NCBI GenBank assembly: GCA_021740905.1
Contig: JAIOYV010000021.1
Location: forward strand, 1-64,000
Direction of reading: 5' to 3'
Length of the DNA: 64,000 nucleotides
Source of the DNA: Bacteroidales bacterium
GTDB taxonomy: Bacteria; Bacteroidota; Bacteroidia; Bacteroidales; M50B96
The number at the start of each line of letters is the position of its first letter. Position 1 is the first letter of the stretch. The notes under the pieces were generated by a model that was not told the origin of the DNA, made no database searches, and was given only the letters and a program-made list of their open reading frames with translations. This document shows, one piece after another, positions 1-64,000 of this stretch. Both the position numbers and the translations under genes were made by a program.

Positions 1-659
1 CGTTCTATTGGTGGCTAGCAAACTCGAACATTTGTACCTCCAGTCAATATTATTTGGAACGGTGCTACGTTCAGCCCTTCAGTGATAGTCTCTTATGTCG
101 GGATAGCCGCCCACTTATACGCTTATAAGCTGCCAATCTATCCATGCTGTTAATACTACATACCACCTACTATGGCCTCTGCTGGTTGCTCATAGATATT
201 TATTTTTTGCATTCGCGATTTCCGCTTCGCTTCAATTCTTGGTGCATAGGAATACCAAACCTAATCCAAGACCTCCCCCGTGCCTGTCCCGTACCGAAGG
301 TCGGGATAAGAGCTTTTTCCTTCTGTCAATCCCTGCTGGATCTACTACTTTGGCCATCCGCATACCTATGGGTTTTGGACGTCGGCATGATGTGCTACCT
401 TATCCGGCCTCGTAGCCTCATATCCAGTTTCTGTTCGACAGTACCAACCTTTGTAGTCCTGCTTCCTTCAGTCCTTGGGTCGCCCCAAGCAACCTTGCAG
501 CTTACTAATGGTTCGAGTCGTTACTCCCGCCCATGAGAGACTTTCACTCTCTGGAAAAAAAAATGAACACCTGTTGCTTGCCCTTGAAAATAAATTTGTA
601 TTTTTCGATTTTTTCAAGAGCTTACAACGGGTGTGCACTGCTGCTCATGCAGGGCACAC
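1..659 (-). ncRNA. Group II intron 5' portion (domains I-III), truncated by window start; probable group IIC-attC type
   Basis: The reverse complement starts GTGTGCCCTGCATGAGCAGCAGTGCACACC (GUGYG 5' consensus). It has the domain I motif CCAGAGAGTGAAAGTCTCTCATG (about 526-554). It is near-identical in long blocks to 4100-4925, which lies upstream of an RT N-terminus. Confidence 0.75.
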
Positions 660-785
660 ATATCAGCTATAGCAAATGCGGGCTGACTGTTTAAAATGAA
701 GATATTGCAAACAAACAACATTCGGTCTGGCGGACAGGAATTCGGTTTCAAAATCCCGCACTTGCCATAGCCAGTGCCGTTAGCG
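660..785 (+). repeat. attC-like site A (integron cassette recombination site)
   Basis: Imperfect palindrome: CAGCTATAGCAAATGCGGG pairs with CCCGCACTTGCCATAGCCAGTG. The right core GTTAGCGTTC (779-788) is the exact reverse complement of GAACGCTAAC at the left of site B. Confidence 0.65.
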
Positions 786-794
786 TTCATTAAG

Positions 795-1661
795 ATGAAA
801 AACAGACACTTACATATAATAATTGGATTTTTGTTATTCGGATTTATTTCCTGTATTGGGATTAAAACGATTAAACAGACAACCTATATTGGAAATTTTA
901 GAGAAAGCAATTATGGCTTTTTTGAATCTTTCCGTCACACAAATGACCAAGATTATTATTATAATTTGCCATTTGAGTTAAAATTCGGTGGGATTAGACT
1001 ATATCCATTTGATTCGATAGGAAAGAAGGATTATTCTTGGTTGAGAAATCCTACTAACTTGAAAATAGCCTTTAATTCAGTTAAACTAATCGGACTTGAT
1101 AAGTTTGTATCATTTAGACAATACAACAAAAAAAATTCAGATTGGTGCTGTGATACACAATGGGAAAATAAATCACTAAACGACATCGTAAAAGGATTTT
1201 TGCTTTCCGATACTATTTCTAATGGAAAGGATTATTATTCCAAATTTTGGCAGAGACGAAGAATAGAAAAAAATCTAAAGGAAGCTTGGCAGATTTTTCA
1301 ACAGATAGATGATTTTTATAATAGTAAAAAGTCTATGGTTACAGAATCCACCTTTGATACTACTCTTTATCAATTACTTGATTATGACATTAAACTGATT
1401 AATTCAGATTCTCTTTCCTATCCAAAGATAACTCTTAGGTATTTTGATTATCTAAAAAAGATAGAATTGGATTATTCAGCATATAAATTGATTTTCCACA
1501 ATTCGAGATTGAATTTTTCTAGAACATTTAGAGATAGTCTTTTATTGACAATGAAATATGATACTTTAGACGTTGAAGATTGGGGAAAAATGAATGATAA
1601 TATTGATGGATGGATAACTGGGGAGATTTATCCTGACCCAAATAGAAATTATGGACCTTAA
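795..1661 (+). CDS. Hypothetical exported/lipoprotein-like protein, cassette cargo
   Basis: ORF 774-1661. The ATG at 795 gives an N-terminal hydrophobic segment (MKNRHLHIIIGFLLFGFISCIG). It lies between attC-like sites A and B. Confidence 0.7.
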   Translation: MKNRHLHIIIGFLLFGFISCIGIKTIKQTTYIGNFRESNYGFFESFRHTNDQDYYYNLPFELKFGGIRLYPFDSIGKKDYSWLRNPTNLKIAFNSVKLIGLDKFVSFRQYNKKNSDWCCDTQWENKSLNDIVKGFLLSDTISNGKDYYSKFWQRRRIEKNLKEAWQIFQQIDDFYNSKKSMVTESTFDTTLYQLLDYDIKLINSDSLSYPKITLRYFDYLKKIELDYSAYKLIFHNSRLNFSRTFRDSLLLTMKYDTLDVEDWGKMNDNIDGWITGEIYPDPNRNYGP

Positions 1662-1674
1662 TATAAAAATTAAC

Positions 1675-1808
1675 GAACGCTAACAAATGGTAGAGTTCAT
1701 GCGGGTTTTAGGGGTTTTCTAGCGTTTGTGACTCGTAAACAAAGCAGGTAGTAAAATGATAAGAAACAGCTTCGAAATCCCGCACGAAACCCTACCATAA
1801 ACCGTTGT
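1675..1808 (+). repeat. attC-like site B
   Basis: GAACGCTAACAAATGGTAG...GCGGGTTT...AAATCCCGC...CTACCATAAACCGTTGT palindrome. Strongly similar along its length to site C (5757-5900). Confidence 0.75.
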
Positions 1809-2610
1809 TGCGACACGAGGTCGCATAAGTGATTGTTTTACTGAGAGATTAGTTCTTTGATAAAACCTGTTGTTCTCCCAACAGTACCCTACCGGGACAG
1901 CTGATGTATGGCTTGCCCCGTGAAATAAAAGCTTTGCTATTTAACGGGGTGAACCATTATTGGTTGTACCGACCGAAGGGAGTTCACGAACACCTAAAAA
2001 ATTAATATTCTGTGAGTAAGCTCCCGGGAAAATGTACCAATCGCTTGGATTTTGCATCCTCATAGCGGGGCAAGAAACCGCAAGGTGGACGGTCTTCGGG
2101 GTCTCGATACCGATTAAGGGCACGGGTTAGTGGGTATGGCTAAAATATTTGAACATTCCGAAACTGTCGTCAGAAAGTAAGGGGCGCAAAAGAGAATGAA
2201 CCGCCCTGCATCCTTCGAAGGTTGGATGTGCTGGCAAGTTACGAGCGTTTAACGCAGCTCTTACGGAGACGTAGCCCAGCCGGCAGACAGGATGAGCCTA
2301 ACCCCACACAATTTGTCACTTATGTGGAATCCCGAAATAATCGGGACAGGCTGTGGAAGCCCGGCGCTATCTCTCGATTTTCAATCGGGATAAAACCGTA
2401 ACCGCAAGGCTTCGGGAACAAAGCGAAGCGATCTCATGAACGCCTTAGAATAAACATTATGTGAATAATGTAGGCAAATTACTACATTTGTGAAACATGG
2501 AACGAAAACAAACAGCCGGGTTTCCCCTCACCGGGTCAGCCTTAAAAGTGCCTGAGCCGTATGCCGGGAAACTGGCACGTACGGTTCTTAGGGGGCGTAA
2601 GCTACCCGGT
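1807..2610 (+). ncRNA. ORF-less (RT-deleted) group II intron; ends approximate to about 5 nt
   Basis: 5' end TTGCGACACGAGGTCGCATAAGTG. Domain V GAGCCGTATGCCGGGAAACTGGCACGTACGGTTC at about 2552-2586, followed by a domain VI-like stem GGGGGCGTAAGCTACCC. Only about 100 nt separate the ATGAACGCC ORF-start remnant from domain V. Confidence 0.85.
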
Positions 2611-2676
2611 GGTGGTATTTTTACGAAGACATCATCCTAAATGAATTCATAATGTTGTAAATTTGAAAGAAAATAT

Positions 2677-3741
2677 ATGATATTACTTTTATTCTATTTA
2701 TTTCTAGCTCTATTTGTTTCATTCCTCTGTTCTATAATGGAATCAGTACTTCTTTCTACACCTCAATCCTTCCTGATTGTTAAGCATGAAAAAGGGAATG
2801 TTTGGGCAAAAGCATTTATTGATTTAAAAAACAATATTGATAAGCCATTATCTGCAATTTTATCATTAAATACAGTAGCGCATACAGTTGGTGCAGCTGG
2901 AGTTGGAGCACAAGCAGTTAAAATATTTGGAGAAGCATCTTTTGGAATTATATCAGCTATTTTAACAATTTTAATTTTGGTAATCACAGAAATAATCCCA
3001 AAAACAATTGGAGCCAGATATTGGAGAAATCTGGCAATGATTACTTCTCGAATTATACAAGTAATGATAATTATAACCTATCCATTAGTTGTTATGTCAG
3101 CGGTAATTACGAAACTTGTTTCAAAAAACAGGCAAGAGCAAACTACCAGTCGAGAAGAAATAGCAGCATTAGCAAATATAGGAGCAGATGAAGGCGTTTT
3201 TTCAGAAAAAGAACATAAAATAATTCAAAATTTACTTAAACTCAAAAATGTAAGTGTAACAAAAATAATGACTCCAAGAGTTGTTGTAGCAGTTGCTTCC
3301 GAAAAACTATTATTAGAAGAATTCTTGAAAAACAAAGACTATTTAAAATTCTCACGAATACCAGTATATTCAGAAAATGATGAAAACATAACAGGATATG
3401 TAATTAGACAGACCGTTTTTGAGAAACTTGCGGAAGACCAGCATGAATTAAAACTGAAAGATATTAAAAGGGATATTGTTATAGTTCCAAATTCTATCGT
3501 ATTATTTACTTTATGGGAAAAACTATTAGAAAAAAAAGAGCATATTGCCTTAATCGTCGATGAATATGGCGGCTTGGATGGAATTGTAACAATGGAAGAT
3601 ATTATTGAGACATTGCTTGGACTTGAAATTATTGATGAAAAAGATACTATAACTGACATGCAAAAATATGCAAGAGATAGATGGAAAGAAAGACAAGCTA
3701 AATACAATATATTGGACAAATTAAATAACCAGGACGAATAA
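2677..3741 (+). CDS. CNNM/HlyC-CorC family transmembrane protein (DUF21 + CBS pair)
   Basis: N-terminal TM DUF21-like region (FLALFVSFLCSIMESVLLSTPQS...ITEIIPKTIGARY) and CBS region (KIMTPRVVVAVAS...HIALIVDEYGGLDGIVTMEDIIETLLGLEI). Confidence 0.9.
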   Translation: MILLLFYLFLALFVSFLCSIMESVLLSTPQSFLIVKHEKGNVWAKAFIDLKNNIDKPLSAILSLNTVAHTVGAAGVGAQAVKIFGEASFGIISAILTILILVITEIIPKTIGARYWRNLAMITSRIIQVMIIITYPLVVMSAVITKLVSKNRQEQTTSREEIAALANIGADEGVFSEKEHKIIQNLLKLKNVSVTKIMTPRVVVAVASEKLLLEEFLKNKDYLKFSRIPVYSENDENITGYVIRQTVFEKLAEDQHELKLKDIKRDIVIVPNSIVLFTLWEKLLEKKEHIALIVDEYGGLDGIVTMEDIIETLLGLEIIDEKDTITDMQKYARDRWKERQAKYNILDKLNNQDE

Positions 3742-3746
3742 AAAAC

Positions 3747-3893
3747 ACCACCTAACAATATAGGATTTAAGGCTCTGTTGAGCCAAAAAAAATGAGACAC
3801 GAAGGTTGAAGTACCGACATGTCTCTTTAGGTTTATTGCCCGGTCCAGTCTCCCAAAGCTCAATTGAGTTTTAAATCCTATATTGTTAGTGCC
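3747..3893 (+). repeat. attC-like site D
   Basis: ACCTAAC left core and GTTAG right core. The exact 17-bp arms AACAATATAGGATTTAA (3754-3770) and TTAAATCCTATATTGTT (3871-3887) flank about 100 nt. Confidence 0.8.
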
Positions 3894-4099
3894 TCAGGGT
3901 TATCGTCGAGGTATCGTTTCAACTCTTTTACGTTCATCTTGTCTATCCCGGCCGCCCCTTTGTTCCTGATCAACTTGCGGCTTGCAACGGTCAGGTTGCC
4001 TGCCCGCAGGAAGGTTTCAATTAAATCTATTTGTTGTAATTTGGTTAATCCTCGTTCCTGTTGTATTTTCCGGTGGCGTCCGCCAACTGGCCGATCCAT
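3878..4099 (-). pseudogene. N-terminal fragment of group II intron reverse transcriptase/maturase
   Basis: MDRPVGGRHRKIQQERGLTKLQQIDLIETFLRAGNLTVASRKLIRNKGAAGIDKMNVKELKRYLDDNPEALTI; typical maturase N-terminus (RNKGAAGIDKM). The frame ends inside attC-like site D. Confidence 0.85.
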
Positions 4100-4925
4100 T
4101 CGGAATTAACAACGTTTTAAAGTTCAGTCCTTCTGATACATCGCTTCTTTGTGGGACAAGCCCGGCTAACACAGTTCGCTCCCCGAAAGTGACCGGGGCA
4201 GGCTGTGCGCCGCTGCCTATCAGTTTTGTTCACCTTTCATACCTCAAAGTACCATACTATGGCCTCTGCTGAGTTCTTGGTGTATAGAAATAGCTTTATT
4301 GAGCTTTCCGAAGCACCAAATCTAATCCAAGACCTTCCCCGTGCCTGTCCCGTACCAAAGGTCGGGATAAGAGCTTTTTACTCATAGATTTTTTTTTTAA
4401 GGTATTCGTGAGATCGGCTTCGCCATAGTTACTCACAGGCTTAACTTTTTTGGTGTTCGTGAGACCGGGTTCGCCTAAGTCCCTTCGGTCAATCGCTGCT
4501 GGATCTACTACTTTGGTCATCCGCATACCTATGGGTTTTGGACGTCGGTATGATCCCGAAGATCGGGACAGGTAGTGTTACCTCATCCGGCCTCCTAGCC
4601 TCATATCCAGTTCCTGTACAGCCTGTCCCGCACCAAAGGTCGGGATCAGTACCAACCTTTGTAGTCCTGCTTTGTTACTCCCGTTGGTCGTGAGATCGCT
4701 TTGCTAAGTTCCTTCAGTCCTTGGGGTCACCCCAAGCAACTACGTTTTTTCATTCGGTAAAAGTGCAGCTTGCTAATGCTTCAAGGCGTTACCCCTGCGC
4801 ATAAGGGACTTTCACCCTCTGGAAAAAAAGGAACACCTGTTGCTTACCCTTGAAAATAAATTTGTATTTTTCGAATTTATTCAGAGCTTTCAACGGGTGT
4901 GCACTGCTGCTCATGCAGGGCACAC
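3888..4925 (-). ncRNA. 3'-truncated group II intron (domains I-III plus RT start), probable group IIC-attC type
   Basis: The reverse complement begins GTGTGCCCTGCATGAGCAGCAGTGCACACC. It has the domain I motif CCAGAGGGTGAAAGTCCCTTATGC (4799-4822) and leads into the RT start at 4099. It is a second copy of the 1-659 element. Confidence 0.8.
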
Positions 4926-5050
4926 ACAATGTATAAAAATAATAGCCGAAATAGTGGTAAATTCATGGCTTGTAGCCCGCTTCAACTTTCTTGTAACTTT
5001 ACAGGGAGGTGTTACGCAGTCGGCTACTATTCTTATACCCATCGTTGTAA
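4926..5050 (+). repeat. attC-like site E
   Basis: ACAATGTATAAAAATAATAGCCGA pairs with TCGGCTACTATTCTTATACCCATCGTTGT. The right core GTTGTAAGTAATGCTC matches the reverse complement of the site C left end (AAGCACTACTTACAAC). Confidence 0.75.
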
Positions 5051-5143
5051 GTAATGCTCGGAAACATCCTGCAAACATTAATATTATTTTGATAGAAGTA
5101 AATTATTATTTACCTTTGAATGGATTAAAAATGATTAGATTAG

Positions 5144-5329
5144 ATTAAATGTTCTGAACTTTACAGACTTCTAATTAAAGATGGATGGTATCCGATTTCA
5201 CAGAAAGGTTCACATGTAAAGATGAAACATGACATAAAACCAGGATTGATAATTTTTCCTAACCATGGCAGTCAAGAGGTCGGTAAAGGACTTGAGAAAA
5301 AGAAACTCAAAGATGCAGGATTAAAATAG
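5144..5329 (+). CDS. hicA: HicA-like toxin (mRNA interferase), no ATG start visible (ATT?)
   Basis: Reading frame (I/M)KCSELYRLLIKDGWYPISQKGSHVKMKHDIKPGLIIFPNHGSQEVGKGLEKKKLKDAGLK* matches the HicA pattern (LLKKDGW..xxQKGSHxxxKH..GKGxLxxIxKxAGL). It is immediately upstream of a HicB-like gene and below the ORF-track length cutoff. Confidence 0.75.
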   Translation: MKCSELYRLLIKDGWYPISQKGSHVKMKHDIKPGLIIFPNHGSQEVGKGLEKKKLKDAGLK

Positions 5330-5350
5330 AGATTGATAAAAAGGGTAATT

Positions 5351-5749
5351 ATGAAAATAATAAAGAAAAAAATCGATATAGTAGTTGAAAAAACCGACAC
5401 CGGATTTTCAGCTTACAGTAATGATTTTCCAATTTTTACAACTGGCCGGACTATCCCCGAACTGATTGATAATGCTTTTGAGGCAGCAAATCTATATTTC
5501 GAAGATGAGAATGTTGAGATACAACATGAAAATTTAAAATTCGAGATTGATTTTAAACAGTTCTTTCAGTATTATAAAGTGCTAAACTCAAAATTCTTGG
5601 CTGATAAGATTGGTATGAACCCGACATTATTATCTCAATATGTACAAGGACATAAGAAACCATCAGATAAACAGACTGAAAAAATACTATTTGGCATTCA
5701 TCAGATTGGACAAGAATTGTCTGAGATTAACTTGATTTATAGACATTGA
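5351..5749 (+). CDS. hicB: HicB-like antitoxin with C-terminal XRE-type HTH
   Basis: HicB-like N-terminus (VEKTDTGFSAYSNDFPIFTTGRTIPELIDNAFEAANLY) and HTH (FLADKIGMNPTLLSQYVQGHKKPSDKQ). Adjacent to hicA. Confidence 0.8.
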   Translation: MKIIKKKIDIVVEKTDTGFSAYSNDFPIFTTGRTIPELIDNAFEAANLYFEDENVEIQHENLKFEIDFKQFFQYYKVLNSKFLADKIGMNPTLLSQYVQGHKKPSDKQTEKILFGIHQIGQELSEINLIYRH

Positions 5750-5756
5750 TTGAAAT

Positions 5757-5900
5757 AAGCACTACTTACAACAAATGGTAGAGTTCATGAGGGTTTCAGA
5801 GGTTTTTGGGCGTTTGTGGCTCGTAAAAAAGGCAGGTAGTAAACTGATTATAAACAGCTTCGAAATCCCGCACGACACCTTACCATAAACCGTTGTGGTG
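5757..5900 (+). repeat. attC-like site C
   Basis: CTTACAACAAATGGTAG...AAATCCCGC...TTACCATAAACCGTTGT. Closely similar to site B. Confidence 0.75.
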
Positions 5901-5961
5901 CATTAAAGGAAGAAGTAAAACGGTTGGTTTAAATATTGATTATATTTGAGAAAAAACAAAA

Positions 5962-6498
5962 ATGAACAAATCGGAAATTCAAATATTTACGACCAAATAT
6001 GGAAAGACTGAAATTGAAGTCCAGCTAGACAATGAAACAGTTTGGTTAAATCAATACCAACTTGAATCTTTGTTTGAAACGGACAGGACTTCTATTAACC
6101 GACATATTTCGAATATTTATAAAACAGAAGAACTTGAGGGAAATTCAACTTGTGCAAAAATTGCACAAGTTCAAAAAGAAGGCGAACGTGAAATAAAACG
6201 AAACATAAAATATTACAACCTTGATTTAATAATTGCAGTCGGTTACCGTGTCAATTCAAAACGGTGAACTGAATTCAGAGTAAGGGCAAACAAAGTTTTA
6301 AAGGATTTTTTAATAAGAGGATTTTCATTAAATGAAAAACGGTTATCCAAACAGAATAATCCATTAAATCGTGTCGATTGTAATATTGTTACTAATGGGT
6401 TGTTGGATAAAGATGAAAATGTCTGTATCGCTGGTAGATATGAAATTTTATATCAGTATGATGGAGAAGATTTAAAAGACTTTACCCAACAACAATGA
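5962..6498 (+). pseudogene. RhuM-family (virulence RhuM) protein interrupted by in-frame TGA
   Basis: MNKSEIQIFTTKYGKTEIEVQLDNETVWLNQYQLESLFETDRTSINRHISNI...YYNLDLIIAVGYRVNSKR*TEFRVRANKVLKDFLIRGFSLNEKRL. The stop is at 6265-6267 where RhuM proteins usually have Gly, and the same frame stays open to 6498. Confidence 0.8.
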
Positions 6499-6699
6499 GT
6501 CGGATAAAAAAGGCTACACACACAGAATAAAAAGGAGTAAGAAAATCTTGGTATTTCGTGTCATTCACTGATTTCCTGTTCTGGTTTTTTTGTCATCCAA
6601 CAACCAGACTCTAATAATTTTTGGTTAAAGTACAAAAGACCTGAACAAAACCCCATCATAATCCTTTATTTTGTAAATTGAAATTTAAATCCATTTTCG

Positions 6700-9600
6700 A
6701 TGAATAGAATAGTACTTGTTTTGACATGCCTTTTTGTTTCTGCCGTTGGCTTTGCCCAAAAGTCGGATGTATTGTTGAACCCCGATATAATACCCATTAT
6801 CTTTCATGGCGAAACACAGCCTTTAGGCAGCTATGTGGAAGATCCCAATGCGGTGAACGAACTGACCCGTACCGAGAAAATCGGGTATCATCCCAAGTCG
6901 GATTGGGTATTGAACGAAACGGTAAACCCTAATGCGTTGCCACAGGGTTGGGATCCTATTCATCAAAAAGAATATGTTAAAGGAAGCAACAAGGAGCTGG
7001 TCGAAAACTTTTCGGGCATGGGCTACACCTCTGTAAACCCTGCCGACCCTTGTGTGGATGTTGGCCCCAACCATGTGGTGCAGATGATAAATGGTGGCTC
7101 GGGCTCGTACATCAAAGTATGGAACAAAACGGGGACTTCGCTTATGAGCCAGGTCTATTTCGATAATTTTATGGGTATGCCCGGAGGGGCAGGCGACCCA
7201 ATTGTGGTTTACGACGAAATTGCTGACCGTTGGCTGTTGAGCGAGTTTTCAAACTCAGGTAATAACATGCACGTGGCCATTTCGACCACTGCCAACCCAA
7301 CTGGGACCTATTATACGTATTCCTTCAACGCACCCTATTTCCCGGATTATCCAAAATACTCTGTATGGAAAGATTCCTATATTATTACAACTAACGAAAA
7401 CACATCGGCAGTATATGCACTCAACCGTACCAACATGTTGGCAGGGACACCAGCCACTGCCCAGCGTTTTACGATGTCCAGTTTTGGGACCATCAGTTTT
7501 CAGGCAGCCACACCGGTAAGTCTAAATGGGACAACTCTTCCACCAACAGGTACACCAGCAATGGTTATGCGTATGAGAGACGATGCCTGGAGTGGTTCGG
7601 CCACCGATGCCCTCGAATTGTGGGAGTTCAACGTGAATTGGACTACCCCGTCGCTTACCAGCCTGACCTTGTCCACTGTGTTGGGGATTGCTCCTTATGA
7701 GTCGGAATTGTGCGGCTATACTTCCTTTTCGTGTATCGATCAACCGGGTAGCAGCACTAATCTCGATCCCCTTCGCGAAGTATTGATGAACCGTATCCAT
7801 TACCGGAATTTTGGCACCCACGAATCCATTGTGTGTTGCCATGTGGCCGATGTGAACGGCACCGACTGGGCCGGAATGCGTTGGTACGAATTGCGCCGCA
7901 CAGGAGGCACAAGTGGAAGTTGGACCATTTACCAACAAGGCAATTACGCCCCCGATTCGAACGACCGGTGGATGGGTGCCATTGCCATTTCAGCATCCGG
8001 GAATATTGGCCTGGCCTACAATGTGGCAGGCAGTTCCACCTATCCCTCGCTGCGATATACCGGAAGAAAATCGTGCGATCCGCTGGGCGTAATGACCGAG
8101 CCTGAAACTCTAATTGCAAGCGGATCGTCTCCGAATGCTTCGAACCGATATGGCGATTACAATGCAATGGTTGTCGATCCTTCGGATGGAGAAACTTTTT
8201 GGTTTACCGGCATGTATAACCCGGCAACGCAGTGGAGCACAAAAATAGCTTCGTTTGATTTGGGATCTTGCGCACCAATGGTTCAATTTGCCTCCAATGC
8301 ATATTCGGTAAACGAATCGGATGCTAACGTAAGCAATGGCTGCCTAGATTATTTTTTGGTTGATGTGCCCATCTCCATAGCCGAAGATCCTACACAAGCA
8401 GCCGCCATTACAATTTTTGTAGCTGGGGGAACTGCCACTCAGGGCATCGATTTTGAATTGCTCAACACCAGTTTTACCTTTGGTGGCACAACCCTGAGCG
8501 GAACTACGCAAATAAAAATCTACAATGATGCGTATGTTGAAAACACTGAAACCATAGAGCTAAACTACACACTAAACGCTAATTCGGGAAACGCGGTGGC
8601 CGGCACCATCAACCAAAGTGTTACCATAACCATTGCTGATGATGATGTGGCACCGGCTTCGATGTCGGTAACTTCGACTATTTTCTTTCATAATTTTGAA
8701 TCGGGAATGGCTCCTTTCACCACCAATAACCCTGCGGGGGCAACAGCCTGGCAGGTGGGGAACAATGCAGCCGCAGTGTCAAGCGCCTTTACTATCCCAA
8801 CTTCCAATACAACACAGTTTGCCTGGATAAACGACGATGGTTGCAACTGCAACCAGAACAATGTCGATTTGTATTTCCCGGTCATCGACCTAAGCTCATA
8901 CACCTCGGGTATTTTGACTTTCGACACTTATTTCGAGGACAACACTTATCAAAGTATAAATGAAAATGCTGATTTGCTGGTTTCGATCTCCGGCGGGGCG
9001 TACACCCTCATTGGGGCATTGGTGGCTTCTGTTATTGATGTAAGCTGGGTGACCCAATCCTTCGACATTTCTTCCTACACAGGAAATAGCAGCGTTCAGT
9101 TCAAAATAAATTACAGCGATGGCGGGGGATGGCTATATGGTTGCACTGTTGATGATGTCCTGATTACCGGGGAAGCAGCCATCGGGATACAAACTGCCGT
9201 GAATACGGTTGCCGGCCATACTGCCAATCTTGGCCCCAACGAAACCGTTCATTTCCTCGATCCTGGCACAAATAATCTTATGGTAAGCCTTACGAATACT
9301 TCCTTATGGGATTATGGCTGTGTTACTGTAAATGTAGATAGGGATGGTTCCAACCCAACGGCACTGCCCTTTACAAACAATACTTTGTCGGATTATCTTC
9401 TTTCAAAAACCTTTACAGTAACACCGTACAATCCAAACCCCAACGGTACTTACAATATCACTTTGTACTACGAAGAGGCAGAGGTAGCTGCCTGGGAAAA
9501 CATCACAGGCAACAGCCGGAACGATGCTTACATCATAAAAGTGTCCGGAAACAATAGTATTGCTGATGTTACCCCAGCCAATTATCTGACCTATTCAATC

Positions 9601-11289
9601 GAAAATTCAAGCCCCAGCATCGGAAGCTTTTTCTCCGGCGTTACTTTTACAGCCTCATTTGCCAGTGGCTTTTCGGGCTTTGGTGTGGGCTTGCCCCCGT
9701 CAACGTGCAGTGGTTTCTCAATTTCCAATGTACTGGTCACCAACCCAAGTTGTGGTTCGAACAATGGGACCATTGATATAACGGCTATAGGTGGAACGGC
9801 CCCCATTCAATATAGTATCGACAATGGGCTTACCTTTCAGGCATCGGCCATTTTTACAGGACTTGCAGCAGGATCATATTCTATTCTAGTCCAGGATGCC
9901 GCAACTTGTCAATCAACAGCATCTGAAATTTTAAACGCAAGTACAGCTGGTCCAATCATTCAATTTGGCTTCGATACGATATATACCATGCAGCCCGAAA
10001 CTGTGGTCTTGGTTCCCGGGGCTTTCGATTCGTATTTGTGGAGCACAGGCGCAACGTCGTCAGTTTTATTTATCGATGATTATGGCACCTACAGCTTAAC
10101 GGTAACACAAAACCAATGCAGCGATGTAGATTCGGTGTTAATAGCCGAACAACAGGCTATCTGGCTTAATCAGGGCTGGGGGATTTTTTCTACATACATC
10201 AATACATCCTTGCCAATTGATGACCTGTTCGCGCAGATTTTTATGGATGTGGTGATTGTAAAGGATGAAGATGGAAATGTCTATTGGCAGGCCTTTAATT
10301 TCAATAATATCGGAAACCATACGGTTGGCGAGTCGTATTTGGTAAGGATGCAAAATGGCAACTGGCTTATTGTTAAAGGCGATGCGGTGATCCCCGAACT
10401 GACACCAATAAACCTTACGCTGAATTTCAACCATCTGGGTTACCTGCGCAAAACCAATGGTGGTGTGGAAGCCATGATGAACAGTATTGTTGATAAAATA
10501 GCGATCATGAAAGATGGCGACGGCGATGTGTATTGGCCACTTTATAGCCTCAACCAGATTGGTAATATGATACCCGGCAAAGGCTATCAGATCAAACTTA
10601 CGGCTGATACGGTTTTCACTTATCCAGCCAACTCAATGGCCACCTCAAAATTGGATTTCATAAAGCCAAGTCCGGTTTATTATCAACAAACAAAAAATAC
10701 TGGACAAAACATGACCCTGGGCATACCTCTTGAAGCCTGGCAGGAAATCCCCGAATCCGGTGATGAGATTGCTGTATTCGATCTGGAAGGAAACATTGTT
10801 GGCGTAGGCATATTCACAGGTACTCATTTTGCCATCCCTGTATGGGGCAAGGATGAACTTTCTGCCAACAAAGAGGGTCTGGCCGACAATGAAAACTTTA
10901 CGCTCCAGCTTTGGCATCAATCATCAGGGAAAACAGATTTTCTTTTTGTTGAAGAATGGCTCGAAGGGGATGATACCTACAACAAGGATAAAATATCCAT
11001 AGCAGGAAAAATCAACCATGCCGTGAGCGACAGGGTTTCTATAACTTGTTTTCCAAACCCATTCAGCCACGAAACCACTATTCAATTTACGCTGCCGGAA
11101 AATGGGACTGTGAAAATTGAACTGTATAATAGCGAAGGCAAATTGTTGCAGTTGATCGGTGATGAAGAATATCGTGCCGGCTTACATTCACTGAAATTGA
11201 AGATGGAATCTTATTCCCCTGGATCTTATTTTATACGGCTTGTGGCCAATGGTGAAACAGTGAACCAGGCGGTGCAAGTTGTGAGGTAG
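6700..11289 (+). CDS. Large secreted multidomain T9SS-substrate protein (Calx-beta-like, SprB-like repeat, GW-module repeats, C-terminal sorting domain)
   Basis: Signal peptide MNRIVLVLTCLFVSAVGFAQ. Calx-beta-like segment around NESDANVSNGCLDYFLVDVPISI...IADDD. SprB-like PSCGSNNGTIDITAIGGTAPIQYSIDNG. C-terminus CFPNPFSHETTIQFTLPENGTVKIELYNSEGKLL...GSYFIRLVANGETVNQAVQVVR. Confidence 0.85.
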   Translation: MNRIVLVLTCLFVSAVGFAQKSDVLLNPDIIPIIFHGETQPLGSYVEDPNAVNELTRTEKIGYHPKSDWVLNETVNPNALPQGWDPIHQKEYVKGSNKELVENFSGMGYTSVNPADPCVDVGPNHVVQMINGGSGSYIKVWNKTGTSLMSQVYFDNFMGMPGGAGDPIVVYDEIADRWLLSEFSNSGNNMHVAISTTANPTGTYYTYSFNAPYFPDYPKYSVWKDSYIITTNENTSAVYALNRTNMLAGTPATAQRFTMSSFGTISFQAATPVSLNGTTLPPTGTPAMVMRMRDDAWSGSATDALELWEFNVNWTTPSLTSLTLSTVLGIAPYESELCGYTSFSCIDQPGSSTNLDPLREVLMNRIHYRNFGTHESIVCCHVADVNGTDWAGMRWYELRRTGGTSGSWTIYQQGNYAPDSNDRWMGAIAISASGNIGLAYNVAGSSTYPSLRYTGRKSCDPLGVMTEPETLIASGSSPNASNRYGDYNAMVVDPSDGETFWFTGMYNPATQWSTKIASFDLGSCAPMVQFASNAYSVNESDANVSNGCLDYFLVDVPISIAEDPTQAAAITIFVAGGTATQGIDFELLNTSFTFGGTTLSGTTQIKIYNDAYVENTETIELNYTLNANSGNAVAGTINQSVTITIADDDVAPASMSVTSTIFFHNFESGMAPFTTNNPAGATAWQVGNNAAAVSSAFTIPTSNTTQFAWINDDGCNCNQNNVDLYFPVIDLSSYTSGILTFDTYFEDNTYQSINENADLLVSISGGAYTLIGALVASVIDVSWVTQSFDISSYTGNSSVQFKINYSDGGGWLYGCTVDDVLITGEAAIGIQTAVNTVAGHTANLGPNETVHFLDPGTNNLMVSLTNTSLWDYGCVTVNVDRDGSNPTALPFTNNTLSDYLLSKTFTVTPYNPNPNGTYNITLYYEEAEVAAWENITGNSRNDAYIIKVSGNNSIADVTPANYLTYSIENSSPSIGSFFSGVTFTASFASGFSGFGVGLPPSTCSGFSISNVLVTNPSCGSNNGTIDITAIGGTAPIQYSIDNGLTFQASAIFTGLAAGSYSILVQDAATCQSTASEILNASTAGPIIQFGFDTIYTMQPETVVLVPGAFDSYLWSTGATSSVLFIDDYGTYSLTVTQNQCSDVDSVLIAEQQAIWLNQGWGIFSTYINTSLPIDDLFAQIFMDVVIVKDEDGNVYWQAFNFNNIGNHTVGESYLVRMQNGNWLIVKGDAVIPELTPINLTLNFNHLGYLRKTNGGVEAMMNSIVDKIAIMKDGDGDVYWPLYSLNQIGNMIPGKGYQIKLTADTVFTYPANSMATSKLDFIKPSPVYYQQTKNTGQNMTLGIPLEAWQEIPESGDEIAVFDLEGNIVGVGIFTGTHFAIPVWGKDELSANKEGLADNENFTLQLWHQSSGKTDFLFVEEWLEGDDTYNKDKISIAGKINHAVSDRVSITCFPNPFSHETTIQFTLPENGTVKIELYNSEGKLLQLIGDEEYRAGLHSLKLKMESYSPGSYFIRLVANGETVNQAVQVVR

Positions 11290-11342
11290 GGCGGTCTGCA
11301 GTCTTCAGTTGGCAGCCATTAATATTCAGGACTCTTCAATAA

Positions 11343-12731
11343 TCATTCTAATAAACGAATGTACGGTTCGTCACAAAGCCGGAAATACTTTTGGTTCAAT
11401 AAGGCCTGGTCCCATTTCGACCAGAAGGGGGCATACAAAAAAAGATCCTTTCTTTCGGTTAGGGTAGCATCGTTTTTTGTATCAACAAATAGGGTCTTAG
11501 ACTTGTCCGGATTATCGAAACTGGAAAGAATAATGGTTTCACAGGAAAGTGCCCAATCGGGGCCAATATCCAAACTCCGAACATCATCTTCTGAAATCAG
11601 TCCTTTGCACTTTCCCTGTTGATCGAGCTGATGGACCAACTCTATAATTTTTTGTTGACGGATGGTGAATTTTTTCGAGGTCCAAATAATTAAAGCGTAG
11701 TTGCCCAATACCAGTAGGGAAAGCAGAATAAAAACATTTTGTTGGTGTCGTTTTACCAGTTCCCCAATCTCGATTAGGACGGGTAAAAAAACAATGAAGC
11801 TCAGGGGCATAAAACTCTTTTCGAGCATTGCCTCTGAGTCTGGTTGATAATACACAAGGATTGAAATGAGGACAAAGCCGACACTAAATGAATTTATCAG
11901 TGCAAGTTGCCACCACTTTTTCTTTATGATAAACCAAATATTTGTGGCAATGAGCGCAAACAAGGTTGGCAAATAAAGGTTCCAAAGTTTGCTGGTAAAC
12001 CACTTAAAAGTATATAAAGAACCTAACTCGCCAAGATTTTTATTGAATAAGGTAAGGTTTTGAAATAAATGTCCTTCATAATCTCCGGTTTTTGTAACAA
12101 GGGTTTTAATCGAATAAATAAACAGGGTAAATGCCAGCAAAATATAAATCCGGTAGTCCTTTGTGAGCTTATGGTAAACGAGTGACAATGCCAAAATAAA
12201 CAGGATAAGAAAAACGGTAACCGGGTGAGCAAAATAGCATATCGTAATGAGCAGGGCCGACACCAAAAGATAAAGAACCGGATGTACATTTTGCAGTGTA
12301 AAACGCCGGCCAAATATCCAGCTATAAAAAAGGGCACAGTATACCAAAGCCAGATGGGTTTCGGTTGATGGATGAAAAAAAGTATGGCGCGCCGACAGGG
12401 TTGCAACAAGTAGGATTAATATTCCGGCATATTTAACACGCAAGAAAAATTCGGAAATCAGAAACAAAATAAAAAAGCTCAATACGAAGGCGAAGGAGTA
12501 GGCCATTGTCACCCATCGCAACGAGAGCCCAAGCTTAACGAATAAAAAAGGCAGGAAATCGGGAAGTGCTGAAGTATATCGATTTGCCTCTACATTTATC
12601 CTTTCAAAATTAACAATCTTGAACAACTGGGCGGCTGAATCGACATAAAGTACCCGCTCCTTAAAAAACCAGATCGACAGGATCGCCACAATCAGAAAAA
12701 GCAAAAAAGTGATACTTTTCCTAAGGTTCAT
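11343..12731 (-). CDS. Polytopic membrane protein, unknown function
   Basis: 462 aa with many hydrophobic segments. Confidence 0.7.
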   Translation of the reverse strand: MNLRKSITFLLFLIVAILSIWFFKERVLYVDSAAQLFKIVNFERINVEANRYTSALPDFLPFLFVKLGLSLRWVTMAYSFAFVLSFFILFLISEFFLRVKYAGILILLVATLSARHTFFHPSTETHLALVYCALFYSWIFGRRFTLQNVHPVLYLLVSALLITICYFAHPVTVFLILFILALSLVYHKLTKDYRIYILLAFTLFIYSIKTLVTKTGDYEGHLFQNLTLFNKNLGELGSLYTFKWFTSKLWNLYLPTLFALIATNIWFIIKKKWWQLALINSFSVGFVLISILVYYQPDSEAMLEKSFMPLSFIVFLPVLIEIGELVKRHQQNVFILLSLLVLGNYALIIWTSKKFTIRQQKIIELVHQLDQQGKCKGLISEDDVRSLDIGPDWALSCETIILSSFDNPDKSKTLFVDTKNDATLTERKDLFLYAPFWSKWDQALLNQKYFRLCDEPYIRLLE

Positions 12732-12735
12732 AGGC

Positions 12736-13071
12736 CTAAATTACTTTCAATAAAAAACTTCCGAACAACACAGCCAGCACAATCCCAATATAAAAAGCCA
12801 GCGACTGGATTGCCAAAAACAGTTTGCATAATGTCGGACTGCTGTTTTCCAAAAGCACCAGAGACTGTACAATAAGCCCTATCAGGATGGCTATACCAAA
12901 GGCAATCCAGCTCCAAGCCAGATAATTGCTAATGCAAACACAAAGGCTGCGCAACTCTTGAAATTGCAGCACCACAATAAAAAGGCTTAACAGGATAAAA
13001 AGGGTGGAAAGGATGGTTTGCAATTTGATCACATCAAAGGCAAGTTTCATTTGGCTGAATTTCTTTTCCAT
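12736..13071 (-). CDS. Small integral membrane protein, hypothetical
   Basis: 111 aa with about 3 hydrophobic segments; 4 bp from the 11343-12731 gene on the same strand. Confidence 0.6.
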   Translation of the reverse strand: MEKKFSQMKLAFDVIKLQTILSTLFILLSLFIVVLQFQELRSLCVCISNYLAWSWIAFGIAILIGLIVQSLVLLENSSPTLCKLFLAIQSLAFYIGIVLAVLFGSFLLKVI

Positions 13072-13142
13072 ATTCTAAATGATAATTTATGATTGACAAT
13101 TGATTAATTCAGTGTTTAATTTCTTTTCCAAAGCTTCATAAA

Positions 13143-13186
13143 AAACAAAAAGCTAAAGTAAACATTATTACTTTAGCTTTTTGTTT
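13143..13186. terminator. Strong hairpin terminator downstream of gyrB
   Basis: AAACAAAAAGCTAAAGTAA...TTACTTTAGCTTTTTGTTT inverted repeat with T/A tails. Confidence 0.75.
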
Positions 13187-13293
13187 GCGTTTTTAAAATT
13201 TTCTAATCAGGTGAATTCTCCATTGCAATAAGGCTCATCCGCTTCCCAATCCCCTATTTTCCCAATTCCGTAATTCTCAATTTACTCACACGC

Positions 13294-15300
<2,007 letters not shown>

Positions 15301-15747
15301 TCATTTCAATGCTTTTTTCCTCTACTTAATCCATCTAAATTTCAATAGTTTATTAACAATTATTCCACATCGGAAAGGACTTAAAATTTTGCTTTGGATG
15401 ATGGCTTTTTTGTAGGGGAATGGATGGGCTAAAAGGCGGGTAAATGGAGTTGGGCTTTTTAGGATATTTAGCTTTTGCATAAACCCCGTTTAAAATTAGG
15501 TGTGTTTTTTCTATCGCGGTCCTAAACTGACACCGAATGGTGATCAAGCGGAAAATCTGCAGGTCTGAAAATGATTTCTTTTCTTTTTTCTAATAAAATT
15601 GTGTCTATTTCAATGATCTTATGATTTTTATCTATCCATCTGATTAATTTTAAGTCCGGGTTGAAATAGTAACTTAAAAACTTTTACTCCCATTTTGTAC
15701 ATCCACCCAATTTTGGGCATTTATCCACCAAACAAAGCACCTGCAAC

Positions 15748-16095
15748 TTATTTATCAGACCAAACAGCAAGTTCGTTTCCAGCCGGATCGATAAAATGAA
15801 ACCTGTGCCCACCTGGAAAGGCAAAAATGTCTTTTGAGATTTCACAGCCGGCATCAACAATTACATCTTTTATATAGTCGAGTTTTTGATGATACACGAC
15901 AATGAGTGCCCCGTTCACAATGTCATAGTCTGTTCTTTCAAATCCCCCTTCCAGTCCACTTTCTGAAAATGCGATATAATCGGGGCCATAATCGGTAAAT
16001 ATCCATCCAAAAGCTTGATTGTAAAACTCCTTTGTTTTTTCAAGGTCTTGGGCTTTGAATTCAACATAGTTGATATGGTTGTTTTTCGTGTTCAT
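15748..16095 (-). CDS. VOC (glyoxalase/bleomycin-resistance) family protein
   Basis: NYVEFKAQDLEKTKEFYNQAFGWIFTDYGPDYIAFSES...FHFIDPAGNELAVWSDK. Confidence 0.9.
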   Translation of the reverse strand: MNTKNNHINYVEFKAQDLEKTKEFYNQAFGWIFTDYGPDYIAFSESGLEGGFERTDYDIVNGALIVVYHQKLDYIKDVIVDAGCEISKDIFAFPGGHRFHFIDPAGNELAVWSDK

Positions 16096-16274
16096 GATTC
16101 TTATTTATTTGGTCAGTCCCAAAACTCTTATTTTAGGGCAAAATCCCGCGAACTCTTTGGTATTCAATAACCCCATCCGACAACTTGCGGACGGGGCTGT
16201 TGATGTTGTTCTAAATAAGGACTTTAGCCAATTTTACAGTCGGAAGTGTAAATTTTGTTTGTCCTTTCCTCGAA

Positions 16275-16772
16275 TTACAAAGCTGCCAATGCTGCTTCGT
16301 AATTTGGCTCATCAACAATTTCGGGTACCTGTTGGGTGTATATAACCGTACCTTCTTCGTTGAGTATCACTACCGCCCTGGACTCTAAGCCCGCAAGAGG
16401 GCCATCCAGAATTTCAACACCATAGTCTTTTCCAAATTGCCCTGTGCGGAAATCGGAAAGATTGTGAACATCTTTTAATCCTTCTGCCCCACAAAAGCGG
16501 GCCTGTGCAAAAGGAAGGTCTTTTGAAATACAAAGTACAACTGTGTTTTTCAGCTTCGATGCTTCAGCGTTGAAACGCCGAACCGAAGCAGCACAGGTGC
16601 CGGTATCGAGACTCGGGAAAATGTTGAGTACCACTTTTTGCCCTTTATAATCGGACAATGACTTAGTCGACAAATCGTCTTTTACCAGCGAAAATGCAGG
16701 TGCCCTGGTTCCCTTTTTTGGTAAATTACCAATAGTGTTTATTGGATTTCCTTTCAATGTTATTTGTGCCAT
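16275..16772 (-). CDS. tpx: Thiol peroxidase
   Basis: MAQITLKGNPINTIGNLPKKGTRAPAFSLV...NIFPSLDTGTCAASVRRFN. Start set at MAQITLKG rather than the longest ORF. Confidence 0.93.
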   Translation of the reverse strand: MAQITLKGNPINTIGNLPKKGTRAPAFSLVKDDLSTKSLSDYKGQKVVLNIFPSLDTGTCAASVRRFNAEASKLKNTVVLCISKDLPFAQARFCGAEGLKDVHNLSDFRTGQFGKDYGVEILDGPLAGLESRAVVILNEEGTVIYTQQVPEIVDEPNYEAALAAL

Positions 16773-16936
16773 ATCGATTTTTTTTAATATGAGGTAGCAA
16801 AGATAATTGAATTGGAACAATCCATACATTTCCAGTAGTAGCAAATCGTGCAGTTTGAGGTTGGTTAACAATAATGAATTCACATTTCATTAACACCTTT
16901 TACATTTCATTATAAATGTGTAGTCGGCAGAAGGTT

Positions 16937-16944
16937 TATATTTG
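16937..16944 (+). promoter_or_regulatory. Bacteroidota-type -7 element (TAnnTTTG)
   Basis: TATATTTG 26 nt upstream of the 16970 ATG. Confidence 0.45.
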
Positions 16945-16969
16945 CCTTTTATTAATTTAATTAATTTGT

Positions 16970-17794
16970 ATGTCAAAGAGAACAATCATATTAGGTACTG
17001 TATTTTTTATAATCGTGTTTGCAGCTAATGGGTGTATGAAAAAACAACAGGATATGAATGCAAATGATCTGATACCAAAAACTGTATCAGACAAGCAAAC
17101 CTATAGTGGCAGCGAATATTTGGGTGATGGGTTTTTAGATAAAAACCCTCCGCCTGTTGATCAGGAACTGGTGTACCTAGTTCGAGGAAAATATGATCGT
17201 TCTATTACACAGGAAAGACTAAAGAAGTCGAATTCGATTCATGATATTATTTCAGATTATCCCGGCACCATGATTACTGATTATACCTCAGTTGAAGTTT
17301 TAGTCTCAAGTAAGGGCAAGACAATAAAGGCGCTAAGTCCTTCCCATGTTTTGAGTCAGGAACAAAAGGACTTATTTGCATCAGCCGGCCTGGCTACAGA
17401 ACTTGAAATAAACGTTAACTATAAAAATATAAACGCTGCTACTGATGCTGTTGACAACAGGCAAATGAGGATATCTATGACAGTGGTCCCAGAGATAGAG
17501 GCAGAATACATAGGCGGTTATGATAAAATGATAGCCTGGTTAACAGAAAACGGCAATGATGATATTTCTGCAAGAAATCGTGAACTGCTCCAGCAAACAT
17601 CGGTATTCTTTACCATAAACAAAGATGGTAAAGTGAGCAATGTAAATTTGAGTAAGACTACCGGAGTTGCTGAGATTGACAAATCTCTAGTTGAATTGAT
17701 CCTGAATATGCCAAAATGGAAACCGGCTGAAAATCCAAATGGTTCGTTCGTTGAACAAGAATTTGAGTTTATAGTGGGGCAGGTCGGGTGTTAG
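16970..17794 (+). CDS. Lipoprotein-like protein with TonB C-terminal-like domain
   Basis: N-terminus [13 protein letters not shown] (lipobox-like). C-terminus [47 protein letters not shown] is typical of TonB-C/energy-transducer repeats. Confidence 0.7.
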
Positions 17795-18354
17795 GTATTA
17801 TTGAACAGGTTCATGGTGCGCTGGAGGCCAATGCCTGCAAAATATTTTATTATTTCAACAGCCCGGTCGGTCCTTTCGGGCAGGCTCTTGCTTTCTTCTT
17901 TTGTCCAGGTGCCTAGCACATAATCCACCTGCTGGCCCTGGTGGAATTCGTCGCCTATCCCAAAGCGGAGACGGGCATAATTGGCTGTTCCCAAAATTTG
18001 GTTGATGTTTTTCAATCCGTTGTGCCCACCATCGCTTCCTTTGGCTTTAAGACGAAGAGTGCCAAAAGGCAGTGCCAGATCATCGAGTACGATCAACACA
18101 TTTTCAAGGGGGATGTTTTCATTTTGCATCCAATAGTTTACAGCCTTCCCGCTAAGGTTAACATAAGTGCTTGGCTTTATAAGGATTAATTGCCTGCCTT
18201 TGTGTTTTGCAAGGCCATGCCAGCCATATCGTTTGGAGCTAAAAGAGATATTGGACGCCTCGGCAAAGGCATCCAATATCGTAAATCCTATATTATGTCT
18301 GGTGTTGTGGTATTCGGGGCCAATGTTGCCCAACCCAACTATCAGATATTTCAC
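17791..18354 (-). CDS. pth: Peptidyl-tRNA hydrolase
   Basis: [28 protein letters not shown]...[17 protein letters not shown]...[27 protein letters not shown]. Confidence 0.97.
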
Positions 18355-18402
18355 AAGGTTTCTTTTTAAAGGCCAGTTGGCCCAATTTTAAATTATTGAA
18401 GG

Positions 18403-19035
18403 CTATTCATTGGTTTCTTCTGCACCTTCAGCTGCACCTCCAGCCTCACCATCACCTTCTTCACCTTCACCATCACCAGAAATTGATTTCGCTGCCCGTG
18501 TTACTTTAACAGACACAACTACTGAATTCTTAGGATCAAGTAATTCGATATTTTCAAATTTTAAGTTACCCACCTTGATTGTTTTGCCTAAAGTAAGCTT
18601 GGTCACATTTACGAGCAACTCATCGGGTAAATCTTTCGGTAAAGCTTTAACTTTCAAACGACGGTGTTCCAAAGTTAATTTACCCCCTTGTTTTACACCT
18701 TCCGACAGTCCTTCTACTTTAATCGGGATGCTTATGATTACAGGGGTTCCTGCAAAAATTTCCATAAAGTCGATGTGAAGTACTTTATCGGAAACCGGGT
18801 GAAATTGGATCTCTTTAACGATGGCCCTGTGCGAATCCCCATCGATATCCAAATCGACTAAAAAAACATGCGGTGTGTAAATCAAATGCCTGAAATCGTT
18901 TATGGGTGCCGAAAAATGGATATTTTCTTTACCACCATACAATTCACAAGGGATATGCCCTTCTTTTCGGAGCATCTTTGTGTTGACTTTCCCTACATTC
19001 TCTCTTTTCTTTCCACTAATTGATAATGCTTTCAT
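18403..19035 (-). CDS. rplY: 50S ribosomal protein L25/general stress protein Ctc
   Basis: LRKEGHIPCELYGGKENIHFSAP...VDLDIDGDSHRAIVKEIQFHPVSDKVLHIDFMEI. Confidence 0.93.
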   Translation of the reverse strand: MKALSISGKKRENVGKVNTKMLRKEGHIPCELYGGKENIHFSAPINDFRHLIYTPHVFLVDLDIDGDSHRAIVKEIQFHPVSDKVLHIDFMEIFAGTPVIISIPIKVEGLSEGVKQGGKLTLEHRRLKVKALPKDLPDELLVNVTKLTLGKTIKVGNLKFENIELLDPKNSVVVSVKVTRAAKSISGDGEGEEGDGEAGGAAEGAEETNE

Positions 19036-19341
19036 TTACGTAATATTATGTGCTACTTGAAATTAGGTGTACAAAACACAGAATCCCCCATCACACGTTA
19101 AACAAAAAATTTTGCGGCTGCAAATATAGAAATAGAAGCCAGATAATCAACAGTGAATAGGGCACTTTGCTGAAACTTTTCGGAAAGGAAATAGTTGTGG
19201 TTAAATAAAGGTAATCAGTGTGTAATTAAGTAATTGAGAAATTGAGGAACTGAATGGACTCCATCACTCCATTATTGAAGGCTTATGATTAAGGAATTCG
19301 CCAGCAATTGATGTGTCTGTTAGAAGCACTAGGCTGACCCC

Positions 19342-19989
19342 CTAAATCTCCACCAGCTTATTTTTAATGGAGTAGGCAAGGAGGTTGACCGTGTTTTTGC
19401 AGCCTGTTTTCGATAGAAGGTTGGTCTTGTGCCCAACAATGGTGCGCTCCGAAACAAAAAGCCTGTCGGCAATTTCTTTGTTGCTAAGTCCTTCAACCAA
19501 CAATTGCAGGATTTCTTTTTCGCGCGTAGTCAAGTGAAGGTCGTTGGCATGAGAGTCTTCATCCTTGCTCACCTTGCGGGTAAAGAAATCGAACAGCTCT
19601 TCGGAGTAATAGTTCCCTCCCATGGCCACCATTTGGATGGCTTTGTCGAGTGTGTCTTTGTTGATGTTTTTGATGAGGAAACCCTTTGCCCCTGCATCCA
19701 TCATACTTTGGATATAGTCCTCGTCGTTGAACATGGTGAGGGCAATTATCCTCAGGCCGGGTTGTTCTTTGAGCGCAATTTTTGTGGCATCAATGCCATT
19801 CATAATGGGCATTTCAATGTCGAGTAAAACCAGATCGGTAGGGCAGGTTCGGATTAGGTCAAGAAATTCCTGTCCATTGGATGCTTCCCCCACCACCGAG
19901 ACGTATTTCAGCTTATTCAATACCATTTTCAAACCATTCCGAAATATCTCGTGGTCATCAACAATAATTATTTTGATAAGCTTATCCAT
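19342..19989 (-). CDS. NarL/FixJ-family response regulator
   Basis: IIIVDDHEIFRNGLKMVLN...DLVLLDIEMPIMNGIDATK; LuxR HTH LTTREKEILQLLVEGLSNKEIADRLFVSERTIVGHKTNLLSKTG. Confidence 0.95.
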   Translation of the reverse strand: MDKLIKIIIVDDHEIFRNGLKMVLNKLKYVSVVGEASNGQEFLDLIRTCPTDLVLLDIEMPIMNGIDATKIALKEQPGLRIIALTMFNDEDYIQSMMDAGAKGFLIKNINKDTLDKAIQMVAMGGNYYSEELFDFFTRKVSKDEDSHANDLHLTTREKEILQLLVEGLSNKEIADRLFVSERTIVGHKTNLLSKTGCKNTVNLLAYSIKNKLVEI

Positions 19990-20243
19990 AGCCAGTTTTT
20001 ATTCGGCTCAAAAATACGAACCAATTTCAGAACAAAGTTTGATGAAAGTCATGTTGAGGGAAGAGAGTTCTGAGTTAGGAAGTTCTGAGTTGAGGAGTTC
20101 AAAGTTAAGTCGTTTGGAAATAAGGTTTCGTGATAAAGGGTCAACCAGGAAATCTGTTTCAATTTCGTAGGCACGATCCTGCACTTCCAACTCAGAACTC
20201 TTCAACTCTCCGCAACTCAGAACTTTTCAACTCGATTAACTCT

Positions 20244-22343
20244 CTACACATCAATTTCAATATCCACCTTCACGCCTGCACCGACCTGGCTTTGTATGCT
20301 ACTTCTTCCGTTGATGGATGAAATACGGCCAAGTATGTTTTTCAGGCCAATTCCTGCCTTGCGCCTTTCCATTACTTCATCCACATCGAACCCAATTCCA
20401 TCGTCTTTAAAGTATAGGTGGATATGTTTGTCTGTTTTTGAAAGTTGAATAAGGATATTTTTTGCCTGGGCATGTTTCAGGGTGTTGTTGATCAGTTCGT
20501 TCACCACACGAAAGAGGATAATCTGTATGTTCTGGTCTAAATCTTCTTCGATGCCTTCGGCTTTAAAGTCGATGAGGATTTTGTTGGTTTTATTCACCTT
20601 ACGGCAAAAGCTTTCGAGGGCTTTTACCAAACCATATTCATGGATCACGCGGGGCATCAGGTTGTTCGATATGGTGCGGGTGCTGGTCACAGCTTCGTCA
20701 ATCAATTCATTCAGGTATTTAATGTATTGCTTTTTTTCGGTTTTCTGAAGTTCATCGCCTTCCAATTCGTTCACATAGAGTTTTATGGTCGATAGGAGAG
20801 GGCCAAGGCCGTCGTGCATGTCTTTTGAGAAACGTTCCCGCTCACGTTCTTCGGTTTGGATTACTACGCTCAACAGTTTGCGCTCCATCTCTTTGCGCTG
20901 TGCCATATTGCGCGAAATGCTGAGGATGGCTTTCTGATTGTTGATTTCAATCACCCTGCTTTTCAATTCAACAGGAATAATCTCATCAGTTTTGGTTTTG
21001 TGTTCCGATTCAAAAACCATTTCTCCTTTTTCAAAAAGCAATTCGCGGTTTTTTTGTACCCCATCTCTGTATCGATCCGATTTAATGTCTTCCATCCTCA
21101 TTTGGTCGAATTCATCCAGACTGTAACCAAGGGTGTCACAGGCTTGTTGGTTTACAAAAATAAATTTTCCATCAATGGCTGTCACAAAAATCTCATCGCT
21201 GGTGTTGTTGAACAAGGTTTTGAAATTTTCTTCTGAATGTTGAAGTGCCACCCTTGCCGATTTCAATTTTTGCCCCGACTCTTGCAAGGCATTAAGGAAC
21301 TTTTGGACTCTCTTGGTAGTAATCAGAAACACATATATAGAAAATAAGATGAGGATTATCAAAGCGGAATATCCGGCATTGTGCATGATATTGTCTACTT
21401 GGTTAGCTTCTACCTCTTCCCGGTCGATGGATGCCGCCATGTACAAATCAAACTCCTCGAAATAGCTGAAGGCTACAATCCTTTCTGTTGATGATGTATT
21501 GCTTTTGAAGATCAAATTTCCTTCGCACAATGATACGATTGAATCGAGGACTCCTGGGGTTTCAATCAAATGTAATTCATCGGGTGGGGCAACCACCAAT
21601 TCTTTCGATTTATCAAAAACAAAAATATAACCCGATTCGCCAATTCTGAGTTTTTGCAAAGCTGCCTGCAAATCGCTTATGTCCTTTTCCTTATCGCCCA
21701 CATAGAGGATGGCCTGCACTTTCCCATCAATAATGATTGGTTCGTAGGCCGTAATGTACCATTCATTTACTACAAATGCCCGGCCCATATAGGTTTCGCC
21801 CCGCTCGATGGTCTGTATTACCGGGCTGTTGTTGGGGATAAACGTATTAATGGCGCGGGATCCATCGCTTTGCTGTACATTGGTTGAAAGGCGCACGTAA
21901 CCACTGTCTATTTTTTGAAACAAAGTCGCCGTACCGCCCGATAAATAGGAAATACGATCGACTAGCTGATAATTTTTATACACCGGTGCGCTATTCAGGT
22001 AAAGTGTCGGAATGTAAACCTCATGTTTTGAATGAGTTATTTGATTGGTCACTTGTATTAACAGGCTATCGCCACTAAAACCAAAATCCCTCCTGTAGAA
22101 TAAATTGTGAGCTACACGCATATCGTACTTTACTTTTTCAAGCTTAAGGGCCTGCTCGCGCTCGAACATGCTTTTCACGGTTTTCAGTTCTAGCTTCAAG
22201 TTGTCCACCGTTGTTTGGTGGATGTTTTCTTTAACCTTGTTGATCGATACCATGGATAGGGCCACGATAGCCACCATCATCCCAAGGAAAATAGGATAGA
22301 ATAGTTTTAATTTTATTTTTATGTGCTCGAACGGTTTTGCCAT
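20244..22343 (-). CDS. Membrane sensor histidine kinase (Cache-like sensor, PAS, HisKA_3)
   Basis: TM plus Cache-like region with YIFVFDKSKELVVAP; PAS FKTLFNNTSDEIFVTAIDGKFIFVNQQACDTLGYSL; HisKA_3 ERERFSKDMHDGLGPLLSTIKLYV; HATPase NELINNTLKHAQAKNI...DDGIGFD. Confidence 0.93.
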   Translation of the reverse strand: MAKPFEHIKIKLKLFYPIFLGMMVAIVALSMVSINKVKENIHQTTVDNLKLELKTVKSMFEREQALKLEKVKYDMRVAHNLFYRRDFGFSGDSLLIQVTNQITHSKHEVYIPTLYLNSAPVYKNYQLVDRISYLSGGTATLFQKIDSGYVRLSTNVQQSDGSRAINTFIPNNSPVIQTIERGETYMGRAFVVNEWYITAYEPIIIDGKVQAILYVGDKEKDISDLQAALQKLRIGESGYIFVFDKSKELVVAPPDELHLIETPGVLDSIVSLCEGNLIFKSNTSSTERIVAFSYFEEFDLYMAASIDREEVEANQVDNIMHNAGYSALIILILFSIYVFLITTKRVQKFLNALQESGQKLKSARVALQHSEENFKTLFNNTSDEIFVTAIDGKFIFVNQQACDTLGYSLDEFDQMRMEDIKSDRYRDGVQKNRELLFEKGEMVFESEHKTKTDEIIPVELKSRVIEINNQKAILSISRNMAQRKEMERKLLSVVIQTEERERERFSKDMHDGLGPLLSTIKLYVNELEGDELQKTEKKQYIKYLNELIDEAVTSTRTISNNLMPRVIHEYGLVKALESFCRKVNKTNKILIDFKAEGIEEDLDQNIQIILFRVVNELINNTLKHAQAKNILIQLSKTDKHIHLYFKDDGIGFDVDEVMERRKAGIGLKNILGRISSINGRSSIQSQVGAGVKVDIEIDV

Positions 22344-22463
22344 GTGTTTCTTTTTGATGGAGCAAATGTACGGGATTTCATTTTTATACGATCAAAGTAT
22401 GATTTGGCTCTTTCAAAAATTAGTCGAGTCTTAAATGAAATACACAGATTTTAAAAAAGCCAT

Positions 22464-22471
22464 TACCTTTG
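22464..22471 (+). promoter_or_regulatory. Bacteroidota-type -7 element
   Basis: TACCTTTG 19 nt upstream of the 22490 ATG. Confidence 0.5.
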
Positions 22472-22489
22472 CAAATAAAATTGAAGATC

Positions 22490-22801
22490 ATGGCTATTGG
22501 AGGATTTTTTAAGTTGCCACGGCACAAGCAGTTTGAATTTAAGGCCCGGTATTACGATGCCGACAAAGAAGAATTTGAAAAGAGGGTAAGGCAGGCAGAG
22601 CTTGAAGTTGAAGGTTTCAAGAAAGGCGATTACGTGCCTAACATCAAAGGCAAAATGAAAAAGCATTTGATCGATCAGAAAAGATCGGGGTCACCTTATG
22701 CGAAAGTCCGCAAGTTAATTATTGCAGTTACTGTTTTTCTATTGTTTATCCTGTTTTATTACCTGATTTCATTTTTCGATATCCTGGCCATTTCAAAGTG
22801 A
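22490..22801 (+). CDS. Small conserved-looking hypothetical protein with C-terminal TM
   Basis: MAIGGFFKLPRHKQFEFKARYYDADKEEFEKRVRQAELE... then hydrophobic FLLFILFYYLISFFDILAI. Confidence 0.7.
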   Translation: MAIGGFFKLPRHKQFEFKARYYDADKEEFEKRVRQAELEVEGFKKGDYVPNIKGKMKKHLIDQKRSGSPYAKVRKLIIAVTVFLLFILFYYLISFFDILAISK

Positions 22802-22953
22802 GTAAGGTAAGTAAGTTGAGTGTGGCATGTATGGTGGGTGATTTGCGTAGCATTGTGTAATGGAAAAAGGAGGCTATCCTTGTAAGTTTATGGTATCAGA
22901 GGATAAAACTTGAAAATTTTGTAAATTTGTTACCGGAAAAATAAATGTAAGTT

Positions 22954-23853
22954 ATGAAAGCCAAGAGAGAAAAATATATAAACCCGTTTACAGATTATGG
23001 TTTCAAGCGATTGTTTGGAGAAGAGCCGAGCAAGGATTTGTTGATGGATTTCCTGAATGAATTGCTTGGGGAGAAGGTTGGACGAATAAAGGAGCTTTCG
23101 TACCAGCCAAACGATAGCCTGCCCATTACTGTCGGGAACAGGAAAGCTATTTTCGACATATTCTGCACCAACGAAAAAGGCGAGAAATTTATAGTCGAGA
23201 TGCAAAAAGCCGAGCAGCAATACTTCAAAGACAGAATGTTGTTTTACTCAACCTTTCCAATACAGGTACAAGCAAAAGATAAAGGCAGGGAGTGGGATTT
23301 TAACCTAAAGCACGTTTTTGCTATCGGGATCCTCGATTTTGCTTTTAAGGAAGACCAGCCAGACCCCGAAAAGTACAGGTACGATGCAAAGATTACAGAG
23401 GTAGAAACAGGCGAAGTTTTTTATGACAAATTGACTTTTACCTATCTCGCCATGGAGAAGTTCAACAAGGGCTTGGATGAACTGGAAACCAAGTTTGAGA
23501 AATGGCTTTACATTATCAAGAATCTGAATAAGCTGGATAGGATCCCTGATAAGTTAAGGGATAGTATTTTTATTAAATTTTTCCAGATAGCTGAGATTGC
23601 AATGCTTGGCGAGTCGGAGTACAGAGAATATGAAGCCAGTTTAAATGACTATCGTGATATTAAAAATTCGGTTGATTGGGCAAAGGAGAAGGGAATTCAG
23701 AAAGGGATTCAGAAAGGGATTCAGAAAGGGATTGAACAAGGGATTGAAATAGTTGCCCTACGACTAATCGAGATGGGGATGAACAACCCTGATATCATAA
23801 ATGCCACAGGATTATCGATTGATCAAATCGAAGAGTTGAGAAAAACTACATGA
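22954..23853 (+). CDS. Rpn family recombination-promoting nuclease / PD-(D/E)XK transposase-like protein
   Basis: YINPFTDYGFKRLFGEEPSKDLLMDFLNELLG...RKAIFDIFCTNEKGEKFIVEMQKAEQQYFKDRMLFYSTFPI; C-terminal GIQKGIQKGIQKG repeats. Confidence 0.92.
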   Translation: MKAKREKYINPFTDYGFKRLFGEEPSKDLLMDFLNELLGEKVGRIKELSYQPNDSLPITVGNRKAIFDIFCTNEKGEKFIVEMQKAEQQYFKDRMLFYSTFPIQVQAKDKGREWDFNLKHVFAIGILDFAFKEDQPDPEKYRYDAKITEVETGEVFYDKLTFTYLAMEKFNKGLDELETKFEKWLYIIKNLNKLDRIPDKLRDSIFIKFFQIAEIAMLGESEYREYEASLNDYRDIKNSVDWAKEKGIQKGIQKGIQKGIEQGIEIVALRLIEMGMNNPDIINATGLSIDQIEELRKTT

Positions 23854-25694
23854 CAGACATAATACAATTATTGCCCGATTCGGTGGCAAACCAAATTGCA
23901 GCTGGCGAGGTGATCCAACGCCCGGCCTCGGTTGTAAAAGAGTTGGTCGAAAACGCTGTTGATGCTGGGGCTATATCAATAAAGGTGAATTTGACCGATG
24001 CCGGGAAAACCCTCATCCAGATTGTGGATAATGGACTGGGCATGTCGGAAACCGATGCCCGGATGTCGTTCGAGCGCCATGCCACATCGAAAATCAGGAA
24101 AGCCGAAGATTTATTTGCCATCCGCACCCTGGGTTTCAGGGGCGAGGCACTGGCTTCGATTGCTGCCATTGCCCATGTTGAACTGAAGACGCGGCGAAAA
24201 GAGGATGAGCTTGGTACTGAATTGATCATTGCTGGCACCAAAGTTCAAAGCCAACACAACATACAATGCCCGGTGGGCAGTAATTTCCTGGTTAAAAACC
24301 TGTTCTTCAATATCCCTGTGCGTCGCAAATTCTTAAAATCAAACACCACAGAGCTAAAGTACGTCATCAACGAATTTCAACGGGTGGCCATGACCCAGCC
24401 CAATGTAGCCTTTACCCTTAGCCACAACAACACCGAAATCTACAACCTGCCTGTCGAAAACTTGGCGTTGCGCATTGCCAGGCTTTTCAGAAAAAATATA
24501 AATCAACATTTGGTTAAAATAGACACCCAAACCAGTATTGTCAATATTTCGGGGTATATCGGAAAGCCCGAAGTCGCCCGGAAAAACTCTGGCGAGCAGT
24601 ATTTCTTTGCCAACAACCGGTTTATGAAGCACCCTTATTTCAGCAAGGCGGTGAGTATGGCTTATGAGAAACTGTTGCCGCCCGATGCCTGGCCTACTTT
24701 TTTTATATATCTTGATGTGAACCCCGATACCGTTGATGTGAACATCCACCCTACAAAAACCGAAATCAAATTTGAAGATGAGGCGAATATTTGGAAAATC
24801 CTGAATATTTCTGTCAGGGAATCGCTTGGGAAATTCAATGTGGCACCATCCCTCGATTTCGATATGCCGAATCGCGTTGATATTCCTGTGCTTCGTAAGG
24901 ATACCGAAATACGGCCACCCGAAATTAAAGTAGACCCTACATTTAACCCCTTTGAGAAACCCTCTTCGGGAAGTTCTTCATCAAGTAGCTTTAGCAAAAA
25001 GCCTAAAAACCCGAATCTTGAAAACTGGGAGACACTGTACGAAGGGTTTGAAAATCAAAAGGAAGAAACCCAGCTTACGTTTAAAAGCGACCTGCACGAA
25101 GGCAAAGATGCCGAATCAGATATTCAGCCCAGCAACCAGATTTCCTTCCAATTGAAAAACAAATATATACTTACCTCTGTTAAGTCAGGTTTGATGGTGA
25201 TTGATCAACGAAGGGCACACGAGCGGGTCTTGTACGAGCGGTTTCTTTTTCAGTTGAACAACAAAAAGGGCATTTCACAAAAAAGCCTTTTCGCCGAAGC
25301 CATTGCGCTGGATGCAAGCGAAGCCTTGTTGTTGGAAGAAATAATGCCCATGCTTACCGACCTGGGCTTTGAGATTGAAAAAACGGGAGAACTGCACTAT
25401 GATATTCATGGCTGCCCTTCGGATATTAACATACAGCAGGCTCCTGGGATGTTGGAAAAAATACTGGAGTTGTACCGCGAAAGTGAGTCGGAATTAAAAG
25501 TGGATGGTCGTGATAAAATAGCCTTGGCTATGGCAAAAGCATCGGCCATCGGTTATGGAAAAGTGCTGGGCAACGAGGAAATGCAGCAATTGATCGACAG
25601 TTTGTTTGCTTGTTCGGTGCCCAACTATACATCGGATGGAAAGCCTGTTTTGACAATCCTTGAGTTAGGACAGATTGAGGCTTTGTTGAAATAG
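23850..25694 (+). CDS. mutL: DNA mismatch repair protein MutL
   Basis: IIQLLPDSVANQIAAGEVIQRPASVVKELVENAVDAGA...DNGLGMSETDARMSFERHATSKI...TLGFRGEALASIAAIAHVE; C-terminal dimerization domain. Confidence 0.97.
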   Translation: MTDIIQLLPDSVANQIAAGEVIQRPASVVKELVENAVDAGAISIKVNLTDAGKTLIQIVDNGLGMSETDARMSFERHATSKIRKAEDLFAIRTLGFRGEALASIAAIAHVELKTRRKEDELGTELIIAGTKVQSQHNIQCPVGSNFLVKNLFFNIPVRRKFLKSNTTELKYVINEFQRVAMTQPNVAFTLSHNNTEIYNLPVENLALRIARLFRKNINQHLVKIDTQTSIVNISGYIGKPEVARKNSGEQYFFANNRFMKHPYFSKAVSMAYEKLLPPDAWPTFFIYLDVNPDTVDVNIHPTKTEIKFEDEANIWKILNISVRESLGKFNVAPSLDFDMPNRVDIPVLRKDTEIRPPEIKVDPTFNPFEKPSSGSSSSSSFSKKPKNPNLENWETLYEGFENQKEETQLTFKSDLHEGKDAESDIQPSNQISFQLKNKYILTSVKSGLMVIDQRRAHERVLYERFLFQLNNKKGISQKSLFAEAIALDASEALLLEEIMPMLTDLGFEIEKTGELHYDIHGCPSDINIQQAPGMLEKILELYRESESELKVDGRDKIALAMAKASAIGYGKVLGNEEMQQLIDSLFACSVPNYTSDGKPVLTILELGQIEALLK

Positions 25695-25761
25695 CAGAAG
25701 ATTGAAGTAATTATAAATGGTGAATTGCGTTTAAACAATTCGAAAAAATAAAATTGGATAA

Positions 25762-26619
25762 ATGAGAAACATGATATCGGGAATGTTTGGGAACACTCCC
25801 CCAGTTGTAAAAAATTTATTGATCATAAATGTACTGTTTTTTGCAGCCTTTATGATAATTGGCAACCGTTTCGATGGAAAGGATTTAAACGACATTCTGG
25901 GACTGCACTATTTTGGAGCCGAAAACTTTAGGCCCATCCAATTACTCACCTACATGTTTTTACACGCTAATATCGGACATATCTTTTTCAATATGTTTGC
26001 CTTGTGGATGTTTGGCAAAACCCTCGAAAGTGTATGGGGTCCCAAACGATTCTTGATCTATTATTTTGTTACCGGTATTGGGGCTGCCCTTATTCAGATG
26101 GTGGCAATTTGGTATGAGGTTACACCGGTACTTTCGAGTATTGATGCTTTTCTTGGAAGCCCAAGCCTCTCTGGTCTAACTGACTTTCTTGATCCTAATA
26201 CTGGAAATTTTAAGGTTATATCTTATGAAATTCAAAATAATTTCGAGGTCTTTCGACGTAGCTATAACAATTTGCTTAGTACAAATCCAAACGAAGCCCT
26301 TCGAATGGCTGAGGATTTTATACTTCAATACCGTATCGACTTTCTTAATGCCCATAATATGGTGGGAGCCTCCGGTGCTGTATTCGGTATCTTGCTGGGC
26401 TTTGGAATGTTGTTCCCAAACACCCAGTTATACATTATCCCATTCCCCTTCCCTATAAAAGCAAAATGGATTGTGATGGCTTATGGAGGCTTCGAATTAT
26501 ACAGTGCCTGGAGGACTCAGCCCGGAGATAATGTAGCCCATCTGGCCCACCTGGGAGGGATGATATTTGGTTTCTTCTTGATAAAACTTTGGAAGAAAAA
26601 GAGGGACAGCTTTTTTTAG
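25762..26619 (+). CDS. Rhomboid-family intramembrane serine protease
   Basis: LLTYMFLHANIGHIFFNMFALWMFGKTLESVWGPKRFLIYYFVTGIGAAL...MVGASGAVFGILLGFG...NVAHLAHLGGMIFG. Confidence 0.95.
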   Translation: MRNMISGMFGNTPPVVKNLLIINVLFFAAFMIIGNRFDGKDLNDILGLHYFGAENFRPIQLLTYMFLHANIGHIFFNMFALWMFGKTLESVWGPKRFLIYYFVTGIGAALIQMVAIWYEVTPVLSSIDAFLGSPSLSGLTDFLDPNTGNFKVISYEIQNNFEVFRRSYNNLLSTNPNEALRMAEDFILQYRIDFLNAHNMVGASGAVFGILLGFGMLFPNTQLYIIPFPFPIKAKWIVMAYGGFELYSAWRTQPGDNVAHLAHLGGMIFGFFLIKLWKKKRDSFF

Positions 26620-26853
26620 GGAATTAGAGAATTGAGTAATTAAGTAATTGGGTGATTTGGGAATTAGGGAATTGAATAAATACCAATCCATAAATATTGG
26701 TACTTTATCAAATCACGCAACAAATTTCTTCTTAGAGTATCATTCAAAACAACTAGCCCAAAATATACAAATTGGCCCTTAAATATAAAACCAAATTGGG
26801 TGAATTGTCTTGAATCTTTTACTAAATCTTTTTTCCAAGATTTTCTAAGCTTG

Positions 26854-28062
26854 TTATTTCCGTCCCGCCCCATTCAACAAGGGTTCCATTGCTTCGTAAA
26901 TCTTTTTTACCCTTTCATCCCAGGTATTTTCACGGGCCACATCAACCCTTGCGGCGATTGCTTGAGGGGAGTTGTTTTGCAAAGCTTCATCAATCTGGAT
27001 CAGGAATTTTTCGTGGGTGGCGGCAAGGCGCACTACGTGTTGAAAAGTCCACATTTCGGGTAGGGCAGTAGATACAATGGCCCGACCAGCTGCCAGGTAT
27101 TCATGTAGCTTCAAGGGGTATGCCGTATAGATATGACCCGACAAAGAGTAGGGCATCAGGGCCACATCGAAAACACTCATGTAAGTGGGCAGATCATGTC
27201 GATCTTTCAACCCTAAAAAATGTACATTGGGCATATTGAGCAATCGGTCCCTGGCTTTACTATCGGGCAATGCATCGGGGCCGACGAGTACCAGCGAGCA
27301 GTGCGGAAATCGCTCGGCCACTTTTCGCAAAAGTTCAACATCGATGTGAAACCCAAGCCAACCGGCAAAACCAATGATAGGGCGGGGCAGCCTGGCAATA
27401 TCATCGGGTTGTGGCAAGTTGGGTGATAAAGCCCGGTTGAACAGCTTAAAATCGACACCATTGGGAATAAAAAAAGTGTTTGGGTTGATTGTCTGGCGAC
27501 GGTTGCACTGACCCTGCGATGTTGCAAATACGATGTCGGCCATTGTACATAAGCGATCATCTCCTCGGCGGATCAGCTCTTTTACCCGTACATTATCAAC
27601 AAAATCTGCTTCCTCGTCAATGTTGTAATAGGAAGCCAACTTCTCCCCTGTTTTTCCAACCATATCAAGGTTATACTGGCTATACAACCATAGGATGGGG
27701 TCAGACACTTTCAATTTTCTGCAAGCCATGCGCACATGGCGGATTAGTAGCCAGGTATTGATCCTAATCACTACCGGCATAGTAATCCGCAGAATAAAAC
27801 GAGGTAAATGCCGGCGAAGGTGAGGTAAACAAAACGGGGTTGGGATGGCAATCAGGTTTTCTTGTATTTGCTTTGGGCGGAAGGTAAAGAGATTGGCGAT
27901 ATTGCGCACAAAGGCATTGTGTACAGATCGGTCGGGGTCGCGGCCCGGTTCAAAATAAAGAACCCGGTTTTGGATAGCTATCAACGACATTATTGCTTGT
28001 GTGTCGCGCCACAGGGCGTGCCACTCGCGGGGTGCTATGCATAGTATTGTTTCACCCTTCAT
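26854..28062 (-). CDS. Glycosyltransferase family 1 protein
   Basis: VGKTGEKLASYYNIDEEADF...RPIIGFAGWLGFHIDVELLRKVAERFPHCSLVLVGPDA...PYSLSGHIYTAYPLKLHEYLAAGRAIVSTALPE. Confidence 0.88.
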   Translation of the reverse strand: MKGETILCIAPREWHALWRDTQAIMSLIAIQNRVLYFEPGRDPDRSVHNAFVRNIANLFTFRPKQIQENLIAIPTPFCLPHLRRHLPRFILRITMPVVIRINTWLLIRHVRMACRKLKVSDPILWLYSQYNLDMVGKTGEKLASYYNIDEEADFVDNVRVKELIRRGDDRLCTMADIVFATSQGQCNRRQTINPNTFFIPNGVDFKLFNRALSPNLPQPDDIARLPRPIIGFAGWLGFHIDVELLRKVAERFPHCSLVLVGPDALPDSKARDRLLNMPNVHFLGLKDRHDLPTYMSVFDVALMPYSLSGHIYTAYPLKLHEYLAAGRAIVSTALPEMWTFQHVVRLAATHEKFLIQIDEALQNNSPQAIAARVDVARENTWDERVKKIYEAMEPLLNGAGRK

Positions 28063-28065
28063 GCT

Positions 28066-28893
28066 CTATTTGTTAGTTTGAATGGGTCTGCCCCTTTGTT
28101 CAAAATGGCTTGTATGGCTCCGGTTAGCTCCATTCTGTTTAACCGACTTTTTTTCACGAATCCACCTCCTTGCCTGTACCGCATAGCGATAACCCGGCGA
28201 TAATTTAAGAGAAAGGTTTTTTGGCTTATCGTCCCGGTGCGATTCAATCCGCCAAAGGTTAAATTCCCCAATGCTTCCCTGAGTCACCCCGCAGGCCAAT
28301 TTATATCCTGCCGCTTTTGCCATATCCTGTATTTCATTGTTCGACTCCCAATAAGGGTAACTCATTAAGGATATCTCATGACCCAGTTCATCTTCAAGTT
28401 TTTGCTTTGAAGAGCTGATCTCATTCCAAACGTCCTCATTGGAAAGTTGGGTGAGATCGGAATGGGTACAACTATGGCTGCCAATAGAAATCCCGGCTTG
28501 CTGCAAAACTTTTATCTGTTTCCAGCTTAGCAATTGTGTTCCATGTTCTCCACTCCAGTTGCTTTGCTTACCGACCAAATCGGTAACCACAAAAACAGTT
28601 GCCGTAAATCCATATCGTTGAAGGATAGGGAAAGCCTCCGTCAGGAAATTGGCATATCCATCGTCGAAGTTGAGGGCAAAAACCTTGTTCCTCCCGATCA
28701 CTCTATCCTTTGCATTAAATAATAATTCCTTCATTGATTTACAACTATAGCCATGTTCATAAAGATAATTCATTTGTTTTTCGAACTGATAAGTTGGCAC
28801 AATCAAGCCTTGTGGATCGTGTGCAGATTCACTTGGGCTAATCTGATGATATAGCAGGATAGGGATATAGGTCGAATACATAGTTTGGATCAT
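28066..28893 (-). CDS. Polysaccharide deacetylase family protein
   Basis: IPILLYHQISPSES...KVFALNFDDGYANFLTEAFPILQRYGFTATVFVVTDLVG...SIGSHSCTHSDLTQLS (NodB motifs). Confidence 0.93.
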   Translation of the reverse strand: MIQTMYSTYIPILLYHQISPSESAHDPQGLIVPTYQFEKQMNYLYEHGYSCKSMKELLFNAKDRVIGRNKVFALNFDDGYANFLTEAFPILQRYGFTATVFVVTDLVGKQSNWSGEHGTQLLSWKQIKVLQQAGISIGSHSCTHSDLTQLSNEDVWNEISSSKQKLEDELGHEISLMSYPYWESNNEIQDMAKAAGYKLACGVTQGSIGEFNLWRIESHRDDKPKNLSLKLSPGYRYAVQARRWIREKKSVKQNGANRSHTSHFEQRGRPIQTNK

Positions 28894-29222
28894 CAACTCT
28901 ACAATAACTAATATTTGTAATGAAACAAAGATAGTAAAAGAAATAGAACAACAGAAGTATTGGGTGTGCGACAAATTCAAAGGAGTATGATAGTTCTGTG
29001 GTTTTTTGAACAAAGCATACTATTGGAGTGATAGAGTGTTGGGGGGTGCTCTGCCAATTGCTCATCACTCCACCACTCATGTTCCAGCAATCAATCTCCT
29101 GTTATTTAATAATTCTGATCCATTTCACCTCAATTCCGTATTTTTTTTCCAGCATTGCAATATTTTACTGTTTATTCCTGTTTGTTGTTGTATGTTGCAA
29201 AAATTATAAATTATATTGAATT

Positions 29223-30002
29223 ATGGAAAACAAGGTTTCATTGCTCACAGTATTTGACATTTTTCAGGATCGGGAGCGTTTCTTCGAGTTGATCGACAAC
29301 AAGGAAAACAGGTCACGCATACTGCTTTACCAGGTGCTGGTAATAATTTCCCTTGCCCTGTTTTATGGCATCGTAATGGGCAGCTACAATAGCTTTCTCC
29401 AAGCCATAGTGAGTGGGTTGAAAATTCCAAGCCTGCTGATGTTTGCCCTTTTTATCTGCTTCCCGGCATTTTATGTGATCCAGTATATGCTGGGCAGCAA
29501 AATGACCATCTCACAAATGGTGAGTACCATTTTGGCCGGATTTGTTGTGTTCACCACCATCATGGCCTCGTTCGCGCCTATCATCATCTTTTTTATGATC
29601 ACCGGAAATAATTATGCCTTTTTGAAATTGCTGCACGTGGGCATTTTTTCCTTTTCCGGCTTTTTTGGGATGCGCACCATCATGGAGGCCCTGAAGTTTT
29701 CGTGTGACAAGAAGAATGTATATCCCAAAATTGGTATCACTGTATTTAAAATCTGGATCGTGATTTTTGCCTTTGTTGGCATGCAACTGGCCTGGAACCT
29801 TCGTCCGTTCATAGGCGACAAAACCATGAAGTTTGAGCTGTTCCGCGAGAGGGAGGGTAATTTTTACCTTGCCGTTTTACAATCAACAGGCACTTTGTTT
29901 GGATGGGCCGACAAGTCGGACCGGGAGGAAGAAGCCGACAAGCGGCCAAAAGATAGTTTCAGCGACCAGGAGGCTCCGGCCAAAAGCGATACATTAAAAT
30001 GA
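29223..30002 (+). CDS. Polytopic membrane protein (Yip1-like), unknown
   Basis: 259 aa, about 6 hydrophobic segments, acidic/charged tail. Confidence 0.65.
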   Translation: MENKVSLLTVFDIFQDRERFFELIDNKENRSRILLYQVLVIISLALFYGIVMGSYNSFLQAIVSGLKIPSLLMFALFICFPAFYVIQYMLGSKMTISQMVSTILAGFVVFTTIMASFAPIIIFFMITGNNYAFLKLLHVGIFSFSGFFGMRTIMEALKFSCDKKNVYPKIGITVFKIWIVIFAFVGMQLAWNLRPFIGDKTMKFELFREREGNFYLAVLQSTGTLFGWADKSDREEEADKRPKDSFSDQEAPAKSDTLK

Positions 30003-30211
30003 CAGCAGAATTAAATGACATAATGACCCTTGAAGAAGTGGCTGATTACCTGCGGCTAAAACCCCAGACCATTTACACCTGGGCACAAGAGAAAAAAATA
30101 CCTGCCGCCAAATTGGGCAAGGAGTGGCGGTTCCGTCGAAGCGTGGTCGATAGGTGGTTCAATCAGCATATCGATGAAAAATTCAATGAGTTTCTGGGGG
30201 ATGGGCTTTAA
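29999..30211 (+). CDS. Helix-turn-helix (excisionase/MerR-like) DNA-binding protein
   Basis: IMTLEEVADYLRLKPQTIYTWAQEKKIPAAKLGKEWRFRRSVVDRWF. Confidence 0.9.
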   Translation: MTAELNDIMTLEEVADYLRLKPQTIYTWAQEKKIPAAKLGKEWRFRRSVVDRWFNQHIDEKFNEFLGDGL

Positions 30212-30235
30212 TGAAGATTATCAACAAAAAAAATA

Positions 30236-30293
30236 ACCGCAAAGACGCGGAGGTGCAAAGAAAAAACTCTTCGCGCCTCCGCGTCCTTGCGGT
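30236..30293. repeat. Long GC-rich palindrome / possible bidirectional terminator
   Basis: ACCGCAAAGACGCGGAGGTGCAAAGA...TCTTCGCGCCTCCGCGTCCTTGCGGT between convergent genes. Confidence 0.75.
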
Positions 30294-30319
30294 GAAAAAA
30301 AATAGCCCGGGCAAGGGTC

Positions 30320-31066
30320 TTATTCTTCGCCCAATGCTTCTGCCAGTTCCTCGGTGATTTCAAGGTTGTGGAAAACATTCTGGACATCATCGTCTTCTTC
30401 GAACACATCAATCATCCGAAGCACTTTTTTGGCTGTTTCAACATCAAGTGCAGTGGTGGTGTTTGGGATACGCTGTAATTCTGCATTTTCAACTTCAATG
30501 CCCATCTCATCGAGTTTCTTTTGCATGTTGCCAAAATCTTCCAATGCAGTGGTAATAATTACATGTTCTTCCTGTTCTTCAAAATCTTCGGCCCCGGCAT
30601 CAATGGCATTCAGTTCAAATTCTTCGATGTCGAGCCCGGCTTTGGCTACCGTAAAAATCCCCTTTCTGTCGAACAAGAAACTTAGCGAGCCATTGGTTCC
30701 CAGGCTTCCCCCTTTTTTGTTGAATATCGACCGTATGCTTGCAACCGTGCGGTTGTTATTGTCGGTCAAACATTCGACAAACAGGGCAATCCCACTATTT
30801 GCATAGCCTTCAAAAGTGACCTCCTGGAAGTTGGCATCGTCGCTTTCGCCTTTGTTGATGGCCCTGTTCACATTGTCTTTGGGCATGTTTACGCCTTTGG
30901 CATTTTGAATTGCCATCCGCAACCGGGGGTTGGAGTCGGGGTCTGCACCACCTTCTTTCACAGCTACTGTAAGTTCTTTCGATATCCTCGAAAACATCTG
31001 TGAACGCTTGGAGTCGGCTGCGCCCTTTTTCCTTTTGATCGTGCTCCATTTACTGTGACCTGACAT
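30320..31066 (-). CDS. YebC/PmpR family transcriptional/translation regulator
   Basis: MSGHSKWSTIKRKKGAADSKRSQMFSRISKELTVAVKEGGADPDSNPRLRMAIQNAKGVNMPKDNVNRAI. Confidence 0.97.
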   Translation of the reverse strand: MSGHSKWSTIKRKKGAADSKRSQMFSRISKELTVAVKEGGADPDSNPRLRMAIQNAKGVNMPKDNVNRAINKGESDDANFQEVTFEGYANSGIALFVECLTDNNNRTVASIRSIFNKKGGSLGTNGSLSFLFDRKGIFTVAKAGLDIEEFELNAIDAGAEDFEEQEEHVIITTALEDFGNMQKKLDEMGIEVENAELQRIPNTTTALDVETAKKVLRMIDVFEEDDDVQNVFHNLEITEELAEALGEE

Positions 31067-31503
31067 ATAGGTAAATTTTAAGTTATCAATTCAAGTTGTT
31101 TTTTCTGATGTAAAAGTAGGAAACATCCCTGATTATTTCAACACACTCGTGAAAGTTGTCATTTACTTCGTGTCATTCGCTTCGCATCAAGAGCACTTCG
31201 TACGTCATTTGTTGTTTTTCTAATTCATTCTTGAATGATTATAAATGACCACCTAATAAACATCTAATGACAACTGCCCCCCTACGCCAAGGCTTTGGTG
31301 GATGAAAATGACAATTGAATGCCTTCCTAATGGCTATCTTATGCTATGGAGTTTCCTGACTACCGACTAAGGGCAAAAGACAGTCTACTCCAATTCATTT
31401 TCATTCAAAAAAAAAACTGCTTTACCCTTTTATTATTGTGGCTGTTTTTATACTTTTGGAGTCCATTTTTCACGGGGGAATATATTTTAAAAGCATACAC
31501 ATA

Positions 31504-31971
31504 ATGAAACTATTGTCTATACTTAGCATTTTAATCCTATTTATCTTTATTGTCTCCTGTAAATCGGGCGATGAAGATAGCCTCAAGAACGGTTTATTAG
31601 TGCAAAACCATGATGAAATGTTTTCGTTGGCAGGAGACAAGATGAAAGGATGGGCGATTGAAAGTTACGTATATAATGGCAAAGACATTCTTCCAGGTCT
31701 TGACGAATGCCTGGCCGACAACCTGGATGTTTATTTTAGCGACCACCGATTTGAATCAGTCGAAGGAAATAAAAAATGCAACGACAAAGACCCTTACATT
31801 ACGGAGACTGGCCACTGGTACTTCAACGAAGATTCTACTGAAATTGAAGTCAGCACAAGCAAAGATTTCTATATTTTAAAACTTATTGAGATCTCATCTG
31901 ACAAGCTCCACTATCGTTCATGTACGCCAAAAGATACAATTGAAGCGGTTCTGCGTCCGGCTAATCTGTAA
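31504..31971 (+). CDS. Putative lipoprotein, hypothetical
   Basis: MKLLSILSILILFIFIVSCKSGDED (lipobox). Confidence 0.7.
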   Translation: MKLLSILSILILFIFIVSCKSGDEDSLKNGLLVQNHDEMFSLAGDKMKGWAIESYVYNGKDILPGLDECLADNLDVYFSDHRFESVEGNKKCNDKDPYITETGHWYFNEDSTEIEVSTSKDFYILKLIEISSDKLHYRSCTPKDTIEAVLRPANL

Positions 31972-31991
31972 TATTTTCATAACTTCATCAC

Positions 31992-32390
31992 TTAATGCAC
32001 TTTGCTTAGGCTGAAGAAATCGAGATAGGTTGGCGAATCATCCCCATATAAATCCATATTTTCCCCATAAATTTTGTAAGTACTCTTTTCGCCCTTTATT
32101 TGTGAGAAAACAATCCTAAACTCGTTCCTATTTTCATCGCACATAATAACTTCCGCTAACTTGTTGCTACCCCCAAAGGCTAAGGATGCATGGCAAGCCG
32201 GACAATGAAAATGCGATTCTTCACCTTCTTTTAGTATAAAATTTTCGTGATGTAACACTTCGTAGTTTCCAAGTGAAGGATGGAGCAAAAGCAGCCCCCA
32301 ATCACCATTGTCGTTTTTCACCGAAAGAATTACATTGCCTGCCACATTTAAAATGGCCCTGCACCGTGGACATAAATAAGTAGTTTTCAT
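31992..32390 (-). CDS. Hypothetical protein with zinc-ribbon-like cysteines
   Basis: CPRCRAIL...FHCPACHASLAF. Confidence 0.65.
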   Translation of the reverse strand: MKTTYLCPRCRAILNVAGNVILSVKNDNGDWGLLLLHPSLGNYEVLHHENFILKEGEESHFHCPACHASLAFGGSNKLAEVIMCDENRNEFRIVFSQIKGEKSTYKIYGENMDLYGDDSPTYLDFFSLSKVH

Positions 32391-32855
32391 AGCCTTGCTT
32401 TTTATGGGTTAGAACTCAAAATTTCTTTAAAGGTACGGAATTTAGGGTAGCAAGTCAAGAACGGATTGGTTGAGTAAGGAATTTAGGTGAATAAGAAATT
32501 ACACTTAGGCAGTAAATGAAGTGAGGAAGGGGTTATGGAAAGGTTGGTGTTTGAATGAAAAGCCCCATGGTCTCGCAAAGTGTTTTAAATTAATCAATTG
32601 TCATTCGATAGTAATTGTTTTTATAGTGCCTTGGTGGCAAATATTGTTTTCCCTGTTTTGTAATACTATCCCATAAATGCTTATTTGCCATGTTCGTGTT
32701 CATAAGCCAAAAACATTATGGCGAAAATCAGTTTTTTTCCAACTTGTTTATCAACCTGCCGAATTGTACTTTCGCACACGTTTTATGGGAATATTCCGTT
32801 TGGTTGATTTTATTCGGAATGGCTGTTGAACCAAAACGATGATTAATAAAGTAGT

Positions 32856-34907
32856 ATGAGTTTTCTATACCCCACATTTTTATATGCGCTGGCAGCTATT
32901 GCCATCCCCATTATTATCCACTTGTTTAATTTCAGGAGGCACAAAACGGTGCTTTTCAGTAGTATTAAATACCTTCGGAATATTAAAAAGGAAACCAAGG
33001 CCAAATCGCAACTAAAGCATTTCCTTATTTTGCTGGCGCGGATACTTGCAGTGGCAGCTTTGGTATTTGCCTTTGCACGGCCCTATCTTCCTGTGGCGGG
33101 CGATGTCGATTCAGCCTCTGAAGAAATTGTGTCCATTTATGTCGACAACTCGTTTAGCATGGATGCCGAAAATAAATTTGGAAATATGTTCGAGGTGGGC
33201 AAAAGCAAAATTCCGCAAATCATCGATGCTTTCAGGCCCGACACACGTTTTTTACTATCGACCAACGATTTCGACAACAAACACAACCAATTTGTGAGCC
33301 GCGACCAGTTGATGGATTTTGTTTCCGAATTGCAACTTAGTCCCACTTCCCGTAAATTGAGCGAAGTTTTGACCAAGCTGTCGGATTTTGCAGGCCGGAA
33401 CGAAAACAGCAAAATAGACAGACAAAGGGCTTTTGTTATTTCCGACTTTCAAAAAACCAGCAGCGATTTCGACCACATCGAAAGCCGCGATGGGAGTGAG
33501 GTGATCCTTGTTCCCCTTGCCACCCAGCAAACCACCAATATGTATGTTGATTCGTGTTGGTTTGAATCGCCGGGAAGGAAATACAACCATGTGGAGGAAC
33601 TGTTTGCCAAAATAGTGAACAATTCGGACGAGGTGTACAACAATACACCAATCAAATTGTTTATAAACGACAGCCTCAAATTTCTTGGGAGCTTTACCAT
33701 AAAGGCGCAGTCGGAGGAAGTGGTGAAACTTTCGTACACCAACACCCACAAGGGAATTATAAATGGACGGATCGAGATTTCGGACTATCCTGTGACCTAC
33801 GACAACCTGTTTTATTTTAGCTACAAAGTGGCTCAACAACTCAGTATTTTATCCATTTCCGATAAGGGCGAAAATAAATTTGTGAAAGCCCTATTTGGCG
33901 ACGACGACTATTTCGACATCAGCCAAAACGCAGGGAATAATATTAACTTTTCGCTCTTCCCTCGCTATCATCTTATCATTATCAGTAGCCTAAAAGATAT
34001 TTCTTCGGGCCTCGTGCAGGAAATAGAGAAATACATTGCCAATGGTGGATCGGTTTTGTTTTTTCCTTCTATTGATGGAAATTTGAATTCATACAATCAA
34101 CTTTTTGCCAAGATGGCATGCAACGAAATTCTAGCTCTCGACACCAATAAAACCAAGGTAAGCCGGATTGATTTTGACAATCCTGTTTTCGATGATGCTT
34201 TCCGCAAGAGGGATCCGGAAATTGATCTGCCTGAGGTATTTGCCCATTTCTTGTTCGAAAGTCGCACACGTACCAACGACGAAATTATTCTCACAACCAT
34301 CGATGGTCATAGCTTTTTGAGTAAAACAAGTTATGGGAAGGGCAGCTTTTATGTATCGGCTGTGCCCCTCGATAACGAATCGTCCGATTTTGCACGTCAC
34401 CCGGTTTTTGTGCCAGCAGTGTACAACATGGCCTTCAACTCGCAGGGTAACACCAATCTATATTATAGCATCGGAAATCTCGAAAATGTACAACTAAATG
34501 TTCAGGGAAGCCAGGAAAACCAGCTACTCCACATCACCGATTTGAGTGGGCTATTCGATTTCATCCCCGAAAAGCAACTTGGGCAATCTACATTTGGGAT
34601 TAATTTGGCTGGCGAAATTCACACAGCAGGAAACTACCAGGTAAAATCGGACGACCAAGCCTTATTGGGGTTATCTATTAATTATGACAGAAAAGAATCA
34701 AACCTCGATTATTTCAGCAATAAAGAATTGAAAGACCTGATAGAAACCCACAGCTTATCATCATTTTCGATTCTGGAAGGCCAGCAACAACAGATTACCG
34801 AGAGCATTAAGGAGTTCAACCAGGGCAGGCAGCTGTGGAAATTATTTTTGATTTTTGCACTTGCTTTTATCCTTCTTGAAGTGTTGTTGATAAGGTGGAT
34901 GAAATAG
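32856..34907 (+). CDS. BatA/aerotolerance N-terminal-domain membrane protein
   Basis: MSFLYPTFLYALAAIAIPIIIHLFNFRRHKTVLFSSIKYLRNIKKETKAKSQLKHFLILLARILAVAALVFAFARPYL; vWA-like region after it and a C-terminal TM. Confidence 0.9.
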   Translation: MSFLYPTFLYALAAIAIPIIIHLFNFRRHKTVLFSSIKYLRNIKKETKAKSQLKHFLILLARILAVAALVFAFARPYLPVAGDVDSASEEIVSIYVDNSFSMDAENKFGNMFEVGKSKIPQIIDAFRPDTRFLLSTNDFDNKHNQFVSRDQLMDFVSELQLSPTSRKLSEVLTKLSDFAGRNENSKIDRQRAFVISDFQKTSSDFDHIESRDGSEVILVPLATQQTTNMYVDSCWFESPGRKYNHVEELFAKIVNNSDEVYNNTPIKLFINDSLKFLGSFTIKAQSEEVVKLSYTNTHKGIINGRIEISDYPVTYDNLFYFSYKVAQQLSILSISDKGENKFVKALFGDDDYFDISQNAGNNINFSLFPRYHLIIISSLKDISSGLVQEIEKYIANGGSVLFFPSIDGNLNSYNQLFAKMACNEILALDTNKTKVSRIDFDNPVFDDAFRKRDPEIDLPEVFAHFLFESRTRTNDEIILTTIDGHSFLSKTSYGKGSFYVSAVPLDNESSDFARHPVFVPAVYNMAFNSQGNTNLYYSIGNLENVQLNVQGSQENQLLHITDLSGLFDFIPEKQLGQSTFGINLAGEIHTAGNYQVKSDDQALLGLSINYDRKESNLDYFSNKELKDLIETHSLSSFSILEGQQQQITESIKEFNQGRQLWKLFLIFALAFILLEVLLIRWMK

Positions 34908-35262
34908 ACAACCTTGCCCTAGGCAGGTTTGAAAAGCCCCGTACAGCCTGCCCCGCAACAGGAAGGGAAATGCTGGGTATTCGAACATAATATTGCACAA
35001 ACCCTGAAGCGCCTTACGAATGTTTAGCCTAGTATGGAAAAGGATTCATTGTTCGTATTTCTTTTGTGATTCTCGACTTAGTTATCAACCAGCCCCTTGC
35101 AAAACACTGTCGCTATTTTTGCAAGCAAGCCTGTTGAAATACACTTGTTTTTATGCAAATAGTAATCTTTATAATGGTAGGAAATTTCTAAATAGGATAT
35201 TCAAAACAATATTGTACATTTACAAGGTTAATATTTTTTTACTAATCTTAAAGTGTATTATT

Positions 35263-35658
35263 ATGAAAACACGAAATTTTTAAAGCATCTCCTTGTCTTA
35301 TCTTGTCTTGTCTGTTAATTTAACTTTTGGACAGTACAAAACTGAAATTTATGTTTACAACACAACAAGTGAATCGTATAACATAACCGGGCACATTTAT
35401 AATGGGTCAACGCCTACGCCATTCAGTTTTACTGTGCCTGCAAACACAAACCATGTTGAAACTTTTGTTAATTGGACTCCACATTGGACATCTGATATGA
35501 GAACAGCTCATTCTTCAGGTATTCCGCCATATCCAACTATTCCTAATTTTAGTCAGGTAGATGTGTATGTGTATGCACCAGGGGGGAATAAAAAAGTAAC
35601 TCAAGCACCATATACTTATGGTGCAGGAAATTATTACCAATTTTATACAATTCATTGA
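35263..35658 (+). pseudogene. Small secreted protein with in-frame stop in its signal peptide (or TTG-started at 35293)
   Basis: The frame from ATG 35263 reads MKTRNF*SISLSYLVLSVNLTFGQYKTEIYVYNTTSESYNITGHIYNG...; TAA at 35281-35283. Confidence 0.6.
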
Positions 35659-35777
35659 TCAGGCTAGTGACTGAAATCTACATAGAATAATATTTCCACC
35701 GGGGTTTTAATTGTTTCAAGCAAAATTCCGGTGGTATCACAATCTTTATTAGGTAACTCAAGTAATTAATAAGTAAA

Positions 35778-37616
35778 ATGAAAACTTTTAAACAATCCCT
35801 AATTCTAGTTTTATTGATAATAATTGGATTGAATACTAATGCCCAACGTGAATGTAATATCTGGTATTTTGGAGAGAAACATGGTATAGATTTGAATCAC
35901 GATACAGTAAAGTTATTGACCAATAGCAGTATGTTTACGGATGCTGCCAATGCTACAATTAGCGATAAATTTGGAAATTTGTTGTTTTACACCAATGGCG
36001 AAACAGTATGGAACGCACAACATGATACTATGCCTAATGGTAATGGTTTAGCAGGATGCACATTGGCAGATGATTGTATGATTGTGCCTCATCCAGGGGA
36101 CAATAAAAAATATTTTATTTTTACACACGATTGCATTGAAGCTCCAATGGTTCATGGACTTCAATATTCCATAGTGGACATGGAAATGGATAATGGTCTG
36201 GGGGATGTAAGTGGCCGGAATATTTCGCTTGGGGTAAGTTCGATAGAACGTATGCTTGTTGTTCAACATTGCAATAGAAGAGATTATTGGTTAATTGTGC
36301 ATTCTCCAACTTGGATTGTACCCTATGACGAATTTTACACTTTCTTAATTAGCCCGAAGGGAGTGAATCCTACACCTATTGTTTGTCCTACTACATTTTC
36401 AATCGAACCGTTTAATTTTATTATTGAGGCAAACACAAATATAATTTATGCTACTAATGTAAATGCAAATCATTTATGCAAATTTCAATTTAATATAGAT
36501 TCTGGAAATATACAATTTTTAGATTCATTATTTATACCTCCAAATTTAGGACTAATATTTAGTTCAATTATCTCCCCCGATGGCAGTAAGTTATATTCAA
36601 CAGAGGGATCTGATACCCTTTGTCAATATGACATTTCTATTGGTACTGATTCATTAATTGCAGCATCACGAGCAATACTTTATCCGTCATCCAAATTTTA
36701 TGGAATGACATTATCAAGAAACGGAATGTTATTTTTGCCAATAAGAGTTGAAAATAGCGGGCATAATATAATAATTATTAATAATCCAAATCAGTTAGCA
36801 TCTTCTGGCAATCTAATCAGCGATACCTTTCTTCTGATAAACCCTATAACAAACCCACGAGTATTTCTTCCCTCCTTCATTGCAGGTTTTCGATATAGTA
36901 ATTCCTTTGAATGGGACCATGTTTGTTTGGGTGATACTACACAATTTACCTATTTAATACCCGAATGTGATTCCATAGCGGCAGTAACCGACTTATACTG
37001 GGAGTTTGGTGACTCAGCATCAGGAGCTGCAAATTCATCAATAGATATGGACCCTGTTCATTATTATTCGCAGGCTGGAGAATATAAGGTACGCCTAATT
37101 ACCGTTTCGAGCCAAAGCATTGATACTGTTTATAAAACCATAGCCATAGTCGAAAACCCGGTTCCCGACCTCGGGGCAGATATCGATAGTTTGCAGCCCG
37201 GGTCACAGGTCACCCTTGATGCCGGGCCTGAATATTGGGATTATGCATGGTCTACTGGCGAAACCAGTCAGGCAATTGAAGTGTCACAAACTGATGTTTT
37301 TTCATTAACTGTTACCGACCGGTACGGTTGTATGGGAGTGGATGATATCAATGTGAACTATATTTCAATCGATGAATTCAAACCTTCCGATCTTATCCAA
37401 CTTTACCCAAACCCTACCAGAGATATTCTTGTTGTTTATTCTGATTTCTCGATATTGGAAATTGAAATATTCAATTTGGTAGGTCAACGGGTACTACTGC
37501 AGAAAGCTTTGGGCAAGGAGGTTCAAATAGATATTTCAGGCTTGACCTCAGGGAAGTACATTATCAAAACATTGATAAAGGACAAAACAGTGATAAAGGA
37601 ATTTATTGTTTTGTAA
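35778..37616 (+). CDS. Secreted PKD-domain protein with T9SS C-terminal sorting domain
   Basis: WEFGDSASGAANSSIDMDPVHYYSQAGEYKVRLITVS (PKD) and LIQLYPNPTRDILVVYS...SGKYIIKTLIKDKTVIKEFIVL (type A sorting). Confidence 0.88.
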   Translation: MKTFKQSLILVLLIIIGLNTNAQRECNIWYFGEKHGIDLNHDTVKLLTNSSMFTDAANATISDKFGNLLFYTNGETVWNAQHDTMPNGNGLAGCTLADDCMIVPHPGDNKKYFIFTHDCIEAPMVHGLQYSIVDMEMDNGLGDVSGRNISLGVSSIERMLVVQHCNRRDYWLIVHSPTWIVPYDEFYTFLISPKGVNPTPIVCPTTFSIEPFNFIIEANTNIIYATNVNANHLCKFQFNIDSGNIQFLDSLFIPPNLGLIFSSIISPDGSKLYSTEGSDTLCQYDISIGTDSLIAASRAILYPSSKFYGMTLSRNGMLFLPIRVENSGHNIIIINNPNQLASSGNLISDTFLLINPITNPRVFLPSFIAGFRYSNSFEWDHVCLGDTTQFTYLIPECDSIAAVTDLYWEFGDSASGAANSSIDMDPVHYYSQAGEYKVRLITVSSQSIDTVYKTIAIVENPVPDLGADIDSLQPGSQVTLDAGPEYWDYAWSTGETSQAIEVSQTDVFSLTVTDRYGCMGVDDINVNYISIDEFKPSDLIQLYPNPTRDILVVYSDFSILEIEIFNLVGQRVLLQKALGKEVQIDISGLTSGKYIIKTLIKDKTVIKEFIVL

Positions 37617-38004
37617 ATAGTAGCTTCTTATTACTTGTCTAATATTGACCTTCTTTACTGGTGGGGTTTTACAAAATATTCTGTACTGGATATATGCATC
37701 ATGCTCTTCAGCTAAAGTCATGTCTAGTGCTTTTTAGATGCGGAGTTCGTAATATATTTTTTTGGTACTGAATTTTCTGGCATAATTATAAGATTTTTGC
37801 TACCACTTCGAAAGGCAAATAACAACGAATAAGAAGATAAATTTCAGTGGTGAGGGAGTACAAAAGCATACATTCCCTTCTTAATATACCCGTTTCGTGG
37901 ATATAAATTGCATTATTGTCAAAAAATGAATTATTGAGATAAAAAAATATATATCTTCACATCGCAATAATTGAAAGTTAATATCGGCAAAAATTAGAGT
38001 TTTC

Positions 38005-40674
38005 ATGAATAGAATCCTTTCTGTCATTTTTATGATGATCATGGCTTATTCTTTCCAAAGCAATGCCCAGATTGCTGAGGGGACTCCGATGTCTTTCACT
38101 TTTTCGCAAGCAAATCCTGAAATAAAAGAGATTGAATTTCCACAGCCCAATGTTTCTGAGTATTTGAAGCATGATGAACAAAGCGACAAAGAGGGAGGAT
38201 ACTATCGGATTGGTCGTTCCATTCAAGCAGATATAGATATGTTGGGCAATGGACAGTGGGAAACTAATGCTGATAGACAAAAGATTTGCCGCTTGAAACT
38301 AACCGCTCCCGGAGCAAGGGCTTTGGGTATTTACTACGATAACTTTTGGTTGCCAGAAGGGAGTAGCTTGTATATATACACACAGGACAGAAGTCACGTG
38401 ATTGGTGCTTTTACTTACAATAACAATCCCGAAAGAGGCTATTTTGCCACCGAGCTTACGAGGGGCCAAACGGTAATCCTCGAATACAACGAGCCTGTCG
38501 GGACAACCCAAAAACCCATTATACATATCTCCGAACTGGCATACATATATAGAGGATACAGTTCAGAACCAACTAATACCTGGAGTTTTGGCGATGCCGC
38601 TTCGTGCGAAGTAAACGTTAATTGTTCGGAAGGCACCGACTGGCAAGACCAAAAACGGGGCGTGGCCCGGATTTTACTAAAAGAAGGAACTCAGTATGGT
38701 TGGTGTACAGGCAGTTTGATTAATAATGCACGGCTCGATTTCGAACCCTATTTCCTTACTGCAGACCACTGTGGACAGAATTCGAGTGTAAGCGATTACG
38801 ACCAATGGATTTTTTATTTCAATTTCGAGACAGGTGGGTGCGCAAACCCCACAAGCTCGCCCAACTACAACACCATGACGGGATGTACTAAAGTGGCAAA
38901 TGGAGGAAATGCTGGCACCAACGGATCGGATTTTAAGCTCTTGCTTTTCAACGATAATGTCCCTCTAGCCTACAATGTATATTTTAATGGTTGGGATGTG
39001 ATCAACCAGGCAAGTACATCCGGAGTATGTATCCACCACCCGGCAGGAGATATTAAAAAGGTTTCGACCTATAATTCCACTTTAACTACCTCGGGCTGGA
39101 ATGGCAGTGGGTATAATTCGCACTGGCGCGTATTTTGGACTTCTACCTCCAATGGGTATGGGGTTACAGAAGGAGGCTCATCCGGTTCACCACTCTTTAA
39201 CCAGGATGGCTCTATTATCGGGACTCTTACAGGTGGAAGTTCCTATTGCAGTACGCCCTATTTGCCCGATTACTACGGCAAGTTTTCGTATAGTTGGGAG
39301 TCGAACGGAACCACTGCCGCAAGCCATTTAAAAGAATGGCTCGACCCGGATACTACTGGGGTTTCTTTGCTTGTAGGTCTCAATCAGCAAGTAGCCATTT
39401 TTGGTCTTGTTGATGATTATTGTTTTAGCGATAGTGCTGTTTCTATTACTGGTGTCCCATCTTTTGGTGTCTTTTCCGGCCCTGGGGTTAATGGCGATGT
39501 GTTTGACCCTTCACAAGCCGGGGTTGGCAATCATTTCATAGTTTATACATCGGGCATGGGGACAGCTACTTTTCAACTGACGGTTCATGCCGATCCAATC
39601 CTTGATCTGGGGCCTGACCTTACACTCGCTGCCGGACAAACTGCCAATGTTCAGGCTCCTTCCGGATATGCAGCTTACAATTGGTCGAATGGTTCCACTG
39701 ACCAGTCTATTTCGGTTGCGCAGGCAGGCTTGTATTCCTTGACCATGATGGATGGAAACGGATGCCAAGCTGTGGATGAAATATCCGTAGATTTTACCGG
39801 GCTTCCACTGCCTCCCTGGAGTTTTATAAATACAGGGAACAATCACCTCATCCTTGTTCAGGATACAACACCCATTACCATAAATGGAATAAGTGTTGAA
39901 GTTGGCGACTACCTCGGTGTTTTTTACGATTCGCTGGGCGAGCTTGCCTGTGCCGGTTACATGCCGTGGACAGGAGCTACTTTCTCACTTGCAGCCTGGG
40001 GCACCCAATCTGGTCTTGTTGATGGATTTGCCCTTGGAGAAGAATTTAAATGGAAAATCTGGGACGCTTCTACTTCATCTGAAATTGAAGCCCAGGCCAC
40101 TTATTTATTCACTTCATTTCCAGACCAGGGTTATTACACCACCAATGGATTAAGTGGCCTTGCCTCATTAACGGCCAGTACTATAGAGACTCAGGTAATC
40201 GAATTAGTACAGGGGTGGGGTATTATGTCAACCTACATTTATCCTTTAGAGCCTCTTATCGACAGTGTTTTTGCTCCCCTCGATGGTGATATCGTAATTC
40301 TTAAAAATGGTAACGGCGATGTATTCTGGCCGCCTTTTGGAAATTTCATAGGCAACCTGCAGATCACACAAGGCTACCAAATTTATATGAGCAGTGCCCA
40401 GGATTTAAGTATCACCGGGATGTATGCCGTTCCCGAAAATACCCCATTCCAGGTTCCGCAGGGATGGAGTATACTAAGCTATCTTCGGAAATCTCCAGGT
40501 GATGCAAGCTTGATGCTGTATAGTCTCGGCGCCTCCATAGTTATTGTAAAGGATGGCGATGGGGAAGTGTACTGGCCCATTTTCTCCTTGAACAATATCG
40601 GCAATATGCTTCCTGGCCAAGGGTATCAAATTAAGCTTTCAGCTCCGGAAATAATGGTGTACCCGGCGAATTAG
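38005..40674 (+). CDS. Secreted trypsin-like serine endopeptidase (lysyl endopeptidase-like) with GW-module repeats
   Basis: GWCTGSLINNARLDFEPYFLTADHCGQ, GGSSGSPLFNQDGSIIGTLTGG; two C-terminal QGWxIxS...VKDGDGEVYWPIFSLNNIGNMLPGQGYQIKL modules. Confidence 0.88.
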   Translation: MNRILSVIFMMIMAYSFQSNAQIAEGTPMSFTFSQANPEIKEIEFPQPNVSEYLKHDEQSDKEGGYYRIGRSIQADIDMLGNGQWETNADRQKICRLKLTAPGARALGIYYDNFWLPEGSSLYIYTQDRSHVIGAFTYNNNPERGYFATELTRGQTVILEYNEPVGTTQKPIIHISELAYIYRGYSSEPTNTWSFGDAASCEVNVNCSEGTDWQDQKRGVARILLKEGTQYGWCTGSLINNARLDFEPYFLTADHCGQNSSVSDYDQWIFYFNFETGGCANPTSSPNYNTMTGCTKVANGGNAGTNGSDFKLLLFNDNVPLAYNVYFNGWDVINQASTSGVCIHHPAGDIKKVSTYNSTLTTSGWNGSGYNSHWRVFWTSTSNGYGVTEGGSSGSPLFNQDGSIIGTLTGGSSYCSTPYLPDYYGKFSYSWESNGTTAASHLKEWLDPDTTGVSLLVGLNQQVAIFGLVDDYCFSDSAVSITGVPSFGVFSGPGVNGDVFDPSQAGVGNHFIVYTSGMGTATFQLTVHADPILDLGPDLTLAAGQTANVQAPSGYAAYNWSNGSTDQSISVAQAGLYSLTMMDGNGCQAVDEISVDFTGLPLPPWSFINTGNNHLILVQDTTPITINGISVEVGDYLGVFYDSLGELACAGYMPWTGATFSLAAWGTQSGLVDGFALGEEFKWKIWDASTSSEIEAQATYLFTSFPDQGYYTTNGLSGLASLTASTIETQVIELVQGWGIMSTYIYPLEPLIDSVFAPLDGDIVILKNGNGDVFWPPFGNFIGNLQITQGYQIYMSSAQDLSITGMYAVPENTPFQVPQGWSILSYLRKSPGDASLMLYSLGASIVIVKDGDGEVYWPIFSLNNIGNMLPGQGYQIKLSAPEIMVYPAN

Positions 40675-40740
40675 TCTGCAGTCCCCAGTCCCCAGTCTAC
40701 AGTCCCCAGTCTGCAGTCCCCAGTCCCCTCCAAGTCAATT
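40675..40740. repeat. CAGTCCCCAGTC-type intergenic tandem repeat
   Basis: GTCTGCAGTCCCCAGTCCCCAGTCTACAGTCCCCAGTCTGCAGTCCCCAGTCCCC. Confidence 0.8.
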
Positions 40741-41056
40741 GCCTATCGGTAGTCGTAAGACGTGATAAATCACGTCTCTACAATCTCTAGTGTTAATATC
40801 AGTATCTAGCAATCAGGCATTCAATCCGAAACTCGACAACAGTTGGCAGTTTCCAGTCGGCAATCTGCAGTCAGCATCCATCCACCTGCAACCAGGAAAC
40901 CCGAAACCAGCACCACCTTCAAATTTATTAGTTGAAGCTATAGCTGTCTTCTGTTGTAAAACATGTTTTACAGAAAGAAAAACTGATATTTTCCCATATT
41001 TTGTTGATTTTAAATATTTCATATTTGAGGCTTAGTAATCCAAACTAATATTCAAA

Positions 41057-42250
41057 ATGAAGCATTTAAGAATTCTTCTTAGCTTGCCTGTGCTATTTTT
41101 GGTCGCAACGCTAAGATCCTACGCCAGTGAAGCTACTGGCATTGGTAATTTGTCTGCCATCCTTGAGGTGCAGCAATACAACCGGGCAATCCATATCATG
41201 GCCATGCTCTTGGTCGGTTTTGGTTTTCTCATGGTTTTTGTCAAGAAGTATGGAAGATCGGCACTTACTGCGACTTTCCTGCTAGTAAGTGTAACCTTGC
41301 CGATTTATTATCTGGTTTCCGATTCCGGCATGTTAGGACATCAGAAAAGCCCAATCGAAAATTTGATTTTGGCCGAGTTTGCGGCTGCGAGTTTATTGAT
41401 TGCTGCAGGGGCTATTCTCGGCAGGATAAAAATGTACCAGTACATTGTCCTGGCACTGTTGTTTGTCCCATTCTACATTTTTAATGAATGGATAATCCTC
41501 GACGATGGCATGGGCATAATGATCGGCAACTTTGCCGATACCGGTGGTTCCATTATCATTCACTCGTTCGGGGCTTTATTTGGCATTTCAGCAGCCATTT
41601 CGTTGACCACAAAAGAGGAGTTTAAAACGAACATTGAAGCCGATGCCACCAGCGACCGTTATTCGATGTTGGGCAGTATGGTGCTGTGGGTTTTCTGGCC
41701 TAGCTTCTGTGCCGCCCTTGTGCCGGTCGAAGCCATTCCAGCTACCGTGGTGAATGTATTCCTGGCCTTGTGTGGATCGACGGTAATAACCTACATCTTA
41801 TCAACCAGCATCCGTGGCAAGATCAATATTGCCGATATTGCCAATGCTGCATTGGCCGGTGGTGTTGCCATTGGTGCCACGTGCGACCATGCAACGCCTT
41901 TGACTGCCATTATTATTGGTGTTTTGGCCGGGGCTATTTCAACCATTGGCTTCAGTATTTTGCAATCGAAACAACAAAAATTCCACAAGATTATTGATAC
42001 CTGTGGAGTATCAAATTTGCATGGCTTGCCCGGACTGTTTGGTGGTTTAATGGCCATCCCTGTAGTGGATGGACTGAATATCGGAAGCCAGTTGTTTGGT
42101 ATTGCCATTACAGTTGTTATAGCTGTGGTGTCAGGTTTGATTTCTGGAAAAATAATTTCCTTGTTTGGTCATAGGAAAGAAGCCTATAATGATGTCGAAG
42201 AGTTTGAAGATGTTGAAGAGGAAATTGCAACATTAAAAAAGGTCGCATAA
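41057..42250 (+). CDS. Ammonium/Rh-type transporter family protein
   Basis: Signal-like N-terminus; IHSFGALFGISAAISL, GSMVLWVFWPSFCAALVP, DTCGVSNLHGLPGLFGGLMAIPVV resemble Rh50/Amt family motifs. Confidence 0.85.
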   Translation: MKHLRILLSLPVLFLVATLRSYASEATGIGNLSAILEVQQYNRAIHIMAMLLVGFGFLMVFVKKYGRSALTATFLLVSVTLPIYYLVSDSGMLGHQKSPIENLILAEFAAASLLIAAGAILGRIKMYQYIVLALLFVPFYIFNEWIILDDGMGIMIGNFADTGGSIIIHSFGALFGISAAISLTTKEEFKTNIEADATSDRYSMLGSMVLWVFWPSFCAALVPVEAIPATVVNVFLALCGSTVITYILSTSIRGKINIADIANAALAGGVAIGATCDHATPLTAIIIGVLAGAISTIGFSILQSKQQKFHKIIDTCGVSNLHGLPGLFGGLMAIPVVDGLNIGSQLFGIAITVVIAVVSGLISGKIISLFGHRKEAYNDVEEFEDVEEEIATLKKVA

Positions 42251-42297
42251 AGATCGTTTTTTAAGGGAAACACTTTATCCTTTTGATCTTAATTGAA

Positions 42298-42336
42298 AAG
42301 GTCAGGTAGAAAGGTAGAAGCTTTCCACCTGACCTT
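42298..42336. terminator. Hairpin terminator
   Basis: AAGGTCAGGTAGAAAG-GTAGAAG-CTTTCCACCTGACCTT. Confidence 0.65.
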
Positions 42337-42537
42337 ATGTCTAAATATTTGCTTACCCGGCAGAACATTTTCTCAAAAAGTAAGAATGTCGAAAAACCTT
42401 CAGGATAATGAAAAGTCCGTTATTCACGAACTGAGAAGCCAATTCTATTTTTCTGATCCACAAATTCTCCTTCGATGCAAATATCAAATATAAAATGACA
42501 TTTATTTTTATCAAGTGTGATATATCCATTAGGGTTC

Positions 42538-43038
42538 TCATCGACTTTGATCTGTTGAAAATTGCAACAACTTATTTATGTTCCGATGGCTAATTAAAAG
42601 TGGTATCGCTCCAAATATACCAAAGGAACAATCTATCATTCGCCAGAAAATTGGCACTTCCCTGATGTGGCCCGCAATCAATGCCAAGGGGATTACACCC
42701 AAACAAGCTAGTAGACCAATCCAAACTGTTTTTAATCCATCCTTTGGATTTCGATACACATCAATAAAAAACAAAGAAATTACCAAATGTGAATAGCCCA
42801 GCCAGTCAGTTCCATAAGCAATAAATGGATATTTGGCATAGCTGATTTTTATTCCTTCGGATATGAAAAGAATCCACTTCGCAAGGCTGTTTGATTGTCC
42901 AGCGAAGATTCTTTCTAATAATCTAATTTCGGTGAGGATTGGAAATGCTGTAAGTCCACTTACGATTAAACCAAAGATGAAAATCCCAATCCAAAATCTT
43001 ATGTTTCCTACCATTTTTTCTGATGTTTTCATAGTCAT
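42538..43038 (-). CDS. Hypothetical membrane protein
   Basis: 166 aa, several hydrophobic segments; adjacent to the DUF4173-like gene. Confidence 0.65.
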   Translation of the reverse strand: MTMKTSEKMVGNIRFWIGIFIFGLIVSGLTAFPILTEIRLLERIFAGQSNSLAKWILFISEGIKISYAKYPFIAYGTDWLGYSHLVISLFFIDVYRNPKDGLKTVWIGLLACLGVIPLALIAGHIREVPIFWRMIDCSFGIFGAIPLLISHRNINKLLQFSTDQSR

Positions 43039-44643
43039 CTATTTTTGGGACGAAGTCTTACTAAAATATTCGTAAGCCCTTTGCTCGGCGAGGTTCCATG
43101 ATGTCCAGGTTTCGTTTTCTTTCCTTTTGAGGAATTTCTCTTTTCGGTTTTCAAAATAATCGTGGTAAGAAAAAGGCACACCCTTGTTGTAATATCGGCT
43201 ATGTTCGTTAATATCCAGATAAATACTCCCCCTTTCTATCAGCGGCAATGTTTTATCCGATAACGAAAGTAAAAACCGAACATCAACAGGGCTTTCGTAA
43301 TTATGTGCTAAGTTGTGTTTGGCAATAACCACATCCCAATTTATGGTGCCGAGGAGAATCAGCGTCAGATATACGCTCCAAGTATTTACACGCAGGAGAT
43401 AGAAAGCCGATTTCCTGTCTTTTATTTTGATGAACAGTGTAATAAGCCCGAAAATGGTGAGCAGTAAAAACACAATCACCCCTATTCGTTTATAGGCCAG
43501 GCCGTAGTGGTTGATGTAATGAAAATTCCGCATACCCACTGAAATGGCAAGGATACAATTCTGGACCAGCCAAACATAAGAGAGGGTTTTTAGAAGTTTG
43601 GGATTTGGATAAAAGTTCATGTTGCGCCGAAAGAAATACAAGAGAATATACATGGAAAGCAGGATACTAAGGATGAGCAGATAGGTACCTTCGTGAACAA
43701 ACTGTTTTAAGTCGAAACCAGGCTCGTATTCAAAGTTGAACCATATCCAGTTGATGTCGATGCCATTTACAATCAACAGCAGCAGGTTGACCATAAAGAT
43801 GAGCAATATGGCAGAACGGTATTCACTTTTCAACCCAAGGTTCATTTTTGACTTCCCAATAGTTAATTTATGTGGAGCTGGGTACTCGCTATTATCGACG
43901 GAGTGCATTTCTGGTTTTCGGACCTTGTGTATTCTTTTTATAAAGTCGCTGAGTTGCGATTCCTTTTTAATGAAATGGATAACATCGAATTTATACACGA
44001 TCCACCCCGACAACGAAAAACCAAACAGGATGAAAAGAATACGAACAATTGAGAAATTCTCGAATAACTTTTCCAGGATTTCAATAATATAGATAAAGAA
44101 GGTAGTGGAATAGTCATCGAAAATGGGATTTGCGAATTTGAATATCAAGAAAAACACCCATAAAATAAAGAGGGGCAAAAGCGATAGTTTGATGTAACGC
44201 CATCCCGATTTCACTTTTGGGAGCTTTACGTTGCTTTTGGGGATTTCTTTTTTCATTGCCAAAGGGAATTTGAAGAAATTGGTGATTGAAGTGGGCAGGG
44301 CAAATAAGATAGATCGAAGGGTTGGTTGATTGGCAAAACCCACCATCAGGATAAAGGTAATATGCCAGCCCAGAATGGCCACCCCCGAGTTGTGAATCAC
44401 CACAAAAAGGGCTGTGATGAAATGCCCCAGCATAGCTGCACTAGCCGTCCCGGGTTTTCGGGAATCAGGGTAGAGAATAAGCAGGCTTATAAGTGCAAAA
44501 ATTGTAAACAACAGGGCATTGATGCCAATAGGGGATTGCCAGAACAGGTAGTTGAATAACAGGGTTCCTGCGAGTACAAAATAGATTTTTTTGTTTTTTA
44601 ATACGTCCATGATTTTTATTTTTAAAAGTACTTTGAAATACAA
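43039..44643 (-). CDS. DUF4173-like membrane protein
   Basis: N-terminus LKNKKIYFVLAGTLLFNYLFWQSPIGINALLFTIFALISLL and polytopic architecture with ...WNLAEQRAYEYF C-terminus. Confidence 0.75.
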   Translation of the reverse strand: MYFKVLLKIKIMDVLKNKKIYFVLAGTLLFNYLFWQSPIGINALLFTIFALISLLILYPDSRKPGTASAAMLGHFITALFVVIHNSGVAILGWHITFILMVGFANQPTLRSILFALPTSITNFFKFPLAMKKEIPKSNVKLPKVKSGWRYIKLSLLPLFILWVFFLIFKFANPIFDDYSTTFFIYIIEILEKLFENFSIVRILFILFGFSLSGWIVYKFDVIHFIKKESQLSDFIKRIHKVRKPEMHSVDNSEYPAPHKLTIGKSKMNLGLKSEYRSAILLIFMVNLLLLIVNGIDINWIWFNFEYEPGFDLKQFVHEGTYLLILSILLSMYILLYFFRRNMNFYPNPKLLKTLSYVWLVQNCILAISVGMRNFHYINHYGLAYKRIGVIVFLLLTIFGLITLFIKIKDRKSAFYLLRVNTWSVYLTLILLGTINWDVVIAKHNLAHNYESPVDVRFLLSLSDKTLPLIERGSIYLDINEHSRYYNKGVPFSYHDYFENRKEKFLKRKENETWTSWNLAEQRAYEYFSKTSSQK

Positions 44644-44673
44644 AGTGTATTAGTAAAAAAATATATGTCGGTT

Positions 44674-44997
44674 CTATTCTTCATTTTCATTCGAGTTCGA
44701 TTGTCCCTTGTTGATAAGTTGTTCCAAGGCACTGAGGTGTTGTTTGAAAGCTTGGGTGCCGTAAGCCGTGGCCGAATAGGAAGTTTTTGGTTTACGCCCG
44801 ACAAACTGTTTTTTAACTTCAATCAACTGATTTTTCTCCAGGGCGGCAATGTGACTGGCCAGGTTGCCATCGGTTACATCGAGCATTTCCTTTAGGGTAT
44901 TGAAGTCGAGCCACTCGTTTACCATGAGCACCGACATAACCCCAAGCCTAACCCTGCTTTCGAAAAGCTTGTTTATGTTTTTCAGGTACTCTATCAT
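44674..44997 (-). CDS. Winged-helix transcriptional regulator (ArsR/MarR-like)
   Basis: FESRVRLGVMSVLMVNEWLDFNTLKEMLDVTDGNLASHIAALEKNQLIEVKKQFVGRKPKTSYSATAYGTQAFKQHLSALEQLI. Confidence 0.93.
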   Translation of the reverse strand: MIEYLKNINKLFESRVRLGVMSVLMVNEWLDFNTLKEMLDVTDGNLASHIAALEKNQLIEVKKQFVGRKPKTSYSATAYGTQAFKQHLSALEQLINKGQSNSNENEE

Positions 44998-45632
44998 CGC
45001 TCGTATTTATAGTACATTACCGTACCGTAAATAATATGGAGGATACCAAAACCTAAAGCCCAGAACAATAAGGCATAGCCCACGTAATAACTTGCCACCA
45101 AGCCTAATACGATTTCGAACAGTCCAAGATATTTTACGTCGCGTAAGGTAAACTTGCTGGCATTAACCAATCCAAGGCCGTAGAATATCAAGGTAAGTGG
45201 GGCGATAAGATGTATTTCGTTATGGAGCAAAAAGATGACGCTGAGCACACCACCTGTTAACAATGGGATGCTTAAGTTGATGACCAGGCGTTGGGCAGAT
45301 TTATCCCAAACCGATAGCCCTTGCTTTTTAGCTTTTTGCATGGTAAGCAAAATCCCGGATGCAATGGCCAATGTTAGTACCAACAAGGCATCGACAAAAA
45401 AGAACCAGAAAGGTACTGATTTTAAGTCTCCATCTTCATTTAGGATTATATCCTGGTAATCGAAAAAATAGAACTGAAAGTCTAAATACCAAACAGCAGC
45501 CATTGCTCCAGCAAGGGCAAATAATCCGGCCATTACACCCGACAAGCCGCTAAGCGAGATAAACCTCGACGACCGTTCCATCAATGATCGTATCTCCGAT
45601 AAGTTTTCTAAATGCTCTTTTTGACTATTCAT
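44994..45632 (-). CDS. Hypothetical membrane protein, coupled to upstream wHTH
   Basis: 212 aa polytopic; overlaps 44997 by 4 bp. Confidence 0.7.
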   Translation of the reverse strand: MNSQKEHLENLSEIRSLMERSSRFISLSGLSGVMAGLFALAGAMAAVWYLDFQFYFFDYQDIILNEDGDLKSVPFWFFFVDALLVLTLAIASGILLTMQKAKKQGLSVWDKSAQRLVINLSIPLLTGGVLSVIFLLHNEIHLIAPLTLIFYGLGLVNASKFTLRDVKYLGLFEIVLGLVASYYVGYALLFWALGFGILHIIYGTVMYYKYER

Positions 45633-45798
45633 ACTTAAATTTTATAAAGTACTTTGAAATGCAAAGTAAAAAATAATTATTTTAATACGCAAATTTTATT
45701 TTTGATTTTATGATAGGAACAGATCTATTATATGTTTTGACGACATTCCTTCATTAGGCCAGTCAATACAAACATTACCCCTATACTTTCAATAAACT

Positions 45799-46554
45799 CT
45801 ACAACCTCTTCTTATAATACTTATAAGGTGTTTGTCCTTCCGGGTCAACATCTCTGATATAGGGATTCTCCACATCAATGGGGGACCAGAAAATATGACA
45901 GCCATCCTCCCATTTATCATCTGAGTGGAGCTCGGATTTGGCGAACAGTTCTTCCGATTCCTGCGCCATGCCCGATTCATAGTCGTGGGGTTCCCATACC
46001 ACATACATATTGGGGTCGCCACTTAAACGAAGGGCTGCTTTACGTAGTTTGTAGGTTTTCGTGATGAAGCTTTCGCGGGTAAGAACATATCGTTGGTTTT
46101 CAATTTCGTCCTGCCCGGGGCATAGCTGGTAACCCAATTGCCTGTTGAATTTTATGGATGTGGTATTTCCTTTCAAAATTCTGATATAAGAATCTTTGCC
46201 CCCAAGAAGAAAGAAACTCATTTCGAGCAAAATCAATGAGGCAAGAACCGGGATCGGGCTATTAATGTATTTCTCGCTACCAAGAAATATCCCCGATTCC
46301 GAAGTTTTATCGGCAAAACGGCTGAAGCCCTTTTCGTTGATAAGACCTATTTTTTCACCTTTATAAATAATGATGTAATAATTATTGTCGGGGTTGTCGA
46401 TGCTTTCGAACCACGTCTCCTGCATCTCGGGTGTGATATATTCCCGATATTCCATAAATTGATTTATCTGCTGCGAGTTTCGCCAGGTGCGCAACAACTC
46501 AAGGTCGTCGCGGGTCAAACGCTTTAATGTTATACCGTATCGGATTAGTTTCAT
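45799..46554 (-). CDS. GNAT family N-acetyltransferase
   Basis: ITLKRLTRDDLELLRTWRNSQQINQFMEYREYITPEMQETWFESI...GNTTSIKFNRQLGYQL. Confidence 0.85.
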   Translation of the reverse strand: MKLIRYGITLKRLTRDDLELLRTWRNSQQINQFMEYREYITPEMQETWFESIDNPDNNYYIIIYKGEKIGLINEKGFSRFADKTSESGIFLGSEKYINSPIPVLASLILLEMSFFLLGGKDSYIRILKGNTTSIKFNRQLGYQLCPGQDEIENQRYVLTRESFITKTYKLRKAALRLSGDPNMYVVWEPHDYESGMAQESEELFAKSELHSDDKWEDGCHIFWSPIDVENPYIRDVDPEGQTPYKYYKKRL

Positions 46555-46654
46555 GGAGGGCAAAATTAGGATTTTGTTCTTTTTACCCAACCATGATCAG
46601 ATATTTATTGGCAGATTTAAATGCCGGGATAAATTGAATAGACGATTGGCATCC

Positions 46655-46852
46655 TTAATTTGCAAGAAAGATAAAACTGCTTGCGGCACTCAGCTTTATC
46701 AGGTAAGTTTCTCCTGGATTCTTATTTCCAATTGCAAATACTCTATACAAAGGCAACCAAATCTGACCAACTCCATTTTTCATAATTACAATGTTGGAAG
46801 CAATTGTAAAAAAATTTCGGAAAAGAGGGCAGGGGATTGACTTATTACCCAA
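46655..46852 (-). pseudogene. Remnant of the GW-module found in 6700-11289 and 38005-40674
   Basis: NIVIMKNGVGQIWLPLYRVFAIGNKNPGETYLIKLSAASSFIFLAN* aligns to IVIVKDGDGEVYWPIFSLNNIGNMLPGQGYQIKLSAPEIMVYPAN*. Confidence 0.65.
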
Positions 46853-47128
46853 TTATACTTCATGAAGCGGGTATTTGAAGTTTTACTAATTCTGGCTTGG
46901 TAGAGGTTCCATACAATTCTATATGTGAAAAATAGTTGCTGTACCGAAGCTGACTACCTCGTTGTAAAATACAGTGTCGTAAAATTACGTTCTTCATCAG
47001 AGGTACTTTCATTACAACAGCCCTAACCTGCAGCTCCGGCTTTCTTCGACCACTGAATTATCCCGCTCATAGAAAAATAGACCCTAAAAATTTGCCTGAA
47101 AATGTGACATTTTTAGAAAGTTTAATAA

Positions 47129-48058
47129 TTAAAATCTCCTGACAGCACGAACTCTATAAGTATTGCCTTTAAGGTTGGCGTCTGCATAACCAGAATAGAA
47201 ACTGTGGTACCAGGCGAGGCTATTGCCGCCCTCAGTAGAACTCCAATAGTAATTAAACTGAAAACCTTCTATAGCACCTAAAATTGTGTTTACAACAACT
47301 GCTGCATTGTAACATTGGTTCAATTCCCAAACAGCGGGCAAATACCAATCCATTTGACCACCATCGCCAACAGCACTGTATGCTCTGCACAAACTTGCAG
47401 CATACGTAGTTCCTGTACCAGCCTGAGCAACAATTGCATTTGAATTTGCCAAACCATCAAAAGGGCTTGAAGCCCCACCGGGTACAAGTATTGATTGGTA
47501 GCCACCAGTTGTCCATATTAAATTTGGGCTTAAATCAACTAAAGAGGCAATTAAACCATGTTCTACACCACTTTCCTTCCAAACAGATACTACAATACCA
47601 CCACCGTAAAGTTCGCCTATGAAGTGAATGAAGCCGCCAGCAGCACCAGTGATACTTTCAGCCGTTTTTGCATACAATGCATAAGGAACACTTAGCAATT
47701 GGCTTGTGCCTGTAATTGTGTAATTGGTGCCACCTGCCGGGTCGGTTTCGGTTTTAATGAAATAAGGTCCGATAGCCCAATCTATTGTGGAAAAAGTTCC
47801 TGTCAGTGGTATTCCACTACCAATTTCAACAGTTATTAAGCCATTGGCATTGGTGGTTGCAGTTTGGGTTTCTACATACACCATTGTGCCTGTTGGCGAA
47901 CCTTGCAAAATGCTAATTTGCATTCCCACAAGTGTTGACGTAATTAATATGTCACTACTGTTACGTATCACTGCCTGATAGCTCATTTTTTCGGGTGATT
48001 GAGCAAACACACTTGCACTTAGCAATATAGCTAGCAAAATTATAAATGAATCTTTCAT
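47129..48058 (-). CDS. Secreted protein with DUF1566/Lcl-like C-terminal domain
   Basis: Signal peptide MKDSFIILLAILLSASVFAQ; MDWYLPAVWELNQCYNAA...YYWSSTEGGNSLAWYHSFYSGYADANLKGNTYRVRAVRRF. Confidence 0.8.
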   Translation of the reverse strand: MKDSFIILLAILLSASVFAQSPEKMSYQAVIRNSSDILITSTLVGMQISILQGSPTGTMVYVETQTATTNANGLITVEIGSGIPLTGTFSTIDWAIGPYFIKTETDPAGGTNYTITGTSQLLSVPYALYAKTAESITGAAGGFIHFIGELYGGGIVVSVWKESGVEHGLIASLVDLSPNLIWTTGGYQSILVPGGASSPFDGLANSNAIVAQAGTGTTYAASLCRAYSAVGDGGQMDWYLPAVWELNQCYNAAVVVNTILGAIEGFQFNYYWSSTEGGNSLAWYHSFYSGYADANLKGNTYRVRAVRRF

Positions 48059-48076
48059 TTTTTCTTGTCTCCTTTT

Positions 48077-48610
48077 TTAATTTTTAATAATTTTAAATGT
48101 TTTTACATTTTTGTTTCCTTGAAGTACAGTCAGAAAATAAGTTCCTGACACAAGGTTGCTCACAATGATATTCATTGGGTTGTCTTCAATTTTTTTGTGT
48201 TCAAAAAGTTTTCCGTTCATATCTTGCAGTTGAAAAGATAAAGTTGATACATCAAAATTATCTACACTCAATTTAAGATAATCAGTTATAGGGTTTGGGT
48301 AAGCCAAAACTACCATATTGATGTACTTGGCTTCTTCTAAGCCAAGTACAAGTGAAATTTCATAAGGTTGTTGAACACCTTGGGCCTCCGAGCTATATAC
48401 TCCTTTGTTGGTGGTGTAAACCACCTGTCCAACAGAATAGCTCGCTGAACCTCCGCTACCTATAGCATTCCCACCCGTTGCTAAAATGGATTCCTGTGCT
48501 TGTATTCCTGTCAGTCCAAACCCTAATAAAAGTACAGTACTATATTTTAATATGTTGTATCTCATTTGTGTTATCCTTTTTTTGATTTTGATTATTAGAT
48601 TTATCATCAA
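48077..48610 (-). CDS. T9SS type A sorting domain-containing protein
   Basis: VLAYPNPITDYLKLSVDNFDVSTLSFQLQDMNGKLFEHKKI...SGTYFLTVLQGNKNVKTFKIIKN. Confidence 0.88.
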   Translation of the reverse strand: MMINLIIKIKKRITQMRYNILKYSTVLLLGFGLTGIQAQESILATGGNAIGSGGSASYSVGQVVYTTNKGVYSSEAQGVQQPYEISLVLGLEEAKYINMVVLAYPNPITDYLKLSVDNFDVSTLSFQLQDMNGKLFEHKKIEDNPMNIIVSNLVSGTYFLTVLQGNKNVKTFKIIKN

Positions 48611-48858
48611 TATTATGGTTGTTTATATCGCCTCTTTTCATTTCAAATGGACGCTAAGGCTTTGCTGCTGTATGAAGTAGTCGATTTCCATATTCAAAAC
48701 TGTCTGCCATTCATAAATTTGATATAATATACAAAACCTTTTTCAATCACTATTCAGCTATTTTTTGCAGTTGTTGTTTTTACATAAAGTGCATTTTTTT
48801 CTGTTGTTCTGTCCATCAAAAAAGAAATGGTCGTACGAAACAACATTCAATAGAAAAA

Positions 48859-49476
48859 TTATTTGTTAATAATTACTAATTTGTCTACTTTGAAGGTATT
48901 ATTTTCTTCTGTCAGGCAAACGAAGTAAAGCCCACTTGGAAGATTGTCTCTGAAAAGAGAAATTGTATGTCCAGAAATGTACTTTATTTGTCTTACTTGC
49001 TGTCCGGAGAGATTGTAAACTGTCAAAGTTGCGTCCGATAAGACTTTATCCGAATGTAAGGTTGTCTCCCAATAAAATGGATTGGGATAAACACTAATAT
49101 CATTCGCTGTAAAATTTTCTTCAACACCTGTGGTGGTTGAAATTGTAAAAAAGTTATCGCTTATATCGCCCTGAAAACTGGTATTAAAAACTCCCACCTT
49201 GCATTGTGTGCCAGGAGTATTAGGAACAACCCATGTATAACTATTAGCAGAAGGATTCTGAAAATTAGTAGTCAACCATGTTGTATTGGTCCAGTTGTCA
49301 ATAGTATAATCTATACCGACAATGGTGTTTAAAGATGTTCCAGTCCAAGTGATAGTTACTGTACTGCCTGCATTTAAAGTTTCACCTCCTGAAGGATATG
49401 TAACAACTGGTTGTGCATAACTCACAGAAGCAAGAAGCGATACAGTTGCTATTAAAGTGCAAAATTTCGTTTTCAT
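48859..49476 (-). CDS. Secreted T9SS type A sorting domain protein
   Basis: VTYPSGGETLNAGSTVTITWTGTS; ISVYPNPFYWETTLHSDKVLSDATLTVYNLSGQQVRQI...SGLYFVCLTEENNTFKVDKLVIINK. Confidence 0.88.
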   Translation of the reverse strand: MKTKFCTLIATVSLLASVSYAQPVVTYPSGGETLNAGSTVTITWTGTSLNTIVGIDYTIDNWTNTTWLTTNFQNPSANSYTWVVPNTPGTQCKVGVFNTSFQGDISDNFFTISTTTGVEENFTANDISVYPNPFYWETTLHSDKVLSDATLTVYNLSGQQVRQIKYISGHTISLFRDNLPSGLYFVCLTEENNTFKVDKLVIINK

Positions 49477-49626
49477 TTTGTTGTCGTCAGAGATTATAGT
49501 GCTGACACCGCACTTTTAGTTTTTAGTTGTGCGAATGAGCTTTATTCAACTAGTTCAAAATAATTTCTTTAATTCAATTCTATTAGGATGTATGAGAGAA
49601 GTTCATTTCCTGTAATATTTCAAATT

Positions 49627-50835
49627 CTAATGTCTCAAAATATTAAATTTCCTCATGCCTGAATAATCTTCCGAAACCAATTGATAGAAATACAGGCCTT
49701 CTGGGAGCTTTGAAACATTTAAAGTAAAAGCTGATTCGCCTGCTGATGTACCCTCTAACGAAATGGTTTGAATTAGTTGAAGTGCAGAATTGTAAATATT
49801 CAAGCTTACATTCCCTGGGGTCTTCAATCTGAATCTGACTTCGCAGTTATCCGAGGCAGGATTCGGAATACTTTGATAAAGATGATTCCCTGAATTCCCA
49901 AAAACTCCTGCAACGTCTGAACTTGACTCAACGGTAATAAAGGCGGGCTTGGTGGTTGAAACAGTTTGAGTTCCATCAGATATTTCCAGGCTAACTGAAA
50001 AAGTGCCAACACTTGTGTAGGTGTGCGTTGGGTTTTGGTCGGTCGAAGTACTTCCATCGCCGAAATCCCACGACCAGCTTGTGGGGCCACCTGTCGAGAG
50101 GTCGGTGAAAGTAGTGGTCAGTTCATCGTAGCCAAAAGTTTCTGATGCCGAAAATTCTGCACCTAGAATCTGCCCGGTCGATTTCACACATCGTACACTA
50201 AGCCCAAGCGATTTTTGGAACGAGAAGCTGGTGTAGCTTGTGGCTGCAATTTCAAACAATGGGGCATTATTGGCATCGGTATCCAGCGAAGACCAAAAAT
50301 AGGCCATATAATCGTTGGACATGGCACTGGGACGAAACCCTCCGGTCATGGTGCAACGATATCCGGTAAGCTTTATATTCATGCCGGAAGAACCACCTTC
50401 CAATAATGCTGCAACAGCAGTGGCCCCGCCACCAAAATAGGTGAAAAGTCCGCTCCACTCGCTATAAGTGGGTATTCGCCACCCGGCAGGGCAGATTCCA
50501 GTGGTAGCCTCGGGTGGAGTTGTAGTATATTCTACCATTTCCTTCCATTCGTAGAAGCCCCCTTTCTTAGTCATCCCATTGGTTCCGGCGCAGTAGTCAT
50601 CGCTGTTGTTCCAACAATATTTTTCGATAATCCCATCGTTTGACATCTGATAGCCGGTGGTAGTGCTTTGGATCATTGTGCCAATGTTCAGGTTTTCGGC
50701 CATCCACCACAAATTATCAATTAAAATCGTTTGGTAGACCTGACCGTCTCTTGTATCGATAAATGGGACAGATTGGGCTGATACATTTCCTATGGATGTT
50801 ATCAGTATCAAAATTAGCAAGTAAGTTCTTCTCAT
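49627..50835 (-). CDS. FISUMP-domain / PKD / T9SS sorting secreted protein
   Basis: DTRDGQVYQTILIDNLWWMAENLNIG...CPAGWRIPTYSEWSGL...SLGLSVRCVK; PKD TSWSWDFGDGSTSTDQNPTHTYTSVG; SIPNPASDNCEVRF...GLYFYQLVSE. Confidence 0.9.
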   Translation of the reverse strand: MRRTYLLILILITSIGNVSAQSVPFIDTRDGQVYQTILIDNLWWMAENLNIGTMIQSTTTGYQMSNDGIIEKYCWNNSDDYCAGTNGMTKKGGFYEWKEMVEYTTTPPEATTGICPAGWRIPTYSEWSGLFTYFGGGATAVAALLEGGSSGMNIKLTGYRCTMTGGFRPSAMSNDYMAYFWSSLDTDANNAPLFEIAATSYTSFSFQKSLGLSVRCVKSTGQILGAEFSASETFGYDELTTTFTDLSTGGPTSWSWDFGDGSTSTDQNPTHTYTSVGTFSVSLEISDGTQTVSTTKPAFITVESSSDVAGVFGNSGNHLYQSIPNPASDNCEVRFRLKTPGNVSLNIYNSALQLIQTISLEGTSAGESAFTLNVSKLPEGLYFYQLVSEDYSGMRKFNILRH

Positions 50836-50977
50836 GATATTGGTTTTATTAGTTCACCATAAAACTAATAGGATTTGAGCTTAGGAAAACTGAACAAAAT
50901 CTGAAACAAACTTAAAATATCTGAAAGATATAATCGTAGATGCCCTGAATTAAAAACTTGCCCCTATCTTTGCGAAT

Positions 50978-52462
50978 ATGAGAGGCAAGGAAAAAATATT
51001 TGTAGGGCTGATTGGATTTTTACTGATAGTGTTGTTGATCCTGCAATATGCCTGGATGCAAAATCTTCTCCATATCAAAAAGGATAAATTTGATACTGAA
51101 CTTATTGAAACGGTTCATTCCCTACTGCAGGAATACGAAGAGAGTTTTTATTGTGTCGATCTCTCAGCAAGTCAACATGTTTCGCGGGGAGATACCCTAA
51201 TTGGGCTTACACTGACCGAATCAGGGATCGATACCATCGATTATCTGGCCCATTTTCAATATGCCCCCGACACAAGTATGATCTTTAAAAGAATGACTTA
51301 TCCATTGGATGCCGAGGTTCACCATATTGTACACATCGAGTTCATTTTGCCTGTAGATTCGACCCAAAACTCGAAAAAAGATTCTATGACAAGTAATCTT
51401 TATCCTGGTGAAATACAATCCGGTTTAGCCGGATACCCCATTAAGGTTGATCTACTCGAATCTAATCTTTTCGAAAAGGTGCGGAAATTAAATGAGAACA
51501 TCAATTTCTCCTTTGCTTTGTTCGATACCGAAAACAAAGAACTACAACTTTACCGGTCTGACGATTATGAAAATGATTTCCAGAACCTTGTTGAGGTTGA
51601 GGCCTTTGCAGACAACTACTTCTTCAAATCATTTACTGTCTCGATAAAATATTCCGGTTTCTTTTTCGAAGAACTAAAGAGTAATCTTTTTATGATCCTA
51701 AGTACCCTGGGAATTCTTGTTCTATTGATCATCCTGATAATTAGGTTTTTACGGCTTGGCATTCATCAAAAGAAATTATCTGATTTGAAATCGGATTTCA
51801 TCCATAATATGGCGCACGAGTTCAAAACTCCCATCTCGAACATTAACTTGGCTATCGACACGATTGTTTTACAAAATGAAAACAGTAGTCCAAAAAGTTC
51901 CCGATACGCCAGCATTATCAAGGAGGAAACTGAAAGATTAAACGAAAATGTAAATAAGTTCCTCGAAATATCTGCAGTTGAAAAGGAAAGCCTGAGGTTA
52001 AATCTTCAAGTGATTGATTTTCATGACATGTTGGATCGACTTATCGGCCTTCAAAATATTCAACCCAATGGGACAAGCCTAAAGATCGAAAAGGATTTTC
52101 AGGCAGAAATTTTCCAAACGCTGGCCGATGAAGCTCACATAGCCAATGCAATTTTAAATCTCCTCGACAACGCCATTAAATATTCTGGCGAGAAAAAGGA
52201 AATTTTTGTTAGCACGAAAAAAAGTAACCATAGCCTGCAAATACTAATTAGGGATAATGGAATTGGCATAGACACGAAACAGCAAAAGAATATTTTCGAC
52301 CGATTTTACCGTGTTCCTGCCGGGAAACAACATGATGTAAAAGGATTTGGCCTTGGCTTATACTATGTAAAACAAGTCGTTGAGGCTCATAAAGGAGAAA
52401 TAAAGCTGAAAAGTTCGGTTGGCAAGGGAAGTACTTTTATTCTAATTTTACCTTTGAAATGA
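50978..52462 (+). CDS. Two-component sensor histidine kinase
   Basis: LKSDFIHNMAHEFKTPISNINLAID; N box NAILNLLDNAIKYSG; DNGIGID; GFGLGLYYVKQVVEAHKGEI. Confidence 0.96.
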   Translation: MRGKEKIFVGLIGFLLIVLLILQYAWMQNLLHIKKDKFDTELIETVHSLLQEYEESFYCVDLSASQHVSRGDTLIGLTLTESGIDTIDYLAHFQYAPDTSMIFKRMTYPLDAEVHHIVHIEFILPVDSTQNSKKDSMTSNLYPGEIQSGLAGYPIKVDLLESNLFEKVRKLNENINFSFALFDTENKELQLYRSDDYENDFQNLVEVEAFADNYFFKSFTVSIKYSGFFFEELKSNLFMILSTLGILVLLIILIIRFLRLGIHQKKLSDLKSDFIHNMAHEFKTPISNINLAIDTIVLQNENSSPKSSRYASIIKEETERLNENVNKFLEISAVEKESLRLNLQVIDFHDMLDRLIGLQNIQPNGTSLKIEKDFQAEIFQTLADEAHIANAILNLLDNAIKYSGEKKEIFVSTKKSNHSLQILIRDNGIGIDTKQQKNIFDRFYRVPAGKQHDVKGFGLGLYYVKQVVEAHKGEIKLKSSVGKGSTFILILPLK

Positions 52463-53145
52463 ACAAGATACTGATTGTTGAGGATGACATAAATGCCGGA
52501 GTATTGCTTTGCGATAATTTGGTGAATGAAGGCTTTCAGACTTCGCTTGTAAAAGATGGTTTTGAGGGTTGGAAAAAGTTTTCGGATGAAAATTTCGATT
52601 TGTGCATTTTAGATATTATGCTCCCAAAACTGGATGGTGTAAGCCTGGCCAAAAAGATTCGTAAAATCGAAAAGGATACTCCCATCATTTTCCTTTCGGC
52701 ACGAAATCTCGACTATGATAAAATTGAAGGGTTCGAGGCTGGCTGCGACGATTATGTGACCAAGCCTTTCAATATTAAAGAACTTATTCTACGGATACAT
52801 GCTATCCTTCGTCGAAATAAAAACAACAAGTGCGAGGATATTAATGAATTTCAAGTCAGCCATACCAATTTCAAATATTTAGATCGATTGCTGACAATTG
52901 GGGATTCTGAAAATAAGCTCAGTACCAAAGAAGCTGATGTTATAAAGATTTTGTTTGAAAACCAGAACGAAATAATCTCCCGGTCCTATATCCTCGAAAC
53001 TGTTTGGGGCAAGGATGATTATTATGCCTCGCAATGTCTCGATGTTTACCTGACAAAAGTGCGCCGCTACCTGAGCAGTGATGAGGCCATATTAATTCAG
53101 AACATACATGGCTTTGGGTATAAATTGATTGTGAAGGAAGAGTAG
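52459..53145 (+). CDS. OmpR/PhoB-family response regulator
   Basis: ILIVEDDINAGVLLCDNLVNEGFQ, DLCILDIMLPKLDGVSLA, DDYVTKPFNIKELILRI, winged helix YLTKVRRYLSSDEAILIQNIHGFGYKL. Confidence 0.96.
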   Translation: MNKILIVEDDINAGVLLCDNLVNEGFQTSLVKDGFEGWKKFSDENFDLCILDIMLPKLDGVSLAKKIRKIEKDTPIIFLSARNLDYDKIEGFEAGCDDYVTKPFNIKELILRIHAILRRNKNNKCEDINEFQVSHTNFKYLDRLLTIGDSENKLSTKEADVIKILFENQNEIISRSYILETVWGKDDYYASQCLDVYLTKVRRYLSSDEAILIQNIHGFGYKLIVKEE

Positions 53146-53149
53146 GGTT

Positions 53150-53287
53150 CACAGTCGGCATTCAACAGTCTTCGGTCAACAGTCAGTCTTCAGTCAATAG
53201 TTTTCAGTCAATAGCCTATTTTGATTTATTCAACTTCTCAACTTACTCAACCACTCAACTTACTCAACGACTCAACCACTCAACTTA
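53150..53287. repeat. Low-complexity CAGTCTTCAGTCAA / ACTCAACTTACTCAACC intergenic repeats
   Basis: Direct reading: CAGTCGGCATTCAACAGTCTTCGGTCAACAGTCAGTCTTCAGTCAATAG... and CAACTTACTCAACCACTCAACTTACTCAACGACTCAACCACTCAAC. Confidence 0.8.
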
Positions 53288-56200
53288 TCAAGCGGTAGCC
53301 CCAACACCTTTCCCATGGCAAGACTTATATTTCTTTCCCGATCCACAGGGGCAAAGTTCGTTTCTTCCTACTTTTTTCTCGGTGCGGATAGGCTGGACTT
53401 TTTGCGGTGCTTTGTTTTGGGGTTGTCCCGTGTCGTCCGAGCGGCTGGTTTGATACTTATCCATATCCGATCTTTGTGGTTGCTGGGCTTCCCGTACCTC
53501 GCTGGCATCCTGAATCGGGATATGGCCTTTCATTAAAATGGCAACCACCTGTTTGTTGATTTTTTCGAGCATGGTTTTGAAAAGCTCAAACGACTCGAAT
53601 TTATAGATCAGCAAGGGGTCTTTTTGTTCGTACGAAGCGTTTTGTACCGACTGTTTTAGATCGTCCATTTCGCGCAGGTGCTCTTTCCACGATTCATCAA
53701 TGGTGGCAAGGATACTTGTTTTTTCGTAAGCCCGAACCAATTCTTCGCCCTGGCTCTTGTACGTTTTTTCGAGATTGGTTACAATGCTGTACCTGCGGGT
53801 ACCATCGGTAATCGGCACTACAATGTTTTCATAAACATGCGACTGGTGCATGTACACATCTTTGATAACAGGAAAGGCCTGCGCTGCGATTACTGCGGCG
53901 CGTCGTTTATGGGTTTCGAGTACCTGAGCATAAAGTAATTCAGTTAGCTCACTTTCTTTTAGTTTTCTGAATTCATCCTCATCAATGGTGGTGTCGACCG
54001 AAAATGTCCGCATCAACTCAAGGGTGAAACCAGTGTAGTTGGCATCGGGATGAAAATCCTGTACAATGCTTTCGCAGGTGTCGTACATCATATTGGCAAT
54101 GTCAACCCCAACCCTTTCGCCAAATAGCGCATGGCGACGCTTTTTATAGATTACTTCACGCTGCGAGTTCATCACATCGTCGTATTCGAGCAATCGCTTA
54201 CGGATTCCGAAGTTGTTTTCTTCCACTTTTTTCTGTGCCCTTTCGATGGAGTTCGATATCATTTTATGCTGAATGACTTCACCCTCTTTAAGGCCCATGC
54301 GGTCCATTAATTTTGAAATACGGTCGGAGCCAAACAAGCGCATCAGGTCATCTTCGAGCGATACAAAGAATTGCGATGAACCAGGGTCTCCCTGCCGTCC
54401 AGCACGTCCACGCAACTGCCTGTCGACCCTTCGTGATTCGTGGCGCTCGGTACCTACAATGGCCAAACCTCCTGCTTTTTTCACTTCTGCCGATAGTTTA
54501 ATATCGGTTCCCCTACCGGCCATGTTCGTGGCAATGGTGACCGTACCGGCCTTCCCGGCTTCGGCCACAATGTCGGCTTCGCGCTGGTGTAATTTGGCGT
54601 TCAAAACGTTGTGGGGGATTTTTGCCATTTTGAGCATCCGGCTCAACAGTTCCGAAATTTCGACCGAAGTTGTACCCACCAAAACAGGCCTCCCATTATT
54701 GACAAGATCCACAATCTCGTCTTTCACTGCGTTGTATTTTTCACGTTTGGTTTTGTACACCAAATCTTCGCGGTCGTCGCGGGTAATGGGTTTATTCGTT
54801 GGGATTACTACCACATCCAGTTCGTAAATGTCCCATAATTCTCCGGCCTCTGTTTCGGCGGTCCCCGTCATACCTGCCAATTTCAGGTACATCCTGAAAT
54901 AATTTTGGAGTGTGATGGTAGCCATGGTTTGAGTCGATGCTTCGACCTTTACATTTTCTTTGGCTTCGATGGCCTGGTGCAAACCATCGGAATACCGGCG
55001 GCCTTCCATGATACGCCCGGTCTGCTCATCCACAATCTTCACCTTGTTGTCGATCACTACATACTCGTCATCTTTTTCAAACAAAGTATAGGCTTTTAGC
55101 AATTGGTTGATGGTATGCACACGTTCCGATTTCACGGCATAATCGCTCAACATAGCATCTTTTTTCACCAATTTATCATGGCTGCTCAGGTTCGATTTTT
55201 CGAGATCGGCAATTTCCGAACCTATATCAGGCAGGATGAAAAACTTCATGTCGTCGAGGTCGCCCGAAATCAAGTCGATCCCTTTTTCTGTCAGGTCAAT
55301 GGAGTTTTGCTTTTCATCTATCACAAAGTAAAGCTCATCGGTAACTTTGTGCATGTTCTTCATATTCTCCTGCATGTAAAAATTCTCCGTTTTATGCAGA
55401 AGGGTCTTGTTGCCCATTTCGCTCAAAAATTTGATCAGGGCTTTGTTCTTGGGCAATCCTTTAAAAGCTCTCAATAGTTGGAACGCACCTTTTTCTTCGT
55501 CACCCGCGCTAATATGGTTTTTTGCTTCTATCAAAAGGGCGGTTACCAGTTTTTGTTGTGCCTGCACCAATTTTGTCACCCGGGGCTTTAGTTCCTGAAA
55601 CAAAGCTTCGTCACCTTTGCTATGGGCAACGGGGCCTGAAATAATCAAAGGGGTACGGGCATCATCGATCAGCACTGAGTCAACCTCGTCCACAATGGCA
55701 TAATTGTGTCTGCGTTGCACCAGCTCCGATGGATTGGCGGTCATATTGTCACGAAGATAGTCGAAGCCGAATTCGTTGTTGGTTCCGAAGGTGATGTCGG
55801 AATTATAGGCTTTGCGACGGGCATCGGAGTTGGGCTGGTGCTTGTCGATGCAATCCACGCTAAGCCCGTGGAATTCGTACAAAGTGCCCATCCATTCCGA
55901 GTCGCGTTTGGCGAGGTAATCGTTCACGGTGACAATGTGGACTCCCCGGCCTGTAAGGGCGTTCAGGAAAACAGGTAGGGTCGCTACAAGGGTTTTTCCT
56001 TCCCCGGTGGCCATCTCCGCAATTTTACCATTGTGAAGAACAATACCCCCGATCAGCTGCACATCGTAGTGCACCATGTCCCAGGTTATCTCGGTGCCTC
56101 CGGCAATCCATTTGTTTTTATAGATGGCCTTGTCGCCTTTTATGATAATGCTATCGCGTTTGGCCGCAAGGTCTTTATCGTAATCGGTGGCGGTGACTTC

Positions 56201-56581
56201 TATTTCTTCATTGTCGTTGAAGCGATGCGCCGTTTCTTTCATAATGGCAAATGCTTCGGGCAAAATCTGGTTGAGTACCTCTTCAATTTTGTCGTCAATT
56301 GTTTTCTCTATTTTGTCGATTTGGTTGTAAAGATCCTCTCGCTTATCGATATCCAAGGTCTCGACTTCTTCTTTGATCCGCTCTATTTCCTGATATTCTT
56401 CAGCCACATAGTCTTTGATGACCTGGCGCAAGTCACGGCTTTTTTGGCGAAGTTCGTCGTTCGAAACCGATTGTAATTTTTCATATTCAGCTTTAATCAG
56501 CCCAACCTGAGGGTTGACTTCTTTTATATCGCGATCCGATTTGGAACCGAATAATTTACTAAGTGTTTTAGTGATATTCAT
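53288..56581 (-). CDS. secA: Preprotein translocase subunit SecA
   Basis: [22 protein letters not shown]...[14 protein letters not shown]...[27 protein letters not shown]...[26 protein letters not shown]-terminal Zn motif [20 protein letters not shown]. Confidence 0.97.
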
Positions 56582-56970
56582 CTTCAACAATTTATTTTAG
56601 CTGCCCGAAGGCATCGCAAAAGTACTATTTTTTGAACCGATAGAAATAGCTTTGTTTACTTTTCAAAAGCCATTGTACCTGTAAGAAAAAACCTTCGCAA
56701 AGCAATCGTCCATATTATTTGGCCTGGGTTATCAAGAATTGAACCCTTGTGAAAAACAGGAAATATTGTCATGTAAGGATTTCAATGGATTTTATTTCAA
56801 TAGTCTCACTTGGTCAAAATGCGAATAATCGGAGGGTCGCTTTGCGATTTTCCTAATGTAGATTGCCCTGAAAAATTTAGCCGTTTTAGGATTTGATCTT
56901 GTCTCGATAATTAATGTTTCAATTTAATTATAATTACTTACCTTTGTCGTAAGTACTGATAAAAATTGAA

Positions 56971-57252
56971 ATGATTCTTTCGTTTGGGAATAAAGACACT
57001 GAGTTGATTTGGAAAGGAATAAGGTTGAAAAACATGGCAAATGATATACAGTTAATAGGCCGTCGAAAATTAAGGATGTTGAACAACTCACAAACGATTG
57101 TTGATTTAAAAGTTCCGCCTTCAAATAGATTGGAAAAATTGAGTGGAAAGCTTGATGGGTTTTTCAGCATCAGGATAAATGACCAATGGAGAATCATATT
57201 TCGATGGAATGAAGGTCAGTCAGAAGATGTGAAAATTGTTGATTATCACTAA
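56971..57252 (+). CDS. higB: RelE/HigB-type toxin
   Basis: GIRLKNMANDIQLIGRRKLRMLNNSQTIVDLKVPPSNRLEKLSGKLDGFFSIRINDQWRIIFRWNEGQSEDVKIVDYH. Confidence 0.93.
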   Translation: MILSFGNKDTELIWKGIRLKNMANDIQLIGRRKLRMLNNSQTIVDLKVPPSNRLEKLSGKLDGFFSIRINDQWRIIFRWNEGQSEDVKIVDYH

Positions 57253-57265
57253 AAATAAATCAATT

Positions 57266-57556
57266 ATGGAAATATTAGCCAATATACACCCCGGTGAAAT
57301 CCTGATGGAAGAATTTTTAAAACCAATGAATATTTCAGCCTATAAATTGTCCAAAGATATTGGTATACCACAAACCAGGACATCTGCAATATTGAAAGGA
57401 AACCGAGGGGTCACAGCAGACACTGCACTTCGATTGAGTATTTATTTTGGGACATCGGCAAAGTTCTGGTTAGGTTTGCAGGATGATTATGATTTAGAAG
57501 AAACCCTGAGAACCAAGCAGGATGAATTAGACAAAATAAAAACTTTCGCTGCCTGA
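57266..57556 (+). CDS. higA: HigA-type antitoxin (XRE HTH)
   Basis: IHPGEILMEEFLKPMNISAYKLSKDIGIPQTRTSAILKGNRGVTADTALRLSIYFGTSAKFWLGLQDDYDLE. Confidence 0.95.
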   Translation: MEILANIHPGEILMEEFLKPMNISAYKLSKDIGIPQTRTSAILKGNRGVTADTALRLSIYFGTSAKFWLGLQDDYDLEETLRTKQDELDKIKTFAA

Positions 57557-57817
57557 GAATTTGGGATTTTTTAGCTATGATTCTCCATGATATAGAAAAG
57601 TGTTACTTTTGGAAATATAAAAACAATTCAACAATTGTATTATTCATTTAGAAGCATTTAAATAAAAATGAGAGACATATTGCTGATTCCTTTCAGAAAT
57701 TGACCTTTATAAAAAAGTAAAGGATTTAGGAACACTTTTCACCTTAAAATAATATAAATTTCATTTCTATGCCAGCTGTTCATTATTTCATATATTTACC
57801 CGACCAAAAGTCTATTT

Positions 57818-60067
57818 ATGGATCAATTAAATTTTACAGTTGATAGTGCATTACTTAGGGAATTAGGCGAAAAATTAGTTGAGACAGTGCATCTTGCTTT
57901 AGTGGAGTTGGTTAAGAATTCTTACGATGCTGATGCCACTTCTGTCGAGATATTATTTGCAAACGATCCTTCTGGAAAAATGCAGATTATCATTTCTGAC
58001 AATGGGACAGGAATGAATTTTGAAGCCATTCAAAAATACTGGATGCGTATTGCAACAACTAATAAAACACTACAAAAACTATCAAAAGTTTTTGGTAGAC
58101 CACTATCAGGAGCTAAAGGTATTGGACGTTTTAGTTGCCGTAGGCTTGGTGGTCATCTTCAAATAATTACGAAAGGTACAAATGAAGGAAACCTGGTTGG
58201 AATGCAACCAAACATTGAAAAAACATTAGTTGAATTCCCATGGACAAAATTCTTACCCGGTGAAGATATTACTTCGATTAATTGTCCAGGATTACAGACC
58301 ACTGTAGGTAATGATATCACAGGTACTAATTTGATTATTAGTAATGTATCAGACGAATGGACTGTTAGAGGATATAATTATTTAAAAAGGCAATTAGCAG
58401 TATTGGTCGCAAATAGGGGATTTAAAAGAAAAGGATTTGAGGAAGATCCTGGATTTAATGTAAAAATAATAGCACCTCAATTTGAAGGTGTAGTACAAGA
58501 TATTCGATCGAATCTGATAAAAGCTGGGTGGGGAACATTGAAAGCAAAAATAAACAGTGAAAAACAGGCTGTTTGCGAATTAGATGCACTTGGAATTGGC
58601 AAAAGGAAAATTACTTCTGCTGCAAAATTTAATTTACTTGAGGATATTTCTCTCGAACTTGCAATCATGGTTGATGTCCGGACGCAAATTAGAGATACGA
58701 GCATTTTATCATTAGGAAACTTAGAAAAGATACTTAATGAATGGGGTGGAGTTCAAATTAAATTTAAAGGATTAAGAATTTATCCTTATGGAGACGATGA
58801 TTGGCTTGATATTGATAAAGAAAGAGGACTTAGAAAAAGTAGCCCTAATAGTGAACTACTTACCTTTGCTCAAACACTAAAAGGAGTTGAGCCAGGTAGA
58901 TCTCTTCTGAATATGCTATCAATGAAAAGTTATGTAGGTAATGTTGAAATTGGTGGTGATGCTGAAGGCTTTGAACCTAAGCTAAATAGGGAGGGGTTTA
59001 TTTCTACTCCTGCTTTTGATCAATTAAAAGGGTTTGTTCGTTTTGCAATTGATTGGTCAACAATATTGAGGGATTATTACATACGCGAATCGGCATTGAG
59101 AGAGGCAATAATCGCCAAAGAAAAATTTGAAGAAATAGTTGAGGAAAAAGTTGAGCAAAGTCGGGTGATTGATTCTGCATTATTTCATCTTCAATCAGAA
59201 GCAAAGGTACTCTCAAATGTTTTACCACCTAAGCAAAAAATTGAATTTGAAGCAGTTTTTGAAAGAGCCACTGATGTAATCCGGAAACAACATACTGCGA
59301 ATCAAGTTGAGCTAGCACATTTACGGTTAGTCGCGTCAACATCAACGCTGTTGCTCATTTTTTCACATGAAGTAAAATCTCTATTGGGAGTTTTAGAACA
59401 GAGTAAGAATTCTCTTGAAATTCTTGCAAACGAGTTATTACCAAGACAGAAAAAAGAAGTTGAGGGTATAAATGATCGTTTTATTGACCTCAAAAACAGA
59501 TTGGTAGAGTTATTAAATCTAACATCTCTAGTTGGTAAGGATAATCGAAAAACCAAAGCTAGCCAAGTAGCATTGCTTGAAAGAGTAAAAAAGGTAGAGA
59601 AAGTGTTCGAACTGATAACACATAAATATCAAATTGATGTAGACCACACTGGAATACCAAACAATATTGCATTTAAAAACATATTGGAAGCAGAGATTTA
59701 TTCAATTTTACTTAATGTGATGTCAAATTCTATTAAATCGGTAATAGCCAGCGGACGAAATAGAAAGATACAGTTGAATGCTGAAAGGTCTGGAAATATG
59801 AATATATTGACAATTAGAGATACGGGGATTGGCTTAGATAGTTCGAGGTTTGATGAAGTTTTTATTCCTTTTATTTCAGATCCAGATGGTCAATTATACG
59901 AAAATTTAGACATACGATTAAATCCCGAAGACAATATGATTGTTGGTTTAGGTAGTGGTTTAGGATTAGGTATTGTAAAGGAAATCGTTAATGCACGTGG
60001 AGGCTCAATTAGATTCAAAAGACCTACAAATTACTGGAATGCTGAATTAGAAATTAAAATGCCATGA
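57818..60067 (+). CDS. Dual-ATPase protein: N-terminal GHKL (MORC/Hsp90-like) ATPase plus C-terminal histidine-kinase-like module
   Basis: N-terminal ALVELVKNSYDADATSVEI / ISDNGTGMNFEAI / AKGIGRFSCRRLGGHLQI. C-terminal FSHEVKSLLGVLEQ (H-box-like), LLNVMSNSIKSVIAS, RDTGIGLDSSRF, VGLGSGLGLGIVKEIVNARGGSIRF. Confidence 0.9.
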   Translation: MDQLNFTVDSALLRELGEKLVETVHLALVELVKNSYDADATSVEILFANDPSGKMQIIISDNGTGMNFEAIQKYWMRIATTNKTLQKLSKVFGRPLSGAKGIGRFSCRRLGGHLQIITKGTNEGNLVGMQPNIEKTLVEFPWTKFLPGEDITSINCPGLQTTVGNDITGTNLIISNVSDEWTVRGYNYLKRQLAVLVANRGFKRKGFEEDPGFNVKIIAPQFEGVVQDIRSNLIKAGWGTLKAKINSEKQAVCELDALGIGKRKITSAAKFNLLEDISLELAIMVDVRTQIRDTSILSLGNLEKILNEWGGVQIKFKGLRIYPYGDDDWLDIDKERGLRKSSPNSELLTFAQTLKGVEPGRSLLNMLSMKSYVGNVEIGGDAEGFEPKLNREGFISTPAFDQLKGFVRFAIDWSTILRDYYIRESALREAIIAKEKFEEIVEEKVEQSRVIDSALFHLQSEAKVLSNVLPPKQKIEFEAVFERATDVIRKQHTANQVELAHLRLVASTSTLLLIFSHEVKSLLGVLEQSKNSLEILANELLPRQKKEVEGINDRFIDLKNRLVELLNLTSLVGKDNRKTKASQVALLERVKKVEKVFELITHKYQIDVDHTGIPNNIAFKNILEAEIYSILLNVMSNSIKSVIASGRNRKIQLNAERSGNMNILTIRDTGIGLDSSRFDEVFIPFISDPDGQLYENLDIRLNPEDNMIVGLGSGLGLGIVKEIVNARGGSIRFKRPTNYWNAELEIKMP

Positions 60068-61035
60068 AGAAAAAACTTAAATTTATTTGGATAGACGATG
60101 ATAATAGAGAAATCGCCGCCGAAAACTTGGAAAAGCAACTTGGAGTAAAATGTATTTTCGTAAATGTCAAGCCCGAAGATGTCGACTTTTTATCATTAAT
60201 TGATAAAAATAAGCCCGACCTTATTATAGTAGACCATAATCTTACGGAGATAGGGACAGGAGAAATAAAAAAAGGTTCAACAATTGCCGCATTAATAAGA
60301 GAAAACCATCCGGATTATGCGATAGCGTGTATTACTGGTCAGGATAGCGATAGCATAGATTCTCAGCAGCGATTATCTTATGAAGCTATTTTTAGCTATG
60401 ATGCCATTACAGATCATTATCCAACAATGAAATCAATAGCAGAGTCTTATCGAAAATTGAAAGGTAACCCTCCTAAAGATATAAGTGAACTATTTGGTTT
60501 AATGAAAGTCCCAAACGAAGAACGAATTAGATTGGAAAGTATACTTGGTCAAGAAATAAAAGAGAACTTCAACGATCCTGGCATTTTCCTGAATATTTCT
60601 CAATGGATAAGAAACCTTTTATTTGAGAGACCTGGATTTTTATATGATAGATTATGGACAGCCACTCTGCTAGGTTTAAATGAAGATGGATTCAAAAAAG
60701 TTGAGAAGTTATTTATACCTGCAAAGTATAATGGAATTTTTAAGGATGAATCAAGAGATAGATGGTGGAAAAGTGAATTAATCAAAATTCTTGCAAAGCA
60801 TGTCACGAATTCTGGTTTACCTTGGGAAAAAGGGCGATTTCTTCCTGATTTAACCGCACGTCATTTCAGCAAAGACTATTATTCAGGTTATAAGGAATCT
60901 TATCCTGAGGTAGTTGCATATCTTGATGAAACCACAGACAAGAGAGCACAGATGAAGTTGAAGTATACGGTAGCGCACCCTAAATATGATAAATTACTTT
61001 TTTTTGAGGACATTAGAATGATGAAAGCAAATTAG
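60064..61035 (+). CDS. Receiver-domain protein with uncharacterised C-terminal effector region
   Basis: LKFIWIDDDNREIAAENLEKQL...PDLIIVDHNLTEIGTGEIKKGSTIAALIRENHPDYAIACITGQDSD. Overlaps the upstream gene (ATGA). Confidence 0.8.
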   Translation: MKKKLKFIWIDDDNREIAAENLEKQLGVKCIFVNVKPEDVDFLSLIDKNKPDLIIVDHNLTEIGTGEIKKGSTIAALIRENHPDYAIACITGQDSDSIDSQQRLSYEAIFSYDAITDHYPTMKSIAESYRKLKGNPPKDISELFGLMKVPNEERIRLESILGQEIKENFNDPGIFLNISQWIRNLLFERPGFLYDRLWTATLLGLNEDGFKKVEKLFIPAKYNGIFKDESRDRWWKSELIKILAKHVTNSGLPWEKGRFLPDLTARHFSKDYYSGYKESYPEVVAYLDETTDKRAQMKLKYTVAHPKYDKLLFFEDIRMMKAN

Positions 61036-61037
61036 AC

Positions 61038-61727
61038 ATGAGAATTATTATTCCGCATACATCAACTGACTTCAAGAAAAACGAGATAAAGTCTTTAGCA
61101 ACTATCTGTTCAAGAGCATTATTTGATAGTAATTTTCCTGAATTGGCGACTGCAATATCAACAACCTATGATAGATACCGAGGTGAAACATGGAAAAGAA
61201 AAAACGATTTTGAGTTTGCCGCAGACTTTGAAGTTGAAATTGAAAACAAAAACCATAGAGTGGTTTTGCACGGTATCGTTAAGGGTGATTATGAAAATAC
61301 TACTTACTCCATTGGTATCTGTTCCCTAGAGAAACCTTCTGAATTAATCAGGAGGTTTCATTTTGATTATGACCATGATAATGAAAGGTTGAAACAAAAA
61401 GCGCCAGTGTCTCATTTCCAATATGGAGGAAAAAGTGGCAATGGTTTTAATGGCAAGGAATTTCATACTAATCTTATCGAGGATGGCCTATCAGTACCGA
61501 GGTTTAACTTTCCTCCAATAAATCTCACGTTGCTCTTAGATATTGTGTTTTGTGAATTTCGTAATGAACTAACAGCTAAGGTAGTTGAGGATCCAAATTG
61601 GCGGAGTTTGGTAAAGAACAATGAAGATTTTCTGTGGAAGCACTATTATCAAGTACTTGCTTCCCATCTTCAATCAACCCGGCACAAAAAGGAAAACCTT
61701 TTAAGAGATATTTGTTACGGTATTTGA
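61038..61727 (+). CDS. Hypothetical protein, operon member
   Basis: 229 aa ORF starting 2 nt after the upstream stop; no family recognised. Confidence 0.75.
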   Translation: MRIIIPHTSTDFKKNEIKSLATICSRALFDSNFPELATAISTTYDRYRGETWKRKNDFEFAADFEVEIENKNHRVVLHGIVKGDYENTTYSIGICSLEKPSELIRRFHFDYDHDNERLKQKAPVSHFQYGGKSGNGFNGKEFHTNLIEDGLSVPRFNFPPINLTLLLDIVFCEFRNELTAKVVEDPNWRSLVKNNEDFLWKHYYQVLASHLQSTRHKKENLLRDICYGI

Positions 61728-61733
61728 AATAAA

Positions 61734-64000: not shown

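Follow-up and report, generated by a model that had tools for sequence, protein, structure and literature searches.

A CAGG-tailed mini-palindrome with filled and empty sites in introns, repeats and a protein gene of Bacteroidota

A hairpin family in and around three group II introns

The stretch of DNA analysed here (the window) comprises positions 1-64,000 of a 78.4-kb contig, C56, from a genome of 6.54 Mb (G000). Within its first 4.65 kb there are six hairpins of one family, which lie inside or close to three group II introns. All six had been predicted from the sequence, and all are present, with their coordinates slightly shifted. The introns and hairpins are arranged as follows.

282-306, minus strand: element copy TCCCGACCTTCGGTACGGGACAGGC, common to both RF02001-type intron copies (an older insertion)
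311-489, minus strand: group II intron copy 1, D1-D4 part (RF02001, 100.9 bits); the contig start truncates the intron
1866-2610, plus strand: third intron, which differs in type (D1-D4 part RF02012, 1866-2121; D5/D6 RF00029, 2552-2610)
2330-2351, plus strand: element copy TCCCGAAATAATCGGGACAGGC, inside the RF02012/RF00029-type intron; a homologous intron in another genome (G017) is empty
4181-4203, plus strand: variant copy CCCCGAAAGTGACCGGGGCAGGC, of the form CCCCG...CGGGGCAGGC, with a C-G instead of a T-A foot pair
4343-4367, minus strand: element copy TCCCGACCTTTGGTACGGGACAGGC, the counterpart in intron copy 2 of 282-306
4474-4736, minus strand: group II intron copy 2, D1-D4 part (RF02001, 41.6 bits), with two extra elements
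4554-4573, plus strand: element copy TCCCGAAGATCGGGACAGG, with a CAGGT end, then T-A; intron copy 1 is without it, and in the intron model its place is a terminal loop
4621-4645, minus strand: element copy TCCCGACCTTTGGTGCGGGACAGGC, found neither in intron copy 1 nor in those relatives' introns that read ACTGACGAACAG

Four of these copies (282-306, 2330-2351, 4343-4367 and 4621-4645) conform to the strict pattern TCCCG-N3..12-CGGGACAGGC. With one mismatch allowed, TCGGGACAGGC matched the window five times as compared to an expected 0.39, and five matches were reached in 0 of 100 shuffles. The RF02001 match of intron copy 1 is full-length and free of the two inserts of copy 2, both of which are unmodelled insertions with respect to RF02001: the 4621-4645 copy enters after intron-model position 51, in an unpaired stretch, and the other sits in a terminal loop. 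Both presence/absence differences between the intron copies that the original prediction cited could be confirmed and align as clean insertions, and a third was found on comparing the 2330 copy with the intron of another genus (G017). The units at 4343 and 4621, about 280 nt apart in one intron, are near-identical.

Since the window copies lie in introns, and the pair at 282 and 4343 is common to both intron copies, the hairpins could be read as native peripheral stems, gained and lost by ordinary divergence. The element stems are not present in the Rfam intron consensus, however, and no element was found in 15 further RF02001 matches from nine relatives, whose introns, where the core is readable, carry a CTGACGAACAG-like sequence at the 4621 site. 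The family is also not restricted to introns: its 19 copies across G000 are mostly extra-intronic, and the element recurs inside unrelated repeats and a protein gene. Dispersal, the Rfam model, the relatives' introns and the non-intron contexts together refute the native-stem reading, to which we attach practically no credence.

Spread and structure of the hairpin

The element is a 19-27-nt hairpin, TCCCG-loop-CGGGA, followed by unpaired CAGG and then usually by C; on the other strand it presents a CCTG tag, usually GCCTG, 5' of the hairpin. Pattern searches of G000 returned 19 strict copies and 0 for the reversed pattern. The data support the prediction of an inserting palindromic element of about 20-30 nt, present even inside a ribozyme: the element is dispersed, and its precise insertions include ribozyme loops. 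The other copies in this genome lie mostly in unrelated sequence, for example in a CCTGTCATCGTCC repeat and a GATTTTTGATT repeat. No strict motif occurred in a motif-blind 600-kb sample of the same genome, so the copies cluster in repeat-rich places. Strict motifs were carried by 13 of 60 relatives and by 85 genomes of a 396-genome sample of the phylum, with a maximum of 46 copies per genome, while the reversed control gave about 21 matches in total over the 396 genomes and at most two in any one. Named Bacteroidota with the motif include Algoriphagus, Belliella, Cecembia, Cyclobacterium, Salegentibacter, Flavobacterium, Niastella and Labilibaculum; named carriers and the kinds of protein encoded in the window point to Bacteroidota as the phylum concerned. 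When named genomes were scanned, about 38 of 119 stretches came from Bacteroidota and allies and the rest were scattered, many of them in genomes rich in GC; hits to such genomes from outside the phylum can be due to chance.

The ends of the element are constant and its interior varies between genomes, often being identical within one. The inner stem extends by a mean of 1.43 pairs as compared to 0.79 in shuffled interiors (maximum of 500 shuffles, 1.01), and the foot pair covaries, with T-A in 14 cases, C-G in nine and all other combinations in seven (n = 30). Folded as single-stranded DNA, four typical copies formed the hairpin expected of them and left CAGGC unpaired (z -2.4 to -4.5); the C-G-footed variant folded more weakly (z -1.2). 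For the sister copy of 282-306, the DNA fold is an 8-bp bulged hairpin, again with its CAGGC tail unpaired. Judged by foot-pair covariation, inner stem extension and these computed folds, the hairpin is under selection. Such selection could in principle have acted locally, on transcription terminators or protein-binding sites that arose where they now stand, and the stems are indeed GC-rich, with one copy (L147) following a terminator-like hairpin. Most copies nevertheless lack a T run, a CAGG tail is no terminator feature, and copies inside introns and a coding frame fit such an origin poorly. It also predicts no filled and empty pairs, whereas exact pairs were found (see below), and we regard it as very improbable.

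Filled and empty sites and the insertion junction

Empty counterparts were sought by joining the flanks of copies and searching the same genome, congeners and relatives. Fifteen host contexts from 10 genera could be aligned with an empty counterpart, so that the empty sites anticipated at homologous loci do exist and reveal precise insertion: in the pairs, the insert is exactly one element length, without target-site duplication and without loss of flanking sequence. The G000 pairs involve a GATT-repeat, a CGTC-repeat and the intron. Two species of one genus, G070 and G075, supplied a palindromic host pair and an in-frame coding insert, in which a 21-nt element contributes the residues SRSSGTG to a secreted protein whose C-terminal domain is of the PNPFNP type; the insert is missing from several homologues in G075. 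The homologous G017 intron, 71% identical over about 300 nt, reads GGAA^C-GTGG where the window has GGAA[..CAGG]C-T-GTGG around the 2330 copy. A TGTGGAA direct repeat surrounds that copy and was considered as a target-site duplication, but was rejected because the empty G017 intron already shows almost this sequence on either side of the site. More pairs came from G012, G015, G016, G027, G029 and G053, some at 94-98% identity, the closest being the G053 pair at 98% (about 2% difference). On this comparative evidence, mobility of the element is well supported.

For the junction table, the best pair for each of the 15 host families was entered by hand from the alignments. Flank positions -6 to +7 had at most one mismatch each across the 15 families, except for +1, which was changed in 14. 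In all 15, an empty site X^C-Y corresponds to a filled site X-[TCCCG...CAGG]-C-N-Y, where N is T in 12, A in two and C in one. This pattern fits a reading in which the target C was changed to T or A. It also fits one in which the terminal C is the target's own and one base was added after it, and the latter is favoured, though not settled, because three copies are followed by T: the 4554 copy, where the target is a T (empty GA^T-GTG, filled GA[..CAGG]T-A-GTG), and L469 and L475 of G075, which lie in a GTAACC[C/T]GTAACC host. A constant terminal C belonging to the element itself was accordingly set aside, again as the less favoured reading and not as a settled matter; sites in G125 are ambiguous between the two assignments of this base. 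If the C is the target's own, the C at every empty site is partly built into the result, as the search required CAGGC. Across 19 carriers, the base after CAGG was C in about 191 cases, T or A in 30 and G in 0.

Among 91 sites with distinct flanks, position +1 was T in 60 and A in 17, position +3 was T in 59, and position -1 was G in only six. A CT or CA dinucleotide thus stands at the 3' end of the element in 77 of the 91 copies. No fixed left-flank motif was found among these sites, the bias being on the right side, where C is followed by T-N-T. Left and right flanks are complementary across the insertion to an extent that goes beyond re-paired flanks (0 of 300 shuffles), an effect driven by a minority of sites that sit at the tip of another hairpin (L032, L158 and L255 among them).

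Some of the filled and empty pairs are paralogous repeat copies, which means that part of the spread can be hitch-hiking on host repeats. Taken further, the motif might have no insertion of its own and spread passively by recombination within larger repeats, whether host palindromes, introns or tandem arrays, and many copies do share a host repeat (in G015, in the GATT family of G000 and in G070/G075). Against this stand the occurrence of one unit in many unrelated hosts with exact junctions, the two different inner stems found at one site of one host repeat in G070 and G075, and the near-identical units at 4343 and 4621. As the sole process, passive spread is contradicted by 15 unrelated host families that obey one junction rule, and we consider it improbable.

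Known palindromic repeats and a candidate mobilising enzyme

Two tag super-families of palindromes have been published, GTAG and CGTC (PMC3733652). Like the GTAG REP sequences associated with TnpA-REP/RAYT enzymes (REPtrons; PMC3733652, PMC8266576), the element is a short, dispersed palindrome with a covarying stem and an unpaired tag at one end, comes in many families with different stems, and has CT or CA at the hairpin edge. Unlike them, it has CAGG (CCTG as read on the opposite strand) in place of GTAG in every strict copy, flanks no RAYT gene at 62 Y1 loci, and is low-copy (1-46), occurring mostly as single units with exact empty sites. Lacking the REP tag and an adjoining RAYT gene, it is a tagged palindromic repeat outside the GTAG REPs. 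A Bacteroidetes RAYT subclass, 2.6, has been described with "atypical secondary structures" (PMC6006769); it could conceivably be related to the element, and no link between them was found in this analysis. The CGTC-tagged palindromes, which include the Rickettsia palindromic elements, resemble the element in being 20-40 bp long, sometimes inserted in coding genes and known from Bacteroidetes (PMC3733652). As described, however, that family has a CGTC (or TGTC or CCTC) tag, a stem beginning with A-T pairs and a CCA end (PMC3733652), features that differ from the TCCCG/CGGGA foot and CCTG tag seen here. A third tag would widen this two-family scheme of tagged palindromes.

Yeast mitochondrial GC clusters are likewise gene-less mini-palindromes inserted at polymorphic sites, but carry AG or ACT direct repeats (PMC4478555), unlike the element, which is without target-site duplication. 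The lack of such duplication in all 15 filled and empty families also separates it from a MITE of a DD(E/D) transposon. It is instead shared with single-strand transposition of the IS200/IS605 type, as are the hairpin ends, although insertion here does not occur 3' of a fixed target tetra- or pentanucleotide. Very small mobile repeats are also known from cyanobacteria (Elhai and colleagues, 2008, as cited in PMC3116915). These units of about 20 nt, reportedly recognised by comparing occupied with empty sites and present in non-coding RNA as well, are similar in their very small size and in having filled and empty sites. The likeness is one of behaviour; to our knowledge their sequences are unrelated, and we know of no one-base junction rule among them. 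A string search of the literature consulted showed no published record of the CAGG motif among the matches listed, whose titles and abstracts had nothing to do with repeats. How single bacterial palindromic repeats spread is an open question, because REP units decay where they stand and clean pairs of filled and empty sites are seldom found. With 15 aligned pairs from 10 genera and one single-base junction rule, the chemistry becomes testable on defined oligonucleotides.

The palindromes are probably copies of a REP-like mobile hairpin that is non-autonomous, bears a third tag (CAGG/CCTG) and is moved in trans, most likely by a Y1 (HUH) transposase. Such an enzyme, which would be related to TnpA-REP or IS200, may act on single-stranded DNA, where it would recognise the foot, the tail and the hairpin and insert the unit. 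The insertions lie usually directly 5' of a C and are without target duplication, and on the favoured reading each leaves one new base, mostly T and otherwise A, after that C. In this model, cleavage would be expected at C^T or C^A on single-stranded TCCCG..CGGGACAGGCT or CAGGCA. TnpA-REP enzymes cut beside the hairpin at CT, and one of them at both CT and CA (PMC8266576), so the CT or CA at the element's 3' end fits an HUH enzyme. A Y1 gene was present in all 13 carriers among the relatives as compared to 33 of 47 non-carriers (P = 0.02), and in 14 of 14 carriers of a second search, a weak co-occurrence that can reflect general repeat content. The RAYT-like transposase that had been expected as a partner was found beside no copy: the motif was absent from all 62 Y1 loci inspected in G000, its relatives and carriers (30, 27 and the five G000 genes, with flanks of 0.4 to 1.5 kb), and in a tag scan of hairpins near Y1 genes no CAGG-tailed hairpin stood out. 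These two results reject a RAYT gene adjoining the element. As the Y1 genes adjoin no copy, and those of G000 are flanked by different palindromes of their own, the HUH step is one that we infer.

The same separation from Y1 genes could suit a mobile unit moved by some non-HUH machine: for instance, a reverse transcriptase, of the group II intron type or another, might copy it from an RNA, or a repair polymerase might insert it. The nucleotide behind the target C would in that case be non-templated or come from template switching, and this odd base speaks for such a machine, as does the presence of several copies, including L158, within group II introns; we know of no added base after the target as an outcome of IS200-type integration. 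The fixed DNA-style tail and covarying foot pair, on the other hand, resemble REP recognition, and we consider a non-HUH machine unlikely. A route through RNA would predict a bias in strand and in transcription. A related reading, which we hold tentatively, treats the units as a phylum-wide class of mini-transposons, about 20 nt in size, whose ends TCCCG/CGGGACAGG are fixed and whose interior is free, moved by a machine other than the known REP transposases; insertion would capture the target base (usually C) behind CAGG and add T or A, so that each new place gains an exit site, C^T or C^A, of its own. In the preferred model of a hairpin moved in trans by a Y1 transposase, copies would persist mainly where an extra hairpin is harmless, such as the peripheral loops of ribozymes, the tips of other palindromes and the linkers of proteins. 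With units inside ribozyme loops and in frame within a protein, the element is a natural source of short insertions.

Copies of the element at tRNA-Asp genes, in a protein gene and in tandem

In three genomes other than the source genome (G048, stretch L140; G211, stretch L256; G295, stretch L258), an intact tRNA-Asp gene is adjoined by truncated tRNA-Asp copies. The anticodon arm of these truncated copies has been swapped for GCCTG-TCCCGA..TCGGGA, the element read from the other strand, and the GCCTG of tRNA-Asp itself lies at the same position as the element's tag in the truncated copies. In G295, the GCCTG-TCCCGA..TCGGGA unit is present twice, with a spacing of 98 nt.

Within a secreted-protein gene of G070 (contig C1, stretch L323), a copy of the element forms an in-frame insert of seven codons, SRSSGTG, that is absent from several G075 homologues.

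The element or its core was also found arrayed in tandem, with a 188-nt spacing on contig C77 of G125 and as directly abutting CCCCGCCGTTAGCGGGACAGG units in L068, a Saprospiraceae stretch.

Other hairpins in the source genome

The source genome contains 161 TCCCG..CGGGA hairpins, as compared to 38 for the reversed pattern, used as a control. A second recurrent hairpin, TCCCGACTGCATCGGGA, lacks the CAGG tail (for example C7:217, C11:23471, C16:1793, C27:17589 and C35:21236). One Y1 transposase gene is bordered by hairpin arrays:

L217 (contig C52), 5195-5656: Y1 transposase gene, hairpin arrays on both sides

These arrays consist of CACCCGA..TCGGGTG and CACCACAA..TTGTGGTG hairpins and are a REP-like system distinct from the element within the same genome.

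Reading frames and cassette-like repeats in the window

The following features were located in the window:

1649-1808 and 5737-5896: 160-nt repeat, 82% identical
3752-3783 with 3858-3889: further inverted pair
about 3895-4136, minus strand: short reading frame LQQIDLIETFLRAGNLTVASRKLIRNKGAAGIDK..., within intron copy 2, a group II intron
5962-6267: short reading frame of the RhuM family (PF13310, 46 bits; the match spans profile positions 1-40 of 252)

The LQQIDLIETFLRAGNLTVASRKLIRNKGAAGIDK... frame looks similar to the beginning of a reverse transcriptase of the kind that introns encode, and ends abruptly at the inverted repeat near 3889; a Pfam search of this frame did not confirm the likeness. 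The 160-nt repeat and the further inverted pair, which bracket single genes, have the appearance of cassette borders of the attC type. Near the end of the first repeat copy begins the third intron, which is of another type, and the RhuM-family frame follows the second copy.

Follow-up and report, generated by a model that had tools for sequence, protein, structure and literature searches.

A review of bacterial group II introns credits class C alone with using anything other than a long homing site (PMC4424553), and until now one complete case of a IIB intron beside an attC site has been described (PMC7923331). That intron, UHB.I2, is an RT-bearing IIB1/CL1 intron from the Tanatar-5 soda lake metagenome (LFIK01005957; Sonbol & Siam 2021; PMC7923331). 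Here, we describe an ORF-less, RT-deleted group II intron next to an attC site in a Bacteroidales genome, and we consider it probable that it comes from a IIB/CL1 lineage whose target for retrohoming is the top strand of integron attC sites.

The window, which is the whole 64,000-nt stretch of DNA that was analysed, forms the start of contig C56 of a 6.54-Mb assembly of 160 contigs whose SprB and Por secretion-tail proteins, like its relatives, point to Bacteroidota, and the first 6 kb of the window are a cassette array. The unassigned gene of the cassette upstream of the intron (774-1661) is followed by a plus-strand attC (1678-1807), with R'' CGCTAAC at about 1678-1684 and an R' core GTTG that is split after 1807. 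A preliminary description had called this element attC-like, and we found it to be a real attC: its stem arms ATGGTAGAGTT/ATGGTAGGGTT gave p = 0.01 against shuffles, its bottom-strand fold gave z = -2.4, and a second copy at 5737-5896, 82% identical over 160 nt, is present without the intron. The same description had placed the intron exactly at the cassette junction; the junction of attC and cassette was correct, but the actual insertion point lies 3 nt past the attC crossover (G^TTG|intron), inside the cassette and within the R' core. The downstream cassette carries a gene for a CNNM/CBS membrane protein (2677-3741, plus strand; Pfam CNNM 4e-32, CBS 6e-10), with which the intron is co-oriented, as had been proposed, and it ends in its own plus-strand attC (3750-3891; 32-nt arms 88% complementary, fold z -6.2). 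Further along, a gene for a 138-aa protein (5333-5749) is followed by an attC at about 5758-5896. No integron integrase scored above the curated cut-off in the genome, and the array is, as far as the assembly shows, an attC cluster without a recognised integrase.

Two partial IIC introns lie in the array on the minus strand. The 5' part of one occupies 1-659 (read 659 to 1; RF02001, 100.9 bits), and its 3' end is found on contig C46, of which positions 1-36 are the reverse complement of window 1-36 and positions 84-163 match D5. The other runs from about 4925 to 3893 (RF02001, 41.6 bits, and sequence reading) and is truncated within the RT N-terminus. We also observed that IIC and IIB/CL1 introns co-occurred in the same arrays at L063, at L054 and at window 1-5000, in opposite orientation in the window and L063. 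Small hairpin inserts of the type GCCTGTCCCG...CGGGATAAG and similar were present at window 282-310, 4343-4371, 4621-4649 and about 2335-2355, and such inserts recurred in loops of both intron classes, even in D5 of relatives (L090, L091). Additionally, window 5962-6267 encodes an N-terminal fragment, cut at 101 aa, that is related to RhuM and to PDC-S05/PDC-S23 (candidate phage-defence families).

The intron extends from 1808 to 2610 on the plus strand (803 nt, 5'-UUGCG...CCCGGU-3') and looks complete. Rfam Intron_gpII (RF00029) matched D5-D6 at 2552-2610 with 58.5 bits (gathering score 40), and group-II-D1D4-7 (RF02012) matched 1866-2121 with 40.3 bits (gathering score 34). Domain V, GAGCCGTATGCCGGGAAACTGGCACGTACGGTTC (2554-2587, plus strand), has the AGC triad, a GAAA tetraloop and the two-base bulge according to Rfam and the fold, and it is followed by a short domain VI (2591-2607, plus strand; fold and covariance match) with a bulged A at 2604 as the candidate branch point. 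The ends were fixed by alignment of the window copy with 11 relatives from a genome-wide pattern search (n = 12) and by canonical relatives with GUGCG..GAY ends. All 12 aligned copies opened with TTGCGAC, where the canonical relatives of Rhizobium, Haliscomenobacter, Shewanella, E. coli, Salmonella and Aliarcobacter open with GTGCGAC; the first intron base is therefore T1808. At the 3' end, T2610 closes ..CUACCCGGU ahead of the 3' exon GGTGGTATTTTT, and the cassette starts that follow CUACCCGGU in the relatives were mutually unrelated. A start at T1809, with T1808 as exon, was rejected because UUGYG aligns with the canonical GUGCG and the EBS1/IBS1 registers agree. The earlier coordinates of 1801-2660 contained the intron but began 7 nt too early, in the 5' exon, and ran 50 nt into the next cassette; the identification of a top-strand, ORF-less group II intron was upheld by the D1 and D5/D6 matches and by an RT reduced to 27 codons.

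The RF02012 ribozyme is shared with introns of enterobacteria, Shewanella and Haliscomenobacter. The RT of the relatives found its best solved match in the T.el4h IIB/CL1 maturase (E 1e-142, residues 16-475), whereas LtrA and the IIC RTs gave 1e-38 to 1e-29 and all other classes 1e-38 or weaker. In the RT tree, the nine RT-bearing attC copies formed one clade (100/99 support) apart from six canonical CL1 relatives. Profile searches with the relatives' RT gave matches to the RT, the N-terminal and the maturase domain and none to an endonuclease domain. On this evidence the window intron is assigned to a IIB/CL1 clade, its class being read from the relatives' RT and the shared ribozyme family.

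As for the target, the 5' exon ended in CGTTR, the attC R' core, in all 14 readable copies, which came from 12 genomes including that of the window, with two copies each in JC017 (Marinilabiliaceae) and AUK143. The site read CGTTA|T in 13 of the 14 and CGTTG|T only in the window copy. Since the pattern used for the search sat some 50-60 nt into the intron, the CGTTR exon had not been selected for. The 13 upstream and 10 downstream flanks showed no mutual similarity, which argues for separate insertions. An attC-type upstream arm, defined as R'' of the form YAAC plus an L stem with shuffles as control, was recognisable in about 8 of 13 flanks (the window, L051, L053, L055, L056, L057, L059 and L061), with a combined p of about 6e-6 over 12 tested loci. 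Individually, L051 and L057 gave p 0.12 each, the arms were not significant in L049, L054, L060, L062 and L064, and nothing attC-like was seen upstream in L062; a strict arm scan at a high threshold returned zero, so these results come from later scans. In L054, the 3' end of another intron lies directly upstream, leaving ATTTAACGTTA. Restoration of GTTRRRY upon excision was discarded as proof of the site, being true for only 3 of 8 evaluable copies. An empty-site allele of the CNNM cassette was not found, as matches elsewhere covered only the coding region; viral contigs held no copy of the intron, and plasmids and phages held no copy at a similar target site, with the conserved D5/D6 giving the only matches.

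The exon bases CGTTG at 1803-1807 (plus strand) correspond to IBS1, and the matching EBS1, UAACG at 2250-2254 (plus strand), lies in the hairpin loop GUUUAACGCA (window 2247-2256). This loop is invariant among the attC copies, and UAACG pairs with CGTTR, the last pair being U.G in the window copy. In three relatives with other targets, from Truepera, Shewanella and Rhizobium, the homologous loops CUAGCC, GUCCCA and CUGACU are complementary at 6 of 6 positions to their own 5' exons GGCTAG, TGGGAC and AGTCAG, and this co-variation across lineages fixes the register of the splice site as well. An initial candidate for EBS1, AUAGCG within CAUAGCGGGGC at about 2062-2068, was abandoned because it co-varies with its own 5' stem strand and is thus a D1 helix. 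The six bases upstream, where IBS2 would lie, and the first base of the 3' exon, the IBS3 position, vary among near-identical introns, which indicates that neither an IBS2 nor an IBS3 of fixed sequence is used. With only a five-base IBS1, a match would be expected roughly once in 500 nt, and a further signal must therefore guide the intron to attC; the attC stem is the obvious candidate, as in IIC introns.

The usual ends of group II introns, 5'-GUGYG...AY-3', are typical but not strictly defining, and published exceptions exist. They are replaced by UUGCG...GGU throughout the attC clade, where base 1 is U and the penultimate base is G; the canonical relatives have G and A wherever both ends could be read. 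The two positions co-vary in the sequences compared, among which few independent changes were sampled, and the U1..G pair is read as lineage variation and not as loss. During the second step of splicing, the first and the penultimate nucleotide are known to contact each other (PMC3669008), so a paired change would be expected of a working intron. The Truepera relative, which has a different target, also carries U1 and a penultimate G; the pair is therefore not tied to attC.

Intact relatives measure 2235-2328 nt and contain an open RT of about 510-530 aa; copies in Marinilabiliaceae JC017 and HGW-Bacteroidetes-21 are among the RT-bearing ones. In the window copy the RT is absent save for a C-terminal vestige, RQITTFVKHGTKTNSRVSPHRVSLKSA (2472-2555, plus strand), recognised by comparison of its translation with intact C-termini; it consists of 27 codons in frame to a stop that overlaps D5, the same arrangement as in intact copies. 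A sister copy in genome G017 lacks the RT tail and keeps the first codons (MNEDENSSCAP, then a stop), and these different remnants indicate independent ORF losses. The deletion of the RT had been stated correctly, but the nearby introns proposed as sources of a trans-acting maturase are partial copies of a different class (IIC, RF02001). No cognate or CL1 RT was found in the window's assembly, and no matching RT in that of G017. The same query recovered the RT in G102 and G120 as positive controls. The only RVT_1 match of the genome is a 400-aa protein (G000:C141:34129-35331; L048 1130-2332, minus strand), which, judged by eye, reads like the RT of a diversity-generating retroelement. Without a gene for an RT or maturase of its own, the window copy is best read as an immobile derivative that is not autonomously mobile. 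We also noted that the C-terminal RT codons ITTF/NTTF (window 2472-2500 and relatives) give, on the cassette strand, TAnnTTTG, which is the -7 promoter motif of Bacteroidota; this may be chance.

The ribozyme of the window copy is apparently intact, as D5, the bulged A of D6 and EBS1 are all kept. Its Rfam D1 score of 40.3 falls within the range of 39.8-64.3 of the RT-bearing and sister copies. It deviates at 15 of 238 otherwise invariant D1-D3 columns, compared with 0-11 in most others, 35 in L051 (RT-bearing, frameshifted) and 39 in L049 (truncated); this number, higher than in most RT-bearing copies, makes mild decay possible. We judge the chances that the window copy is competent for splicing to be nearly even.

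Shorter traces of the same intron were observed in many cassettes of one genus, which start with a degenerate D5 and a D6 ending in CCCGGT, with no D1 nearby (L044, L084, L093, L094 and L099-L104, in genomes G013, G130 and G227). These heads look as if they were kept as cassette leaders; a use as alternative 3' splice sites is unlikely given the degenerate D5 and the lack of a D1 near them. At L084, L092, L100 and also L039, the 3' ends of a minus-strand IIC intron and a plus-strand intron of the window type face outward with the middle deleted. Such junctions, which made up 3 of about 17 remnant junctions whose upstream sequence was long enough, would fit a single attC that took insertions from both sides and later disappeared.

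We infer the following route. An RT-bearing relative would supply the intron RNP, whose EBS1 would pair, on the top strand, with the R' core at the 3' base of the attC stem. Reverse splicing at CGTTR would then proceed with no fixed IBS2 or IBS3, the folded attC context taking the place of IBS2. As the RT lacks a recognised endonuclease domain, the DNA copy would be made at the replication fork. The intron would become the 5' head of the cassette that follows, in an intergenic position that leaves every gene unbroken. After arrival, an internal deletion would have removed the RT and left D1-D3, EBS1, D5 and D6, and the window copy may still splice, joining CCGTTG^GGTGG.

A different history would have the intron as cassette cargo: it would have entered a cassette head long ago and been shuffled by integrase, so that the constant CGTTR would reflect the crossover G^TTR and not intron targeting. 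Because the intron begins 3 nt within the cassette, an integrase cutting at G^TT would indeed carry it along with the gene that follows and exchange the upstream attC, and 3' remnants of this intron head many cassettes. Travel by cassette recombination should then yield recurring downstream flanks, but the ten available share no similarity; moreover, the intron's own EBS1 is complementary to CGTTR while homologous loops suit other exons elsewhere, and the genome lacks an integrase above the cut-off. We therefore regard shuffled cargo as unlikely. Far less likely still is that the intron is an IIC-attC intron in an unusual orientation that uses a right-arm TTGT, the target put forward in the preliminary description. 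IIC introns do flank it in the array, and a top-strand IIC insertion into attC has been reported for Enterobacter cloacae, as cited in PMC7923331. However, its D1 matches RF02012 and not RF02001, the RT of its clade is CL1-like, and the fourth T of TTGT (1808) is the first intron base, whereas 13 of 14 sites read CGTTA|T and EBS1 pairs with CGTTR, so that both class and target contradict this explanation.

Retrohoming into top-strand attC sites is compatible with a further possibility, to which we give somewhat less than an even chance: that the copy no longer splices and is a fossil, kept because it is harmless between genes or serves as a leader or promoter of the CNNM gene. A fossil is favoured by the missing cognate RT, by the expanded D1 loops and by the 15 columns at which the copy departs from an otherwise invariant state; bacterial ORF-less introns are also rare, and in almost every case the genome contains a related RT (PMC4424553). 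On the other side, D5, the D6 bulged A, EBS1, U1 and the penultimate G are all retained, and there is an RT-bearing relative whose D1 score is no better.

Comparison with known systems places the locus as follows. We know of no attC targeting by T.el4h, the Thermosynechococcus group IIB/CL1 intron (PDB 6me0) whose maturase is the closest solved one to the RT of the clade. C.te.I1 from Clostridium tetani is, like the window copy, ORF-less and has no related RT in its genome (PMC4424553), but it self-splices in vitro, has several 3' splice sites and occupies an unrelated target; after C.te.I1, the window intron is a candidate for the second such intron in bacteria, ORF-less and with no cognate maturase in its genome. 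UHB.I2, compared from its published description, agrees with the window clade in its IIB/CL1 class, its UUGCG..GU ends, its position immediately after attC, its co-orientation with the cassettes, its endonuclease-less RT and the absence of the usual EBS3, and the window intron itself shows these ends, this orientation and this position. UHB.I2 differs in that it keeps its RT and is a single case in which the authors saw no exon conservation, whereas here the RT is deleted and many copies show a fixed CGTTR. Beyond UHB.I2, the present analysis adds the fixed target, the EBS1 fit, the co-variation at the boundaries, a clade that is spread within Bacteroidota, RT loss on more than one occasion, and the mirror symmetry with IIC-attC introns.

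Like the window lineage, IIC-attC introns (S.ma.I2 type) insert at attC stems in cassette arrays with a short IBS1 and no IBS2. In contrast, they enter the bottom strand at R'' (TTGT/T), antisense to the cassettes, and the window lineage enters the top strand at R' (CGTTR) in the sense direction; the window intron has neither the IIC ribozyme and class C RT nor the bottom-strand TTGT/T site. The contrast in orientation drawn in the preliminary description thus holds against the minus-strand IIC introns of the array, but between introns of different ribozyme and RT class and not within one lineage. Each type inserts just 3' of the attC stem on its own strand. We tentatively suggest, as an idea that may well not hold, that Bacteroidota IIB/CL1 introns are a second, independently evolved attC-specific lineage, a mirror of IIC-attC, which recognises the top-strand attC stem plus CGTTR, has changed U1..G together and can persist as splicing-competent, maturase-free cassette heads, so that cassettes would acquire a built-in ribozyme leader. 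The clade offers a natural test of the contact between first and penultimate bases and a compact setting in which to ask if DNA structure can stand in for IBS2. Its fixed attC target means that recognition of a folded recombination site may have evolved two times, once for each strand.
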